A stretch of 64,000 bases of DNA, from positions 62,001 to 126,000 of the forward strand of contig JAJPIM010000008.1 of assembly GCA_021324775.1 (NCBI GenBank). Direction: 5' to 3'. The translations under genes were made by a program, and so were the position numbers. This document shows positions 1 to 64,000 of this stretch, piece after piece. The stretch comes from Gemmatimonadota bacterium (GTDB lineage Bacteria > Gemmatimonadota > Gemmatimonadetes > Gemmatimonadales > Gemmatimonadaceae). Each line of letters opens with the position of its first letter. Within the stretch, counting starts at the first letter, position 1. The notes under the pieces are model-generated. The model searched no databases. It saw only the letters and a program-made list of their open reading frames with translations, and was not told the DNA's origin.

Positions 1-9
1 ACGCCGGAC

Positions 10-819
10 ATGGAGCGGTGGCTCGGGTTCGAGGCGCACGATCTCGCCCGCCTGCAGTCACTCTGGACGATCCTCACGTACATGTTCGTGCACGCGAGCT
101 TGTGGCATCTCGCGGGCAACATGGTCATGCTCTGGGTATTCGGTCCGCGGGTGGAGCGGGCGTGGGGATCCGGCGCGTTCGTGCGGTACTATCTGCTGTG
201 CGGCTTAGGCGGCTGGCTTGCGCACCTCCTCATCGCGCGCGACTACACGCTCGTCGGCGCGTCCGCCGCGATCTACGGCGTCATGCTCGCCTACGCCGTC
301 CGCTGGCCGGACGACGAGTTCCAACTGTGGTTCGTGGTTCCGGTGCAGGCCAAGTGGCTGGTCGCGGGATGCGTGGCGATCGATGTCGTGCTGGGCGCGT
401 CGTCGCTCGACGGTGGCGCTGGCGGCGTCGCCCACTTCGCGCACCTCGGCGGGCTCCTGGCCGGATGGCTCTATCTGCACACGCCGCCCGCGGGACTCGA
501 CCTGCTGCGGTCACCACGGGTCTCGTCGGCGCCCGATGTGCCGGACGAGCCTCCACGGGCGGTGCCCAGGGCGTTGCCGCGACAGCCACGGGAAACCCGC
601 GATCGTCATGACACCGACGAAATCGTCGCCAAGAGCAAGGCCGCCGTGGCGAAGCGGCCGGCCCCGGCCCCCGCGCCGCGCGCCGTGCCGCGCGGAAGGC
701 GCGGCGACGACATCAACGCACTGCTCGACAAGATCTCGCGGCATGGGCTCGACAGCCTGACGAGCGACGAGCGGCGGCTGCTGGAGGAAGCGTCCCGCCG
801 TCTGCGCGGATCCGAATAG
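10..819 (+). CDS. Rhomboid family intramembrane serine protease (5' end may extend beyond window)
   Basis: HASLWHLAGNMVMLWVFG...GASAAIYGVMLAYA...HFAHLGGLLAGWLYL: rhomboid GxSx and His motifs in a multi-TM protein. Confidence 0.9.
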   Translation: MERWLGFEAHDLARLQSLWTILTYMFVHASLWHLAGNMVMLWVFGPRVERAWGSGAFVRYYLLCGLGGWLAHLLIARDYTLVGASAAIYGVMLAYAVRWPDDEFQLWFVVPVQAKWLVAGCVAIDVVLGASSLDGGAGGVAHFAHLGGLLAGWLYLHTPPAGLDLLRSPRVSSAPDVPDEPPRAVPRALPRQPRETRDRHDTDEIVAKSKAAVAKRPAPAPAPRAVPRGRRGDDINALLDKISRHGLDSLTSDERRLLEEASRRLRGSE

Positions 820-867
820 ATCCCGCCAGCTCCAACCCGCCCGGCTACAGCCCGCCAAGCTGCGCCG

Positions 868-1275
868 TCAGCGGGTACCGGCGGTGGCCGTGATGACCGA
901 TTTGATGCCGCCGCGGGTGTTGAAGTCACCGACCACCCGCATCCACCGCGGCGCGACGCTGGCGACGAGATCATCGAGAATGCGATTCACCGCACGCTCG
1001 TAGAAGATCTCATCGTTGCGGTAGCTCCAGAGATACAGTTTCAGGCTCTTGAGCTCGACGCACACCTTGTCGGGCACATACGTGATCGTCATGACGCCGA
1101 AGTCGGGTGCGCCTCCCTTGAGGAGCGACAGATCAGAGGCGTCTCCCTCGATGCCGCCGAGCGGGCAGAGCGACGTGAACTCGGGGCAGGTCATCTCGAT
1201 CTCGTAATTCCGGCCCGGGTGGGGATTCGGAAACGTCTCGAGCAGCTCGGCGCGCGGCATCGGGGAAAAGTACAC
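868..1275 (-). CDS. queF: NADPH-dependent 7-cyano-7-deazaguanine reductase QueF
   Basis: CPEFTSLCP...ESKSLKLYL-like [15 protein letters not shown] and FNTRGGI motifs of unimodular QueF. Confidence 0.93.
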
Positions 1276-1642
1276 GGTGCCGCCCGGTTCGCGGGACGGG
1301 CGTCATTGGACTCGTGATTTGACACGTGCGACGCAGGGGCCAACTCGCCGGTGTCACGAAGACGTTGTGCGGGGCGCGGCGGCACGAGCCATGCCCCACG
1401 ATTGCACCGTGCGTGATGGCAGGCCCATCGGCGCCTTCGCGCACCAGTTGGCGTACCGGTTGGCGTACCGGGGCTGACCGGACAGGCGAACGAGCCGGGT
1501 AAAGCGCCAGATTGAACCGCCACGGCACTGGCGGCAACCGCAGCGAGCCACCCGCTAACGAAATGCTGCCATCCGTGGCAAATTCCAGCACGCGGTCATA
1601 CGCGTCACAGCGTACCACTTTCACTGGTCGGAGGCGTGTCTC

Positions 1643-2146
1643 ATGGTATCTCGTCTTACCATCGCAACTGTCGCCGTGGCGTTCAGCACAGTCGCGTACG
1701 CACAGAAGGTGAGTCTCCCTGGCCATGGTGCCAACATGTCGTCCGCGACGGTGCCAGCGCGTGCCGCGGTGACCAGCGATGGCCAGGGTATGAAGATGAC
1801 GGCGACTCTGGCCCCGCAGAAAGGCGGAACGATCGCGGGAACAGCGACCGTCCAGCCGGGAACCAGCGCGGGGACGACCGTCGCGACGGTGTCGCTCACC
1901 GGCGCGAAGCCGGGCGCGGTCTATCCGTGGCACGTGCACATCGGCAAGTGCGGGATGACACCGGGTGGCAAGGTGTGGGGCGATCCGTCGGCGTACAAGC
2001 CGCTCACGGCTGGCAGCGACGGCACGGCCAGTGGGACCGCGACGATCAGCATGGCGGTGCCGGCGTCCGGCAGCTACTACGTCAACATCCACGCCTCTCC
2101 GTCGGACATGGGAACGATCGTGTCCTGCGGCAATCTCGGAATGTGA
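1643..2146 (+). CDS. Secreted Cu/Zn-SOD-like/CHRD-like protein
   Basis: Signal peptide (AVAFSTVAYAQ); YPWHVHIGKCG...YYVNIHASPSDMGTIVSCGNLGM. Confidence 0.65.
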   Translation: MVSRLTIATVAVAFSTVAYAQKVSLPGHGANMSSATVPARAAVTSDGQGMKMTATLAPQKGGTIAGTATVQPGTSAGTTVATVSLTGAKPGAVYPWHVHIGKCGMTPGGKVWGDPSAYKPLTAGSDGTASGTATISMAVPASGSYYVNIHASPSDMGTIVSCGNLGM

Positions 2147-2168
2147 TGTACCGTTAGGAGAGTGGGGG

Positions 2169-2204
2169 GAGCCGGAGGAGATGCACTGCAGCCTCCTTCG
2201 GCTC
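2169..2204. terminator. Hairpin between convergent genes, candidate bidirectional terminator
   Basis: GAGCCGGAGGA...TCCTTCGGCTC inverted repeat between the + CDS stop (2146) and the lspA stop (2216). Confidence 0.5.
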
Positions 2205-2215
2205 GCTCCGGTCTC

Positions 2216-2707
2216 CTATCGCAGCCCGTCGCTTTCCGTGCCCCGGTGCCAGAGAACCCACACCAGGAGTGCGGCGCCACACGTCACGCCCATGTCGGCG
2301 ACGTTGAAGGTCCAGAAGCGCACATCGCCGATGCCCATATCGATAAAGTCCACGACACCGCGGGCGGACCGCAGCCGGTCGGCGAGGTTGCCCAGCGCTC
2401 CGCCCGTGATCAGTGCCAGTGCGACGGATCGCTGGATGTCGTCCGGTTTCGCCTGCCGGAAGGCGACGCCCAGCACCGCGAGCGCGACGAGGGCGGCGAT
2501 CGTGAATCCCCACCGTGAGGCACCACCGAGGCTCATGCTGAACGCCGCCCCAGGGTTGAACGCGAGGGTAAAACGGATGATGGACCCGATCACGTCGTGC
2601 GGCGAATACGCCGGCATCAAATGATCGACCGCGATCTGCTTCGTCGCGCAATCGGTCACGAACACGCCGGCCAGAATCGGCCAGAATGTGGCGGTCTTGG
2701 GGGACAC
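2216..2707 (-). CDS. lspA: Lipoprotein signal peptidase II
   Basis: FNPGAAFS, GALGNLADR and VVDFIDM...FNVADM motifs with conserved Asp residues. Confidence 0.93.
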   Translation of the reverse strand: MSPKTATFWPILAGVFVTDCATKQIAVDHLMPAYSPHDVIGSIIRFTLAFNPGAAFSMSLGGASRWGFTIAALVALAVLGVAFRQAKPDDIQRSVALALITGGALGNLADRLRSARGVVDFIDMGIGDVRFWTFNVADMGVTCGAALLVWVLWHRGTESDGLR

Positions 2708-2724
2708 GGCAGGAAACTAACCAT

Positions 2725-3723
2725 ATGATCGGCCCCCGACCGACGACCATCGTCCGATCCGTCCGCCTGTCGGAGCGCCTGGACGCCACGATCGCGATCG
2801 CCAGTGAAGCGTTCCAGTGGACGGGCAGCTTCAAATTTCGGGCAGCGTCCAATGTCGTACGCTCGATTCCGCATCCCGCCGTCATCACGGCGAGCTCCGG
2901 CAACTTCGGGCAGGCGATGGCGTACGCCTGCCGGTTAGCCGGGAAACGCTGCACGGTCGTCATGCCCGCCAATTCCGCGCACGTCAAGATCGCCGCAGTC
3001 CGTGACTACGGCGCCCGGGTCGACCTCGTCGACACGGCGACGGTTCGCCGGGAGGATCGCGTCGCGGAACTGGCGGCGGCCGATGCGTCGGCGTATGTCG
3101 CCAGCGCGTACGACGATGTCCTCGTGATCCAGGGCAACGCGACCCTGGGCCGTGAGCTTGCGGCGATGAACGCGCAGGCGAAGACCGCGCCGCGCGACGG
3201 CGCCGCCGGATCCGCGAGCCCGGGCCCGTTCGATGCGATCATCGCGCCGGTCGGGGGCGGCGGCCTTGCCGCGGGCATCCTGACGGGACTGCGCGACGCG
3301 GGGGATCCGACGCCGGTGTGGGCGGCCGAGCCCGCGATCGCCAACGACCTCGTTCAATCGCTGGCGGCGGGCCGGATCGTCGCCCATGACCGGGAACCGC
3401 AGACCATCGCCGATGGGGTGCGGACCCGCAGTGTCGGCGTGCACACGTGGGCGGTACTCCAGCCAGGGCTGGCGGGTGCCCTCGAGGTATCGGAGGCGGA
3501 GATCCGCGAGGGCCTCCGCCTGTGTTTCCATCTCGCCAATCTCAAGGTCGAGCCCACGGGGGCCGTCACGGTGGGGGCGATGCTGGCCGCGGCCCAGCGG
3601 TTCCGAGGCCAGCACGTCTGCTGCATCGCCAGCGGCGGGAACGTGGATCCCCAGGTCTTCTGGGATATCATTGGTGGGCATTCAGAACACAGCGCGCCCG
3701 CGAGGACTTCCGTTTCGCCCTGA
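2725..3723 (+). CDS. PLP-dependent threonine/serine dehydratase family protein
   Basis: TGSFKFRAA (PLP Lys), SSGNFGQA, PVGGGGLAAG motifs; ATG at 2725 chosen over 2686 to avoid lspA overlap. Confidence 0.88.
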   Translation: MIGPRPTTIVRSVRLSERLDATIAIASEAFQWTGSFKFRAASNVVRSIPHPAVITASSGNFGQAMAYACRLAGKRCTVVMPANSAHVKIAAVRDYGARVDLVDTATVRREDRVAELAAADASAYVASAYDDVLVIQGNATLGRELAAMNAQAKTAPRDGAAGSASPGPFDAIIAPVGGGGLAAGILTGLRDAGDPTPVWAAEPAIANDLVQSLAAGRIVAHDREPQTIADGVRTRSVGVHTWAVLQPGLAGALEVSEAEIREGLRLCFHLANLKVEPTGAVTVGAMLAAAQRFRGQHVCCIASGGNVDPQVFWDIIGGHSEHSAPARTSVSP

Positions 3724-3795
3724 CGCGTGATATTGCGCCATGACCGGCCTGGCCTCCTTTTCGCACTGAGATTGACTTACCACCGATAGGGCGAC

Positions 3796-4716
3796 ATGAA
3801 CGGCACTGACAATCGGTCTGACGAACGACCGCGCGGGCACCGGCCATACCCGCACGAGATGCTGACGGCGGGGTATCTCGCCGTGACCGGCGCACTGGGC
3901 GCGGTGCTCGGACATCCCGCGAAGATCTGGCCGAACGTCCTGTCGCACATCATCGGAATCATCATCATTCTGTTCGTGGTGCCCCGCCTCCCGCCGCGCC
4001 GGTGGGTCGTCGTGCTCCGGGATTGGGGCCTCGTCTTCGTGCTGCCATTTCTCTACGTCGAAGTGGCCCACCTCAACCGCCTGCTGAGCACAGGCTACCA
4101 CGACGTCACGATCCAGTCGGTCGAGATGGCGCTCTTTCATTCGCCCCCGGGTGCCGCACTGCGGCACGTGCTGCCGTGGTGGCCCGTCGACGAGTATCTG
4201 CACTTCACGTACGTCGCGTACTACGCCCTGCTGCCCCTGCTCGGCGGCGCGCTCTATTTCACCGGGCGCCGGCGCGAGTATCGGTACGTCCTGGCGACCG
4301 TCCTGGGCACGTTCTACGTGTGCTACATCTGCTTCATCCTGTACCCGGTCGCGGGGCCGTGGTATCGCACACCGCACCTCGACACGGTATCGCTGGGGCA
4401 CTTCTTCCCGAATCTCGTGCAAGCGGTGCTCGTGAGAGCCGCGTCGAAGGGCGCTGCGTTTCCGAGCTCGCACGTCGCGGTCGCCGTCGTGATCTGGCTT
4501 CTCGCATGGCGATTCAACCGGCGCGTCTTCTGGATTCTCGCGGCGATCGTTCCGGCCCTCGCCCTGGGCACGGTCTACGGCGGCTTCCACTACGCGGTGG
4601 ACGCGGCCGCGGGCTTCCTGGTCGGTGTGGCGGGCTACTTCGCGGCGCCCCACGTCCATCGGTTCCTCGGTGGTGACATGCCGGAGCCCGGGCTCGGCGG
4701 CATAGAGAGCGCGTAG
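3796..4716 (+). CDS. PAP2 superfamily membrane phosphatase
   Basis: Multi-TM; FPSSHVAVAVV and GGFHYAVDAAAG motifs. Confidence 0.85.
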   Translation: MNGTDNRSDERPRGHRPYPHEMLTAGYLAVTGALGAVLGHPAKIWPNVLSHIIGIIIILFVVPRLPPRRWVVVLRDWGLVFVLPFLYVEVAHLNRLLSTGYHDVTIQSVEMALFHSPPGAALRHVLPWWPVDEYLHFTYVAYYALLPLLGGALYFTGRRREYRYVLATVLGTFYVCYICFILYPVAGPWYRTPHLDTVSLGHFFPNLVQAVLVRAASKGAAFPSSHVAVAVVIWLLAWRFNRRVFWILAAIVPALALGTVYGGFHYAVDAAAGFLVGVAGYFAAPHVHRFLGGDMPEPGLGGIESA

Positions 4717-4797
4717 CCGTCCCTCGCTCGCGGGGGATCGGCGCGTTGGCCTGCAGGGCGGGCAGAAACGACCGGGGCGCTGACTGCGTCCCTGGAT

Positions 4798-7080
4798 GTG
4801 CCCCCGAAATCCGACCGGCCAGCCCAGACGGCCGCCCTGGACGACCTGGAGATGCCGACGGCCGAAGGCGCGACCGCCGAGTGGCTGCGGCGGTCCGACC
4901 GGATCCGCATTGGGGGTCTGGCCGTGTTCCTGGCGGTGCTGGCGTTCGAACCGCTGATCGGCGTTCCGGTACGCCCGATTGCGTACGGCATCATCGCCCT
5001 CTGGCTGGGTTGCGCCATCGTTTTCGAGCAAGGACTCCAGGGCGTCCGCACCCGCGATGTGAGCGACCGCTGGCGCACCGCCATGCTCGCCGCCGACATC
5101 GCCTTCATCACGCTCGCGAGATACGAATCGGGCGCCACGCGGTGGTTCAGCGAATCGGGGTACCTCATCGTGGTCGTGATCGCGGCCGGCGCACTCTCGC
5201 TCCGCTCGACGATCTGGCTGACCGCATTCGCGTCGGCGGCGTACGGCGTGCTGCTGTTCGCGCAGAGGGAGGTGCTCGCGTCGTCGGGCGCCCGTGCCGG
5301 CTTCCCCCTGGATCAGTCCCTCGGCCGCGCGAGCCTGGGCGCGTGGGCACTGGGGACCGTCCTGCTCGTGGTATTCGCCGTCCTCGTCCGGGCGCTCGTG
5401 GCGCTGCTCGAGCGCAGCGAGGCGCGGCACCGGATGATGTTCGAGGCGAGTCCGCGCCCGATGTGGGTGTACGACGCGGAGACCCTGCGGTTTCTCGCGG
5501 TCAACAACGCCGCAATCCGCGACTACGGCTACTCGCGGGAGGAGTTCCTCGCGATGGATCTCTACGGGATCCGTCCGCCCGAGGACCGGGAAGCCCTGCG
5601 TGTGGTGACATCGCGATCGAACGATGCCTACCTGCACTCGGGTACGTGGCGCCACCGGCGGCGTGACGGGCGCGACATGGATGTCGAAGTCGCGTCGCAC
5701 CCGATCCGCGCTGGAGGCCGGAGCGCCCGCCTGGTCGTCGTGACCGATGTCACGGAGCGCACGCGGCTCGAGACACGCCTCCGCGAGACGCAGCGGCTGG
5801 AGGCGCTAGGCCGGCTGGCGGGAGGGGTCGCCCACGAGTTCAACAACCTGCTGGCGGCGGTACTGGGGCACGCGGAACTGCTGCTGGCCGAGATGCCGGC
5901 GGGGAGCACGCGGCGGGACAGCGCGGAAGAAATCGTGCGGGCGGCGCGCCGCGGCTCGGATCTGACGCGACACATGCTGGCGTTCGGGCGGCGGCAGTTG
6001 CTGCGTCCTGAAGTGGTGGACGTGAACACGGTCGTCCGGGACATCGAGCGTCTGCTGCGCCCGCTGCTGGCGGCCGACGTGAACGTCTCACTGGCGCTTC
6101 CGGACGAGCCATGCTGGGCACGCGTGGACCGGAGCCAACTCGAACTCGTGATCATGAACCTCGCGATGAACGCGCGAGACGCCATGCCAAGCGGTGGTGC
6201 GCTGACGGTCGAGACCTCGGTCGCGTCGCTCGGAGAAGCCGACCGGCACCGCCACCCGATGGCGGCGGTCGTCGCGGGGAGCTACGTCCGGCTCGCGGTC
6301 AGCGACACGGGGACCGGCATCAGCCGCGAGATCGCCGAACGGATCTTCGAGCCCTTCTTCACGACGAAGCCAGTGGGTCGCGGCACGGGGCTCGGGCTTT
6401 CCACCGTCTACGGCATCGTGAAGCAGTCGGATGGCTACGTGTGGCCATACAGCGAAGTGGGTCGCGGGACGTCGATGCACGTCTACCTGCCGTGCGTGGC
6501 AGCACCCGCGTCCTCGATGACCCACACGCCACGGCTGACACCGGAGGCGCCGATGATCCGCGTGCACGCCGGCACGCCGGCACCCGGCGCCCCGGCCGGC
6601 GTGAGCGGACCAACCTCCCGCGAGCCGGCTCCCGGTACGGGCGTCACGGCCGCCGGGACCCTGGCGGAACCGTCCGCCGCCCCGGGAACGCCGGCGGGCA
6701 TGCCGGAGACGATCACCGTGATGGTGGCGGACGACGAAGCCGCGCTCCGGACGGCGGCGAGCCGCGTCCTCCGGGCTGGCGGCTACAAAGTCCTGGAAGC
6801 GGCAAACGGTGAAGAGGCGATAGCAACGGCCGCGGCGTGGCCGGGACGGATCGACGTCCTCCTCACCGACGTGGTGATGCCCGGAATCGGGGGGGTGGAA
6901 CTGACCGCCCGGATCTCGGCGATCGATCCCACGATCCGGGTGGTCTACATGTCAGGCTACCCGCAGAGCCACCTGGAAGCCATGGGCGGGTTGGCCGGAG
7001 GGCATGCCTTTGTCGACAAGCCATTCGGACTGGACGTCTTGCTGGCTGCGGTCCAGGGGGTGTTGACCGTCGACGCGTAG
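4798..7080 (+). CDS. Membrane PAS-domain hybrid histidine kinase with C-terminal receiver
   Basis: N-terminal TM segments; PAS (FEASPRPMWVYD); H box GGVAHEFNNLLAAVLGHAELL; GTGLGLSTVYGIV; receiver VMVADDEAALR...LLTDVVMPG...DKPF. Confidence 0.92.
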   Translation: MPPKSDRPAQTAALDDLEMPTAEGATAEWLRRSDRIRIGGLAVFLAVLAFEPLIGVPVRPIAYGIIALWLGCAIVFEQGLQGVRTRDVSDRWRTAMLAADIAFITLARYESGATRWFSESGYLIVVVIAAGALSLRSTIWLTAFASAAYGVLLFAQREVLASSGARAGFPLDQSLGRASLGAWALGTVLLVVFAVLVRALVALLERSEARHRMMFEASPRPMWVYDAETLRFLAVNNAAIRDYGYSREEFLAMDLYGIRPPEDREALRVVTSRSNDAYLHSGTWRHRRRDGRDMDVEVASHPIRAGGRSARLVVVTDVTERTRLETRLRETQRLEALGRLAGGVAHEFNNLLAAVLGHAELLLAEMPAGSTRRDSAEEIVRAARRGSDLTRHMLAFGRRQLLRPEVVDVNTVVRDIERLLRPLLAADVNVSLALPDEPCWARVDRSQLELVIMNLAMNARDAMPSGGALTVETSVASLGEADRHRHPMAAVVAGSYVRLAVSDTGTGISREIAERIFEPFFTTKPVGRGTGLGLSTVYGIVKQSDGYVWPYSEVGRGTSMHVYLPCVAAPASSMTHTPRLTPEAPMIRVHAGTPAPGAPAGVSGPTSREPAPGTGVTAAGTLAEPSAAPGTPAGMPETITVMVADDEAALRTAASRVLRAGGYKVLEAANGEEAIATAAAWPGRIDVLLTDVVMPGIGGVELTARISAIDPTIRVVYMSGYPQSHLEAMGGLAGGHAFVDKPFGLDVLLAAVQGVLTVDA

Positions 7081-7268
7081 CCCTTGGCCGCCAATTGGGG
7101 GACTTGGCCCGTCATTCCGGGCGCGAAGGGCGGCGCCGGTGAAGGGGGAGGAGCAGGTCGTCCGGAGAGCACGCCAAATTGTCTTGCGGGTTTTGGCTGA
7201 CGCCGCTAATTTTACGCCAGCGAGTGAGGCGCCAAATCGGCGCCGTCGTTGGTACCAGTTCGGCAGTT

Positions 7269-7305
7269 CGGGACCTGGCCACACGCGGGTCCCGATTCGT
7301 TTTTT
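7269..7305 (+). terminator. Rho-independent terminator or attenuator between the histidine kinase and csp
   Basis: CGGGACC-N12-GGTCCCG stem followed by attcgTTTTTT. Confidence 0.6.
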
Positions 7306-7424
7306 CCGGGCTGGTCATCTCGGTTCACTTGCTCGCGCGGCGACAGGCGCCGCGTGAACACTGTCGTCGGCAGGTACGGTATGTCCGGACTCCGACAACA
7401 TCAATATCATTCAGGAGTACGGCA

Positions 7425-7637
7425 ATGCGTACCACCGGCACGGTGAAGTGGTTCAACGACGCCAAGGGCTTTGGTTTCATCACGCCCGAGGGCGGACAGA
7501 AGGACTGCTTCGTGCACCACTCGGCGATTCAGGGCAGCGGCTTCAAGTCGTTGGCTGAAGGCGAGCGCGTGGAGTTCGACATCGTTCAGGGCCAGAAGGG
7601 CCCCGCTGCGGAGAACGTAACGAAGCTCGGGCGATAA
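7425..7637 (+). CDS. Cold-shock protein, 70 aa
   Basis: [38 protein letters not shown]1/RNP2 CSD motifs; upstream ggag RBS. Confidence 0.96.
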
Positions 7638-7663
7638 CGAACGGTCAGCAGTTCTGAAATAGC

Positions 7664-7703
7664 ACGAGGGCCGGCTGCGGTGATCCGCAGCCGGCCCTTC
7701 GTG
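7664..7703 (+). terminator. GGCCGGCTGC-type terminator hairpin (family copy 1)
   Basis: gagGGCCGGCTGCGG-tgat-CCGCAGCCGGCCcttcgtgtttt, 3' of csp. Confidence 0.8.
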
Positions 7704-7747
7704 TTTTCGTGCTCCTCGCCGTCACGCCATCAGCATCACCATCACCA

Positions 7748-8611
7748 TCACCGATCGTACCGCACCAGCGCCGCGGGTCCGTCGTGCGCCAGGATGCGAA
7801 CCATCGCGTGCGAGCGCTGGTCGATCCAGAACCGTTCCGTGACAGCACCCGGGAAGTCCGCGGCGACGATCCAGCACACCGCCGTCCGGCCGCTCCGGGT
7901 CGTGATGCGATCCGCTCCCTCGACGCGAACGTCGAGCGGAGAGACCTGCTCGTCGGCGGGGAAATAGACCGGGACCGTGGCGTGGTAACCGATGGCCAGC
8001 GGAAGTGCGCGCAGCAGAAGGTCGACCGCGGCGGACGTGTAGGCCGAGTCAGGAAGGGGCGAAATCGTCATCCGGAGCGGGCGCTCGGGCGCGGAGTCGG
8101 TGACGACGAGGCGGTCGTGGCCAAAGACGAGCGAGACCACGCGGTTGCCCTCGAGCAGCGCCGTCTGGTGTAGCGGGCGGAGCGTGCGCGCGTCCACCCA
8201 CGTGGTGGTCTCCACGAGCACAGCGGACGAGTCTCGCTGCTCGAACGCCACCTCGAATGCGTCACGGCCATTCGGCTCGATCACACGCCGCACGCGCTGG
8301 ATGGTCATGCCGATGTCCACGCGAGCCCGGTCACCGGCGTCGCCGCCACCGTCATAGGAGCGGCGATTCACGACCGGCGACGCGTCCGACTCGCGCGAGA
8401 TCACCATCGTGTCGGTCCCTGGCAGGAGCCAGTGTACATCGAGCACGCTGGCGACCGGCCGGGTGGATTGCTCCAGCGCGGGTGACGGGGCCGTGCGCGG
8501 CGCAGCCTCGGGCGGCGTGCGGCACGCGCTCACGAGCGCGCCCACGAGCGCGATCGCGATGACGGCGGCCATTCCGGTCCGGGCGGGGCGCTGAGTGTGC
8601 GGAGAATGCAT
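7748..8611 (-). CDS. Hypothetical lipoprotein (DUF3108-like character)
   Basis: N-term MHSPHTQRPARTGMAAVIAIALVGALVSACRT lipobox; start trimmed to 8611. Confidence 0.7.
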   Translation of the reverse strand: MHSPHTQRPARTGMAAVIAIALVGALVSACRTPPEAAPRTAPSPALEQSTRPVASVLDVHWLLPGTDTMVISRESDASPVVNRRSYDGGGDAGDRARVDIGMTIQRVRRVIEPNGRDAFEVAFEQRDSSAVLVETTTWVDARTLRPLHQTALLEGNRVVSLVFGHDRLVVTDSAPERPLRMTISPLPDSAYTSAAVDLLLRALPLAIGYHATVPVYFPADEQVSPLDVRVEGADRITTRSGRTAVCWIVAADFPGAVTERFWIDQRSHAMVRILAHDGPAALVRYDR

Positions 8612-8663
8612 TAGAGGCTCGGTGCGAGCGGGATGGGGTGAGTGTCGGGTGAGATGCCTGCGT

Positions 8664-9176
8664 TCATGCCGCGACGCCGTCGCCCGACGGGCGGCGGCGC
8701 GACCGCTGCGCGGTACGGGCCCGCGTGATGCGGGCACCGAGCTCTCGCAGAAAGGCCTCGCGGTTCGCCGGTGTGTACGCGAACACGCGGGATGTCCCGC
8801 TGCGGCGAATGACGACGAGCGGGGTGGAGCGATTGATCAGGCCCGTGACCGACGTCTTGCCGCTCGCGTGGCGGAAGATCAACTGGCGGCGGGTGGTCGC
8901 CGTCGCCTCCGCGATATCGGCGTAGGGAATCCGGCGGATGGGTAGAATGCGAAGCAGCGCAACCTGCAGCGCGTGATCCCCGAAGCGAACATCCATCACG
9001 ATGGGCGAGAACTCGCCCGCGCGCGCGCCGCGGATCGTCCAGGTGAGCCCGGCGATCACGACGAAGGGGATGGCGACCGCGAAGGGATGACTGGTCACGG
9101 GGCGGGGGCCAGAGGACCGGCGTTCCGGCGAGGGAGGGGCTCGTGGGAGGGACGATTCTGGCCGGTCCGAGAGCAC
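8664..9176 (-). CDS. Membrane protein with PH-like domain
   Basis: Hydrophobic N-terminus then IRRIPYADIAEATATTRRQLIFRHASGKTSVTGL. Confidence 0.6.
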   Translation of the reverse strand: MLSDRPESSLPRAPPSPERRSSGPRPVTSHPFAVAIPFVVIAGLTWTIRGARAGEFSPIVMDVRFGDHALQVALLRILPIRRIPYADIAEATATTRRQLIFRHASGKTSVTGLINRSTPLVVIRRSGTSRVFAYTPANREAFLRELGARITRARTAQRSRRRPSGDGVAA

Positions 9177-9227
9177 AAAAGAACCCGCCGAATTCGCGGC
9201 GAGCGGCGATTGGAGGGCACAACAGAG

Positions 9228-9267
9228 ACCGGGGGCCGGCTGCGTGTCATTGCAGCCGGCCCCCGGT
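9228..9267 (-). terminator. GGCCGGCTGC-type terminator hairpin (family copy 2)
   Basis: Perfect 16-bp stem ACCGGGGGCCGGCTGC/GCAGCCGGCCCCCGGT, 3' of the minus-strand CDS ending at 9300. Confidence 0.75.
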
Positions 9268-9299
9268 CCCTTCAGCCACTGTTTCGCCGTGCCGTGCCG

Positions 9300-10799
9300 C
9301 TACGGCTCCACGTACTGGTAGAGCGATACCAGCCGGACGGCGCGATAGAATGCGCCGCGATTGTGCAGGGAAAAGATCCCGATGCCCACGGCCTTTCCCT
9401 GGGCATTCACTTCGTGGATCTGCCCCGCGAGTCCGAATCCCACGAGCGTGTTGCCACTCTTGAGACGCTGGACGGATCCGACTGCGTCAGTGAAGATCGC
9501 GGGATTGGGCTCATACTCCCACACCAGTGTGGCCGTCATCTTCGTCAAGTCGAGCGTGTATTCAGCGGCCCGGGTGTGCGGCGGCGTGTGCCGCAGTCCG
9601 TTGTCGTACAGCAGAATGTCGCCGTTGCCGAGTACCCGCACGCTGTGCTGCCCGCTGAAGAAGCCGAGCGGATCCTTGAGGATGGTGAACTGCGTCTGCC
9701 GTCCGCCGAGCTGCCACATCCGCGCGCCGGTCTGGTAATCGAGCTTGACAATCGCGCCCATGTGCCGGAACGACACGACGTAGTTGCTGTCGAGGTCGAA
9801 CGCGAGCGAGTTCGGGTGATCGAAATCGTCCGGCGGATCGACACCGGTCGGCTCGATCCAGTCCTGGATCGTATAGTGGTTCCACGCATCCCAGAGGAAC
9901 TGCACCGTACCCGGGGGCGATTCACGGATCAACTGGTGCCCGATGCCGGTGCCGTTGGCTGGGCCTCCCAGGGACGAGAAATCGAACGGGGTCCGGTCCG
10001 TATATCCGTAGTAGTGGAGAATCGGCGCGTCCACCGTACCGGTCTCGATCAACTCGTGCGAGTCCATCTCTTCGCCCGGCGCCGGCCCGTAGTTCGCGAC
10101 GACCTCACCGGTCGGGAGGATCTCATCGTATGTCTCGGGGAGATTGTCGTCCCCCTGGGATCCGCCGATCGCGAGAGTGAAGTGGCCGTTTTTCTGCTGC
10201 TTCGACTCGACGGAACCGGTGCCCGGCGGAAACTCCCGGTACCAGCGGACGCGGCCCTTCGAGTCGAAAATCACCATCAGCACGCTGTCGCCCGTGTAGA
10301 GAATGGGCGAGACCAGCGTGTAGCCCGGGCCGAAGCTGCCCGAGATGTTGAGTGTCGCGGTCTGCACGTACGCCGAGAGTGGGCCGGTCGCGAATTGGAA
10401 TGGTTCGGTGGTCCGGCCGTGCGCGCCGTAGACCTCCAGCGTATTCGAATATGTGGCGTTGGGGAGCAGCCCGAGTGTGGCGATGCGACACGAATCACCC
10501 GCGACGTGCACGAATGGGGTGGCCGACGCCGTATCTCCGGCCGTCGTGTAGAGCACCCGCGCCGAGTCGGCGTTAACGGCTGTGAAGGTGATGACCGTCG
10601 ACAGCGAGTTGAGCGGATTGGTCTGGACGGAGTACCCAGTGACCTCCGGCGCGAGCGCAGAATTGAGGCCGGAGACCGCGGTGGTGTGATCGCTCGAGCA
10701 TGCCGCGAGGGCGACGAGTCCGATGACCGCGAGGGTGCCGAGGGCGGCGCGCGGAGGTGCGGCGCCGGAGCCATCACAACGAGAGAGCTGGATCGGCAT
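9300..10799 (-). CDS. Arylsulfotransferase (ASST)-family secreted lipoprotein
   Basis: Lipobox LVALAACSS; repeated beta-propeller-like motifs DEILPTGEVVANYG, SHELIETG, DHPNSLAFD, GQHSVRVLGNGDILLYDNG. Confidence 0.8.
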   Translation of the reverse strand: MPIQLSRCDGSGAAPPRAALGTLAVIGLVALAACSSDHTTAVSGLNSALAPEVTGYSVQTNPLNSLSTVITFTAVNADSARVLYTTAGDTASATPFVHVAGDSCRIATLGLLPNATYSNTLEVYGAHGRTTEPFQFATGPLSAYVQTATLNISGSFGPGYTLVSPILYTGDSVLMVIFDSKGRVRWYREFPPGTGSVESKQQKNGHFTLAIGGSQGDDNLPETYDEILPTGEVVANYGPAPGEEMDSHELIETGTVDAPILHYYGYTDRTPFDFSSLGGPANGTGIGHQLIRESPPGTVQFLWDAWNHYTIQDWIEPTGVDPPDDFDHPNSLAFDLDSNYVVSFRHMGAIVKLDYQTGARMWQLGGRQTQFTILKDPLGFFSGQHSVRVLGNGDILLYDNGLRHTPPHTRAAEYTLDLTKMTATLVWEYEPNPAIFTDAVGSVQRLKSGNTLVGFGLAGQIHEVNAQGKAVGIGIFSLHNRGAFYRAVRLVSLYQYVEP

Positions 10800-11286
10800 G
10801 AGATTGGTTGCCGGGGGTGGTCGGGTGCTCGGGCGGCGACGAGGCGAGCTCACGAGGGCGAACAAGGCGATAGACTCGTTACAGTACCGCCTCTCCACCC
10901 GAAAGCGTTGGGTGGGGAGTTCCGGCGGAACCGCGGAAACTGCACTGGGACGCGGGCATCGTCGAGGGGGTGCGGGTCCCGGGAACAGCCGTGACGCGAG
11001 GCCGGCCGCTAGCCGCCGCCGGACCGGCTCGGGATTGGCTCACTGGTCCCATGAAGTGACACGTGGCGCGGACGTCGTCAAGAGCGCCGGATCAGTGTCG
11101 TCCCGGCGTGGCGCAGGCAGCCCCATGACGTGTGCTTCCCGCGTGCGGCCCGGTGTACGGCCAGGTGTGCGGCCCGGTGTCTGGCATCTGCTGTGGATGA
11201 CATTCATCCGGGGCAATCGCCGGAAAATCAGTGGCAGACAGCATTTTCGGCTGATCTCGGTTCTTGACAGCACTCTGGCCCTTCTC

Positions 11287-11312
11287 CACGCTATAGCCCG
11301 TTACATAGCGTG
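11287..11312. promoter_or_regulatory. Perfect 8-bp inverted repeat, candidate operator near the susC promoter
   Basis: CACGCTAT-N10-ATAGCGTG downstream of TTGACA (11264-11269). Confidence 0.45.
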
Positions 11313-11448
11313 ACCTGCCGGTGACAGACCGGGCCCAATCGTGCCCCTGGCCCGGCTCGGCGGGCATGCCACCAACCAAACTCGGCCCGTGTGCGCGCGG
11401 GACACACGCGATCGGGACACCGCTGTTCTCGCGCGAGGAGGACACGAA

Positions 11449-14433
11449 GTGCAGAAACTCTTGTTCGTGATGCGGCGAGTGGGCGTCGTGGCCGGGTTCC
11501 TGGCTGTGGCGGCGTGGCCGGCGGCGCGCGCGAACGCGCAGGGCACGCTTCGGCCGGTAACCGGGCGCGTGACCGACGCGGAAGACCACGCACCGATCCC
11601 GGCCGCCTCGATCCAGGTCGTCGGTACGACCCTGGGCACGACCACGACGGACAGTGGCACGTTTTCGGTGCGGGTGCCGCAGGGCGCGGCCACGCTCAAC
11701 ATTCGGCGCATCGGATTCCGCGCGACCACCGTGGTGTTGGCCGCCGACCAGAGCGACGTGACGGTGAGCCTCACGCGCGACATTCTGGAACTGCAGCAGC
11801 AGGTGGTGACGGGCGTCACGACGAGCGTCGCCTCCGAGAACGCGGCCAACGACGTCGCGGTGGTGACCTCGGCGAACCTCAATCGCGCGCCCGCCCCGAC
11901 CGTGGAGAACGCGCTGCAGGGCAAAGTACCGGGCGCCGTGATCCAGCAGAACAACGGCGGTGATCCAGGCGGCGGGATGCAGGTCCAGATCCGCGGCATC
12001 ACGTCGCTGTTCGCGAACGCGTACCCGCTCTACGTCGTCGACGGCGTGATCGTCAACAACGAGACCGTCAACAGCGGCCTCAACACGATCACCCAGTCCA
12101 ATGGTGGCGCCGGGTCGAACGAGCAGGACCTGAGTCCCAACCGAATCGCCGATCTCAACCCCGAGGACATCGAGACCATCGAAGTTCTCAAGGGGGCGTC
12201 GGCGTCCGCCATTTATGGATCGAAAGCGTCAGCTGGCGTGATCATCATCACGACCAAGAGGGGCAAGGCCGGCAAGCCGCGGATCGAGCTGTCGCAGAAA
12301 GTCGGACACTTCTCGCTGTCGAACACCTACGGTCTTCGCACATTCCCGACGCTCGCCAGCGCGGAAGCGTGGGGCCGCGAGTTCGGGTACACGAAGTCGT
12401 TCATCGACGGCGCCTATGGTGGTCCACAGGACTATCAGAACCAGTTGTTCGGCAGCAACCAGCTCTCCTATGAGACAGACGCGAGCATCAGCGGGATCTC
12501 CAACAACACCCAGTACTTCCTGTCCGGGCTCGCGAAGTACGACAATGGCACGATGACCAACACGGGGTACAACAAGCAGACCGTTCGTACCAACATCACA
12601 CAGACGCTTACGAGCAACCTCACGGCGACGGCGAACCTCAACTTCGCCCACTCCGTCACCCGGCGAGGCGTTTCGGGCAACGACAACATCGGTGTCAGCC
12701 CGTACGACGTCTTCTCGTACACGCCGCAGTTCGTGGCGCTGGACAAGCAAGTGCACGGGGCGTGGCCGATCAATCCGTTCGGACCGGCGAATCCGTTTGC
12801 TGACGCGGCCGAGATTCAGACGCCGGAGACGGTCAACCGGTTCATCGGCGGCGGCAACATCGACTGGGAGCCGCTGCACCTGCCGGACCAGACCCTTCAC
12901 ATCACCTTCATCGGTGGCGCCGACTACACGACGCAGAACGACAACTTCTATGCGCCGCCCGATTTGCAGGTCGAAGAGGCGATCTCATCCGGACTGCCTG
13001 GCGTCGCGCAGGACCAGTACGGCGCGACGACCTACCTCAACTACTCGATCAACCTCGTCCACCACTTCACCGGCCTCAAATTCCTCGACGCGACCACGTC
13101 GGTGGGGTTCGTCCGGGAGAAGCGGAGTCTCGACAATCCGTTGGAAGCCGGCCAGGACATTCTGGCGGGCGCGGTGAACCCGACGCTTGGTTCGGTCCAG
13201 ACGCTGAGAGACACCGCGACGGAGGCCAAGGACCAGTCGCTTTACGCACAGGAGCAGGTGCTCCTCCTCCAGCAGCGGCTCGCGCTGACGGCCGGCGTGA
13301 CCGCCGAGCGCACCACGAACGATGGCGACATCGGCAAGTTCTTCCCGTATCCCCACTTCTCGGCGTCGTACCGCGTGCCCCAGTTCGCCGGCTGGCTCGA
13401 CGAGCTCAAGGTGCGGGCGGCGTACGGCCAATCGGGAACACAGCCGAACTACGGCATCAAGTACACGCCGCTCAACACGACGGTCTCGGGCGGGTTGGGC
13501 GGGGTCTACATCCCACTCAGCATCGGGGACTCGGCGATCCGGCCGGAGCAGGAAGCCGAGATCGAGACGGGATTCGACGCGACACTGCTGCACTCGCGGG
13601 CGCAGTTCAGCTTCACGATCTACCAGAAGCGCATCACCGACCTGCTGCTCCAGGACCAGCCATCTCCGTCGCTGGGATTCGACCAGTCGTGGTTCAACGG
13701 CGGCGAGTTCACGAATCAGGGCGTCGAGATGTCGTTCACGGCGACACCGGTGGCCGTGCGGAACGGCTTCCAGTGGGTTACCACCACGACGTTCTTCCGC
13801 AACTACAGCGTGGTGAACTCGCTGCCCGCCAGCCTCCCGGCCTTCGATCTCAACAACGGTGGGGGCGGGAGCCTGGGCACGTTCCGGATCCAGGTCGGCC
13901 GGTCCGTCTCACAGATCGTCGGGCAGTTCAACGGCCCGGACGGGCAGCCGATCCAGGCTGGCGACGCCCAGCCGTCGTACGTGATGAACTTCAACAACGA
14001 GTTCACCTACCACCGATTCCACGCGGCGGCGCTCGTCGTGTGGTCACGGGGCGGTGCCGTCGGCAACTTCACCGACAACCTCTTCGATGACAGCCAAGGA
14101 CTGCTCGCGGATTCGGCGCTCAGCGCCAAGCGGAATGCCGAGAACAACGCCAACGGCACGCCGTATCTCGAACCCGCCTCGTTCGTGAAAGTCCGCGAAG
14201 TGTCCGTGAGCTACTCGCTGCCGGACAAGTTCGTGGCATGGTTGAGCAACGCCGTGCACGTCAAGGACGCGCGGCTGTCCGTCACCGGGCGCGATCTGTT
14301 CGCCTGGTTTCCGTATACGGGGCTCGATCCGGAAGTCAACTTCGTCGGCCAAACGCAGATTCAGCGTGGCCAGGACGTTACGCCGTACCCTCCGGCGCGC
14401 AGCGTCTTCGTCTCCCTCGACCTGGGCCTCTGA
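11449..14433 (+). CDS. SusC/RagA family TonB-linked outer membrane protein
   Basis: Carboxypeptidase-like N-terminal domain (VTGRVTDAEDHAPIPAASI), plug YVVDGVIVNNETVN, DIETIEVLKGASASAIYGSKASAGVIIITTKRGK; GTG start after gaggagg. Confidence 0.95.
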   Translation: MQKLLFVMRRVGVVAGFLAVAAWPAARANAQGTLRPVTGRVTDAEDHAPIPAASIQVVGTTLGTTTTDSGTFSVRVPQGAATLNIRRIGFRATTVVLAADQSDVTVSLTRDILELQQQVVTGVTTSVASENAANDVAVVTSANLNRAPAPTVENALQGKVPGAVIQQNNGGDPGGGMQVQIRGITSLFANAYPLYVVDGVIVNNETVNSGLNTITQSNGGAGSNEQDLSPNRIADLNPEDIETIEVLKGASASAIYGSKASAGVIIITTKRGKAGKPRIELSQKVGHFSLSNTYGLRTFPTLASAEAWGREFGYTKSFIDGAYGGPQDYQNQLFGSNQLSYETDASISGISNNTQYFLSGLAKYDNGTMTNTGYNKQTVRTNITQTLTSNLTATANLNFAHSVTRRGVSGNDNIGVSPYDVFSYTPQFVALDKQVHGAWPINPFGPANPFADAAEIQTPETVNRFIGGGNIDWEPLHLPDQTLHITFIGGADYTTQNDNFYAPPDLQVEEAISSGLPGVAQDQYGATTYLNYSINLVHHFTGLKFLDATTSVGFVREKRSLDNPLEAGQDILAGAVNPTLGSVQTLRDTATEAKDQSLYAQEQVLLLQQRLALTAGVTAERTTNDGDIGKFFPYPHFSASYRVPQFAGWLDELKVRAAYGQSGTQPNYGIKYTPLNTTVSGGLGGVYIPLSIGDSAIRPEQEAEIETGFDATLLHSRAQFSFTIYQKRITDLLLQDQPSPSLGFDQSWFNGGEFTNQGVEMSFTATPVAVRNGFQWVTTTTFFRNYSVVNSLPASLPAFDLNNGGGGSLGTFRIQVGRSVSQIVGQFNGPDGQPIQAGDAQPSYVMNFNNEFTYHRFHAAALVVWSRGGAVGNFTDNLFDDSQGLLADSALSAKRNAENNANGTPYLEPASFVKVREVSVSYSLPDKFVAWLSNAVHVKDARLSVTGRDLFAWFPYTGLDPEVNFVGQTQIQRGQDVTPYPPARSVFVSLDLGL

Positions 14434-14435
14434 CC

Positions 14436-16061
14436 ATGACCATCCTCTGCTTCGCTCGTACGCGCCGGCAGCAGGCTGGCCGCCCTCGCCCCGCAGCGGC
14501 GTGGCCGATGCGCCACGCCACCCTGGTGCTCTCGCCGTTGCTCGCCGCCGCGGTGCTCGCGTCGTGCAAGGACAGCAACGTGCCATTCCTGACGGCGCCG
14601 ACGCAGGTGGCGGCGACGACGGTCGGCATTCAGAACGCGATCACGGGCCTCTTCAGTGCGGCCCGGAACGACATCTCCAACTACGTCACGTTCATGTCCA
14701 CGTTCTCCCGTGACGCGGCGAATTTCACGAGTACCGAGCCGCGCTACGTCACGGAAGGCATGGGTCTCATTCCCATCTCCAACACGGACCAGTTTTTCTC
14801 GTCATCGATCTGGGACATCGAATTCCGGAACGCGAAGTTCGCGAACCAGATCGTCGCGACCCTTCCCACGGTCACGCCCGCCTATTCACCAGGCGACGCG
14901 GCGGCCATCACGGGCGTCGTCCAGACGATGAAGGCCCTGCAGTTCATGATGATTGCCGAAACGCGAGATACCCTTGGGCTCTCGCCGTATTCCATCGACG
15001 TGACCGGCACGGTGCCCGCGCCCGTATTCTGCAACAAGGACGTGTGGCTCTACATCGTCGCCCTGCTGGATTCGGCCAACGTGTCGCTCCAGACTGCCGG
15101 TCCCAACCCGTTGCCGATCACGCTGCCTCCCGGCTTCGCGTCGGTGTCGGCGACTGCCGCACCAAGCACGACCCCGGGAGCGTTCGCCGCATTCAACCGC
15201 GCGCTGGCGGCCAAGGCGGGACTGGAGCTGGCATACGCCATCGCCCGCACCGCCGGGAGCGGCACCGCACCGACGCCCACGTCGGCGGGGACGCCGTTCG
15301 GGCCAGCGCTCACGCGAGCCGACAGCGCTATGCACGCATCGGCGCTGTTCAGTCCCGGCGCTCTCACGACGCCGGCGCCAGGCGGATTCACGGACGACGC
15401 GTTCGGCGTATACCACTCGTGGAGCGCGCAGTCGAGCGACCAGGTCAACCCCATCAACGGTGAGATCGGCACCCTCGCGGTGCTGTGGGACATGGTCACC
15501 GATGTCGATACGGCCAACGATGCGCGATGGCACGCGAAGTTCGCGGTCAACCCGAATATCGTCCAGGAGCCCTCGTTCGCCGCGGCGGCGTCGCCGTTCA
15601 TCTACGCCTACTACCCGACGGTGGCGACTCCGATTCCGATCGTCCGGAACGAGGAACTCGTGCTCGTGGACGCCCAGATCCAGCTCGGCCTCGGCAACCT
15701 GGCCAACGCGATCACACTCATCAACGATGTACACCAGCAGGCGGGCGGCTTTGCCTCACCGCTCACGATCGCGGCCAACTACGTGGCGGTCCGGAACGCG
15801 CTGCTCAAGGAGCAACGCGTGTCGACGATCCTCGAGAGCAGCGAGGACCGCACGATCGCGCTTCGCATGTACGGCATGGCGACGGTATCCGACACGACGT
15901 GGGATGCGACGTCGGGCCCCGATGCGGCCGCGGTGGCGGGTGCCACGGCAGCACTGGGGGCGAAGCCGACGGACCTCCACACTCTGGTCGATCCTCCGCC
16001 ATCGACGGAGACCGATGGGAGAGGCGGGAGCTACACACTGACCTGCTCGGCGGCGTCGTAG
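14436..16061 (+). CDS. SusD/RagB-like substrate-binding lipoprotein
   Basis: Lipobox AVLASCKDS; NEELVLVDAQIQLGLGNLANAITLINDVHQQAGGF; adjacent to SusC. Confidence 0.85.
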   Translation: MTILCFARTRRQQAGRPRPAAAWPMRHATLVLSPLLAAAVLASCKDSNVPFLTAPTQVAATTVGIQNAITGLFSAARNDISNYVTFMSTFSRDAANFTSTEPRYVTEGMGLIPISNTDQFFSSSIWDIEFRNAKFANQIVATLPTVTPAYSPGDAAAITGVVQTMKALQFMMIAETRDTLGLSPYSIDVTGTVPAPVFCNKDVWLYIVALLDSANVSLQTAGPNPLPITLPPGFASVSATAAPSTTPGAFAAFNRALAAKAGLELAYAIARTAGSGTAPTPTSAGTPFGPALTRADSAMHASALFSPGALTTPAPGGFTDDAFGVYHSWSAQSSDQVNPINGEIGTLAVLWDMVTDVDTANDARWHAKFAVNPNIVQEPSFAAAASPFIYAYYPTVATPIPIVRNEELVLVDAQIQLGLGNLANAITLINDVHQQAGGFASPLTIAANYVAVRNALLKEQRVSTILESSEDRTIALRMYGMATVSDTTWDATSGPDAAAVAGATAALGAKPTDLHTLVDPPPSTETDGRGGSYTLTCSAAS

Positions 16062-16096
16062 CGCGGCAGGGCGCGTCGCCGGCACGATCGAAGGTC

Positions 16097-16133
16097 ACGG
16101 GGGCTGGTTGCGATGTCTGCAACCGGCCCCCGT
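16097..16133 (+). terminator. GGCCGGCTGC-type terminator hairpin (covarying family copy 3)
   Basis: ACGGGGGCTGGTTGC-gatgtct-GCAACCGGCCCCCGT, 3' of SusD gene. Confidence 0.75.
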
Positions 16134-16259
16134 TGCCGTCCGGGGCGGAACCAGAGGGAGCAGGCATGGGCCGGGATGAGCCGGCGTGTGCCAACGGGTC
16201 CGGCGGGCCATATTAGTCGCGGCGTTCGCACCACCGGTGCTGGACCTGGGAGGGATGTG

Positions 16260-18092
16260 ATGGCTGTACGTGTGCGCGCGGTCATTGCCGCCGGAGCGAT
16301 GGTGGCGGCGGCAACGATCCCCGGATGCTCAGGGGACCAGGGGGCGGCGAGGACCGCGGCCGGCGTTCGCGGAGCGCGGATCGGCACTCCTTCCGCCGGG
16401 GAGCCGGGCGAGTGGACGATGCCGGCCAAGGACTACGCCGGCAGCCGCTACAGCACGCTCGACGACATCACGGCGGACAACGCCGGCCGCCTGAGTGTGG
16501 CGTGGACCTTTTCCACGGGTGTGCTCAAGGGACACGAGGGTGCGCCTCTCGTGATCGGACCGACGATGTACATCGTGACTCCATATCCCAACGTCGCGTA
16601 CGCGCTCGACCTCTCGCGTCCCGGGGCCCCGCTGCGCTGGAAGTTCCGTCCCGAGAACGCGCAGGCGGCGAAGGCCGAGGCGTGCTGCGATGTCGTGAAT
16701 CGGGGAGCGGCGTACGCGGACAGCACGGTGTTCTACAATCTGCTCGATGGTCACACGGTGGCCGTCGACGTGCGAACCGGGGCCGAGCGGTGGCGAGCCC
16801 AGGTCGCGGACCCGAGCCACGGCGAGACGATGACGATGGCCCCACTGGTGGTGCACGGCAAAGTGCTCGTGGGGCCCAGCGGTGGCGAGATGGGCGTGCG
16901 CGGATGGATTGCGGCGCTCGATGCGCGCACCGGCAAGGAGGTGTGGCGGGCCTACAACCTGGGTCCGGACGCCGACGTCAAGATCGGGCCGCGCTTCGCG
17001 CCGTTTTATGCGAGCGAACGCGGCACCGACCTCGCCGCGACGAGCTGGCCGAGCGAGACCTGGCGGCACGGCGGTGCGGCCACGTGGGGATGGCTCACGT
17101 ACGATCCGGATCTCAATCTCCTGTACTACGGCACGAGCAATCCGGGACCGTGGGATGGTGAGCTTCGGCCTGGCGACAACAAGTATTCGAGCTCCATCCT
17201 GGCCCGCGACCCGGACACCGGGGAGTTGCGCTGGGCCCTACAGGTCACGCCCCACGACCTCTGGGATTACGACGCGGTCAATGAAAGCATCATCGCCGAC
17301 CTGCCGATCGGCGGAACGATGCGCAAAGTGCTCGTGCACTTCGACCGCAACGGGTTCGCGTACACGATCGACCGGTCGACGGGCCAAGTGCTGGTCGCGC
17401 AATCCTACGTTCCGATGAACTGGGCGGCCGGCGTGGACCTCGCGACCGGGCGGCCGCGCGTGAACGCCGGCAAGGTGACGCGGATCGGGAAGACGGTCAC
17501 GGACATCTGTCCGAGCCTCGAGGGGGGCAAGAACCAGCAGCCGGCCGCGTTCTCGCCGGCGACCGGGCTGTTCTACGTTCCGACCAACAACCTGTGCATG
17601 GACTTCACCGGCCGGACCCCGACCTACATCGCGGGCACGCCGTACATCGGAGCGGACGCACCGGAGAAGGGCGGTCCGGGCGGGTATCGCGGCGAGTTCA
17701 TGGCGTGGGATGCGACAACTGGCCGGAAGGTGTGGGGCATCCGCGAGCCGTTTCCGGTGTGGAGCGGCGCGCTCGCCACCGCGGGCAACGTCGTGTTCTA
17801 CGGTACTCTGGATGGGTGGTTCAAGGCGGCCGATGCGCGCACCGGAGAACCGCTCTGGCAATTCAAGGTCAGTTCGGGCGTCGTCGGCAATCCGATGACC
17901 TATCGCGGGCCGGACGGAAAACAGTACGTCGCGGTGTACGCGGGGATCGGCGGCGACATGGGTGCGCTGATTGCCGGCGACGTCGCTTCGGACGCGCCGT
18001 TCGATGTCCGGGAGCAGGGGACGACGCTGCCCGATCTGGCGCAGCACACGAGTCTAGGCGGGACGTTGTTCGTCTTCTCACTCGGGAAGTGA
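16260..18092 (+). CDS. PQQ-dependent methanol/ethanol-family dehydrogenase (XoxF-like)
   Basis: DYAGSRYSTLDDI, EACCDVVNRG vicinal Cys, GGEMGVRGWIAALD, LTYDPDLNLLYYGTSNPGPW, PHDLWDYDAVNE; GGGAGG RBS before ATG 16260. Confidence 0.9.
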   Translation: MAVRVRAVIAAGAMVAAATIPGCSGDQGAARTAAGVRGARIGTPSAGEPGEWTMPAKDYAGSRYSTLDDITADNAGRLSVAWTFSTGVLKGHEGAPLVIGPTMYIVTPYPNVAYALDLSRPGAPLRWKFRPENAQAAKAEACCDVVNRGAAYADSTVFYNLLDGHTVAVDVRTGAERWRAQVADPSHGETMTMAPLVVHGKVLVGPSGGEMGVRGWIAALDARTGKEVWRAYNLGPDADVKIGPRFAPFYASERGTDLAATSWPSETWRHGGAATWGWLTYDPDLNLLYYGTSNPGPWDGELRPGDNKYSSSILARDPDTGELRWALQVTPHDLWDYDAVNESIIADLPIGGTMRKVLVHFDRNGFAYTIDRSTGQVLVAQSYVPMNWAAGVDLATGRPRVNAGKVTRIGKTVTDICPSLEGGKNQQPAAFSPATGLFYVPTNNLCMDFTGRTPTYIAGTPYIGADAPEKGGPGGYRGEFMAWDATTGRKVWGIREPFPVWSGALATAGNVVFYGTLDGWFKAADARTGEPLWQFKVSSGVVGNPMTYRGPDGKQYVAVYAGIGGDMGALIAGDVASDAPFDVREQGTTLPDLAQHTSLGGTLFVFSLGK

Positions 18093-18111
18093 TGCGCGCC
18101 GAGTCGAACGG

Positions 18112-18197
18112 AGAAAGGAGAAAAGAGAAAGGAGAAAGTGCAAAAAGGAGAGAGTAGAAAAGCAGAGAGTAGAAAGTAGAAAGTAGAAAGAACAGGT
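18112..18197 (+). repeat. Polypurine GAGAAAGGAGAAA low-complexity tract
   Basis: ggagaaaggagaaaagagaaaggagaaag...agtagaaagtagaaagtagaaag between two CDSs. Confidence 0.85.
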
Positions 18198-18239
18198 ACT
18201 CGGGCGGCAGGCTATCTGGCGCAGCATGCGGGAGGGACG

Positions 18240-18929
18240 ATGGAGCGGCTCACAGGCCGCGCGACATGTGTCGCGTGGCATCTCATGGTGCGTCTGGCGG
18301 TGCCGATCCCGGCGGTGCCGATCCTGGCGCTGGCGATTGTGACGGGATGTGGCCGCGAGGGGCGGGCGGCTCAGCGGGAGACCGCGGCAGCGGCACCCGT
18401 CGGGCCATCCAGCGCTGCATCAAGCACGGCATCCAGCGCCGCGTCCAGCGCCGCGTCCAGCGCCTCGTCCAGCGCGCCATCTGCTGGTTCCGTCACGCCG
18501 GCCGCGGCGGCGTTATCACCGCAGAGCGGCGCGCCTGTGGTGGCGCATCCCGGCAACATTCAGGCAGGGCTTCCGGCCCAGCATCCGCTGCGGGTACTCA
18601 CCAATCCGCGCGAGCACGATCCGCGCGCGGCCGAAGAGGGCAAGCAGCTCTTCGTGTCGTACAACTGTGCCGATTGCCACGGCGGGGACGGGTCGGGCGG
18701 GATGGGGCCGAGCCTGCAGGATGGCCGCTGGCATTTCGGCGGAAGTGCCGGCGAGGTGTACGAGTCGATCAGCGAAGGACGGCCGGACGGGATGCCTTCG
18801 TGGGGCGGCCGGATCAGTGATTCACAGATCTGGGCGCTGGTCGCTTACGTGCGCACGTTGTCATCGGGGAAGGACGTGACCACGCAGACCTTCGACCGTG
18901 GCGGAACCGTGTCGCGCGGCGGCCACTGA
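18240..18929 (+). CDS. Cytochrome c (class I-like) lipoprotein
   Basis: LAIVTGC lipobox; Ser/Ala linker; YNCADCHGGDGSGGMGPSL...GMPSWGGRISDSQIWALVAYVRTL. Confidence 0.9.
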   Translation: MERLTGRATCVAWHLMVRLAVPIPAVPILALAIVTGCGREGRAAQRETAAAAPVGPSSAASSTASSAASSAASSASSSAPSAGSVTPAAAALSPQSGAPVVAHPGNIQAGLPAQHPLRVLTNPREHDPRAAEEGKQLFVSYNCADCHGGDGSGGMGPSLQDGRWHFGGSAGEVYESISEGRPDGMPSWGGRISDSQIWALVAYVRTLSSGKDVTTQTFDRGGTVSRGGH

Positions 18930-18954
18930 GGCCACTACAAAGGCCGCCGCGCGG

Positions 18955-20604
18955 TCACGATTGAGGAATCGGAGCGGGAGCGGCGGGGTGTAGGGCGGCA
19001 GCCGTCGCGGCCGCGGCGGCGCGCGCACGGGCGCGCCGTGCCTGGACCGGCGTGAGCCCATCCGCCGGCTTCGGGGCGGCGGCTTCCGCGCGCAGGTAGG
19101 CGTTCGGGTCGTGCCGGGCGCCGCCCTCGGGGAGCAGTTCCATGAACGGACCGAGATCATGCCGCATGCGATCCGCGTAGAACGACGGCAGCACATCGGT
19201 CTCGCCGTCGAAGTAGCGATGCACGGTCGCATCGGTGTCGAGCAGCTTCCGTACCGCCGAGTGATACTGTATACGCCCGTTTCCTTCGCTCGAGACCGCC
19301 CGGACGACATTCATCCATCGCGGGATCGTGGCGCGGGTGGCCTTGAACCGGCGGGCGACCGAGCGCCAGGAGAACGAATGGCGCGTGAGGTCGATCACCT
19401 GGTCGTAGAACGGCCCCCATTCGTAGTTCTTGGGTTTGACGTTCATCGCCAGGTTGTTGTTCAGGAAATGGTGCGGGAACGGCAGCACCCGCCCGGCGCG
19501 CTTGAGGTCGAGATTGAGTGGCGCCGCGCGGCCGAACGCCGACAGCAGCGAGTATCCGGGGAACGCCCCCGGTGCGAGGTCGACGAACCGTTTCGTGAGC
19601 TCGAACGGTTCCGGGCCCTCGTCGGTGTCCAGGCCAAGCACGAAATTGGTCTGCATGTACGGGATGTAGCTGAGGACCATGTTCACATGGTCCGCGACCT
19701 GGCGCACCTTGTCCATCCCCACGACGCGTCCGCTCTTGGTCTTGTTGCCGAGCGAGTACCACGACTCGATGCCGGGCAGGACCGCCTTGAATCCGTTACG
19801 CTTGAGCCGGGGCAACCGGTCCTCCGACAACAAGGACAGACTGCTCTCGGCGATGAAGTCGATTCGCCCCGGCGGGACCGCATCTTCTATCGCGCCCAGC
19901 GTCTCGTCGAACCGGACCCCGAAGTTCGGATCATGCCACGCGACGTGCGGCTGGCGGAACTTCGTCAGCAGGAATCGCAGGTCGTCGCGCAGTTGGTTGG
20001 TGTCGAGCGGCTGGTAATCCACGGTCGAGTCGATGCAGAAGCTGCACGTGTACGGGCAGCCGAGACTCGCGAGCATCGGCACGATCTTGATCGCGGGCGC
20101 CTTGTCCAGCGTCTCCTTGATGAAGCGCCAGCGCGCCCGCACGCCCGGCAACTGCAGCGGCTGGCGGGGGGCCGCGATCGAGAGACCAATCGGGCGGTGC
20201 GGCGCGCACTCGCGGAGGACATCGTCGATGATCGACTGGTCAGTGAATCCGAGGACGTAGTCGAAGTACTGGACCGAGTCCTCCGGGTAACACCGCGCGT
20301 GCGGACCACCGAGCACGGTGACCGTGCCCCGCTGGCGATACAGCGCGCTGAGGGCATATGCGAGCTGGGCGGTCTCGCTGAAGGCGCCGATGAATACGAT
20401 GTCGGTCTCGGCCGGGAGCGCGGCGTTGAGATCTTCGAAGCCCGTGTAGCACACGTACGAAACGGAATGACCGGCTTCTTCGCACCACACTCCAATGACT
20501 TGAGGCATGATGCTGGCGAGGTTCGCGTTCATCAGACGTGCCCAGAGAGCATGGGCAGGTCCGTTGGCCACGAGGTCAATCACGCCGATCCGCAGTTTTC
20601 GCAT
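18955..20604 (-). CDS. B12-binding-domain radical SAM protein
   Basis: LGGPHARCYPED...LASLGCPYTCSFCIDS (CxxxCxxC) ...GFKAVLPGIESW; start set at MRKLRIGVIDLVANGPAHALW. Confidence 0.88.
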   Translation of the reverse strand: MRKLRIGVIDLVANGPAHALWARLMNANLASIMPQVIGVWCEEAGHSVSYVCYTGFEDLNAALPAETDIVFIGAFSETAQLAYALSALYRQRGTVTVLGGPHARCYPEDSVQYFDYVLGFTDQSIIDDVLRECAPHRPIGLSIAAPRQPLQLPGVRARWRFIKETLDKAPAIKIVPMLASLGCPYTCSFCIDSTVDYQPLDTNQLRDDLRFLLTKFRQPHVAWHDPNFGVRFDETLGAIEDAVPPGRIDFIAESSLSLLSEDRLPRLKRNGFKAVLPGIESWYSLGNKTKSGRVVGMDKVRQVADHVNMVLSYIPYMQTNFVLGLDTDEGPEPFELTKRFVDLAPGAFPGYSLLSAFGRAAPLNLDLKRAGRVLPFPHHFLNNNLAMNVKPKNYEWGPFYDQVIDLTRHSFSWRSVARRFKATRATIPRWMNVVRAVSSEGNGRIQYHSAVRKLLDTDATVHRYFDGETDVLPSFYADRMRHDLGPFMELLPEGGARHDPNAYLRAEAAAPKPADGLTPVQARRARARAAAAATAAALHPAAPAPIPQS

Positions 20605-20630
20605 GCGCACTCCGGCCAGTGGGCGACAGG

Positions 20631-20649
20631 TATCGTACGATATCGTACA
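20631..20649. promoter_or_regulatory. Overlapping palindromes upstream of the radical SAM gene
   Basis: TATCGTACGATATCGTACA contains palindromes TATCGTACGATA (12 bp) and GTACGATATCGTAC (14 bp). Confidence 0.5.
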
Positions 20650-21174
20650 CACGGGACCGCGGCGGCGCTCGTCCACGCACGTCGCGTACGTCTAATGACG
20701 TATGGACGCGTTTGTTATGACGCTCGCCGGATCCGGTTCCCGGGCTACGTTTTGGGTCACGTCTGCCGGCCACGACCGCTGGCGACGTGCACTAGTTGAG
20801 ACGGAGACTCATTCTACGCCTCGCGCGCCCGGCCGATAGGGCTTGGGGGCCAATGCCATGGATGTTGGGGTGGCCGAAGGGCAACCGGCCAGAGGTCAGA
20901 GGGTTGGGCGTCCGGCGCTGGTGCGGACGCCGGCCGCGCCTGGCGGGACCGCCCCCTGTGGCTCTGAATAGTCCTAACACGATATAGAACAATACCTTAG
21001 CTTTTATGGGCGATCGGAGAGAAAATCCTTCCGGACTCGGCATTAACTAACCCCCCCGTCGCACGTCGTATAGTCAATTCCTGCGGCCTCAGTGCCGCAC
21101 TCCGGAGCGGTCCAAACCGGGCTCCGCGAGCGACATCACGCGGCGTATGCCGCACGGTACCGGGAGGCAGTCCA

Positions 21175-22074
21175 ATGCAACTCGAAGCGAAAGGCCGGAC
21201 TATTGGTAGTGCGGCGTGCGCGATCGTGGTGGCCGCCGTCCTGACGGCGTGCTCCTCATCGAGTACGGCACCCGCGGCGCTGAGCGACACGCAGGTCAGT
21301 ACGGATCTCGCGGCGGGGGCGGCCATTGCCGCTGCGACGCAGGCGGGCGAATTCGCGACTCAGGAGTCTCAGGCGGGTGCCGAGGCGGAGATCGTGGCAC
21401 CGTTCGGTCACGTGATGGCGCTGAACAGCGCGCGTACGGCAGTTCGCTCGGCATGTGCGACGGGCTCGTTCAGCGGAATGCTGACATTCCCGCCCGGCAA
21501 TCCTCGCGACACGATCTCGGTCTCGCGCACCTGGGAGTGGTTCGCGGCGGGCGCGTGCGAGAACATGTACGTGGCGGGCACGACCGATTCCATTGTCTTC
21601 ATGGCCGAGGTGACGGCGGAGCTGAACGGCGCGCGGGGATTCTGGCACGCGCATCACGCCGGCAACCGGATGAACTGGGTCACGGGGCACCCGGCACTCT
21701 CGACGGCGTCCACCCACGTCTGGAACGGGTTCGAGGCAGGTACCGACACGTCGTCGTTCAGCCACGACATCGGCGAATCCCGCCAGTACGATGCCGCGTC
21801 GGCGGACACGGTGGGGAGCGTGACCTTCCCGCACCCGCGCGACGGCGCATTGTATCCCACGAGCGGTACGTACACCCGTTGGGTGAACGCCCAGGTGACG
21901 TTCAGCGGACCGACGAGCGGCAGCAAGCAGGTCGCGCGCCACATCGTCGTCACGTTCAACGGGACGGCGATCGTACCGATCGTGGTCTACAATGTCTCGA
22001 CCGGTGCCGTGGCGTTGACGTGCCAGCTCGATCTCGCCACCGGCGAAGTCGTCAGCGGTAGCTGCACGAGCTGA
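21175..22074 (+). CDS. Hypothetical lipoprotein
   Basis: MQLEAKGRTIGSAACAIVVAAVLTACSSSS lipobox. Confidence 0.75.
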   Translation: MQLEAKGRTIGSAACAIVVAAVLTACSSSSTAPAALSDTQVSTDLAAGAAIAAATQAGEFATQESQAGAEAEIVAPFGHVMALNSARTAVRSACATGSFSGMLTFPPGNPRDTISVSRTWEWFAAGACENMYVAGTTDSIVFMAEVTAELNGARGFWHAHHAGNRMNWVTGHPALSTASTHVWNGFEAGTDTSSFSHDIGESRQYDAASADTVGSVTFPHPRDGALYPTSGTYTRWVNAQVTFSGPTSGSKQVARHIVVTFNGTAIVPIVVYNVSTGAVALTCQLDLATGEVVSGSCTS

Positions 22075-22123
22075 GGGGCATTTCTTCCGGGCCGCCGCAT
22101 TCGCGGCGGTTCGGGTGTCGTCT

Positions 22124-22164
22124 CGCGGGGGCCGGCTGCGGAAGATCGCAGCCGGCCCTTCGCG
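22124..22164 (+). terminator. GGCCGGCTGC-type terminator hairpin (family copy 4)
   Basis: cgcggGGGCCGGCTGCG-gaagat-CGCAGCCGGCCCttcgcg, 3' of the 21175-22074 CDS. Confidence 0.75.
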
Positions 22165-22253
22165 CATCGTGTGCTGTTCCGGCTCGTCCGGCCGGCCACG
22201 CGAATCCGGAGGCGCTGAGCACGAGCCGAAACGCGCGGCCGGCTTGGCGCGCG

Positions 22254-24413
22254 ATGGGAGCGCCGCATACCTTCGGTATGACCTCACTCATATTGGCGGC
22301 CATGGCCGCCGGCGTCGTGTCGTCGTGGGGCGCGGAGGCGGGCCCCCAGATGGCGGCGCCACCGGAGCCGCCATCGCATACGCAATCGTATTCGCAACCA
22401 CAGACGCAGCAGCCGTCACGCCACCCGATGACGACGGGCGACCTGGCCCTCCTCAAAGGCGTGTCGGATCCGCAGATCTCGCCTGATGGGCGATCCGTCG
22501 CGTACGTGCGGACGACGTTCGACTATCAGGGTGACAAGGTCACATCAGTCATCGTGATCGCGGATGCCGTGTCCGGCGCGACTCGCCACGCCGTGCAGGG
22601 TACTGCGCCGCAGTGGTCACCCGACGGCCGGTCGCTGGCATTCCGCGACGACGCCGAATCGCACAATGGTATCTGGATCTACGACATCGCGACCGCGCAT
22701 CGCCGGTTTCTCGTGCCGGTGCCGGTGACGAACGCGTGGCTGGGATCACTCGCCGTCAAGAACTTCGCGTGGTCACCCGACGGATCGGCGATCGCGTATG
22801 TGGGAACCGACAGCGTGGTGCCGCCCGCGCCGCGTCCGGACGGCGATGCGCCGGCAGCGGCGGACGTCGAGGTGTTCTCCCGGATCATGTACAAGACCCG
22901 GACGGGCTTCACGGACAACCGCCGCACGCATCTGTACGTCGTGCCGGTCGCGTGCGGTGCCGCGACGGCGTGCACGCCGCGCGTCCTGACCCCTGGATCC
23001 TTCGACGAGCATTCCCTCGCCTGGTCGCCGGACGGACACCAGATCGCGTTCGTGAGTGACCGGTCTCCGGATCCGGACAACGCCTACACCAATGATCTCT
23101 GGACCGTCAATGCCCCGACAGGGCAGATCACGCGGTTGACCGATACGCCGAGCGCGGAGTTTTCGCCCGCGTGGTCTCCGGACGGCAAGCAGATCGCGTT
23201 CCCGGCGTGGCGGCGCCCGAACAACACCAAGGACAGTCCGGCGGAGGACACCCACGTGTGGGCGATGGCCGCCACGGGAGGAGCGGCGTGGCCGGTCGCG
23301 CCGTCGCTCGACCGCCGGGTGGGGCAAGTGAGCTGGTCGCCCACGGGCGCCATGGTGTACTTCACCGCGACCGATCACGGGTCGATCTCCGTCTATCGGG
23401 CGAATGCAACGGGGGGCCCGGCCCAGCGCCTCACGACGTGTGAGTGCCAGGTGCCGCAGTATTCTCTGGATCGTGCGGGCCGGTGGATGGCGTACGTCCA
23501 GAACGACCTCACGCACCCGAGCGAGGTCTGGATCGCTGCGGCCGACGGGCGCGGGCCACGGCAACTCACGCACGAGCAGGATTCGTTGCTGGCGGTGGTC
23601 GCGCCGGCCGAAAGCGAGACGTTCGAATTCACGAGCTTCGACGGCATCCCGGTGCAGGCGTGGCTCATCAAGCCTTCGGGTATGCGGCCGGGCCAGCGCT
23701 ACCCGCTCATTCTGTCGATCCATGGCGGCCCGCACAGCACCTTCGGCAACACCTTCTCGGCAAATAACCAGATGCTGGCTGGCCACGGCTACGGGGTGCT
23801 CGCGATCAATCCGCGGGGCACCAACGGCTATGGCCAGGCGTTCTCGGACGGATCGTTGCTCAACTGGGGCGGCGGCGACTACCACGACCTGATGGCCGGT
23901 CTCGACACGGTGATCCGGCGCAACGCGTGGATCGACCCGGGGCGGCTGGGCGTGACGGGCGGGAGCTACGGCGGGTTCATGACGAACTGGATCATCACCC
24001 AAACGCCACGGTTCAAGGCGGCGGTCTCACTGTATAGCCTCAGTAACCTGATCAGCTTCTACGGCACGTCACTGTACACCGATCTGATCGAGGCGGAGTT
24101 CGACGGGCTGCCCTGGGACAACTACCCGTTGCTCTGGCAGTGGTCGCCGCTCGCCCATGTCGCGAACGCGCGGACCCCGACGCTGTTCATCCACGGCGAC
24201 GCGGACAACGACGTGCCGATCTCGCAGGCGGAGGAGATGTACGTTGCGCTGCGCAAACAGGGCGTGGCGTCGACGCTGGCCCTCTATCCCGGGGAAGGCC
24301 ACGGGTTCCACCGCCCGGCGCACAACCTGGACAGCCTGCTTCGCCTCGAAGCGTGGTTCGATCACTATCTCGGCAGCGGCGGGGGAACAAGCGCCGCGGG
24401 AGGACGGGAGTAA
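22254..24413 (+). CDS. S9 family peptidase (WD40/TolB-like propeller plus prolyl oligopeptidase domain)
   Basis: QISPDGRSVAYVRTT, repeated WSPDG; GVTGGSYGGFMTNWI catalytic Ser; FIHGDADNDVP Asp; GEGHGFHRP His. Confidence 0.93.
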   Translation: MGAPHTFGMTSLILAAMAAGVVSSWGAEAGPQMAAPPEPPSHTQSYSQPQTQQPSRHPMTTGDLALLKGVSDPQISPDGRSVAYVRTTFDYQGDKVTSVIVIADAVSGATRHAVQGTAPQWSPDGRSLAFRDDAESHNGIWIYDIATAHRRFLVPVPVTNAWLGSLAVKNFAWSPDGSAIAYVGTDSVVPPAPRPDGDAPAAADVEVFSRIMYKTRTGFTDNRRTHLYVVPVACGAATACTPRVLTPGSFDEHSLAWSPDGHQIAFVSDRSPDPDNAYTNDLWTVNAPTGQITRLTDTPSAEFSPAWSPDGKQIAFPAWRRPNNTKDSPAEDTHVWAMAATGGAAWPVAPSLDRRVGQVSWSPTGAMVYFTATDHGSISVYRANATGGPAQRLTTCECQVPQYSLDRAGRWMAYVQNDLTHPSEVWIAAADGRGPRQLTHEQDSLLAVVAPAESETFEFTSFDGIPVQAWLIKPSGMRPGQRYPLILSIHGGPHSTFGNTFSANNQMLAGHGYGVLAINPRGTNGYGQAFSDGSLLNWGGGDYHDLMAGLDTVIRRNAWIDPGRLGVTGGSYGGFMTNWIITQTPRFKAAVSLYSLSNLISFYGTSLYTDLIEAEFDGLPWDNYPLLWQWSPLAHVANARTPTLFIHGDADNDVPISQAEEMYVALRKQGVASTLALYPGEGHGFHRPAHNLDSLLRLEAWFDHYLGSGGGTSAAGGRE

Positions 24414-24817
24414 TGAGTGTGCCAGCAAATGGGAAGAAGGCGACGCAGTATCGATGGGAGTCGATGCCACGTGAGGTGATCTCGCCGGTGATCGAGCGCC
24501 GGCTGGTCACGGGCGACCGGCTGATGGTGGCGCATGTCTACATCAAGAAAGGGGGCATCGTGCCCCTTCATTCGCACGACAATGAGCAGGTGACCTATAT
24601 CCTCGAGGGCGTGTTGCGCCTGTGGGTCGGGGCGGAGGGCTCGCCGGAGCAGAAAGTGCACGACGTCCACGCCGGGGAGGTGCTGGTGATTCCGTCCAAC
24701 CTCCCGCACAGGGCACAGGCGCTGGAGGACACGCTCGACGTCGACGTGTTCTGCCCGCCCCGCCAGGATTGGCTCGACAAGACGGACGGATACCTGCGCG
24801 GCGGGGAAAAGAAGTAG
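24413..24817 (+). CDS. Cupin domain protein
   Basis: IVPLHSHDNEQVTYILEGVL...VLVIPSNLPHRAQALEDT; start overlaps previous stop (TAATG). Confidence 0.88.
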   Translation: MSVPANGKKATQYRWESMPREVISPVIERRLVTGDRLMVAHVYIKKGGIVPLHSHDNEQVTYILEGVLRLWVGAEGSPEQKVHDVHAGEVLVIPSNLPHRAQALEDTLDVDVFCPPRQDWLDKTDGYLRGGEKK

Positions 24818-24859
24818 AAGAAGAGCAAGGTCGGCGAGCGGGCGAGCGGGGGCGCGAGG

Positions 24860-24894
24860 GCGAGGGCCGGCTGCGAGTGCAGCCGGCCTTCGCA
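24860..24894 (+). terminator. GGCCGGCTGC-type terminator hairpin (family copy 5)
   Basis: GCGAGGGCCGGCTGC-gagt-GCAGCCGGCCTTCGC, 3' of the cupin gene. Confidence 0.78.
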
Positions 24895-25148
24895 TTTCTG
24901 GCCGGCGCTCCGCCGATCCGTGGGTTCCGGGTGGGCGCGGGCGTCCGCCACCGAGCAGCATCTGCCGGGGATATGAGGGGTTTGGTGGTTCTCGGTTGTC
25001 TAGTAAACGCCGCGCCTTTGGGCGCGCGGGCGAGAGCGCGCCCCCCAAGGCTTTGCCAGAACGGATGGCAGGCCGAGAGGGGGCGAGCTTGTTGGTCCGC
25101 GCTCAGGCGTTGATGCCGTCAGGGACCTTCCAGACCGGAGATGTGCGC

Positions 25149-28136
25149 ATGCATCGATCTCTCCGTATTACCGTCGGACTACTCCTCTTGCTGCAGCTCC
25201 CGGCGCTGGCGTTGGCTCGTGCCCAGGGGCCAGCGACCCGGGTGATCACTGGCAAGGTCACCGACGCCGAGAATGGCCAGGGGCTTCCCTCGGTGGCCGT
25301 CCTCATCAAGGGTACGCAGCTTGGGACGCATACCGGCGACGATGGGACATTCAGTCTGCCGACCGGGCCCGGCGCGCTCACCCTGAGCTTCCGGCGCATC
25401 GGCTATCTCCAGGCCGATCGTCCGGTCACGGGGGACGAGAAGACCGTCGATGTCGCACTCAAGCACGACGTCCTCAAGCTGAACGAGACGATCGTGACGG
25501 GGCAAGCGACCGGGGTGACTCGTGAGAACGCCGCGAACGCGGTGGCCACGGTCAACGCCGAAGAAATCTCGCACGTGCAGGCTCAGACGACCGAGCAGGA
25601 GCTGCAGGGCAAGGTCGCCGGCGCGAACATCCAGGCCAACTCGGGAGCACCTGGCGGCGGTATGCAGGTGCGCCTCCGTGGTACCACGACGGTCATCGGC
25701 GCCTCGGATCCACTCTACGTGGTCGACGGCGTCATCATCAGCAACGCCGCCACGGCGTCGGGCACCAACTCGATCACCAAGGCGTCGGGCTCCAGTGGCC
25801 TCTCGTCCGACGAAGACAACGCATCGAACCGTCTCGCGGACCTGGACCCCAACGACATCGAGACGATCGAAGTCCTGAAGGGTGCCTCGGCCTCCGCGAT
25901 CTACGGATCCAAGGCGTCCAACGGCGTGGTCCTGATCACGACCAAGCGCGGGCACGCCGGGAAGCCGGAGCTCAAACTGAGCCAGCGATTCGGCACCAGC
26001 GAGATCTCGCACGAGCTGGGATCGCGGCTGTTCCCGGATGCGGCGGCGGTCGTCGGGCAGTACGGCCCGACGGCGCTCAAGTACTTCACCCCGGGCGTCA
26101 CGTACAACCACGAGGATGAGCTGGCGGGGCGCAAGCCGCTCTCGTACCAGAGCACGGCGAGCCTGGGCGGGGGGACGGATGCGACGCAGTACTACGCCTC
26201 CGGTGTGATCGAGCACGATGGCGGCATCATCGACAACACATTCTTCGATAAGCAGGCGCTCAACCTCAATCTGCACCAGACACTGGGGCCGAAGCTCGAC
26301 TTCGGCTTGAACAGCACCTTCTCGCATACGGACGACGCTCGTGGGTTGACGAACAACGACAACACCACGACCAGCTTCTATACGGCGCTCCCCGCGACGC
26401 CAAGCTTCGTCAACCTGCAGCCCAACGCCGCCGGGCTCTATCCCAACAATCCGTTCGCGCCGAGCAATCCGCTGCAGACGGCGGCACTGCTGACCAACGG
26501 TGAGTCCGTCAACCGGTTCATCGGATCCGGCACCGGGACCGCGCACCTGATCACCACCCAGCGCAACAGCCTGAACCTGATCCTGAACGGCGGTATCGAC
26601 TACTTCACGCAGAGCAACGCGCTGTACTCGCCGCCCGATCTGCAGTACGAGATCGTATACGGCAATCCCGGCACGAGCGTGACGAGCAACACCGTCAACG
26701 AGAACGCCAACGTCACCGCGAGCCTGGTCGAGGTCTTCACGCCTGCCAGCGGCGCGTTCACGGCGACTACCTCGGCGGGTGTCCAGCAGGAGACGCGGTA
26801 TCTCAATACGATCCGTGATCTGGCGAAGAACCTGAGTCCCGGTCTGTCCAACATCGACCGCGGCACGATCAGCAACGTCGAGCAGGACCGCGAGAACACG
26901 GTCGACAAGGGGCTGTACGCGCAGGAAGAATTTCTGGCGTTGCACGAAAAGCTGCTGCTGACGGTCGGCGGCCGGGCGGACGAGAGCAGCAACAACAACA
27001 ACCCGACAAAGCTGTATTTCTACCCGAAGGCGTCGGCCTCCTACCGGCTCGGGGGCGCGGGCTTCATCGACAACGTGAAGCTCCGGGCCGCGATCGGTGA
27101 ATCCGGCAACGAGCCGCTGTTCGGGCAGAAGTTCGGCGAGCTGCTGGCCGCCAACATTACCGGGCTGCCGACGCAGCAGATTGCGGGGGCGGTGGGCAAT
27201 CCCAACCTGCAGCCCGAGCGGCAGTTGGAAACAGAGCTCGGGTTCGACATGACGATGTTCAACAGCAAGGCCACGCTTTCCGTGACCGGGTATCAGAAAA
27301 ACGTGTCCGACCTGCTGCTGCAGCGGGCCCTGGCGCCGTCCGCCGGTATCGATACCGAGTTCTTCAACGCCGGCAGTCTTCGCACGCGAGGTCTTGAAGT
27401 CGAAACCTCGGTGGCGCCGGTCCAGCAGCGGAACTTCCAGTGGACGATCGAGGCGAACTTCTCCAAGGACGCCAGCATCATCACCTCGCTGCCGGTTCCC
27501 CCATTCAGCCCGGGCGGGTTCCCCGCGGAGTTCGGCGCGTTCGAGATCCAGAACGGCAAATCACCGACCCAGATCATCGGCAACGTGCTCCAGCCGGACG
27601 GGACGGAGTCCATCGGCACGATCGGCGACGCGAACCCGGACTATCGCGTCGGCTTCAGCAACACGCTGACCTATCACTCCGCCCACGTCTACTTCCTATT
27701 CAACTGGCAGAAGGGCGGTGACGATATCAACCTGACGCAGTTGCTCTACGATCTGGGTGGCACGAGCAGTGATTACGCCAAGATCGTGTCGGTTCGCACA
27801 TCCGCGGGCAAAGACACCAGCGAGATGCTCGGACCCTATCGTATCAACAACTGGCTCCAGAACACCGTGCAGTACGTGCAGGATGCATCCTTCATCAAGC
27901 TCCGCGAGCTCACGTTGTCGTACGACCTGCCGAACAGCCTCGTCTCGCACCTCGGGCGCGGCGTACGGACGGCCACACTGAGCCTCGAAGGCAGAAATCT
28001 CATTACGTGGACGCACTATCAGGGTCTGGATCCCGAGGTCAGCAACTTCGGCAACCAGGCCATCGCCCGAAACGTCGACGTCGCGCCATTCCCGCCGAGT
28101 CGCACGTTCTGGGCCGGCATCAACCTGGGGTTCTGA
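25149..28136 (+). CDS. SusC/RagA family TonB-linked outer membrane protein
   Basis: Signal peptide LLLLLQLPALALARAQG; VITGKVTDAENGQGLPSVAVLIKGT; YVVDGVIISN; DIETIEVLKGASASAIYGSKASNGVVLITTKRG. Confidence 0.95.
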   Translation: MHRSLRITVGLLLLLQLPALALARAQGPATRVITGKVTDAENGQGLPSVAVLIKGTQLGTHTGDDGTFSLPTGPGALTLSFRRIGYLQADRPVTGDEKTVDVALKHDVLKLNETIVTGQATGVTRENAANAVATVNAEEISHVQAQTTEQELQGKVAGANIQANSGAPGGGMQVRLRGTTTVIGASDPLYVVDGVIISNAATASGTNSITKASGSSGLSSDEDNASNRLADLDPNDIETIEVLKGASASAIYGSKASNGVVLITTKRGHAGKPELKLSQRFGTSEISHELGSRLFPDAAAVVGQYGPTALKYFTPGVTYNHEDELAGRKPLSYQSTASLGGGTDATQYYASGVIEHDGGIIDNTFFDKQALNLNLHQTLGPKLDFGLNSTFSHTDDARGLTNNDNTTTSFYTALPATPSFVNLQPNAAGLYPNNPFAPSNPLQTAALLTNGESVNRFIGSGTGTAHLITTQRNSLNLILNGGIDYFTQSNALYSPPDLQYEIVYGNPGTSVTSNTVNENANVTASLVEVFTPASGAFTATTSAGVQQETRYLNTIRDLAKNLSPGLSNIDRGTISNVEQDRENTVDKGLYAQEEFLALHEKLLLTVGGRADESSNNNNPTKLYFYPKASASYRLGGAGFIDNVKLRAAIGESGNEPLFGQKFGELLAANITGLPTQQIAGAVGNPNLQPERQLETELGFDMTMFNSKATLSVTGYQKNVSDLLLQRALAPSAGIDTEFFNAGSLRTRGLEVETSVAPVQQRNFQWTIEANFSKDASIITSLPVPPFSPGGFPAEFGAFEIQNGKSPTQIIGNVLQPDGTESIGTIGDANPDYRVGFSNTLTYHSAHVYFLFNWQKGGDDINLTQLLYDLGGTSSDYAKIVSVRTSAGKDTSEMLGPYRINNWLQNTVQYVQDASFIKLRELTLSYDLPNSLVSHLGRGVRTATLSLEGRNLITWTHYQGLDPEVSNFGNQAIARNVDVAPFPPSRTFWAGINLGF

Positions 28137-28140
28137 CGCC

Positions 28141-29529
28141 ATGTCATTCATACATATCGTGCGGCGCCTGAGCCGGAGCCGGTCCATCGTATCGATCGCT
28201 GCGATCGGCGCGTTGGCCGGATGTGCCAACTCCATGGTGCCCGACCTGAACAACGCAGCGATCACCGACTTTCAGTCCGCTCCGACCGGAGCTGCCGCGG
28301 GCGCGATTGCGGTGGGGCTGGTGCGCGGCACCCGCGACAATCTCGCGCTGTTTCTCGACAACATGGGGATTCTGGGGCGGGAAGGGTTCGAGATGGGCGT
28401 CGCGCAGGGTGACCTGCCACTATATGTCACGGGGCCGATGACCCCGCAGACGTTCTTTGTGGGGCAGATGTGGACGGGTCAATACGCGGATCTGCGTGCG
28501 GCCAACACCGTGCTCGATGCGCTGGCCAAGGTACCGGACCTCACGACGGCGCAGAAGGAAGGTCTCACCGGGTTCGTTCAGACGATGGAAGCGTTCGACC
28601 TGGCGATGCTGGCCGCCACCCGCGACACCTTCGGCATTCCGATCGCGGTCGATATCAGTCCCGTCGGTAACCCGGCGCCGATCGCGCCCAAGGCCGCGGT
28701 CTACCAGCACATCATCAACCTGCTCGACTCCGCGAAGACGCATCTGCAGGCGGGGGGATCGTCGTTCTCCTTCGCCTTGCCGGCCGGCTTCTCGGGGTTC
28801 GACACGCCGGCGGCGTTCCTGACCGTGAACCGCGGGCTGCGGGCGCGCGCCGACATTCTCACCAACGACTACGCGAGCGCGCTGACCGATCTCGCGGCAT
28901 CGTTCCTCAACGAGTCCGCGCCGTTGTCGGAAGGGCCGCAGTTCAATTTCTCGAACAACTCGGGGGACGAGGCCAATCCGAACTTCGCGCCGTTCCTGTA
29001 CGCGGACCCGGCACTCGTGACCGATGCGCAGTTGCAGGCCGACCACTCACCCGATGCCCGCGTCGCGCAGAAGCTGGTGACGGTGCCCTCATTCACGCTG
29101 GACGGCATTACCAGTGATGTGCAATTCACGCTCTACAACTCCACCGTCTCACCGGTACCGATGCTGCGCAACGAGGAGCTGATCCTCCTGCGAGCGGAGG
29201 CGGAGCTGGAGACGGGAGACGCCGCTGGCGCGACGGCGGACATCAACTTCATCCGAGCCAACTCTGGCAACCTCCCGCCGATCGCCAACCCGTACGTGCC
29301 CACGACGAATCAGCCGACGCTGCTCGATGAGCTGCTGTACGAGAAGCGGTACTCGCTGCTGTGGGAGAGCGGGAACAACTGGATCAGCATGCGCCACTAC
29401 AACAAACTCAACCAGCTGCCCAAGCAACTGGTCACCGAGCGGATTTTCCCCGTCGTTCCGTATCCGCTCGCCGAATGCCAGGCACGCACACCGCAGCCCT
29501 CGGGCTGCACGACAGTCAGCGGATCCTGA
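28141..29529 (+). CDS. RagB/SusD-like lipoprotein
   Basis: IGALAGCANS lipobox; RNEELILLRAEAELETGDAAGATADINFIR; LLYEKRYSLLWESGNNWISMRHYN. Confidence 0.93.
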   Translation: MSFIHIVRRLSRSRSIVSIAAIGALAGCANSMVPDLNNAAITDFQSAPTGAAAGAIAVGLVRGTRDNLALFLDNMGILGREGFEMGVAQGDLPLYVTGPMTPQTFFVGQMWTGQYADLRAANTVLDALAKVPDLTTAQKEGLTGFVQTMEAFDLAMLAATRDTFGIPIAVDISPVGNPAPIAPKAAVYQHIINLLDSAKTHLQAGGSSFSFALPAGFSGFDTPAAFLTVNRGLRARADILTNDYASALTDLAASFLNESAPLSEGPQFNFSNNSGDEANPNFAPFLYADPALVTDAQLQADHSPDARVAQKLVTVPSFTLDGITSDVQFTLYNSTVSPVPMLRNEELILLRAEAELETGDAAGATADINFIRANSGNLPPIANPYVPTTNQPTLLDELLYEKRYSLLWESGNNWISMRHYNKLNQLPKQLVTERIFPVVPYPLAECQARTPQPSGCTTVSGS

Positions 29530-29531
29530 TC

Positions 29532-31685
29532 ATGCATCACACTCATCCGATGTCCTGCTCGCACAGCTCGCGCGCCGGGTCACGGCGCGAGACATGGTTG
29601 ACCACCCGGGCCACCACAGCCTTGGCCACGTGGTTTGCCATCGCCGGCGGGGCGGTTCTCACCGGCGCATTCGCGGCACCACCTGCGGGCGCGCAGGCGG
29701 CGGGCAACCAGTCGTTCGTGACGGTTGTCGTGGGGCATCGCGATGGGACCCCGGCATCGCCGGCAGCGGACCCCGCGCCGCTGTCGGCCGAGCAGTTGTT
29801 GTCGCTCAGCTCTCCGGTCAAGGGATCGGACGACCCGGTGTGGCAGCCCGATGGGTCGCACATCTCGTTTCTCGGTTCGTACGGCGGGCCGGCCGGTATC
29901 TGGTCGGTCAGCCCCACGGGGAGCGGCGCGCCGGAAGAACTGGTGAACGAAGCGCCGCTCGCCGGGCTCGATTACACGGCGGGCCAGCATCCGTTGTGGT
30001 CGCCGAAGGGGGATTACGTCGCCTACGTCTCCACCAAGGGTGGTGACGCGCCGGAGATCTGGCTCTGGTCGGCGCGCGAGAAATCGGAGGCGCAGCTCAC
30101 GCATCTGGGCGGCGGCATCTATTCGATGTCGTGGGCGCCGGACGGCACGCGCATCGCGCTGTCCGACGACCGCTATGGCAGCCAGGATATCTTCATCGTA
30201 TCGGTGCCCGGCGGGCAGGTTCTCCGGCTGACGGGTGGACCGCGATACGCGGTCTTCCCGGGGTGGACGCCCGACAGCAAGACGGTGTTGTACGACCGCC
30301 TCGACAGCCGGTGGGTGGACCACGACCTCCTGGCCGTACCCGCGGACGGCAGCACGGCCCCGCGGCTCGTCGTGGCCGATCACAACTTCTTCGACTATCG
30401 CGGCGGCGGATCCTTCGGGTATCCGATGGCGTCGCCCGATGGCAAGCAGGTGCTCTTCCGTTCGCAGCGCAGCGGTTGGGTGAACTACTGGGTCGTGCCG
30501 GTCGAAGGGGGGACTCCGCACGCGGTGTCCGCGGAATCCGCGGAGCAGAGCGATGGCGGGTGGTCGCCCGACGGGAAGTGGATCGCTTTCGTGGCGAACC
30601 ACAACGGCACGAAAGGGCTGTACGTCGTGAGTGCGGCGGGCGGGACGCCGCGCGCGCTCGTGGCGCCGGCCGAGGGCGTCGTGGCCAAGGCGGCGTGGTC
30701 GCCCGACGGGCAGCGGATCAGTTATACGTTCGGCACCAGCGTCAGCGCGGCGGATCTCTACACCGTCGATGTGAAATCCGGCAAGACCACCCAACTGACC
30801 ACCTCCACACCGGCGGGTTTTCCTGCCGCCGGCCTGGTGGCCCCGCGCAAGATCACGTATCCGAGTGCCGATGGCCTGACTATCTCGGCGTATCTGTACG
30901 AACCGCGGGGGCTCAAGCCCGGAGAGAAGGCGCCCGGGATCATGTGGGTGCACGGCGGTCCGACCGGCCAGTGGGTGGACAGCTATCAGCCGCAGGTGCA
31001 GTACCTGGTGGAGCGTGGCTACGCCGTGCTGATGCCCAACATCCGCGGGAGCGCCGGCTATGGACTGGCCTTCGAGGATGCGAACAACGGCTGCTGGGGC
31101 CATTGCGACCTCAAGGACGTGCTGGCGGGCGTCGACTATCTCAAGCGGCAGCCGTACGTGGACGCCGAGAAGATCGGCATCACGGGGCGGAGCTATGGCG
31201 GGTGTTTGTCGATGTCGGCGATCGTGAACGCACCGGGCGTCTTCCAGGCGGCGATCCCCGAATCCGGCTATGGTGACTGGGAGGCATTCCTCCAGTTCAA
31301 CGACGAGATGCAGCACGATCAGTTGCTGGCGTACGAGTTCGGGCCGTGGCCGGACAGTGCCGCGGTCTATCGCCGGAACTCTCCGATCCACAACGTCGCG
31401 CGAGTCACGACGCCGACGCTGCTATTGCAGGGCGAAGGCGCGACCGCGTCGTGGCGTCCGGCCGAGGAGCCGGTGCCGGCGTCGATCGACTTCGCGCGGG
31501 CGCTCGATCAGCACTACAAACTCTTCCGGCTGAAGTCGTACCCGGGGGAGACCTACTACATAGAGGGGCACGACAACATCCGCCAGAAGATGGCGGACAT
31601 GCTCGCGTTCTTCGATCAGTACCTCAAGGACGGCATGCGGACCGCGCCGTCGGCCGCCCCGACAACGACGGCATCGGCCCAGTAG
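29532..31685 (+). CDS. S9 family peptidase (TolB-like propeller plus alpha/beta hydrolase)
   Basis: WSPDGKWIAF repeats; GIMWVHGGPTGQW; GITGRSYGGCLSMSA. Confidence 0.9.
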   Translation: MHHTHPMSCSHSSRAGSRRETWLTTRATTALATWFAIAGGAVLTGAFAAPPAGAQAAGNQSFVTVVVGHRDGTPASPAADPAPLSAEQLLSLSSPVKGSDDPVWQPDGSHISFLGSYGGPAGIWSVSPTGSGAPEELVNEAPLAGLDYTAGQHPLWSPKGDYVAYVSTKGGDAPEIWLWSAREKSEAQLTHLGGGIYSMSWAPDGTRIALSDDRYGSQDIFIVSVPGGQVLRLTGGPRYAVFPGWTPDSKTVLYDRLDSRWVDHDLLAVPADGSTAPRLVVADHNFFDYRGGGSFGYPMASPDGKQVLFRSQRSGWVNYWVVPVEGGTPHAVSAESAEQSDGGWSPDGKWIAFVANHNGTKGLYVVSAAGGTPRALVAPAEGVVAKAAWSPDGQRISYTFGTSVSAADLYTVDVKSGKTTQLTTSTPAGFPAAGLVAPRKITYPSADGLTISAYLYEPRGLKPGEKAPGIMWVHGGPTGQWVDSYQPQVQYLVERGYAVLMPNIRGSAGYGLAFEDANNGCWGHCDLKDVLAGVDYLKRQPYVDAEKIGITGRSYGGCLSMSAIVNAPGVFQAAIPESGYGDWEAFLQFNDEMQHDQLLAYEFGPWPDSAAVYRRNSPIHNVARVTTPTLLLQGEGATASWRPAEEPVPASIDFARALDQHYKLFRLKSYPGETYYIEGHDNIRQKMADMLAFFDQYLKDGMRTAPSAAPTTTASAQ

Positions 31686-31785
31686 CAACTCGCGTCTCAG
31701 GTCCACGACCGGCATTCCACGCCGATCACCCACCGTCCCAGGTGTCGTTCTCGCCCCCGTCCAATCGCTTCGGAGAAACGTCGTC

Positions 31786-33540
31786 ATGAATCGCCGTGTC
31801 CTGGTCACGCTCGCGGGCCTCTCCCTCGCCGGCGTCGCGGGGTGCAGTCATCCGTCGTCGCCGCGGTTCGAAGTCAGTTTCCCGGCGTCGCTGAACGCGC
31901 AGCCCATCACGGGCCGCGTCTTCATCACCCTGTTCACCCGGGGTGATGTCGAGCCGCGCATCGCGGCGTACCAGTCGGCGCGGGTGCGCGTGGGCCGGAT
32001 TCCGTTCTTTGCGGCGGACGTGGACCAGCTCAAACCCGGCGAGCACGCGACCATCGATACGAGCGCCGTCGGCTATCCGCTCTGGAACCTCCGCGATCTG
32101 CCCGCGGGTGACTACTACGCGCAGGCCGTCTTCAACGTCTACACGCAATACCACCGCGCGGACGGACACGTGATCTGGGCGCACCAGGATCACGGAGATG
32201 GGCAGCGCTGGGCCTACTCGCCCGGCAACCTGGTCAGCACGCCGGTGAAGGTGCACCTCGATCCGGCTGCCGGCTTCGACGTTCAGCTCACGTTCGATCA
32301 CGTGCTGCCGCCGCTCGATTCGATCCCCGACACCAAGTGGGTCAAACGGATCTCGATCCAGAGCGACACCCTCAGCAAGTGGTGGGGCGTTCCGCAGCGG
32401 CTTGGCGCCATCGTCCTGCTGCCAAAGGGTTACGACGAGCATCCGAACACCTACTATCCCGTGCTCTACGAGCAGTCGCACTTTTCACTCGACGCGCCGT
32501 TCGGATTCACGCCGGATTCGGCGCCGGCGGCGGGCTCGATGACGCCGGTGCGGCTGGCGCCAGTGAATCCCCGGTCGAACGTCGAGGGTCCGCGGGCCTT
32601 CACGGGCAACGGCAAGCGAGAGTCGGGGTACGAGTTCTACAAGTCGTGGATCTCGCCCAATCTCCCGCGGATGATCGTGGTGACGTTCCAGCATCCGACA
32701 CCCTACTTCGACGATTCCTACGCGGTCAATTCCGCCAACAACGGCCCGTACGGCGACGCGATCATGCGCGAGCTGGTGCCCTACGTGGAATCGCACTTCC
32801 GCATCATCAAGAAGCCGTATGCTCGCGTGCTCAGCGGCGGGTCGACAGGCGGTTGGGAGTCCCTGGCGCTGCAGTTGTACCATCCGGAGTTCTTCGGCGG
32901 CACGTGGACGTTCTTTCCCGATCCGATCGATTTCCGCCGGTACCAGCTCATCGATGCGTACGCCGACTCCAACGCGTTCGTCGTCCCGAACGCGGCGCCG
33001 GGCGCGCCGGAACGCATGATGCAACAATCGCCGGAAGGCCAGCCCGTGGCGGCGATGCGGTCAATCGCGCAGATGGAGTATGCATCCGGGACACACGGAC
33101 GGTCGGCCGCGCAGCTCGACATCTGGAACGCGACCTACGGGCCCGTCGGCGATGACGGATATCCCCGGCAGCTCTTCGATCTTCGCACCGGCAAGATCGA
33201 CCCGACGGTGGCGACGTACATGCGCGACCACGGGTATGACCTCCGATACTATGCGCAGCAGAACTGGCCGCGGATCGGTCCCCAGCTCGTCGGGAAGCTC
33301 CACATCCTGACCGGCGACATGGACGATTTCTATCTGGCACCCGCGGTCTACATGATGGAGGATTTCCTCGCCGGGACGACGAATCCGCACTATGCCGGCG
33401 ATTTCCGCTACGGACGTCCGATGAAAGGCCACGGCTGGCAGCCGATGACCAACGCAGATCTGCTGCGGGAAATGGCCGCGCAGATCGCGAAGAACGCTCC
33501 AGCGGGGGAGCCGACCGCGTCCTGGCGCAACGCCCCCTGA
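31786..33540 (+). CDS. Putative esterase (PF00756-like) lipoprotein
   Basis: LAGVAGCSH lipobox; LPKGYDEHPNTYYPVLYEQ; RVLSGGSTGGWESLALQLYHPEFFGG. Confidence 0.8.
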   Translation: MNRRVLVTLAGLSLAGVAGCSHPSSPRFEVSFPASLNAQPITGRVFITLFTRGDVEPRIAAYQSARVRVGRIPFFAADVDQLKPGEHATIDTSAVGYPLWNLRDLPAGDYYAQAVFNVYTQYHRADGHVIWAHQDHGDGQRWAYSPGNLVSTPVKVHLDPAAGFDVQLTFDHVLPPLDSIPDTKWVKRISIQSDTLSKWWGVPQRLGAIVLLPKGYDEHPNTYYPVLYEQSHFSLDAPFGFTPDSAPAAGSMTPVRLAPVNPRSNVEGPRAFTGNGKRESGYEFYKSWISPNLPRMIVVTFQHPTPYFDDSYAVNSANNGPYGDAIMRELVPYVESHFRIIKKPYARVLSGGSTGGWESLALQLYHPEFFGGTWTFFPDPIDFRRYQLIDAYADSNAFVVPNAAPGAPERMMQQSPEGQPVAAMRSIAQMEYASGTHGRSAAQLDIWNATYGPVGDDGYPRQLFDLRTGKIDPTVATYMRDHGYDLRYYAQQNWPRIGPQLVGKLHILTGDMDDFYLAPAVYMMEDFLAGTTNPHYAGDFRYGRPMKGHGWQPMTNADLLREMAAQIAKNAPAGEPTASWRNAP

Positions 33541-33568
33541 TCCCACCGTATGCCGGCGAGGAGGCCGC

Positions 33569-35542
33569 ATGCAGCGAGTCCTGATCGGAATTGGCGCAGT
33601 CCTGCTCGGGCTGATGCTCTCACGGTCCGTGCCGGCGCAGACGGGAGGGGGTGAAGGGCCGGGCCGGCAGATACTCAGCGCCGGGGATCTGGTCTCGGTC
33701 CGGTCGCTGGTCGGAGGCGCGGCTCCGCAATGGTCCCCCGATGGCGCGAACATCATGTTCGGCGGAGCACTCGGTGAATCCGACCTGTGGACGGTGGCGC
33801 CGTCGGGGGGCTTTCCCCGCTCGCTGCACATCGACATGGGCGACATCGCGTTTCTCCAGACGCATCAGGCGGCCTATTCGCCGGACGGCAAATGGGTCTC
33901 CTACCTTTCGACGCGCACCGGGCCGGCCGAGGTGTACCTCCGGTCGCTGCAGGACGGCCGGGAGACGCAGCTCACGAACCTGGGCGCGCGCATCAACTCC
34001 TACTCCTGGTCTCCCGATGGCCAGCAGATCGCGCTGGCAGGCGACAAGTTCGGGAACTACGCCATCTACGTCGTGCAGGTGCGGAGTGGCGCAGTCACGC
34101 GCGTGACGACTGGCACACTCAACGACGTCTTTCCCTCGTGGACGCCCGACGGCAAGCGCGTCGTCTTCGTCCAGCTCGACGATCGCTGGGCGGACCATAC
34201 GGTCTACGTCATCGATCCAGCCGGTGCATCGATCCCGCGTGCGGTCGTGAAGGACACCGGGTACTTCGACTACGCGGAGGGCGGCGGATTCGGATATCCG
34301 GCCATCTCGCCCGACGGATCGGCACTCCTGTTCCGGTCACAGCGGAGCGGATGGATCAACTACTGGTCCGTGCCCATGAGCGGCGGCGCGCCGCGGGCGA
34401 TCGCGCCGGAGGCCGCCAATCAGAGCGGCGCGCATTGGTCGCCGGACGGCAAGTCAATCCTCTACGAGGCACTGTGGAACGGGACGCAGGATCTCCGCGT
34501 CGTGAGCGCCGCGGGCGGCGCGCCACGGGTCGTAGCAAAGCCCGAGGACATGGGAGTGATCAACAACGCCGCCTGGTCGCCCGATGGCGCGCGGATCAGC
34601 TACACACTCGAGACCCCGACATCGGCCGCCGACCTGTACGTCGTGCCGGCGGCGGGCGGCGCACCCGTGCAGCTCACCACCTCCGCCGGGCCGCCCTACA
34701 TCGCCCCGGCGCTGATCCGTCCGAAGAAAGTGAATTACAAGTCGCCCGATGGTCTGACCATAGCGGCCTATCTGTACGAGCCGGTGCTCAAGCCGGGCGA
34801 GAAGGCGCCGGGGATCCTCCTCATTCACGGTGGTCCGACGTCGTCGTTCAACGACACGTATCAGACCGAAGCACAGTACTTCGCCATGCGAGGCTACGCG
34901 GTGCTCCTGCCCAACATCAGAGGCAGCTCCGGGTATGGCCGCCAATTCGAGGATGCGAACAATGGATGCTGGGGCCGCTGCGATCTGAAGGACGTGGTCG
35001 CAGGAGTGGATTTCCTCAAACGGCAGCCGTACATCCTCGCCTCCCGGATGGGCATCACCGGCACGAGCTACGGCGGATGCATGACGCTCGATGCGGCCGC
35101 GTTTGCCCCCGGCGTGTTTCAGGCGGGGATCGCCGGATCGGGCTACGGCGACTGGATCGCGTTTTACAATGAGCAGGAGCTGCGGCACATCAAGCTGCTG
35201 GACTACGAGCTGGGGCCGCTCGCGACGCACGAGAAGCTGTATCGATCTCTCTCGCCGATCTATTACGTCGACAGCATTCAGACGCCACTTTTCCTGATCA
35301 ACGGCGAAGGAAAGGATCTGCCGCGCTCGAACGCCGGCCGCCAGTTTGCCGACCGGCTCGAGTTCCGGTACAAGGCCGGGAAGTTCAAGGCGTATCCCAA
35401 CGAGAACTACTATATCCGGAGCGCCGCGAACATTCGGACGATGCTCGGGGACATGCAGGCGTATTTCGACCAGTACCTGAAGGACGGCGTGCACGAGGCG
35501 GAACAGCACGTGCCGGCCAGTGCCGCAGGGGGTCGTCCATGA
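33569..35542 (+). CDS. S9 family peptidase, paralogue of 29532-31685
   Basis: WSPDG repeats; GILLIHGGPTSSF; GITGTSYGGCMTLDA; shared ANNGCWGxCDLKDV motif. Confidence 0.9.
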   Translation: MQRVLIGIGAVLLGLMLSRSVPAQTGGGEGPGRQILSAGDLVSVRSLVGGAAPQWSPDGANIMFGGALGESDLWTVAPSGGFPRSLHIDMGDIAFLQTHQAAYSPDGKWVSYLSTRTGPAEVYLRSLQDGRETQLTNLGARINSYSWSPDGQQIALAGDKFGNYAIYVVQVRSGAVTRVTTGTLNDVFPSWTPDGKRVVFVQLDDRWADHTVYVIDPAGASIPRAVVKDTGYFDYAEGGGFGYPAISPDGSALLFRSQRSGWINYWSVPMSGGAPRAIAPEAANQSGAHWSPDGKSILYEALWNGTQDLRVVSAAGGAPRVVAKPEDMGVINNAAWSPDGARISYTLETPTSAADLYVVPAAGGAPVQLTTSAGPPYIAPALIRPKKVNYKSPDGLTIAAYLYEPVLKPGEKAPGILLIHGGPTSSFNDTYQTEAQYFAMRGYAVLLPNIRGSSGYGRQFEDANNGCWGRCDLKDVVAGVDFLKRQPYILASRMGITGTSYGGCMTLDAAAFAPGVFQAGIAGSGYGDWIAFYNEQELRHIKLLDYELGPLATHEKLYRSLSPIYYVDSIQTPLFLINGEGKDLPRSNAGRQFADRLEFRYKAGKFKAYPNENYYIRSAANIRTMLGDMQAYFDQYLKDGVHEAEQHVPASAAGGRP

Positions 35543-36108
35543 AGGCCGATCTACTGACCATGGGGACAGCACTCATGGCCGCAGTCGTGGCAACCGGTCC
35601 GGGCCGGAACGGCAGCCGTCTGCTGCGTCCCGCGATCGACAGCATCTCGCTCGAACCGACGAGCGATGCCCGCGGTGCGTCCGGCGTCGCCGTCCTCACG
35701 CGGTCGCCGTCGCCGTTCGGCATGTCCCTGACGCCGGACGGCCACCTGCGGTATGACGTCCACCTGCATGTGAGCGGACTCCCGGCCGATCCGCGCGTCT
35801 ATGACGGCGCGACGGCGTATGTGGCCTGGGCCACCGTTCCGGATCTCAGTCTTGCACGGCGGCTTGGACCGGTGGCCGCGGACGGCTCCAGCTCCGGTGA
35901 GGTCGACTGGAACAAGTTCATCGTGCTCGTGACGGCGGAGAAGACCAGCGTCCAGCCCGGCACCAAGCCTGGCGCCAAGCCTGGCGCCAAGCCGGCGGCG
36001 GAGCCGCACTGGTCGGGCACGATCCTGCTCAAGGGCGTCTCGCCCAGCACGTGGATGCAGCGGTACGGGAGCCATATCCTCAACAATGGCGGCAACCCCC
36101 AGTGGTAA
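35539..36108 (+). CDS. Hypothetical secreted protein
   Basis: ATGA overlap with upstream stop; N-terminal hydrophobic segment; TKPGAKPGAKP repeat. Confidence 0.65.
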   Translation: MKADLLTMGTALMAAVVATGPGRNGSRLLRPAIDSISLEPTSDARGASGVAVLTRSPSPFGMSLTPDGHLRYDVHLHVSGLPADPRVYDGATAYVAWATVPDLSLARRLGPVAADGSSSGEVDWNKFIVLVTAEKTSVQPGTKPGAKPGAKPAAEPHWSGTILLKGVSPSTWMQRYGSHILNNGGNPQW

Positions 36109-37921
36109 TGCCGGCGCCGGGGCTCGCGTGACGCCCGGCAGGCGGTTCGGCCTGCCCACATGGATGTCCGGCTTCGTGCGCGGCGTGCGGTCCCACGCCA
36201 TGGTCACCGCGGCGGTCATCGTGGCGGTCGCCGGCTGGACCGGGGCCGCCACTGCCGCATCGCAGACCGCTCCGCCCGACACGTCGCACGGCGGGATGGC
36301 TGGCATGGCGGGGATGGCGATGGGGAACGCCGGTCCGAGCGGTGGCCACCGGATGCCGCCGATGCCGGCCGACATTCCGATGATGCCGGGTATGGAGTCG
36401 CTGCATCCGCAGGGGCCGGCGTACGTGCCGGGTGCCGGGACCGACGTGGCCAGCCTTCCGGCTGGCGTGGCGAGCACGCCCGTGGAGATGAAGGATGGCG
36501 ACACTCTCAACCTCGATGCGCGGCTGATCCGCCGCACGATCAAGGGTGCGACGTACGCGATGTACGCGTTCAACGGACAATACCCAGGCCCACTGATCCG
36601 CGTGCACGAGAACGCGACGATTTACGTGCGGTTCACCAACCACATCGACCTCCCGTCGTCGATCCATTGGCACGGGGTCCGGCTGGCGAACAAGTTCGAC
36701 GGCTCAGTGGGCCTCACGCAGGACGCGGTGCCGCCGGGTGGCACGTTCGTCTACCAGGTTCACTTTCCCGATGCGGGACTCTACTGGTACCACCCGCATG
36801 TCCGGGAGGATATCGAGCAGAACCTCGGCCTGTTCGGCAACGTGGTCGTCACGTCGCCCGACCCGCACTATTACAATCCGGCCAACGCCGAGGCGGTGCT
36901 GATTCTGGATGACCTGCTGGTGGACACGCAGGGGATCATTCCGTACGGCAGGGACGCGGCGGATTTCACGATCATGGGGCGATTCGGCAACCTGTTCCTC
37001 GTCAACGGCGAGCCGAATTATCACCTCGCCGTCCACCGGGGCGATGTCGTCCGGTTCTTCCTGACGGATGCGTCGAACGCCCGCAGCTACAACCTCAATT
37101 TCGGCGGCGCGCCGATCAAACTGGTGGCGACCGATCTCAGTCGCTACGAGCACGAGCAGATGGTCAGCAACATCGTGATCTCGCCGGCCCAGCGTTACAC
37201 CGCGGAAGTGCGGTTCGGCACGCCCGGGACCTTCGCGCTGACGAATCGGGTGCAGGCGGTCAACAACTACGCCGGCGAGTATTTCCCGGAAGTGGATACG
37301 CTTGGGACGATCACCGTCTCGGCCGACCCCACCACCGCCGACCACGCACACGAGTTCACGACGCTGCGTGCCAATACCGCCGTCACGTCGGACATCGACC
37401 GGTACCGGAAGTATTTCGACAAGCCGGTGGACCACGAGCTGGCGCTCACCGTCAATATCCAGGGGCTGCCCAACTCGATCGTGTCGTTCATGATCGTGGA
37501 CACGATGTATTTCTCGCCCGTCGAGTGGAACGATGGGATGCCGGACATGAACTGGGTTTCCACGGCCAAGGAAGTCCACTGGATCATGCGAGACGTGGCG
37601 ACCGGCAAGGAGGACATGGACATCAACTGGCACTTCACGCAGGGTGACGTCGCGAAGATCCGGATCCGCAACGATGCGAAGTCCATGCATCCCATGGGGC
37701 ATCCCATCCATTTCCACGGACAGCGGTTTCTGGTACTCGCGCGAGACGGCGTGCCGAACCCGAACCTTGCCTGGCAGGACACGGAGCTCATCCCGGTGGG
37801 ATCGGCGGAGGACATTCTGCTCGACGCATCCAATCCCGGGACATGGATGGCGCACTGCCACATCGCGGAGCATCTCGAGGCGGGGATGCACATGATGTTC
37901 ACGGTGGACCCGGCGCCGTAA
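36086..37921 (+). CDS. Multicopper oxidase with Met/His-rich N-terminal segment
   Basis: SSIHWHGVRL...GLYWYHPHVRED...HPMGHPIHFHGQRFLVL...WMAHCHIAEHLEAGMHMMF copper sites; HGGMAGMAGMAMGNAGPSGGHRMPPMPADIPMMPGM. Confidence 0.95.
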   Translation: MAATPSGNAGAGARVTPGRRFGLPTWMSGFVRGVRSHAMVTAAVIVAVAGWTGAATAASQTAPPDTSHGGMAGMAGMAMGNAGPSGGHRMPPMPADIPMMPGMESLHPQGPAYVPGAGTDVASLPAGVASTPVEMKDGDTLNLDARLIRRTIKGATYAMYAFNGQYPGPLIRVHENATIYVRFTNHIDLPSSIHWHGVRLANKFDGSVGLTQDAVPPGGTFVYQVHFPDAGLYWYHPHVREDIEQNLGLFGNVVVTSPDPHYYNPANAEAVLILDDLLVDTQGIIPYGRDAADFTIMGRFGNLFLVNGEPNYHLAVHRGDVVRFFLTDASNARSYNLNFGGAPIKLVATDLSRYEHEQMVSNIVISPAQRYTAEVRFGTPGTFALTNRVQAVNNYAGEYFPEVDTLGTITVSADPTTADHAHEFTTLRANTAVTSDIDRYRKYFDKPVDHELALTVNIQGLPNSIVSFMIVDTMYFSPVEWNDGMPDMNWVSTAKEVHWIMRDVATGKEDMDINWHFTQGDVAKIRIRNDAKSMHPMGHPIHFHGQRFLVLARDGVPNPNLAWQDTELIPVGSAEDILLDASNPGTWMAHCHIAEHLEAGMHMMFTVDPAP

Positions 37922-37969
37922 TCCGGCGGCGGTGCATTGTTGTTCCTCTCCACAATTCCGAGGGAGTCT

Positions 37970-39427
37970 ATGTTGCAGATACGACCAGGTCTTCCATTGT
38001 CGGTCGCGTGCACCGCGCTGTTGCTGGCCGGGGCGATCACGGTTCGCGCTCAGGACCCCCGGGCCGCCACTGCCCCGGGCGCGGCGCCGCTCGAAAAAGT
38101 CGGCGGCAGCTCCAACATTCACCTGATCGCCCACATTCCCCTCGGCGGGTATTTCCGCGTCGGCGATGCGGACCTCGAGCAGGAGATGTCGCGCCCGTAC
38201 GCTTACGTCGGCCAGCTCCGGGACCGGCCCGGCTTCACGATCCTCGACATGCACGACCTGAACAACGTCAAGGCCCTCTACAAGTGGAAGATCGAAAACG
38301 CGGCGCTGCACTCCGGTGACGGCGGTCTCCGCGCGAAGTACTTCAAGCTGCACAACAAGTACTACGTCGCGGTGTGCTTCCAGTTCCTGCAGGGATCACC
38401 CGACGCCGACCTTGGCGCCGTCATCTTCGACGTCACGGGGCTGCCCGACACCACGAAAATCAAGGTCGCCGCTCGCATCCGGGCTCCGAACACGCCGGGC
38501 GGCTTCCACAACCTGTTTGCGTACAAGCACTCGGACGGCCGCGTCCTGCTGTTCACCACCACGACGTCCAGCGTGGCGAACATCTACGACATGGACAAGC
38601 TCCTGAGCGGCGACAAGGACCAGGGGCTCGTGGGAACGGTACCCATCCCGCCCGGCCCCAAGTGGGATGAAGCGCTCCCGGGGATGAACAGCGCGAAGCC
38701 TCTGTCGATCTCAGGATACCACGACTTCTATGTCGGCTACGACCCCGGGACGCGGCAGGACAAGTTCTATGGTGCCGGTGCCGGCGGGTACTATGTCTTC
38801 GACGTCACGCACACCGACGCGCCGAAACTCATCACCTCTGTCGTCGGATCGGCAGGTATCAGCTGGGGCCACACGTTCACGCCGACGCCCGATGGATTGT
38901 TTGCGGTCGCGGAGACGGAGTATCAGTGGGCGCCGCTCCGGATCTTCGATCTCCGTCCGGGTCTCGAGGGTAAGGTACAGGCGATTACCCAGCCGATCGC
39001 GGTGTGGAACGCCGACTGGAACGATCTCGCGCACAACCACGAGGTGCGCTGGCCGTACGTCTTCGTCTCGGCGTATGAGGACGGCCTCCAGGTCTTCAAC
39101 ATGCAGGATCCGAAACATCCCAAGACCTTGGGATGGTACTACACCTGCGAGTGCACGCACGAAACCGGCTTCGGTGGCCTTCCGGACTGGCAGGGCACGA
39201 GTATCTACAACGGCGCGTTCGGCGTCATGGTCCGAAACGCCGATGGCCTGATCCTCATCACCGACTCGAACACCGGTGCATGGCTGTTCAAGATGGACGG
39301 CTTCAGCGGATGGAACGGCGACGATTGGTCCATGCCGAACATCTCGAGCGCGCAGGACTGGGATCATGGGCCGCCGGGCTCGAGCCATCCGGCGCCAACA
39401 CCCGGCACAAAGGCGGGCGGAAACTGA
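37970..39427 (+). CDS. Secreted LVIVD-repeat/beta-propeller-like protein
   Basis: Signal peptide; repeats such as YYVFDVTHTDAPKLITSV, LRIFDLRPG, LQVFNMQDPKHPKTLGWY. Confidence 0.7.
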   Translation: MLQIRPGLPLSVACTALLLAGAITVRAQDPRAATAPGAAPLEKVGGSSNIHLIAHIPLGGYFRVGDADLEQEMSRPYAYVGQLRDRPGFTILDMHDLNNVKALYKWKIENAALHSGDGGLRAKYFKLHNKYYVAVCFQFLQGSPDADLGAVIFDVTGLPDTTKIKVAARIRAPNTPGGFHNLFAYKHSDGRVLLFTTTTSSVANIYDMDKLLSGDKDQGLVGTVPIPPGPKWDEALPGMNSAKPLSISGYHDFYVGYDPGTRQDKFYGAGAGGYYVFDVTHTDAPKLITSVVGSAGISWGHTFTPTPDGLFAVAETEYQWAPLRIFDLRPGLEGKVQAITQPIAVWNADWNDLAHNHEVRWPYVFVSAYEDGLQVFNMQDPKHPKTLGWYYTCECTHETGFGGLPDWQGTSIYNGAFGVMVRNADGLILITDSNTGAWLFKMDGFSGWNGDDWSMPNISSAQDWDHGPPGSSHPAPTPGTKAGGN

Positions 39428-39455
39428 GAAGGGAGAAAGGAGAAAGGAGACTGAG
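39426..39455 (+). repeat. Second polypurine GAGAAAGGAGAAAGGA tract
   Basis: gaagggagaaaggagaaaggagactgag directly after a stop codon. Confidence 0.75.
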
Positions 39456-39461
39456 TAGCGA

Positions 39462-39493
39462 GGCGGCCTGGCGCTCACTCCATCCAGGCCGCC
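39462..39493 (+). terminator. Hairpin downstream of the LVIVD-repeat gene
   Basis: Perfect 10-bp stem GGCGGCCTGG/CCAGGCCGCC. Confidence 0.45.
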
Positions 39494-39552
39494 CACGCTC
39501 TTCCCCTCGTTGCCACGCGGCCGGCCCCTCCGACGGACCGCGCGGGAGTGTT

Positions 39553-39798
39553 TCACGAGGCGAGACGGGGCTGAGGCGGAAACGTGGCGAGGAAGGCAAA
39601 CTGCGCCACAGCCGTATCTGCATCATGGAGCATTTCGCATCGCGTCAATACCGTCCCATCGGGCGCCGTGACAAGGTACTGAGCGAGCCGGGAATCGTAT
39701 TGGATCGTCGGTAGCGTATGCATGGGCCGGATCTCAATATCTGTCTGGAATGAGCCGGCGAAGCGCGACGATGCGCATGCGCGATGCCGAGTTCGCAC
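39553..39798 (-). CDS. Hypothetical small protein (start possibly 39723)
   Basis: Plausible sequence MHTLPTIQYDSRLAQYLVTAPDGTVLTRCEMLHDADTAVAQFAFLATFP. Confidence 0.35.
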   Translation of the reverse strand: MRTRHRACASSRFAGSFQTDIEIRPMHTLPTIQYDSRLAQYLVTAPDGTVLTRCEMLHDADTAVAQFAFLATFPPQPRLAS

Positions 39799-39976
39799 CC
39801 CGACGTGTCAGATACCCAAGCAACATCGGGGCAACGATTACCGTAACGAGGCTGAGCACGACCGTCTTGCCGAGCGTCCGCATAAATCTCTCCGTGTGTG
39901 CGGTATGCAATAGGATTGCGTGGCCGATCTCGCGGGGAACGGGCCTGGGAGGAACTGGATCACGAGCTCCCGCTCG

Positions 39977-40468
39977 TCACACGATCGACTGCACGGCTGA
40001 TCTCAGCGCTGACGCCAGGCTCATGGCCGCCATATGGGACGGGCTCATGCCCGCGTTGCCGTTCCGCGGCGAGCCTGAGGATTTCGTGCCTACGACGGTC
40101 AAGTGCGTGTCCATGCCGAGCATCTTGTGGGAGTCACCACCAACCGGGCAGTACACCTCGTAGGTTCCTGCCTTGAGGTTCAGCGTCAGTGCGGCGGTTG
40201 CGCCGGGCTGAATGACGGGGGTTTCCTTTTCGATCCCTTGACCTTCGACCTCGAAGCCGTGCGGAATGCTGCCGGCGTTGACGATCGAGAACGTCACGGT
40301 CCCGGCGGCGATGGCCGGCGTCGACAGTTCCACCTTCCACTCGGACAGTTTGCCGTCGACGACCGCGACGTTCCCAGGCATGCGGTCTGCGGGGGCCAGG
40401 CCGACCGAGAGGGTGGCGAACAGCGCGCCGACAGCGGTCAGGTGGGGTATGGCTTGCGTGGGAATCAT
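39977..40468 (-). CDS. Cupredoxin/plastocyanin-like secreted protein
   Basis: SIPHGFEVEG...GTYEVYCPVGGDSHKMLGM: type 1 copper His/Cys/His/Met arrangement. Confidence 0.88.
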   Translation of the reverse strand: MIPTQAIPHLTAVGALFATLSVGLAPADRMPGNVAVVDGKLSEWKVELSTPAIAAGTVTFSIVNAGSIPHGFEVEGQGIEKETPVIQPGATAALTLNLKAGTYEVYCPVGGDSHKMLGMDTHLTVVGTKSSGSPRNGNAGMSPSHMAAMSLASALRSAVQSIV

Positions 40469-40592
40469 CTGTGATCATCCTCGCTTCAGTGTGTACCAGC
40501 AGGTCGGTTCACTGCAGGAGACCTCACGCACCGCAGGATTATTCCACCGGGAATAAGCGCGCCGTCCGCGGAGTCTCTTCCTGAAGGCCTAC

Positions 40593-41174
40593 ATGACATC
40601 TGAGGGCGGGTTGGAGTCACGCGAGCTCGAACGCTTCGAAGCTGTCGTGTTGCCGCACCTGGACGCTGCGTACACGTTGGCGCGGTACCTGACGCGGAAC
40701 GCGCACGACGCGGAGGACATCGTGCAGGACGCGTGTCTCCGCGCGATCAGGCACTTCGAGAGCTTCAGTGGCGAAGGGGAGACGAGTGCGCGGGCATGGC
40801 TGCTGGCGATCGTGCGCAACGCGGCGTACAGCGCGCGGCGCCGTCACCGCGCCGAAGATGCCGCGACCGAGTTCGACGAGACGTTCCACAGCGACTATCC
40901 GCTCTTGGGAGGTCGTCTCGATTACGCCGGCGGGCGAGCGGTCGCGGCGCTGGTATACGGCCGGCGCCAGCACCTCATCAATGTGTTCCTGTGGCCGGCC
41001 GCGCGTGGCCCGTCAGGCGGCCCATCGACCACTACGAGCCAGGGCTATCACTTGCTCCACTGGAAGACGGGCGACTACGCGTACTGGCCCGTCTCCGACC
41101 TCGGCCTTCCCGAGCTGGAGGATTTTGCGAGCCTGCTCCGGAAGGCCGCCGCCGCCGCTAACGCGCCCAACTGA
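40593..41174 (+). CDS. ECF sigma factor N-terminal region fused to anti-sigma factor C-terminal region (chimeric ORF)
   Basis: aa 1-~99 ECF region 2 (AHDAEDIVQDACLRAIRHFESF...ARAWLLAIVRNAAYSARRR); aa ~102-193 anti-sigma-type C-terminus (YPLLGGRLDYAGGRAVAALVYGRRQHLINVFLWPAARG...GYHLLHWKTGDYAYWPVSDL). Confidence 0.85.
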   Translation: MTSEGGLESRELERFEAVVLPHLDAAYTLARYLTRNAHDAEDIVQDACLRAIRHFESFSGEGETSARAWLLAIVRNAAYSARRRHRAEDAATEFDETFHSDYPLLGGRLDYAGGRAVAALVYGRRQHLINVFLWPAARGPSGGPSTTTSQGYHLLHWKTGDYAYWPVSDLGLPELEDFASLLRKAAAAANAPN

Positions 41175-41272
41175 CCAGGGGCCCGGCCCCCCGCATCAGG
41201 CTCGTAATGGACGACGCCGGGGTGCGGTCCGGTGTGTTGGCGACGGCGGCGAAGCGCGCGTTGTGGATGACG

Positions 41273-41794
41273 CTACCGAACGCGTAGGTCACCAGGGTGC
41301 TCACGGCGACGGTGCCGGGCGCGGACTAAAGAAGTTGGCGCGCGATCCGCAGGCCCGCCGGTCGTCGCACTAGCGGCCTTGTGGCCGCGATCGTGCGCCG
41401 ACCGCGCCCACGTCGATAGTCCATGCGCGACCAAGCACGCGACAGCAGCGAGTGGCGCCCGGTGCAGTAGGCCGACTTCGATCAACGCCACGCCCGCCAC
41501 CAGGGAATGGAGCAAGTAGCCCGAGGGGCGGGCCAAGAGGAGCGCGGCTGCGGCGAGCTCGAGCCACCCGATCGTATCACGCAGGTAGCGATCCACGCCG
41601 ATCGCGGCGAGACGTGCGGCTTCATGGTGTCCGAAGAGCTTGGTGATGCCGAGGTACAAGAAAAGGACCCCGAGTCCGGCTTTGAGCGAGTGCGCGACGA
41701 CTCCGAGGACCAATGATCGCGAGGGGCTGGAGACGGACGCCCCGTCCGTCGCGCCGTTGATGGCTGGCCGGATCTGCCGCAAAGAACGAATCAC
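41273..41794 (-). CDS. DoxX-like family membrane protein
   Basis: LKAGLGVLFLYLGITKLFGHHEAARLAAIGVDRYLRDTIGWLELAAAALLL. Confidence 0.65.
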   Translation of the reverse strand: MIRSLRQIRPAINGATDGASVSSPSRSLVLGVVAHSLKAGLGVLFLYLGITKLFGHHEAARLAAIGVDRYLRDTIGWLELAAAALLLARPSGYLLHSLVAGVALIEVGLLHRAPLAAVACLVAHGLSTWARSAHDRGHKAASATTGGPADRAPTSLVRARHRRREHPGDLRVR

Positions 41795-41948
41795 CTGGTT
41801 TCTCCGTTGAGGGCAACACACTGGAGACCCTCTCCGGACCCGCATTATTCCCACGATGCCGTCGCGTCACGAACAGCGCCTCCCTCTTACCTGAGTACCA
41901 GGTCGCCCAAGCTCTTCGTCTACTCTCTACTTGCTGTGTCGCTACTCT

Positions 41949-43202
41949 CTATTTGGCCGCCTGTGCCGCCAAATAGGCCTGCGAACTCACCCGCGCCGTC
42001 TCGGCTAGCACGGCGGCGCCCACGAAAATGCTTTCCTCGGCAGCCGTGAAGTGCGGCGAGTGGGCCGCGATCGGGTCGCCTCCGGGCTCGCGCGCACCGA
42101 TGCGGAGGAAGCAGCCAGGCATGCGCTCCAGGTACCTGGCGAAATCCTCGGCGGCGAGGTTCACGATGCCAAGCGGTGCCAGCGCGCGGTCGCCCAGTAC
42201 CGTACGCACGGCCTGGCGGGCCCACTCGGCAGGTTGGTGCGGATTGACGAGGGGTGGCGGCCCGAGCTCCACCGTGATCCTTGCCTCGAGCCGGTAGGCG
42301 GTGGCGATCGCGCCAGCCATCCGCTCCAACTCTTCACGAACCAACCGGCGAGTCGCCGGATCGACGGTGCGGATCGTCCCCGTGAGCACCGCGCGATCCG
42401 GAATGATGTTGTTCGCGGTGCCCGCATGCAGGGTGGCGATCGTCAGCACCGCCGGTGTCGCGGGGTGCACCCGCCGAGCGACGATCGCCTGCGCGGCGAC
42501 GATCAGCGCGCCGGCGCCGACGACCGGATCGGCGGATTCCTGGGGACGTGCCGCGTGCGCGCCGTGTCCCACCAACTCGATCGTGAACGTATCCGCCGAT
42601 GCCGCGAGTGGCCCATCGTCCGCCACGACCTGCCCGACGGCGAAGCGGCGATCGACATGCCCGCCGAAGATCGCCGCGACGCCATCCAGCACCCCCGCGT
42701 CCAGGACAGCCGCGGCGCCGCGGTCGATTTCTTCAGCCGGCTGGAGGACGATCACGACATCGCCTGGGGCAGGCGCGGCCGCGAGCAGCGCGGCGGCGCC
42801 GACGGCCCACGTCGCATGCACATCGTGTCCGCACGCGTGCATCACCCCGGGGACCTGCGATGCGAACGGCAGCCCGGTGGCTTCCTGAATCGGAAGGGCG
42901 TCGATGTCCCCGCGCAGCGCGACGACCGGCGCACCCGGCTGGCGCCCGCGGACACGGCCAATCACGGCCGTACCGACAAGGCGCACGTCGGCGCGAGGCA
43001 GCCCCGCGACATCCGTCAGCGCCGTCGCGAGACGGCGCGCCGTTTCGGTTTCGGCGAGCGACAGCTCAGGGTGCTGATGCAGCGCGCGCCGAAGCTGAAC
43101 CAGGCCGCCAGCCAGCGATCCCGAGAACAGCGACCGGATGGCGGCGGGGACGGAAGTGCCAGCCGAGGGTGCGCCTCCCTGCGCCTGGGCCGGTGCCGTC
43201 AC
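41949..43202 (-). CDS. M20 family amidohydrolase (candidate N-acyl/N-succinyl-L-amino acid hydrolase)
   Basis: RRALHQHPELSLAETET; ALRGDIDALPI; GVMHACGHDVHATW; LQPAEE; GTG start overlaps upstream stop (GTGA). Confidence 0.92.
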   Translation of the reverse strand: MTAPAQAQGGAPSAGTSVPAAIRSLFSGSLAGGLVQLRRALHQHPELSLAETETARRLATALTDVAGLPRADVRLVGTAVIGRVRGRQPGAPVVALRGDIDALPIQEATGLPFASQVPGVMHACGHDVHATWAVGAAALLAAAPAPGDVVIVLQPAEEIDRGAAAVLDAGVLDGVAAIFGGHVDRRFAVGQVVADDGPLAASADTFTIELVGHGAHAARPQESADPVVGAGALIVAAQAIVARRVHPATPAVLTIATLHAGTANNIIPDRAVLTGTIRTVDPATRRLVREELERMAGAIATAYRLEARITVELGPPPLVNPHQPAEWARQAVRTVLGDRALAPLGIVNLAAEDFARYLERMPGCFLRIGAREPGGDPIAAHSPHFTAAEESIFVGAAVLAETARVSSQAYLAAQAAK

Positions 43203-44341
43203 GCAACGGCCTGCATGGCCGGAGCCAGCGTCGTAATGCGAGCCGTGAGGGCGTTGACGCGATCCATATCGACCGTCACGCCGATACCGGGTCGCGACCG
43301 CGGCACGGGTACCATCCCATCCGCGTCCATCGTCCATTCGGGCGCCACGAGGTCTCGCTCCCAGTACCGTGCGCTCGGCGAGAGATCGCCCGGCAGCGTG
43401 AAGTAGGGCAGAGACGCCAGTGCGACATTGTAGGCCCGGCCGACGCCACTCTCGAGCATGCCGCCGCACCACACCGGGATGCCGCTTTGCTGGCAGACAT
43501 CGTGGATGGCGAGCGATGCCGCGTAGCCGCCGACCCGGCCGGGCTTGATGTTGATGATGCGGCCGCTGCCGAGCGCGATCATGTCACGTGCGCGGTCCAC
43601 GCTGGTGATGGATTCATCGAGACAGATCGGCGTCCGGAGCCGGCGCTGCAACTCGGCGTGCTGGCGAATGTCGTCGGCGCCAAGCGGTTGCTCGATCATG
43701 ATCAGGTTGAACTCATCGAGCTGCGCGAGATGGTCCGCATCGCTCAGGCGGTACGCGGAGTTCGCATCGGCCATGAGGTGGATGTCATGTCCCAGCGCGT
43801 CGCGCACCGCGCGCACGAACGCGATGTCGGATCCGGGAGCGATCTTCACCTTGATCTTGCGATAGCCCTGGGCCAGGGCGGCGGTGGCGCGCTGGACGAG
43901 CGCGTCGGGATTCGCCTGGATGCCGAGCGAGATGCCAGTGGCAACGCGATCGCGCGTGCCTCCGATTCGTTTGGAGAGTGGTATGCCTTCCGCCGTCGCG
44001 GCCAGACCCCAGCACCCCATCTCGACGGCCGCCTTGGCCATTGGGTGTCCGCGGAGATCGCGATTCAGCTCCGTGTGTACACCTTCCGGTCCGTCGAACC
44101 GCACACCCAACACCCGGGGCGCGATCCACTTCTCGATCGCATACCACGCGGTGTCGATCGTCTCCGCCGTGTAGTTGGGTTGTTCGCCGGCGACGCATTC
44201 CGACCAGGTGCTGATCCCGCCGGCGTCGTGCAGCTCCAGCAGAAAGATCCGGCGTTCCGTGACGACGCCGGATGAGATGCGGAACGGCTCCTTGAGCGGG
44301 AGCCGGACTTCGCGCAGGGTGATGCGATCGACGAGAAGCAT
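43199..44341 (-). CDS. Enolase-superfamily o-succinylbenzoate synthase / N-acylamino acid racemase
   Basis: RKIKVKIAPG (KxK), LMADANSAY, IEQPLGADD, CLDESITS, INIKPGRVGG: MLE-subgroup catalytic motifs. Confidence 0.92.
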   Translation of the reverse strand: MLLVDRITLREVRLPLKEPFRISSGVVTERRIFLLELHDAGGISTWSECVAGEQPNYTAETIDTAWYAIEKWIAPRVLGVRFDGPEGVHTELNRDLRGHPMAKAAVEMGCWGLAATAEGIPLSKRIGGTRDRVATGISLGIQANPDALVQRATAALAQGYRKIKVKIAPGSDIAFVRAVRDALGHDIHLMADANSAYRLSDADHLAQLDEFNLIMIEQPLGADDIRQHAELQRRLRTPICLDESITSVDRARDMIALGSGRIINIKPGRVGGYAASLAIHDVCQQSGIPVWCGGMLESGVGRAYNVALASLPYFTLPGDLSPSARYWERDLVAPEWTMDADGMVPVPRSRPGIGVTVDMDRVNALTARITTLAPAMQAVA

Positions 44342-44351
44342 GGGTGCGGTT

Positions 44352-45158
44352 TCAGGGAGTGCGGGAGGAGTGCGGTGCGCCGGCAGACAGAATGTAGCCG
44401 GCGGTCTCGGATGGCTCATCGCGATAGTAGCCGGAGACGTGGTAGCCGTGCTCGAAGCACCAGAGAAACGCGCGCCGGGTGACCGCGCGCCAGCGGCCGG
44501 CATCGGCGAGGGACGTCGTCTGGACGCGATCGATGTGCAGCGGGATGGAGACACGGACCGCGGGTGCACCAACGGGCATGCGGCCGGTGGTCATGGTATT
44601 GAGCTCGGGGATGACAGCGTACCGGGCAAGCGGCGTCTCTGTCCGCGGCGCGGACGCGGCCGCATCGTCCAGCGGCCACGCGACAATGAAGCGGTCGGTG
44701 CCCAGCCCCTGGTGCAAGGCGCTCGACGTGACCGCGCCGTACATGTCGGTCACGTATTCCGCCACGCTGGCGCCAAGGGTTACCAGGTTGAGGCGCGCAT
44801 TGCGGGCGACCAGCGGATCGAACGTCCAATACATCGTGCCCACGCCGATAGCGCGCACGGCGTCCCGCTGGAACAGCTTCAACTCTCGGCCGATGCCGCG
44901 GCCTCGCGCATCGGATCGCACCGCGAGCATATCGGACCAGTGCACGAGCCGGCCGTGCTCGACGCCCGTCATGCCGAAGACGAAGCCGATCAACTCGCCG
45001 TCGCCGTCGAACGCGCCGGCGACCACGCCGCCGATCCGCTGTGTCACCATCAGGATCGCGGCCGGGACGCATTCCGCGAACGCGGGACCCCACACCTCTC
45101 GCTGGAGCGCGACGCACGCCTCGTATTCACTCCAAGTCGCGACCCGGCGGATGTCCAC
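44352..45158 (-). CDS. GNAT family N-acetyltransferase (candidate amino acid N-succinyltransferase)
   Basis: LIGFVFGMTGVEHGRLVHWSDMLAVRSDARGRGIGRELKLFQRDAV; genomic context. Confidence 0.88.
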   Translation of the reverse strand: MDIRRVATWSEYEACVALQREVWGPAFAECVPAAILMVTQRIGGVVAGAFDGDGELIGFVFGMTGVEHGRLVHWSDMLAVRSDARGRGIGRELKLFQRDAVRAIGVGTMYWTFDPLVARNARLNLVTLGASVAEYVTDMYGAVTSSALHQGLGTDRFIVAWPLDDAAASAPRTETPLARYAVIPELNTMTTGRMPVGAPAVRVSIPLHIDRVQTTSLADAGRWRAVTRRAFLWCFEHGYHVSGYYRDEPSETAGYILSAGAPHSSRTP

Positions 45159-45295
45159 GGCCGCATACTATAAGGATGGAGGGTGATTATTGAAGGGTTC
45201 TCATCTCCCCGGTTCGGCTGCGCCGCCTTGCCGGAGCTGACCTTGGGCGCGGGAATTGCTGTTATGGGCAGCTTGTTTGGAGGCGGCCAGGGAAC

Positions 45296-45550
45296 GTGAC
45301 CCCAATGGGCGTGTTGACTCGGGGAGTCGTGAATACTGAATTCGCACGAGCGCGCCAGGGGCCCGCGCGGCCTGCGCGGACCTTCGATGACGGGGCAGGG
45401 TGCGAATGGCGCGTGACGGAGCACGTGGCAGCCTCCGGACGCTCGCTCGTGTTCATGTCGGCGTCGGCCATGCGGAGGGTGTCGAACTACCCCGACGACT
45501 GGTGGCTCCTGCCGGAGCGGGAATTGGAAGCGCTCAGTTGGAGGCGATGA
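45296..45550 (+). CDS. Small conserved-type hypothetical protein
   Basis: CEWRVTEHVAASGRSLVFMSASAMRRVSNYPDDWWLLPERELEALSWRR. Confidence 0.55.
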   Translation: MTPMGVLTRGVVNTEFARARQGPARPARTFDDGAGCEWRVTEHVAASGRSLVFMSASAMRRVSNYPDDWWLLPERELEALSWRR

Positions 45551-45617
45551 CCCCCAGCCGTGCACCGGCGGCGCTCTCCGGCTGTCCCCGGCGCTGACAG
45601 CGTACCTACAGGGGTAC

Positions 45618-45861
45618 ATGAGGTTGCGTCCTGATCCTTCGGCTGGCTACGCCGTGCCCCGTCGGATTTCCGGATTTCACCAGGACGCCGAGGACGACTG
45701 GGTCGCAGATCTCGAGTGCGGGCATACCCAGCATGTGCGCCATGATCCGCCCTGGCAGGTCCGAGAATGGGTCACGACGGCTGCTGGACGGTCGGACCGC
45801 ATCGGGCACCACGCTCGGATGCGTCTTGTGCGGCCGTGAAAAGAGCGGCGCGGACATCTGA
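45618..45861 (+). pseudogene. DUF3565-type protein with apparent frameshift near 45804-45806
   Basis: RRISGFHQDAEDDWVADLECGHTQHVRHDPPWQVREWVTTAAGR in one frame; IGTTLGCVLCGREKSGADI* in the next. Confidence 0.6.
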
Positions 45862-45909
45862 TTCCCACGCGATGAGACCCCCGCGGGTCGCCTGCCGAAG
45901 CTGGACCGG

Positions 45910-45992
45910 GAGTCCCTCTTCTATGTGTCGCCTGTCGGATTGCCTCAGGGAAAGCGGTTTTCGAGGCGTTCTGAGGTCTCAACCAGTCACCG
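45910..45992. repeat. Imperfect direct repeat copy A flanking the AbiE module
   Basis: gagtccctcttctatgtgtcgcctgtcggattgcctcagggaaagcggttttcgaggcgttctgaggtctcaaccagtcaccg. Confidence 0.8.
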
Positions 45993-46119
45993 CGATGCCT
46001 TCTGACGGCGAGTGGCGAGGTCAGCCGAGCCCTGCGATAGAGCGGTGCCAACCTGCAATCGTTGCGATGGTTCTGGCCTCGCCAGTCTCCGGAGCTTGTC
46101 CCGCCGACATTTGATACGC

Positions 46120-47046
46120 CTATCGGTCGTGAGCCCATCCGACGGAAGGAAGCCATGTCGCCGAAAAGTCTCGCGACTCACTGGCAGCGTTCGCCGGCGG
46201 CCAGAGGAAGTCGTGCATTCGATCGGTCACCGTCGCGAGATCGGCTGGCACATCGGAAAGTCGGCCTCGCCCGAGAAACGCCCGCCACTGTGCTTGTTTG
46301 GCCGGGTCGTCACCGAACGATCGGGTCAGCGCGACAGGCGGCTCCGTCGAAAGCGGCGTGGTGCGGCGCGCGAACGTGGCGGTGATGGCCGCTACGAGTG
46401 TCGCTCCATCGAATGCGTGCTCCGCGGCGAGTGCGTGCACGTCATAGAAGTCTTTCATGCGCGTATTGCCAATTCCGAGCGAGACCATCGCCTGGTACTT
46501 CTCGGCGATCACAGTCTCCGGCGGATAGACGCAAATCCTTGGCGCCGGCGAATCGAGCAGCGTTGGAAACGCCGCCATCTCAGCGCCGGGGGTCACCGCG
46601 TCGCCGAATCCGATGTCGATTTGAAGCGGCATCCGCGCGTTGCCAAGCGTTGCTGTCAACCTGACGCGAACGCCGCCGTAGTCTTGCCTGTCACGAATGA
46701 CCTCGGCGCGAACGCTCTCGTCATGAAAGACCAAGCCATCAGGATCGACTTCGACTCGGCAGAGTGCGCGAAATAGGTCGGCGATTGTCTCGGGTGTTGC
46801 GTCGCCGTATCCGAGGAAATCGACGTCGCGCGTCGGTCGGCGCAGCCCTCCTTCCCAGAGATAGAACAGCACGGCGCCCTTGAGCACGAGACGATTGCGA
46901 TCGCCGCTCCGGCCCAGCCGGTACAGCAAGCGCTCGACGCCGTAGCGTGTGAGAATCGGCTGCAGCTCTTCGCCGCGACTCTTGGCGAGGTTGCGCAACC
47001 GTTGCCGGACGGATGCCGGCAGATTGGACGGCGACTCACGCGTCAT
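46120..47046 (-). CDS. abiEii: AbiEii/AbiGii family nucleotidyltransferase toxin
   Basis: RLVLKGAVLFYLWEGGLRRPTRDVDFLGYGD; LQIDIGFGD; PETVIAEKYQAMVSLGIGNTRMKDFYDVHAL. Confidence 0.93.
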   Translation of the reverse strand: MTRESPSNLPASVRQRLRNLAKSRGEELQPILTRYGVERLLYRLGRSGDRNRLVLKGAVLFYLWEGGLRRPTRDVDFLGYGDATPETIADLFRALCRVEVDPDGLVFHDESVRAEVIRDRQDYGGVRVRLTATLGNARMPLQIDIGFGDAVTPGAEMAAFPTLLDSPAPRICVYPPETVIAEKYQAMVSLGIGNTRMKDFYDVHALAAEHAFDGATLVAAITATFARRTTPLSTEPPVALTRSFGDDPAKQAQWRAFLGRGRLSDVPADLATVTDRMHDFLWPPANAASESRDFSATWLPSVGWAHDR

Positions 47047-47065
47047 GTCATGCAGTCCCTGGCAT

Positions 47066-47686
47066 TCACGCGCGCCCGGCTTCGGCGATCACCGTTTCGA
47101 GGTACGGTCTCATGATGTTCGTAACGCGGCAGATGGCCGCATAGCGCCAGAGCGCGTCAGCCGAACAGCGGCGGGATCGCCAGCAATCCTTCAGCGCTTC
47201 GATGGCGACGTCGATGCCGATCTTGTTTCTGTACTTGAAGCAATCGGCCACGGTCTTGGCGACCCCGTAGACGTGGACGCCAACGCCGTCTATGACAGGG
47301 TCTTCCACTCCTGCCGTGCGCGCCTCGCCGGAGAATCGGACGAGGCGAACGGGAAGATCGGGAACGATCGGCGCCCGCGCTTTGCGGTCGATGGCGAGCC
47401 AGAGCTCCGGCGGGTTTTGCGTCGTCAGCTCGTGGAAGCGCAGCGCCGATAGCAGACATACGACGCCGTGCGGCACGCGTATGCTCGCCATCATGAGCAT
47501 TTCGTGCTCGCTGAACTCGGTGCCGACCGGAACATAGAGACCGCGGCCGCGACGTTCGAGTTGGCCAGCAGATTCCAGCCGACGCAGGGTCTCGCGCGCA
47601 ATGCCGAGCGGTGCGAGATCGCGGGGTCGCAGGATGCGTTGGCGCTTTGCGAGAGCGAGGGCGCGCTTCGCGGCGGACGCTCCCAT
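47066..47686 (-). CDS. abiEi: AbiEi family antitoxin (start could be 47710 or 47740)
   Basis: GIARETLRRLESAGQLERRGRGLYVPVG winged helix; VCLLSALRFHELTTQNPPELWLAIDRKAR; paired with AbiEii. Confidence 0.9.
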   Translation of the reverse strand: MGASAAKRALALAKRQRILRPRDLAPLGIARETLRRLESAGQLERRGRGLYVPVGTEFSEHEMLMMASIRVPHGVVCLLSALRFHELTTQNPPELWLAIDRKARAPIVPDLPVRLVRFSGEARTAGVEDPVIDGVGVHVYGVAKTVADCFKYRNKIGIDVAIEALKDCWRSRRCSADALWRYAAICRVTNIMRPYLETVIAEAGRA

Positions 47687-47702
47687 TGTGATGTGACGGT
47701 TA

Positions 47703-47728
47703 GTCGGCATATATAAAAATGTGCCGAC
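47703..47728. promoter_or_regulatory. Inverted repeat in the abiEi promoter region
   Basis: GTCGGCA-TATATAAAAATG-TGCCGAC, perfect 7-bp arms around an AT-rich spacer. Confidence 0.55.
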
Positions 47729-47786
47729 ATTACGTATCACGCAAGACTAAACACTCCTTTGAGTCTCCGTCGTGTCCTCCGTCGAA

Positions 47787-47820
47787 GGCCTCGGCCTAGG
47801 CCTAGGCATAGGCCGAGGCC
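47787..47820. promoter_or_regulatory. CCTAGGC-rich palindromic cluster upstream of abiEi
   Basis: GGCCTCGGCCT-aggcctaggcat-AGGCCGAGGCC, perfect 11-bp arms with nested CCTAGG palindromes. Confidence 0.5.
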
Positions 47821-47858
47821 TAGGCGTTCTCCACGGGGGCTTCCCGAGGTACGAGTGA

Positions 47859-47943
47859 GGGTCTCTCTCCCACGGGTCGCCTATCGGATTGCCTCAGGGA
47901 CAGCGATTATCGATGCGTCCTGTGAGGTCTCAACCGGTCACCG
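47859..47943. repeat. Imperfect direct repeat copy B flanking the AbiE module
   Basis: gggtctctctcccacgggtcgcctatcggattgcctcagggacagcgattatcgatgcgtcctgtgaggtctcaaccggtcaccg. Confidence 0.8.
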
Positions 47944-47955
47944 GAGACCTGAGTC

Positions 47956-48852
47956 ATGGCCCTGATCGAGCATATCTCGGACACGGCTCGATGGGTCGCG
48001 GAATACCGCGCCATGGAGACGGATCGGCCCGACGCCATCTTCCGCGACCCCTACGCCCGGCGGCTCGCCGGCGACCGCGGGCGCGAGATCGTGACGACGT
48101 TGCCGCAAGGCCAAGCGACCGCATGGGCGATGATCGTCCGGACGGCCGTTCTCGACGAGATCATCCTCGGCACGATCGCGCGGGAAAACACCGATCTCGT
48201 CCTGAATCTCGCGGCGGGTCTCGACGCACGCCCATGGCGCCTCGAGCTCCCATCCGCGCTGCGATGGGTCGACGTCGACCTGCCAGCGATTCTGGAATAC
48301 AAATCCAATATCCTCGCGGGCGAGCGTCCAGCGTGCCGGTACGAGGCCATCACGACGGATCTCACTGACGCCGCGGCGCGCGCCGCGCTGTTCGCGCAGC
48401 TCGGCACACAAGCGCAGCGCGCGCTCGTCGTGACCGAAGGACTGCTGATCTATCTCACATCTGATCAGGTTGGAGCACTCGCGCGCGACCTGTACAGCGC
48501 CGGCGGCTTTCACTGGTGGACATCGGACCTCGCGAGCCCGCGATTGCTGAAGATGCTCGAACGGCGCTGGGGATCGGCGCTGCACGCCGGCCGCGCTCCA
48601 TTTCGCTTCGGGCCCGCGGAAGGTACCGCGTTCTTCGCGCCGTTCGGGTGGCGGGAAGCGTCGTTCCGCTCATCGCTCGAGGAGGCGCACCGGCTGCACC
48701 GGGAAATGCGGCTCGCGTGGCTCTGGCGCCTCATGGCACGCATCTCCCCGAAAAAACAGCGGGAGGAGTACCGGCGGATGTCGGGGTATGTGCTGCTGGA
48801 ACGAAGTGCGCTACCGGCAGCGACACTGGCAGCGTCCCCCGCGGCGCTCTGA
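47956..48852 (+). CDS. Class I SAM-dependent methyltransferase, LCMT-like family
   Basis: DAIFRDPYARRLAGDRG; VLNLAAGLDARPWRLELP; WVDVDLPAILEYK; VVTEGLLIYLT. Confidence 0.9.
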   Translation: MALIEHISDTARWVAEYRAMETDRPDAIFRDPYARRLAGDRGREIVTTLPQGQATAWAMIVRTAVLDEIILGTIARENTDLVLNLAAGLDARPWRLELPSALRWVDVDLPAILEYKSNILAGERPACRYEAITTDLTDAAARAALFAQLGTQAQRALVVTEGLLIYLTSDQVGALARDLYSAGGFHWWTSDLASPRLLKMLERRWGSALHAGRAPFRFGPAEGTAFFAPFGWREASFRSSLEEAHRLHREMRLAWLWRLMARISPKKQREEYRRMSGYVLLERSALPAATLAASPAAL

Positions 48853-49320
48853 TTGGTGCAGCGCAAGGCTCCGCGATCCAGAGCCGCTCTCGCCCCGCTC
48901 TGGAACTGCCCGAAGTGCGGACGGTCTTTCGCCAACCGCAATCAGTCTCATTTCTGCGCGCGCCACACGCTGAGCGAGCATCTCGCCGGAAAGTCTCCGC
49001 GCGCCACGGCGCTGTTCCGCGATTTTGCGCGCCTCGTCAAGCGCTGCGGTCCAGTGCGGGTGCTCCCCGAGAAGACGCGGATCGCGTTTCAGGTACGCAT
49101 GAGCTTCGCCGCGATCAGCCTGCGGCGAGACCGGATTGCGTGCCACGTCGTGCTCGCCCGCCGGCTAGATCACCCGAGATTCACCAAGATCGAGTACATC
49201 TCGCCGCGCAATCAGGTCCACCACTTCACGATCTCGTCGAGCGAGGAACTCGACGGCGACGTGGAGGCGTGGCTCCGCGAAGCGTATGATGTCGGCCAGC
49301 AGCGGCATCTCTCGCGGTGA
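48853..49320 (+). CDS. DUF5655-like protein with N-terminal Cys/His motif
   Basis: WNCPKCGRSFANRNQSHFCARHTLSEHLAGKSP...VRVLPEKTRIAFQVRMSFAA. Confidence 0.75.
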   Translation: MVQRKAPRSRAALAPLWNCPKCGRSFANRNQSHFCARHTLSEHLAGKSPRATALFRDFARLVKRCGPVRVLPEKTRIAFQVRMSFAAISLRRDRIACHVVLARRLDHPRFTKIEYISPRNQVHHFTISSSEELDGDVEAWLREAYDVGQQRHLSR

Positions 49321-49346
49321 CGCCGCCATCTCCCTGATTCCTCCGG

Positions 49347-49835
49347 CTACTTCTTGCCCTTCCCGCCCTTCTCGCGGCGGATGCGCGAATCCGGAACGAC
49401 ACCAAGGGCGGTCGCGAGATCGATCTGGTGGTCCTGCTCCTGGGTGATGATCCCTTTGAGGATCTCGGCGAGTGCGATCTCACCGGCTGCCTCGGCCTGA
49501 CGAATGCGCTCGCGATAGTTGTTGATAGTGTCGTCCTCGGCCCGGAGGTCAGCCCAAAGCATCTCCTCGTTGTCCTCCGACACCTCGACCGGCTTCGGCA
49601 TGTGTACTGGATACACCCCGAGGTAGTCGAGCTGCCGGGCAATCGCCAATGCGTGGTCGAGCTCCTGGTGAGCGTGGATCTTGAGCTGGTCGGCGATGTT
49701 CATGTATTGGGCTTTGTCGAGCTTTTGACTGAAGATGATGTACTGAATTATCGCCTTGTACTCGCGGGCCAGATCGTCCTGCAGGCCCTGGACGAGTTGC
49801 TTTCGGGCAGCGGCTTCATCCTTGTCGTTCGACAC
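49347..49835 (-). CDS. Ferritin-like domain protein
   Basis: LAREYKAIIQYIIFSQ; HAHQELDHALAIARQLDYLG; ILKGIITQEQDHQIDL Glu/His motifs. Confidence 0.88.
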   Translation of the reverse strand: MSNDKDEAAARKQLVQGLQDDLAREYKAIIQYIIFSQKLDKAQYMNIADQLKIHAHQELDHALAIARQLDYLGVYPVHMPKPVEVSEDNEEMLWADLRAEDDTINNYRERIRQAEAAGEIALAEILKGIITQEQDHQIDLATALGVVPDSRIRREKGGKGKK

Positions 49836-49945
49836 GTGGTGCTCCTTTCGGACGGGGTCGAGGGAGTAAGCAATCTACGTACTCAGACTCCCGAGCGGCG
49901 TCCATATGGCGCCGCCGAGTCCGTCAACGGACAGGCTCAAAAAAA

Positions 49946-49975
49946 GAGCCGGCTGCCAATCGTTGCAGCCGGCTC
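49946..49975 (-). terminator. GGCCGGCTGC-type intrinsic terminator with U-tract (family copy 6)
   Basis: Minus strand: GAGCCGGCTGC-aacgattg-GCAGCCGGCTC followed by TTTTTTT. Confidence 0.9.
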
Positions 49976-50003
49976 CGCACGCGCATGCGACCTCGAGCGA
50001 GTG

Positions 50004-50417
50004 CTACTTACAGCTCGCGCTGACCATGCTGAGCGACGTCACGTTCATCGGGCCCATTTTCATGCCGCCCGACATTTTCATCCCCGTATCGTTGCCCATC
50101 TTGTTGTCGCTCATCTTGTTGTCGCTCATCTTGTCGCCCATCATGTTGTCGCCCGACGCTTCACCGACCAGGGTCACCGTGTGGCCCACGTGGTTCGAGA
50201 GCGGCACGGAGGCGCTCGTGACCCAGTGCTTCTTGCCCGACGCGTCGGTCACCGAGTAGACGTCCTTCTTGTCGCCCTTCTTCAGACAGCCTGTGACGGT
50301 ATCCGCTGCCACGCCGCGGAGGGCGGGTACACCAGCCGGAGCTGCGTGGGCCGAATACGCCGCACCGAGAGCGATGGCGCCGGCCACGGCGACGGCCGTA
50401 GTGAGCTTCTGGAGCAT
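50004..50417 (-). CDS. Hypothetical secreted Met/Asp/Asn-rich protein
   Basis: Signal peptide MLQKLTTAVAVAGAIALGAAYSAHAA; DKMSDNKMSDNKMGN repeat; followed by terminator at 49946-49975. Confidence 0.75.
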   Translation of the reverse strand: MLQKLTTAVAVAGAIALGAAYSAHAAPAGVPALRGVAADTVTGCLKKGDKKDVYSVTDASGKKHWVTSASVPLSNHVGHTVTLVGEASGDNMMGDKMSDNKMSDNKMGNDTGMKMSGGMKMGPMNVTSLSMVSASCK

Positions 50418-50692
50418 CAATTCCTCCTTGGATACATCGGTAAGGTGGTGGTTCCCGAGGGTACTACGCAGGAAACGGTGCCACCGGTTCCCTGAGGCAA
50501 CAACTTCGCCAGCAAAGGTAAGCAAGCCGGAACCGTTCCGACTGATCATGCAGTCCTAATCTGGGCGTAATCCCGGCCTCGGCCGTTGGGGTATAACCCA
50601 CAGGAGGGGCGACGCTCCAGGGGCACGGAGGGCGAGAGGGCGCCAGGTCTGGCGTCCGGCGGACCTCACCGGCTCCGGACACGCCGGGACTC

Positions 50693-51739
50693 ATGGACTG
50701 GGTTTGCCGATTGGGCCGGATCGGTGGTTTCGTGGGCGTGGCCGGGACCGCCGCCTGCGGGAAATCGTACATACCAGCCCCACCGCCGGGTCCGGTGCCG
50801 GCCGGCCAGTCCGCGGCGTGTGCGCCCGTAACCGCCCCAGCGGGCCCTATCGCGGTCGCCTTCGCCGGGCCACCTGACTCCGTGGGAGCCAGCGACCCGG
50901 CGGCCGCCGTTGCAGCTCTGCTGACCCAGATCGCAGCCGCCGCGATCGCACCGGCATGCGTGAACACGAGACCGGCTCGGCCCGTCGACACGACGGAGGA
51001 TGGGCAGGATACGGTCGTCGTGCGGCAGGTCGGCGAACGCGGGGCGCGGGATGCGCTCGACCAGGGCGCAGACATCGTGGTGACACGAGACCGGTCGGTG
51101 GTAGCCTATGCAGCGGACAACGCCGGCCTTGTCTCGGTTCCCCTTCCGTGGGACCGCGTCTACGTGTTGGTCGTGCGCCCCGGGCCAGCGTGGCGGGACT
51201 CCGTCGCGGATTCGCTAAGGGAGGCGCTCGCCTCGGATGCGGTCCACGCCGACGCGCGAGCGTTCGGTGCCGGGAGGGTGTCGCCGGGCACTGTTTGCAG
51301 CGGGGATTCGGCTCACCCGGCGAGTGCGGCCGTCGCCCCGCCGCCGGCTGCCAGACGGACCCCAGGTGCAGCGCGCATCCTCTACGACCAGGCGGACAGC
51401 GTTTCGCGCTTTCTGGCCGAGCGGATGGCCGTCCTTGCTTCGACGAGCAGCAGCCTGCTCGCTGGCATGGCACCGGCACTTGGCCGGATGGACACCGAGA
51501 TGTACGCAACGGGACTACCGGCCGGCGAACTGCCGGGGGCGGTGACGGATGGCAGTGGAGGGGCGTACATCATCGCCATTCCGTCCGCGACGCTACAATT
51601 GTGCGGCGAGGCAGGCGCGCTCCCGGCGATCGTTCCATTGATCCAGACGCGAGCCTGGGCCATCGTGCGTCGCGACGGCGTCTCCCGCATCGCCGCGCTC
51701 GGTGGGCGGCCTGTCGTGGCCGAGGTGCGGGCGCCATGA
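50693..51739 (+). CDS. Hypothetical secreted protein, first gene of the two-component operon
   Basis: ATGA overlap with downstream histidine kinase; DALDQGADIVVTRDRSVVAYA. Confidence 0.65.
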   Translation: MDWVCRLGRIGGFVGVAGTAACGKSYIPAPPPGPVPAGQSAACAPVTAPAGPIAVAFAGPPDSVGASDPAAAVAALLTQIAAAAIAPACVNTRPARPVDTTEDGQDTVVVRQVGERGARDALDQGADIVVTRDRSVVAYAADNAGLVSVPLPWDRVYVLVVRPGPAWRDSVADSLREALASDAVHADARAFGAGRVSPGTVCSGDSAHPASAAVAPPPAARRTPGAARILYDQADSVSRFLAERMAVLASTSSSLLAGMAPALGRMDTEMYATGLPAGELPGAVTDGSGGAYIIAIPSATLQLCGEAGALPAIVPLIQTRAWAIVRRDGVSRIAALGGRPVVAEVRAP

Positions 51740-53532
51740 CGTTCCGCACCCGGCTCTTCGTCGCGCTCGCCGCGACCGCCGTGATACCGCTGGTCGTCCT
51801 CGCGGCAGGGATCGCCCACGAACTGGACCGGCGGCTCACGGATGCGGACCGGCGGCGCGCTGGTGCCCTCGCGGCGCAAACGCGCCGTGATGTCGAGAAC
51901 GTCGCGTCCGGAGTCGCCGCCCGTCTGGCCTCCGTGCGAGATGGGTTGGCCGACGACAATCGATTTCGCGCGGCTGCGTTGCTGGGCACCGTAGCTGAGC
52001 GCCCCTATCTCCTGGACTACGCCGCGCGCGCGATGCGTCTCTCCGGACTCGCGATGCTGCAGATCGAGAATGACAGCGGCCGGATCCTGAGCTCGGGTCA
52101 CTATCGCAACGAGTACGACCGGCTCGATACCGGACTCGTCTCGGCTCTCCGGCGGGCGCCGGATGGTGTGGCGCTTATGTGGGCACGGACTCCGACCGGT
52201 CCGATTCTGGTCCTCGCGCGTGCCGATTCCCTCCGGCTCGGCGGGCGGCAGTTCCTGCTGGTTGGCGGAGCCGAGGCAGCTCCCCAGGGGCTGGGAGACG
52301 CGACGGCGGACAGCGAGCTGTCGGTGGCGCTGACCGTCCCGCAGCCAACGGGGGAGCCATTCACCGAATCTCCAGGCGTGCCGCAGCTTCGCGTGTCCGG
52401 AGCATCGCTGGTCGCATCGTTCACTTTTCCGGCGATCATCGCCGCACCGAATGGCGGGTACATCCTCTCGCCGGCCAGATTCGATGTCACACAATCACTG
52501 AGCGGGCTACGAGTCCTGCGGGCCGCCGTCTTGTGGTGGTGTCTCGTCTCGGCAGCGTTGGCGGCGGCCGCCGCGCTCATGGCCGCCAACTGGCTCGCCG
52601 AGCGCATCTCGCGGCCGATCCGGATGCTGGCGGAGGAATCCGCACGGGTCGATCTCGTGCCAACTGCCACGGGGCCATCCACCGGGCTCGCCACCGGGTT
52701 TTCGACCGATCGCGCCGACGAGATCGGCGCGCTCGCGCGCGTGCTGGGTACAATGGTGCGACGTCTCCGTACCACCGCCGCGGGACTGCGAGAGGCGGAG
52801 CGGCGTGCGGCAGTGGGTGATCTGGCGCGGCAGGTCACACACGACGTGAAGAACGGGTTGGTGCCGATCCGCCACGTTGTGCGGCATCTCACCGAGATCC
52901 AGCGTTCACAACCCGAGCAACTGGCCGCGGTCTTCGAGGACCGACGGCCGACGCTCGATGCGAGCATCGGGTACCTCGACGAATTGGCCCGCAACTATGC
53001 CAGGCTCAGTCCGCGCATCGACACCGGCCCCTGCGACATCAACGCCGTGGCGGAGACCGTCGCCTCTGGCTATTCGGCGCCGGACACTGCTCCGGGCGCC
53101 GGCGACGCCGCGGCGATCACTCTGCAGCTCGATCCGGATGTCCCGCGGGTGACGGCGGATCCGTTGGTGATACGCCGCATCCTCGAGAACGTCGTGTCGA
53201 ACGCGCTCGACGCGACCGGCCACGCGAGCGGGAGCGTGACGATCACGACACAGCCGGCCGGAGACGACGTGTGCATCACCATCGCGGACAGCGGGCGCGG
53301 GATGAACCCCGATGAACTGCAGGCCGCGTTCAACGACTTCTTCACCACAAAGCCCAACGGCACCGGCCTTGGGCTGTCGATCGTACGGCGACTCATGCGC
53401 GACGTCCACGGCATCCTTCGAGTGGATACGGCTCCCGGGAGCGGAACGCGGGTTACACTCACATTCCCGGGACCCGCCACTGCCAGCGTTGCTGCCATCA
53501 GCGCGACGTCCCTCCGGACGCGCGCATCGTGA
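51736..53532 (+). CDS. Membrane sensor histidine kinase (NtrB-type)
   Basis: Two TM segments, HAMP-like RISRPIRMLAEES; QVTHDVKNGLVPIRHV; DSGRGMNPDELQAAFNDFFTTKPNGTGLGLSIVRR. Confidence 0.92.
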   Translation: MTFRTRLFVALAATAVIPLVVLAAGIAHELDRRLTDADRRRAGALAAQTRRDVENVASGVAARLASVRDGLADDNRFRAAALLGTVAERPYLLDYAARAMRLSGLAMLQIENDSGRILSSGHYRNEYDRLDTGLVSALRRAPDGVALMWARTPTGPILVLARADSLRLGGRQFLLVGGAEAAPQGLGDATADSELSVALTVPQPTGEPFTESPGVPQLRVSGASLVASFTFPAIIAAPNGGYILSPARFDVTQSLSGLRVLRAAVLWWCLVSAALAAAAALMAANWLAERISRPIRMLAEESARVDLVPTATGPSTGLATGFSTDRADEIGALARVLGTMVRRLRTTAAGLREAERRAAVGDLARQVTHDVKNGLVPIRHVVRHLTEIQRSQPEQLAAVFEDRRPTLDASIGYLDELARNYARLSPRIDTGPCDINAVAETVASGYSAPDTAPGAGDAAAITLQLDPDVPRVTADPLVIRRILENVVSNALDATGHASGSVTITTQPAGDDVCITIADSGRGMNPDELQAAFNDFFTTKPNGTGLGLSIVRRLMRDVHGILRVDTAPGSGTRVTLTFPGPATASVAAISATSLRTRAS

Positions 53533-54914
53533 GGATCGGCATGTCCACCATACTCGTGTGCGATGACAACATCGCCGTCGCGGAGCAGTACGCCTACGAT
53601 CTCCGACGCCTCGGCCACCATGATGTCCAGGTCGCGGGATCAGGCGCCGCCGCGCTCGACGTGCTGAGCCGCGACGCGATCGATTGCGTGGTGCTCGATC
53701 TCGAGATGCCCGGTGTGGACGGATTCGGCGTTCTCCAGGCACTGCAGGACCGCGGATCTCCCGTGCCTGTCATCGTCTACACCGGGACGGGCAGCTATGA
53801 CCGGTGCGTGGAGGCCATTCGCCGCGGTGCGCTGGCGTTCATCGACAAGGAGGAGCCAGTCGAGCGAGTCGCGCACGAGATCGAGATGGCCATCGAGCGC
53901 CGGCGCATGCGGGACGAGATCGCCATGCTGCGCCGCTATGCCGATGATGAGAGCGCGCTGCTCGGGGCCAGTCCTGCGATGCGCGCGCTCAAGGACGCGA
54001 TCGTCCGTGTAGCGCCGATCCCGAGTACGGTGCTGATCGCAGGTGAGAGTGGGTCGGGCAAAGAGCTGGTCGCCCGTGATGTCCACCGGTTGGGAGCCAA
54101 TCCGCGCGAGCCATTCGTGGCCGTCAACTGCGCAGCCCTGCCGGACCAACTCGTCGAGAGTGAGCTGTTCGGTCACGAGCGCGGGGCGTTTTCCGGCGCC
54201 GTGGTGCAGCGCAAGGGTGCGTTCGAGAGCGCGGGACGCGGCACGCTCTTCCTGGACGAAATCGGGGACCTGCCGCTTCCGGCGCAGGCGAAACTCCTGC
54301 GAGTGCTCGAGGAGCGCGCGATCGTCCGGTTGGGCAGCTCGCGTGCGCTGCCAGTGCCTGCGCGCGTGATCGCCGCCACGAACCGCGACCTCGCCGCCGA
54401 TGCGGAGGCGGGGCGGTTCCGCAAGGATCTGTACTTTCGCCTCAATACGCACGTGCTTCGCGTGCCACCGCTCCGCGACCGCCTCTCGGACGTCCCCGAA
54501 CTCGTCGGCCGGCTGCTGGAGTCGACGTGCGGGCGCTTCCGATGCCGTCGCAAGCGGCTCGGGCCGGCCGTCATCCCCCTGCTCATGGCCTACGACTGGC
54601 ACCAGAACAACGTGCGCGAGCTTCGGAACGTCGTGGAGCGGATGGTCATCGCATCGGACGGCGATACGATCGGGCCGGAGCATGTGCCGCTGGAGATCCG
54701 GGAAGCCGGCGTGTCGCGGGATACGGCGGGCGCAATGCCGGGGCGCAGCTTCCTCGAGCGGAAAGCCGAGGCCGAGCGGCAGATCCTGATCGCTGCGCTC
54801 GACCAGCACGACTGGCACGTCACGAAGACCGCGCAGGATCTGGAGCTGGCCGATCACGCCAGTCTGTTGAAGATCATGCGGCGGCACGGTCTGACGCGGC
54901 CGTCGACGGCCTGA
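53529..54914 (+). CDS. Sigma-54-dependent response regulator (NtrC family)
   Basis: Receiver VVLDLEMPGVDG; GESGSGKELVARDVHR; GAFSGA; GTLFLDEIGDLPL; C-terminal HTH. Confidence 0.95.
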   Translation: MRIGMSTILVCDDNIAVAEQYAYDLRRLGHHDVQVAGSGAAALDVLSRDAIDCVVLDLEMPGVDGFGVLQALQDRGSPVPVIVYTGTGSYDRCVEAIRRGALAFIDKEEPVERVAHEIEMAIERRRMRDEIAMLRRYADDESALLGASPAMRALKDAIVRVAPIPSTVLIAGESGSGKELVARDVHRLGANPREPFVAVNCAALPDQLVESELFGHERGAFSGAVVQRKGAFESAGRGTLFLDEIGDLPLPAQAKLLRVLEERAIVRLGSSRALPVPARVIAATNRDLAADAEAGRFRKDLYFRLNTHVLRVPPLRDRLSDVPELVGRLLESTCGRFRCRRKRLGPAVIPLLMAYDWHQNNVRELRNVVERMVIASDGDTIGPEHVPLEIREAGVSRDTAGAMPGRSFLERKAEAERQILIAALDQHDWHVTKTAQDLELADHASLLKIMRRHGLTRPSTA

Positions 54915-54960
54915 CAACTCCACCCTCGACCGTACCAGGCCGCATCGCGGCGCCGGCCGC

Positions 54961-55010
54961 GTGTCCGTATGGACACATCCGACGGTTTCCGGGCGTGTCC
55001 ATCGCGACAC
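54961..55010. promoter_or_regulatory. Two tandem dyads, candidate upstream activating sequence
   Basis: GTGTCCGTATGGACAC (54961-54976) and GTGTCCATCGCGACAC (54995-55010). Confidence 0.6.
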
Positions 55011-55106
55011 GATCCGCGTCGCGCGACCGATCCCAAGCCGTGAACGGAGAGTCGTAACCCACATCGCATCATGTGGTTCGTCGTGACGGTCGCGGCGAGC
55101 CAAGTC

Positions 55107-55123
55107 GCGGCCGTGCGCTTGCC
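55107..55123 (+). promoter_or_regulatory. Candidate sigma-54 -24/-12 promoter
   Basis: cGGCcgtgcgcTTGC: GG-N10-GC spacing with TTGC -12 element, upstream of the TPR gene. Confidence 0.45.
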
Positions 55124-55194
55124 TTTCCTGAACCTCACTCACCGTAGCACCGGCCAGCGCCCGTCGCCGGGCGCGACACCTCAGGAGGTTCAGT

Positions 55195-56238
55195 ATGTAC
55201 GCGCACTCCCAACCCCGCGCCGTTGCGATCACCGCGATGGCAATCCTCTGTGCCGCCGCGTGTGGCGGCTCACGAGGTACCGCCCGGACCGTGGATCGCG
55301 ACGCGGCCAGTCCGGGCCCGGTGGCCACTCCGGCACCGGCGCCCGTCGCATCCACTTCCGCGACGGCCGACCCCAACGTGTCCTACGCGACTGCCGAATC
55401 GGCCTACACGACGCATCGCTACGCGGACGCGGAGGCGATGTTCAGCAACTATGCGGCCCGGCATCCGCAGAACGTGTGGGGCCACTACATGCGTGGTCTG
55501 TCGGCATGGAAGGCAGGGCAGCTCGACACCGCGCGGGCCGCGTTCGAGACGGCGCTCGCGATCGATCCCGGACACACGAAGAGCCTCATCAACTTGAGCC
55601 GGGTTCTTCTGGAGCAGCGGCGGCCCAACGATGCGCTCGACCGTATCAACGTCGTCCTCGCGGCCGATTCCACGTCTGGCGAAGCGTGGCGCGTGCTGGG
55701 ACGCGTGCAGAGCAGCCTCGGTCACCGGACCGACGCACTCAGCGCCTACCGTGCCGCGATCGCGCTGGACTCGACCGATGTCTGGTCAATGAACAACATG
55801 GGACTGCTGCTGATCGGCGCCGGGCAGTACACCGATGCCCTGGGGCCGCTCGCGAGGGCAGTGCAGCTCGACTCCGGCGTGAGCGTCTTCCACAACAACC
55901 TTGGCATCGCGCTCGAGCGCAGCGGGCACGTGACTGCCGCGGCGGGTGCGTATCAGGATGCGCTCAGCACGGACAGCACGTATACCAAAGCCCGGGTGAG
56001 CCTCGCACGGGTCACAGGACGGCAGGACACGCCGGGCGCCGAGCCGGTGGATGTGGTTGCGCTGGGCACACAGTTCGCGGCGCAGATCAATGACTGGCGT
56101 GCCGGACACGATGCGGAGACCACAGCCGCGTGTGACAGCACAACTCCGGCGGCCGGTGCGAGCGGAAGCGGTGGCAACAACAGCGCCGGCCAAGCGAGTA
56201 CGAATAAGCCGGCCGATCCGGCGGCGCCGAAGCCGTGA
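55195..56238 (+). CDS. TPR-repeat lipoprotein
   Basis: AMAILCAAACGGS lipobox; TPR motifs (AWKAGQLDTARAAFETALAIDPGH, ALDRINVVLAADSTSGEAWRVLGRV). Confidence 0.88.
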   Translation: MYAHSQPRAVAITAMAILCAAACGGSRGTARTVDRDAASPGPVATPAPAPVASTSATADPNVSYATAESAYTTHRYADAEAMFSNYAARHPQNVWGHYMRGLSAWKAGQLDTARAAFETALAIDPGHTKSLINLSRVLLEQRRPNDALDRINVVLAADSTSGEAWRVLGRVQSSLGHRTDALSAYRAAIALDSTDVWSMNNMGLLLIGAGQYTDALGPLARAVQLDSGVSVFHNNLGIALERSGHVTAAAGAYQDALSTDSTYTKARVSLARVTGRQDTPGAEPVDVVALGTQFAAQINDWRAGHDAETTAACDSTTPAAGASGSGGNNSAGQASTNKPADPAAPKP

Positions 56239-56335
56239 ATGCCGGTGCGCGCGATGGAGGGCCGGGCGCGGCGGTGCGGACTGGAATCCGTACCGCCGCG
56301 TCTGGCGTTTTTTCGGGTGGCGGCGTGCCCCTGGA

Positions 56336-57757
56336 TCAGGGCGCGCTGGCGGTGCCGGCTCCTCCGCGGCCCATCTCGAGATAATCAGCCGCGAGATGCG
56401 CCAGGATGCGCATCCCCGTCGGGAAGGCGCGCTCGTCGGCGTAGAACTTCGGCGAGTGGTTCGGTGCGGCGGTTTGCCAGTTCGAATCGGGCGGGGTCAC
56501 GCCCAGATGGACATACAGTGCTGGGGCGCGCTTCCCGTAGAAGGAAAAATCTTCCGATCCGGTCACCAGCGGGCTCTCGACGACACCGGAGTCGCCGACC
56601 ACGCGCCGCAATACCGGAAGCATCTTCGCGGTAAGCGCCGGATCGTTGACGGTCACGGGATAGCGAAGGTCGACATTGACGTCTGCCGTGGCCCCCGCGC
56701 TTTGCGCGATCAACTGGGTGGTGCGGATGACGCGCTCGCGAATGTCGCGGCGCATTGTGGAGTCGAACGTCCGGATCGTACCCAGCATGACGACGCTGTC
56801 GGGGATGATGTTGCCGCGCACGCCGCCCTGGATGCTGCCGATCGTGACGACGGCGGGCCCCGCGGTGAGATCGGTCTGCCGGCTGACGATGGTCTGGAGT
56901 CCGGTTACGATCTGTGCCGCGACGGTGATCGGATCGACACCTTTCCACGGCAGCGCGCCGTGCGTCTGCCGGCCGTGGACGACGATGGTGATCGGGTCAC
57001 TGCTCGCCATGAAGGGACCGGACCGGTACAGCACGTGGCCCAGCACGAACGGGACGACGTGCAGGCCGAACACCGCGTCTGGCTTGGGGTCGTCGAGTGC
57101 GCCTTCGCGCACCATGAGCTCGGCCCCGCCATCCTCACCGGCAGGCGCCATCTCTTCCGCGGGCTGGAACAGGAAGATCACCGTGCCCGGCAAATTGCGC
57201 CGGACACTGGAGAGGACCTCCGCGACGCCCATGAGCATCGCGGTGTGCGTATCGTGTCCGCATGCGTGCATCACCCCGACGTCCTGGCCGTTGTAGGTGG
57301 TGCGGACGGTTGACGCGAAGGGCAGGCCGGCTGGCTCGGTGACGGGCAGGGCGTCCATATCGGCGCGGAGCGCGACGACGGGGCCGGGACGGCCCCCGCG
57401 CAGGATGCCGACGACACCAGTGTGGGCCACACCGGTGCGGACGGTCATCCCGAGCGACGTGAGGTGATCGGCGACGAGCTTCGATGTGCGAAACTCGCGG
57501 TTGCCGAGCTCCGGGTGCTGGTGGATGTCACGGCGCCAGGCGACGACCTTGTCGGACACCGCGGCCACGGCGCGGTCGATCGCGGCATTGAGAGCGGCGG
57601 CCGAGGATGCGGATTGCGCGCGCACGGGGAGCGGGGCCGCGACCAGCACGGTGGCAGCGAGGATGATCAGGGTGCGCCGTCCCGCCGGACTCCGGCCGGC
57701 CTTGCGAACACGGCGGGCATTGACCGCGGGGCGGGAATTGCTCACAATCTGGGACAT
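56336..57757 (-). CDS. Secreted M20 family amidohydrolase
   Basis: WRRDIHQHPELGNREFRTS; VALRADMDALPV; GVMHACGHDTHTAML; LFQPAEEMAP; VTGSEDFSFY. Confidence 0.93.
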   Translation of the reverse strand: MSQIVSNSRPAVNARRVRKAGRSPAGRRTLIILAATVLVAAPLPVRAQSASSAAALNAAIDRAVAAVSDKVVAWRRDIHQHPELGNREFRTSKLVADHLTSLGMTVRTGVAHTGVVGILRGGRPGPVVALRADMDALPVTEPAGLPFASTVRTTYNGQDVGVMHACGHDTHTAMLMGVAEVLSSVRRNLPGTVIFLFQPAEEMAPAGEDGGAELMVREGALDDPKPDAVFGLHVVPFVLGHVLYRSGPFMASSDPITIVVHGRQTHGALPWKGVDPITVAAQIVTGLQTIVSRQTDLTAGPAVVTIGSIQGGVRGNIIPDSVVMLGTIRTFDSTMRRDIRERVIRTTQLIAQSAGATADVNVDLRYPVTVNDPALTAKMLPVLRRVVGDSGVVESPLVTGSEDFSFYGKRAPALYVHLGVTPPDSNWQTAAPNHSPKFYADERAFPTGMRILAHLAADYLEMGRGGAGTASAP

Positions 57758-57863
57758 CTGATTTCCTCGGCCGACAGGAAAGTGGCGGATCTCCAGGCGC
57801 GGGGCCCGTGCAGGAGGTCCAACATTATACAGCCTCTGATACGGTGTGTGGGCTGGCTTGGGC

Positions 57864-57883
57864 GGGCCGGTCGCGACCGGCCC
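57864..57883. repeat. 20-bp perfect palindrome
   Basis: GGGCCGGTCGCGACCGGCCC. Confidence 0.9.
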
Positions 57884-57892
57884 CTACCAGGG

Positions 57893-58018
57893 ACGAATTC
57901 TGATCGCTGCGCGGGCATCAATCGGCGGCCACAGACGAATTCTGATCGCTGCACGGGCATCAATCGGCGGCCACAGACGCAATTCTGAGCGTCGCCCGGG
58001 CATTGAACGGGCGACAAA
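57893..58018. repeat. 42-bp tandem repeat, two near-identical units plus a degenerate third
   Basis: acgaattctgatcgctgcRcgggcatcaatcggcggccacag x2 (57893-57934, 57935-57976), then acgcaattctgagcgtcgcccgggcattgaacgggcgacaaa. Confidence 0.9.
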
Positions 58019-58033
58019 GGGGCGACCGGCGAC

Positions 58034-58921
58034 GTGACGTTTCGGGACGTGCTGATACCACAGTCGCGTGCAGACGACGCGCACAGCGGTGCACGACACA
58101 ATGGTGCGCCGAAGAAGGCCGGTGCGTCCGCCCACAGTGCCGCGGGCCGGCCGGTCCCGCCCGTCCTGGTTTATCACAAGGTCGAGTGCCGGAACGAGTT
58201 CGGCGTCACGCGGCTCTCCCCGCGGCGCTTCGCCGGACAGATCGAAGCGTTGGCCGTTGGCGGCTGGCGAACACTGACGCTGAACGAGCTGGCGGCAGTA
58301 TTGGCGGGGACGCGGGCGGCGGGACCGCGTGAGGTCGCGATCACATTCGATGATGCCTACCGCGGACTCAGGGACTACGCCTTTCCGGCGCTGGCGGATG
58401 CCGGTTTCACGGCGGCGTGCGCCGTGATCACTGAGTACGCGGGCCGGCTCAACCGATGGGACGTGGCCATCGGTGGCCGGCGGTTCGCGCATCTCGCGTG
58501 GCGCGACATCGCGCGATGGCATGGGCGCGGCATCGAGTTCATCTCGCATACCGCGACGCACCCGCGGCTGTCGTGGCTCGAGGCGGATCAGGCCGCGTTG
58601 GAACTCACGCGGTCGCGCACGATGCTGGAGATGGTACTCGGCGCGCCGGTCCAGGCCATAGCGTATCCATATGGGGCGGCGGGACCCCGAGAGCGTGAGC
58701 TGGCGCGTGCGGCAGGCTACAGACTCGGATTCGCGGTACTCTCGCGGTGGCGCGGCGATGTGCTGGCGGTACCGCGCACGCCGGTTTACCCGTGGTCCAC
58801 GTCGCCGCCGGTCGCCGGACCGTGGGGTGTGCTCGAGCGGTCCGCGGCGCAGATTGTCACTCGCGGGTCGTTCGTGGGTGCCATGTGGCGCCATGCACAT
58901 TCTGCCAGCCCGCGTACCTGA
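58034..58921 (+). CDS. Polysaccharide deacetylase family protein
   Basis: VLVYHKVE; VAITFDDAYRGLRDYAFPALADAGF; EFISHTATHPRLSWL. Confidence 0.9.
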   Translation: MTFRDVLIPQSRADDAHSGARHNGAPKKAGASAHSAAGRPVPPVLVYHKVECRNEFGVTRLSPRRFAGQIEALAVGGWRTLTLNELAAVLAGTRAAGPREVAITFDDAYRGLRDYAFPALADAGFTAACAVITEYAGRLNRWDVAIGGRRFAHLAWRDIARWHGRGIEFISHTATHPRLSWLEADQAALELTRSRTMLEMVLGAPVQAIAYPYGAAGPRERELARAAGYRLGFAVLSRWRGDVLAVPRTPVYPWSTSPPVAGPWGVLERSAAQIVTRGSFVGAMWRHAHSASPRT

Positions 58922-58936
58922 CCGGACCTCTGGCCG

Positions 58937-60463
58937 GTGCTCCGGCCAGGGGGGCTGGATGACGTGACCCGCGGGATTCGCCGTGCGTCAGCCAGTGTGC
59001 ACTGTCTCGGACTGAATTCGAAAGCGCCAGCGCGCCTGGCCGGCCGGCCGCAGAGCGCAGCTCCCGGGCGGCTGATCGTCCGGGTAGCGTTGGCCATCGC
59101 GCTCGCCGCCGGGGCCCTGATTTCGCAGCCCGGCGTGGCCATGTCACAGGCGGAACTCGCCGGTGCGTCATCGCGCGTGACCGACATGCGCGAGATGGCC
59201 ATGTTCCATAACTCGAATGCGTACGTATGGATCCGTGCGACCGATGCAGGCACGGTCCTCGTGTACGCATCCGTGAATTATCGTAATGCGTTTGCGCAGC
59301 CCGTCGCGCTGACGACGGACGAAGCCGACAAGTGGGCGGCGCTGGCGGAGCCCCTGACGGCCGACAGCCTGCGGATCATGGCGGCGCGGCGAGACCGGCC
59401 CGACACGACATCGACGCGCGACAACCTCGCGCTCGGCGACTTCGTCCTGCTGTCGCGGCCGGGAACCGATCCACCGTCGCTCACCGTCAAGATCGGCGCA
59501 CTCGGGCCCGGCGGCGTGACGACGACGTTCCTCGCTCCAAACCTCGGATCACTGGCGCAAGCGGTGCGCGAAGCCGCCCAGGCGGCACGCGAGATGGCGG
59601 CGAACCGCGCTGCCGACAGCACGGCCAGAGCGGCATCGCTCGCTGCCGCCAGCATGCCGGCGCAGCAGGTGCCGTTGGCGGTGGCGGAGCCCGCACCGGC
59701 GCCCGCGGATTCCTCATCGGCCGCACCTCCGATACCGGTGGTGCCCGCCGCCGGCCCGATCGCGCTTGCGAGCCTCGCCGCGCCCGTCGCGACCGCACCG
59801 GCCGTGAACCTGGCCCTGCGTCCGCTGCCGGCACCTGCCAAGGTGCGCGTCAGGGCATACGCGGCGTCCCCCTCGCACGCGGCTCCGCCAAGCGCGGGCA
59901 CGACCGTGGTGAGTGTCCGTTCGGCGCCGCCGCCGGCAACGGTCGCAATCGTGGCGACGACGACACCCATCATTCCGTCCACGCCAGCGGCACCGGCGTC
60001 CGCAACACCGGCGCCGGTGCCAGCCGCGCCTGCGCCGGCTGTGCCGCCCCCGTCGGCCACGCCACCTGCGGCGCCCGCTCCGGCGCCGGTTGCACCAAAG
60101 ACGGTGGCGGCCGCGCCAACTCCGCCTCCGGCGCGTGCGCTATCTGATTCCGGAGCGCTGTCGGATGGCGGATTGTCCGACGATGAGTTCACGACGGAAG
60201 TGCATCGCCGCGAATCGACGATGACGGGGTGCTATGCCCAGTATGGGCTCAGCGCCAATCCGGCGCTGCGTGGCCGCGTGACCGTCCGCATCTCGCTCAG
60301 CGACTCGGGCGAAGTCATGCGCGCGACAGTCGTCGACCGGAGCTGGACCGCGGCGGTCCCGACGGAGGTGGAATCCTGCATCGTCCATCGCGTGTTCGTC
60401 TGGCATTTCCCCGTGGCCCGGCGAAGCAGCATCCACGATTACACCGTGATCTTCGGCCACTAG
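58937..60463 (+). CDS. AgmX/PglI C-terminal domain protein with Pro/Ala-rich linker
   Basis: Low-complexity PA-rich middle; C-term STMTGCYAQYGLSANPALRGRVTVRISLSDSGEVMRATVVDRSW. Confidence 0.7.
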   Translation: MLRPGGLDDVTRGIRRASASVHCLGLNSKAPARLAGRPQSAAPGRLIVRVALAIALAAGALISQPGVAMSQAELAGASSRVTDMREMAMFHNSNAYVWIRATDAGTVLVYASVNYRNAFAQPVALTTDEADKWAALAEPLTADSLRIMAARRDRPDTTSTRDNLALGDFVLLSRPGTDPPSLTVKIGALGPGGVTTTFLAPNLGSLAQAVREAAQAAREMAANRAADSTARAASLAAASMPAQQVPLAVAEPAPAPADSSSAAPPIPVVPAAGPIALASLAAPVATAPAVNLALRPLPAPAKVRVRAYAASPSHAAPPSAGTTVVSVRSAPPPATVAIVATTTPIIPSTPAAPASATPAPVPAAPAPAVPPPSATPPAAPAPAPVAPKTVAAAPTPPPARALSDSGALSDGGLSDDEFTTEVHRRESTMTGCYAQYGLSANPALRGRVTVRISLSDSGEVMRATVVDRSWTAAVPTEVESCIVHRVFVWHFPVARRSSIHDYTVIFGH

Positions 60464-60619
60464 GGCGGCTGGTGCTGCGGGCTCCTCGCGGGTCCGCACC
60501 GGATCACTGGTTCGTCGTACTCACCGCGGTGGCGATCAGGTGCGCGTACTCGCCATACATCCGCGACGCCCCCGCAGAAACTGGTAGTTTGGCCGCCTCG
60601 AAGGCTTTCGGAGTCGATC

Positions 60620-60752
60620 TTCGACCCTGATGGCAGGTTATCAGCGGTCTTCGACCGAGAGTATTTGTTTTCGACTTCGACTCTGATACCTTGATTGTCG
60701 ACCAGGAGTGGAAATTAGAGCTTCTTTTCGACCAAAATTAGGAGTTTTCGAC
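60620..60752. repeat. Phased TTCGAC array upstream of fic
   Basis: TTCGAC at 60620, 60650, 60670, 60676, 60727, 60747 plus GTCGAC at 60697. Confidence 0.85.
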
Positions 60753-60779
60753 GGGAGGCTCCTGAAAACCAATCCCATA

Positions 60780-62312
60780 ATGGTTGATCGCGCCGGAACC
60801 TTTCAGGAGAAGACGGTCCCGCCGGACACAAGGCTGGCGGGGTGGGCTTTCCTCGTCCACACTTTTGGCGTCCGGGCGCCCATCCGCCGCCCAAGCGCCG
60901 TCTCCGGACAGCACGTGAAGGCGAGCCGCCGGGAGGAGGAGGGCTGGACCGTCTTCGACAAGCGGTATTGGCCCGGCGAAACCTTCGGCGACCAGCTGAG
61001 CTTTGCGCTGCGCCATGAGGACGTCGACTTGCTCGTCCTGAAACGGCTGTTCGAAGCCGTACCGGCGGACACCGTCGCCGCCTTCGTCCGCAGCGCTCCA
61101 ACCGGCGTCCCCAACCGGCGCGCCTGGTTCCACTATGAATTCCTGACCGGCCGGACGCTCGACGTTCCCCACGCGAAGGCGGGTTTTACCGATCTGCTCG
61201 ATGGCAGCCGTTACTTCACGGCGGCGCCGCTTCTCTCCCGCCGCCACAAAGTGCGCGACAACCTGCTCGGGAATCGTGATTTCTGTCCAATCATTCGTAA
61301 GACAAAAGCGCTGACCGATTTCGGCGCGCGCGCGCTTGGGGCGAAGGCGAAGGACATCATCGGACGCACCGGCGCGAACGTCGTTGCGCGCGCGGCGAGC
61401 TTTCTCTTGCTTGCGGACAGCCGCGCCAGCTTTGAGATCGAGGGCGAGAATCCGCCGCGCAACCGCCTTGAGCGGTGGGGCCGAGCCGTGCTGCAGGCCG
61501 GAAAGAAAAAGCTGACGCTCGATGAAATCGTGCGTCTACACGCCGTGCTTATCGAGGACACGCGCTTTACGAGGGCAGGCCTGCGCCTAGACGGTGTCTT
61601 CGTGGGGGAGCGCGATCACGAAGGCGATCCGCTGCCGGAATTCGTCGGCGCGCGCCCGCAGGATTTGCAGACGCTGATGGCCGGAATGATCGCCGCGAAC
61701 GAGCGCATGCACGGCGGAGAACTCGACTCCGTGCTCCAGGCGGCCGCGACCGCGTTCGGCTTCGTCTACATCCACCCGTTCCAGGACGGCAACGGGCGGC
61801 TGCATCGCTGCCTGATTCATCACGTCCTGGCGGAGCGGAAATTCACGCCGCCGGGGATGGTGTTCCCGGTCTCGCCCGTGATGCTCGACCGCATCGACAC
61901 CTACCGCGACACGCTGCGTGCGCATTCGGGTCCGCTGATGGACTACATCGAATGGCGGCCGACGCCCGAGCGGAATGTCGAGGTGCAGAACGACACGGCC
62001 GACCTTTACCGTTATTTCGACTGCACAGGGGCGGCGGAGTTTCTCTATGCCTGCGTCGCGCAGGCGGTCGACAAGGACCTGCCGCGGGAGATCAACTTCC
62101 TCCGCCGAAACGACGAGGCGATGCGGCGCATTATGAACGCGGTCGAGATGCCGGACAGGATGGCGGAGAACCTGGTCAGGTTCATCCGCCTGAACGAAGG
62201 CAGGCTGGGCCGCAAGCGGCGCGAGGGCGAATTCGCAAAGCTGGCCGACGATGAGGTGGCGTCGATCGAGGCCATCGTGCGGGAAGCGTTTGAGGGAGAC
62301 GAGGGCCAGTAG
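60780..62312 (+). CDS. Fic family protein
   Basis: HPFQDGNGRLHR Fic motif; SRASFEIEGENPP matches the (S/T)xxxE(G/N) inhibitory motif; ATG 60780 preferred over GTG 60708. Confidence 0.95.
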   Translation: MVDRAGTFQEKTVPPDTRLAGWAFLVHTFGVRAPIRRPSAVSGQHVKASRREEEGWTVFDKRYWPGETFGDQLSFALRHEDVDLLVLKRLFEAVPADTVAAFVRSAPTGVPNRRAWFHYEFLTGRTLDVPHAKAGFTDLLDGSRYFTAAPLLSRRHKVRDNLLGNRDFCPIIRKTKALTDFGARALGAKAKDIIGRTGANVVARAASFLLLADSRASFEIEGENPPRNRLERWGRAVLQAGKKKLTLDEIVRLHAVLIEDTRFTRAGLRLDGVFVGERDHEGDPLPEFVGARPQDLQTLMAGMIAANERMHGGELDSVLQAAATAFGFVYIHPFQDGNGRLHRCLIHHVLAERKFTPPGMVFPVSPVMLDRIDTYRDTLRAHSGPLMDYIEWRPTPERNVEVQNDTADLYRYFDCTGAAEFLYACVAQAVDKDLPREINFLRRNDEAMRRIMNAVEMPDRMAENLVRFIRLNEGRLGRKRREGEFAKLADDEVASIEAIVREAFEGDEGQ

Positions 62313-62355
62313 AACGGCTCTGAACACCGTTGGAGCAAAGCACTGGAGAAGCAGG

Positions 62356-63429
62356 TCACTTCGCCGCCTCTGCGAACAACCGTCCATATTCGCCGTAGCC
62401 TTCCGCGGCGAGCTGGTTCGCCGGGATAAAGCGCATGGCTGCCGAGTTCATGCAGTAGCGCAGTCCAGTTGGCTCGGGGCCATCATCGAAGACGTGGCCG
62501 AGGTGTGAGTCCGCGTGCGCCGAGCGAACTTCGGTGCGATCCATGCCGATCGAGTTGTCGGTGCGCGTCACGACATTGGCCGGCACGAGCGGTTTCGTGA
62601 AACTGGGCCATCCGGTCCCCGACTCGAACTTGTCGAGAGAGCTGAAGAGTGGTTCGCCGGACACCACATCGACGTAGATGCCCGGCTCGTGGTTGTCCCA
62701 GTACTGGTTGCGAAAGGGTAGTTCGGTGTCGTCGTGCTGCGTGACCGAATACTGGATCGGAGTCAGGCGCTGCTTCAGCTCCGCATCGGCGGGCTTGCGC
62801 CACGCGGAGAAGTCGTGAGCATTGCCAACGGGGCGGGCGGCGGCAGTGTGTTCGTGCGCGGCTTCATCGAGCAGCGTCGCGACGACTTGTTCTTCCTGGT
62901 CGTACGCGCCCTCGCCGAAGAAGTGATAGCGAATCCGGCCATGCGTATCCACGATGTAGATGGCCGGCCAGTACTCGTTGCTGAACGCATTCCAGATCCG
63001 GTTGTTGCCATCGATGGCGACCGGGTAGACAACGCCGAGCTCGTGGACGGCATTGCGCAGGTTGGATTCGACGCGCTCGTGCTCCAGCTCCGGCGTATGC
63101 ACGCCGACGACGACCACGCCGCGATCGCGGAACTTGGCTTCGAGCGCCTTGACGTGCGGCAAGGCGGCGAGGCAATTGCTGCACGAGAACGCCCAGAAAT
63201 CCACGACCACCACGTGGCCGCGCAGCCCCGCCGCCGTGAGCGCCGGCGAGTTGATCCAGCCAGTGTTGCCATCGAAACCGGGGAATGGGCCTTCGTCCTT
63301 GAGCGGCGCCGCGGTGTGCGCGCCCAAGTGCGCCGGCGGTGCTGCCGAATGCGAGCGAGTCGCGACGAGGGCCAACCCACCGCCGGCAGTCAGTGTGGTG
63401 GCCGCGAGCAGCGAGATGATACGGATCAT
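62356..63429 (-). CDS. TlpA-like thioredoxin fused to methionine-R-sulfoxide reductase MsrB
   Basis: N-term [21 protein letters not shown]-term [24 protein letters not shown]...[29 protein letters not shown]. Confidence 0.95.
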
Positions 63430-63576
63430 GGAAATTCTCCTGATGAGGCGGCTTCTTGCGGTGCCGCCGGCTGGCTCTCTGGGATCGAGTCCGCCGGCGT
63501 CACCAAATATGCCGCTGTCACCGTGCCGGTTCCCAGGCTCCGTCGCGCCGTGTGAGTTCTGCTGTCTCTGGGGCCT

Positions 63577-63960
63577 TCAGTAGCCCCGGAATCTGGGGAG
63601 GTCCGCCCGGTGCCGCTCCGCGAACTCCTCATAAAGATGCGCGTCGGTGTAGTCCTCGATCGCCGCGATCCGGCCGTCGCGAAAGCGCAGGACGCAGTAC
63701 GTGCGCTGGTCGATCACATCGGAGGGGTCGGACTTGAGCCAACTCTTCTCGTGGATCTCGACGACGACACGGTCATCACCCGGCGCCGACCAGTCGCGTC
63801 TCAATTCCTCGTAGCCCCAGTCGGCAGCGCCGAGGCCGAACTCGCGATTCGCGAAGGCCCCGACGACAGCCTCGCGGCCGCGCCACAGGCCGCCGATCGG
63901 CGGCGCGCCGGCCACCCAGTAGCTCACGTCGTCGGTCAGGTACTCGCCCAACTCATCCAT
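63577..63960 (-). CDS. NTF2/SnoaL-like protein (N-terminus probably runs past window end)
   Basis: YLTDDVSYWVAGAPPIGGLWRGREAVVGAF...RVVVEIHEKSWLKS...RTYCVLRFRDGRIAAIEDYTDAHLYEEF. Confidence 0.8.
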   Translation of the reverse strand: MDELGEYLTDDVSYWVAGAPPIGGLWRGREAVVGAFANREFGLGAADWGYEELRRDWSAPGDDRVVVEIHEKSWLKSDPSDVIDQRTYCVLRFRDGRIAAIEDYTDAHLYEEFAERHRADLPRFRGY

Positions 63961-64000
63961 GCGCCCGGCGAAGAGCGCGCGCTCGTAGGCGTGACCCGTT

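What the first reader, a model, noticed from the sequence alone, without database searches (positions are those of the whole stretch)
60620..60752. Helically phased TTCGAC array upstream of the Fic gene
Six exact TTCGAC hexamers plus one GTCGAC lie in 133 bp before the fic start. Main-site starts are 60620, 60650, 60670, 60697, 60727 and 60747, giving spacings of 30, 20, 27, 30, 20. The triplets (60620/60650/60670) and (60697/60727/60747) repeat with a 77-bp offset, and flanking sequence is partly alignable, suggesting a degenerate tandem duplication that kept the TCGAC cores. Spacings near multiples of 10 bp would put the sites on one DNA face. This looks like a cooperative operator for autoregulation or silencing of a Fic AMPylase, possibly horizontally acquired. 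The region is also less GC-rich than its surroundings.
Basis: seen in the sequence. Interest (0 to 1): 0.65.

Follow-up and report, generated by a model that had tools for sequence, protein, structure and literature searches.

The report
Conserved self-operator array before fic gene
A row of six matching DNA sites in front of a Fic (AMP-transferase) gene is conserved in spacing across several bacterial phyla, while its letters change together with the Fic protein, so it is probably the docking array with which this mobile enzyme gene switches itself off.

Summary
Six TTCGAC plus one GTCGAC lie at the stated places; 0 of 200,000 local-composition simulations gave six in 133 bp. Related fic genes (22 loci, 56-100% protein identity, Acidobacteria and Alphaproteobacteria) nearly all carry the same array with the same 30-20-27-30-20 spacing, the last site usually abutting the start codon and sites 3 and 4 lying over a -35/-10 pair. 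Across 98 upstream regions of the wider family, self-similarity peaks at lags 20, 50 and 30 bp (129, 91 and 83 hits against 8-9 expected); flanking DNA shows no excess at 20 or 50. The spacing is conserved, but the site letters differ by Fic subclade (TTTTCGAC, TTTTTCATG, GTGAC..TTTGGCAG, GGTGA..TTGTAC, TACGACA), and one genome holds two fic paralogues with different arrays. One array found by pattern alone stood before a broken fic remnant. No neighbour gene is shared. Best reading: a self-contained autorepressor module in which the Fic protein binds its own multi-site operator. Binding is inferred, and the DNA-binding domain is unknown (N-terminal domain weakly AbiEi-like; basic C-terminal segment). 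'One DNA face' and 'tandem duplication' are not supported. Nearest precedent: CccR.

The parts
60620..60625 (+). site 1, core TTCGAC
   Evidence: same position in the relatives' arrays
60650..60655 (+). site 2, core TTCGAC (+30)
60664..60692 (+). putative promoter: -35 TTTGTT (60664-60669), 17-bp spacer holding site 3, -10 TACCTT (60687-60692)
   Evidence: inferred from position; clear in relatives (TTGATT-17-TATGAT in L029, TTGATT-17-TATGCT in L030); too weak in the window for the consensus scan
60670..60675 (+). site 3, core TTCGAC (+20)
60676..60681 (+). extra TTCGAC touching site 3, not in the conserved lattice
60697..60702 (+). site 4, core GTCGAC (+27)
60727..60732 (+). site 5, core TTCGAC (+30)
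60747..60752 (+). site 6, core TTCGAC (+20); in most close relatives this copy abuts the start codon
60780..62312 (+). fic gene from ATG 60780 (510 aa); in-frame alternatives GTG 60708 and CTG 60762
   Evidence: Pfam Fic PF02661 E=5.3e-15; start choice from relatives
60801..61154 (+). N-terminal domain, residues 8-125, confident fold, weakly AbiEi-like
   Evidence: pLDDT about 80-94; top PDB fold hit Rv2827c E=0.3; profile P=0.0024, reversed control 0.56
61428..61445 (+). inhibitory helix motif SFEIEG, N-terminal to the Fic motif (class II)
   Evidence: alignment A1 and 95-member alignment
61773..61808 (+). Fic active-site motif HPFQDGNGRLHR
62172..62249 (+). basic C-terminal segment, residues 465-490, candidate DNA contact
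   Evidence: family mean net charge +12.3 per 100 aa; conserved QNxG...R...F

Best explanation
The array is the autoregulatory operator of the fic gene. The Fic protein (class II, with an N-terminal inhibitory helix, an unassigned N-terminal domain and a basic C-terminal tail) binds about 16-bp bipartite sites arranged head to tail at 20/30-bp steps. The sites cover the promoter (site 3 on the -35/spacer, site 4 at the -10/start region) and the leader up to the start codon, so filling them shuts off transcription. The gene and its array move together as one self-contained module, and protein specificity and site letters change together. Shown by sequence: the array, its spacing, conservation, tight linkage to fic, co-divergence, and lack of partner genes. 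Inferred: that Fic itself is the binder, that the effect is repression, and that binding is cooperative.
For: Same array and spacing upstream of homologous fic genes in other phyla. Pooled lag peaks 20/50/30 bp in 98 upstream regions against Markov nulls; flanks show no excess at 20 or 50; 21 of 22 close loci and 50 of 63 loci at 40-50% identity exceed the 99% null. All sites of a locus share one core, and the core differs between subclades; the TTCGAY class falls within one clade of 22 with full support. Same genome, two paralogues, two different arrays (L039 and L055), which argues against a shared host regulator. In 12 carrier genomes the TTTCGAY triple pattern hits only the array upstream of fic. 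An array found by pattern alone in a genome without a fic hit proved to precede about 20 N-terminal codons of a broken fic. No shared neighbour gene. Precedent: CccR, a Fic protein, represses its own promoter (PMC9755527).
Against: No binding experiment. No recognised DNA-binding domain: Pfam finds only Fic, fold hits are weak. Direct repeats are unusual for a symmetric dimer. Some subclades with very GC-rich upstream DNA (e.g. L127, L128, L131) and most very distant members (under 40% identity) show no clear array. The window's own -10/-35 and start codon are weak.
Confidence: 0.75

Rival explanations
1. A separate host-encoded regulator or silencer (not Fic) binds the array and controls fic.
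For: Fic has no recognised DNA-binding domain by Pfam; the array is AT-rich in GC-rich DNA, as targets of silencers can be; MucR genes lie near fic on two plasmids.
Against: The array travels with fic between phyla without a shared neighbour; core letters differ by Fic subclade, even between two paralogues in one genome; in checked carrier genomes the TTTCGAY triple occurs only at fic, whereas a host regulator would be expected to have other targets.
Confidence: 0.15
2. The array activates fic, or acts as a switch, for instance with Fic or another protein recruiting polymerase from the upstream sites.
For: Two sites lie upstream of the -35.
Against: Sites 3-6 lie on and downstream of the promoter, where bound protein should block transcription; the precedent CccR represses (PMC9755527).
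Confidence: 0.06
3. The repeats serve DNA replication, partition or transposition (iteron-like) and only happen to lie near fic.
For: Direct repeats at near-helical steps resemble iterons; many carriers are plasmids.
Against: Arrays are fixed to the fic start codon, lie on chromosomal contigs too, are solitary in the genome and are not linked to rep, par or transposase genes.
Confidence: 0.02
4. Chance or composition artefact.
For: TTCGAC is slightly enriched in the window.
Against: 0 of 200,000 simulations; spacing conserved across phyla.
Confidence: 0.01

Closest known systems
CccR of Yersinia pseudotuberculosis (Fic protein that represses its own promoter; PMC9755527)
   Same: Class II Fic protein whose own promoter carries repeated sites near -35/-10; autorepression shown there by EMSA, footprint and reporter.
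   Different: CccR is shorter (380 aa) with a C-terminal HTH and one inverted pair AGATAATCAT-N26-ATGATAATCT; here an extra N-terminal domain, six direct repeats in a 20/30 lattice reaching the start codon, and subclade-specific cores.
AbiEi / Rv2827c (type IV antitoxin autorepressors; PMC3985639)
   Same: Weak similarity of the N-terminal domain to the AbiEi C-terminal domain; multi-site autorepression.
   Different: No AbiEi winged helix found, no AbiEii partner, inverted rather than direct repeats in AbiEi operators; homology not established.
Phd/Doc type II toxin-antitoxin modules
   Same: Fic-fold enzyme and autoregulated promoter.
   Different: No antitoxin gene next to fic; the inhibitory motif is inside the Fic protein.
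Direct-repeat binding regulators such as BldC (PMC5859096; title and abstract seen only)
   Same: Cooperative multimer binding to direct repeats, as proposed here.
   Different: BldC is MerR-like and not an enzyme; no sequence relation tested.

Membership tests
Fic/AMP-transferase family, class II | Fic domain with HxFx(D/E)GNGRxxR motif | tested here: met
   HPFQDGNGRLHR at residues 332-343; Pfam Fic E=5.3e-15; most motif residues at least 95% conserved in 95 members
Fic/AMP-transferase family, class II | inhibitory (S/T)xxxE(G/N) motif N-terminal to the Fic motif | tested here: met
   SFEIEG at residues 217-222; S217 and E221 at least 95% conserved
Fic/AMP-transferase family, class II | AMP transfer activity | not testable with these tools
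   needs enzyme assay
CccR-like Fic autorepressor | own promoter carries repeated binding sites overlapping -35/-10 | tested here: met
   sites 3 and 4 over the promoter in relatives
CccR-like Fic autorepressor | inverted-repeat operator with long spacer | tested here: not met
   sites are direct repeats
CccR-like Fic autorepressor | C-terminal HTH domain | tested here: inconclusive
   no Pfam HTH; helical basic C-terminus in a low-confidence model
CccR-like Fic autorepressor | protein binds and represses its own promoter | not testable with these tools
   needs EMSA and reporter
AbiEi type IV antitoxin | AbiEi C-terminal domain | tested here: inconclusive
   no Pfam hit; fold hit E=0.3; hhalign probability 12%, P=0.0024
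AbiEi type IV antitoxin | AbiEii nucleotidyltransferase partner gene | tested here: not met
   no shared neighbour gene in 26 loci
Phd/Doc type II toxin-antitoxin | antitoxin gene adjacent to the Fic-fold toxin | tested here: not met
   fic stands alone (annotated plasmid loci)

The most novel reading that the evidence does not exclude
A large, mobile, single-gene family in which one polypeptide is both an AMP-transferase and a sequence-specific repressor binding head to tail on a fixed 20/30-bp lattice, with many mutually different recognition sequences that evolved together with the protein; its N-terminal domain may descend from type IV antitoxins, making a fused self-repressing toxin/antitoxin-like chain.
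Probability: 0.3. Interest if true: 0.75.

Novelty: new variant of a known kind. Interest (0 to 1): 0.62.

Why it matters
It shows from sequence alone that a widespread Fic subfamily, known to Pfam only by its Fic core, very probably controls its own synthesis through a strict multi-site operator, and it offers a natural series of operator/protein pairs with different specificities. That makes testable how a Fic enzyme reads DNA, whether AMPylation activity or the inhibitory helix is coupled to operator binding, and how protein and operator change together without losing control. I found no description of it in the paper library searched.

Tried and rejected
Tandem duplication of 77 bp: rejected, flanks not above neighbouring offsets. 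All sites on one DNA face: rejected at 10.5 bp/turn. Translation from GTG 60708: unlikely, close relatives start after the last site. Phage or viral cargo: no family member in the phage records and none confirmed in viral contigs. Conserved operon partner: none; apparent shared ORFs are mainly shadow frames within fic or pairs of near relatives. Identifying the DNA-binding domain: Pfam, NCBIfam and PDB sequence searches gave only the Fic core; the full-length model was poor (mean pLDDT 58); the N-terminal model gave only weak AbiEi/Rv2827c hits. Consensus promoter scan of the window found none. Paper searches gave nothing on such an array.

Full report
Observation. Window-wide TTCGAC is only mildly enriched (61 vs 43.8), but the cluster is not chance: 0 of 200,000 simulated sequences of local composition had six copies in 133 bp. 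GC falls to 45% in a 66.5% GC window.

Footprint in close relatives. A genome-collection scan with the Fic protein gave 14 loci from Acidobacteria, Alphaproteobacteria and others. Upstream of the intact ones the same array stands, as TTTTCGAC or TTTTCGAT, with spacings 30-20-27-30-20 or very near it, and the last copy usually touches the start codon. A well-formed promoter is visible in several: in L029 TTGATT, 17 bases, TATGAT, with site 3 in the spacer and site 4 just after the -10. In the window the corresponding hexamers are weak (TTTGTT, TACCTT; one search finds no consensus promoter), and the relatives' start position has no start codon, so ATG 60780 is the likely start.

Wider family. 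Further loci came from whole-genome searches and plasmids. The gene is scattered (16 of 249, 12 of 199, 32 of 385, 27 of 200 and 6 of 199 genomes), as expected of a mobile accessory gene; the window copy groups with Acidobacteria copies at full support inside an otherwise mostly alphaproteobacterial clade. For 98 deduplicated upstream regions I counted self-matches at each lag without assuming a motif: lags 20, 50, 30, 49 and 29 stand out (129, 91, 83, 68, 60 against 8-9 expected), while 186 flanking stretches show mainly codon-type multiples of three and no excess at 20 or 50 (their lag 30, itself a multiple of three, is 41 against 21). A chain search (its spacing bonuses were chosen after seeing the lags, but applied equally to shuffles) puts 21 of 22 close members and 40 of 51 at 44-50% identity above the 99% level of shuffled sequence; under 40% identity only 1 of 10.

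Letters change with the protein. Within each locus the sites agree; between subclades they differ: TTTTCGAC here, TTTTTCATG/CAGG in a large sister group, GTGAC..ATTTGGCAG (L051), GGTGA..TTGTAC (L067), TAATCG..GGCGACA (L071), TAATC..TTTCCACA (L070), GTGAATGATTTTCGCG (L075), and TACGACA in L085, inside the TTCGAC clade, where all six sites have changed in step. The TTCGAY class lies within one fully supported clade of 22; 17 of 22 of the loci at 56% identity or more have four or more TTCGAY, against none of 63 loci at 40-50% identity. One genome (G241) carries two paralogues, L039 with TTCGAC sites and L055 with TTTTTCA sites. This is hard to explain by a shared host regulator and fits recognition by the Fic protein itself.

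Specificity. In 12 genomes that carry close members, the TTTCGAY triple pattern occurs only at the array upstream of fic (five of the 12, including the window's own, have no hit at this strict setting). In 385 alphaproteobacterial genomes a TTTCGAC triple with loose spacing occurs at 12 places in 10 genomes; three of these hits lie at known fic genes (G530, G873). Another with exact 30/20 spacing (G797) had no fic hit, but reading it showed a start codon and about 20 family-like N-terminal codons followed by a break: a fic remnant predicted by its array. Three more places (G541, G542, G566) were compared with the family proteins and had no family member near; the remaining places I did not examine.

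Protein. It has the Fic motif and the class II inhibitory motif. Residues 8-125 fold confidently; the best PDB fold match is Rv2827c (E=0.3) with AbiEi lower in the list, and a profile comparison with AbiEi C-terminal domains gives P=0.0024 (reversed control 0.56). This is a lead, not a family assignment. Residues 465-490 are basic (+12.3 per 100 residues). Which part reads DNA is open.

Mechanism. Fic accumulates, fills the array over the promoter and leader, and shuts its gene off; copies moved to a new host bring their own control. CccR provides the precedent that a Fic protein represses its own promoter (PMC9755527), but with an inverted pair and a C-terminal HTH. Phd/Doc and AbiE membership fail on the missing partner gene.

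Limits. No binding or expression data; the 'cooperative' and 'repressor' steps are inferred; very distant members and some GC-rich subclades show no clear array; the phylum of the window's genome was not determined.

Noticed in passing
window 62356-63429, - strand: Protein joining a thioredoxin-like domain with an MsrB (SelR) methionine sulfoxide reductase domain, directly downstream of fic on the other strand.
   Followed up: no
window 58937-60463, + strand: 508-aa ORF with a long Ala/Pro-rich middle and no Pfam match, ending just upstream of the array.
   Followed up: no
window about 57850-58040: Short near-exact tandem repeat visible in overlapping ORF translations (repeated NSDRC.GINRRPQT / PPIDARAAIRIR).
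   Followed up: no
genome G922, C15:50936-50997: A different TTCGAC direct-repeat array with about 18-19-bp steps (GTTCGACTCATTTTTGTCA), not at the known fic copies.
   Followed up: no
L153 (G797:C67), array at 1691-1747 on the - strand: Family array followed by only about 20 family-like codons of fic, then a break: array outlasting its gene.
   Followed up: partly
loci with TTTTTCATG arrays, e.g. L048: The last two operator sites lie inside the fic coding sequence and encode a conserved N-terminal peptide (GPVTVFHERRLPE-like), so coding and operator are superposed.
   Followed up: partly
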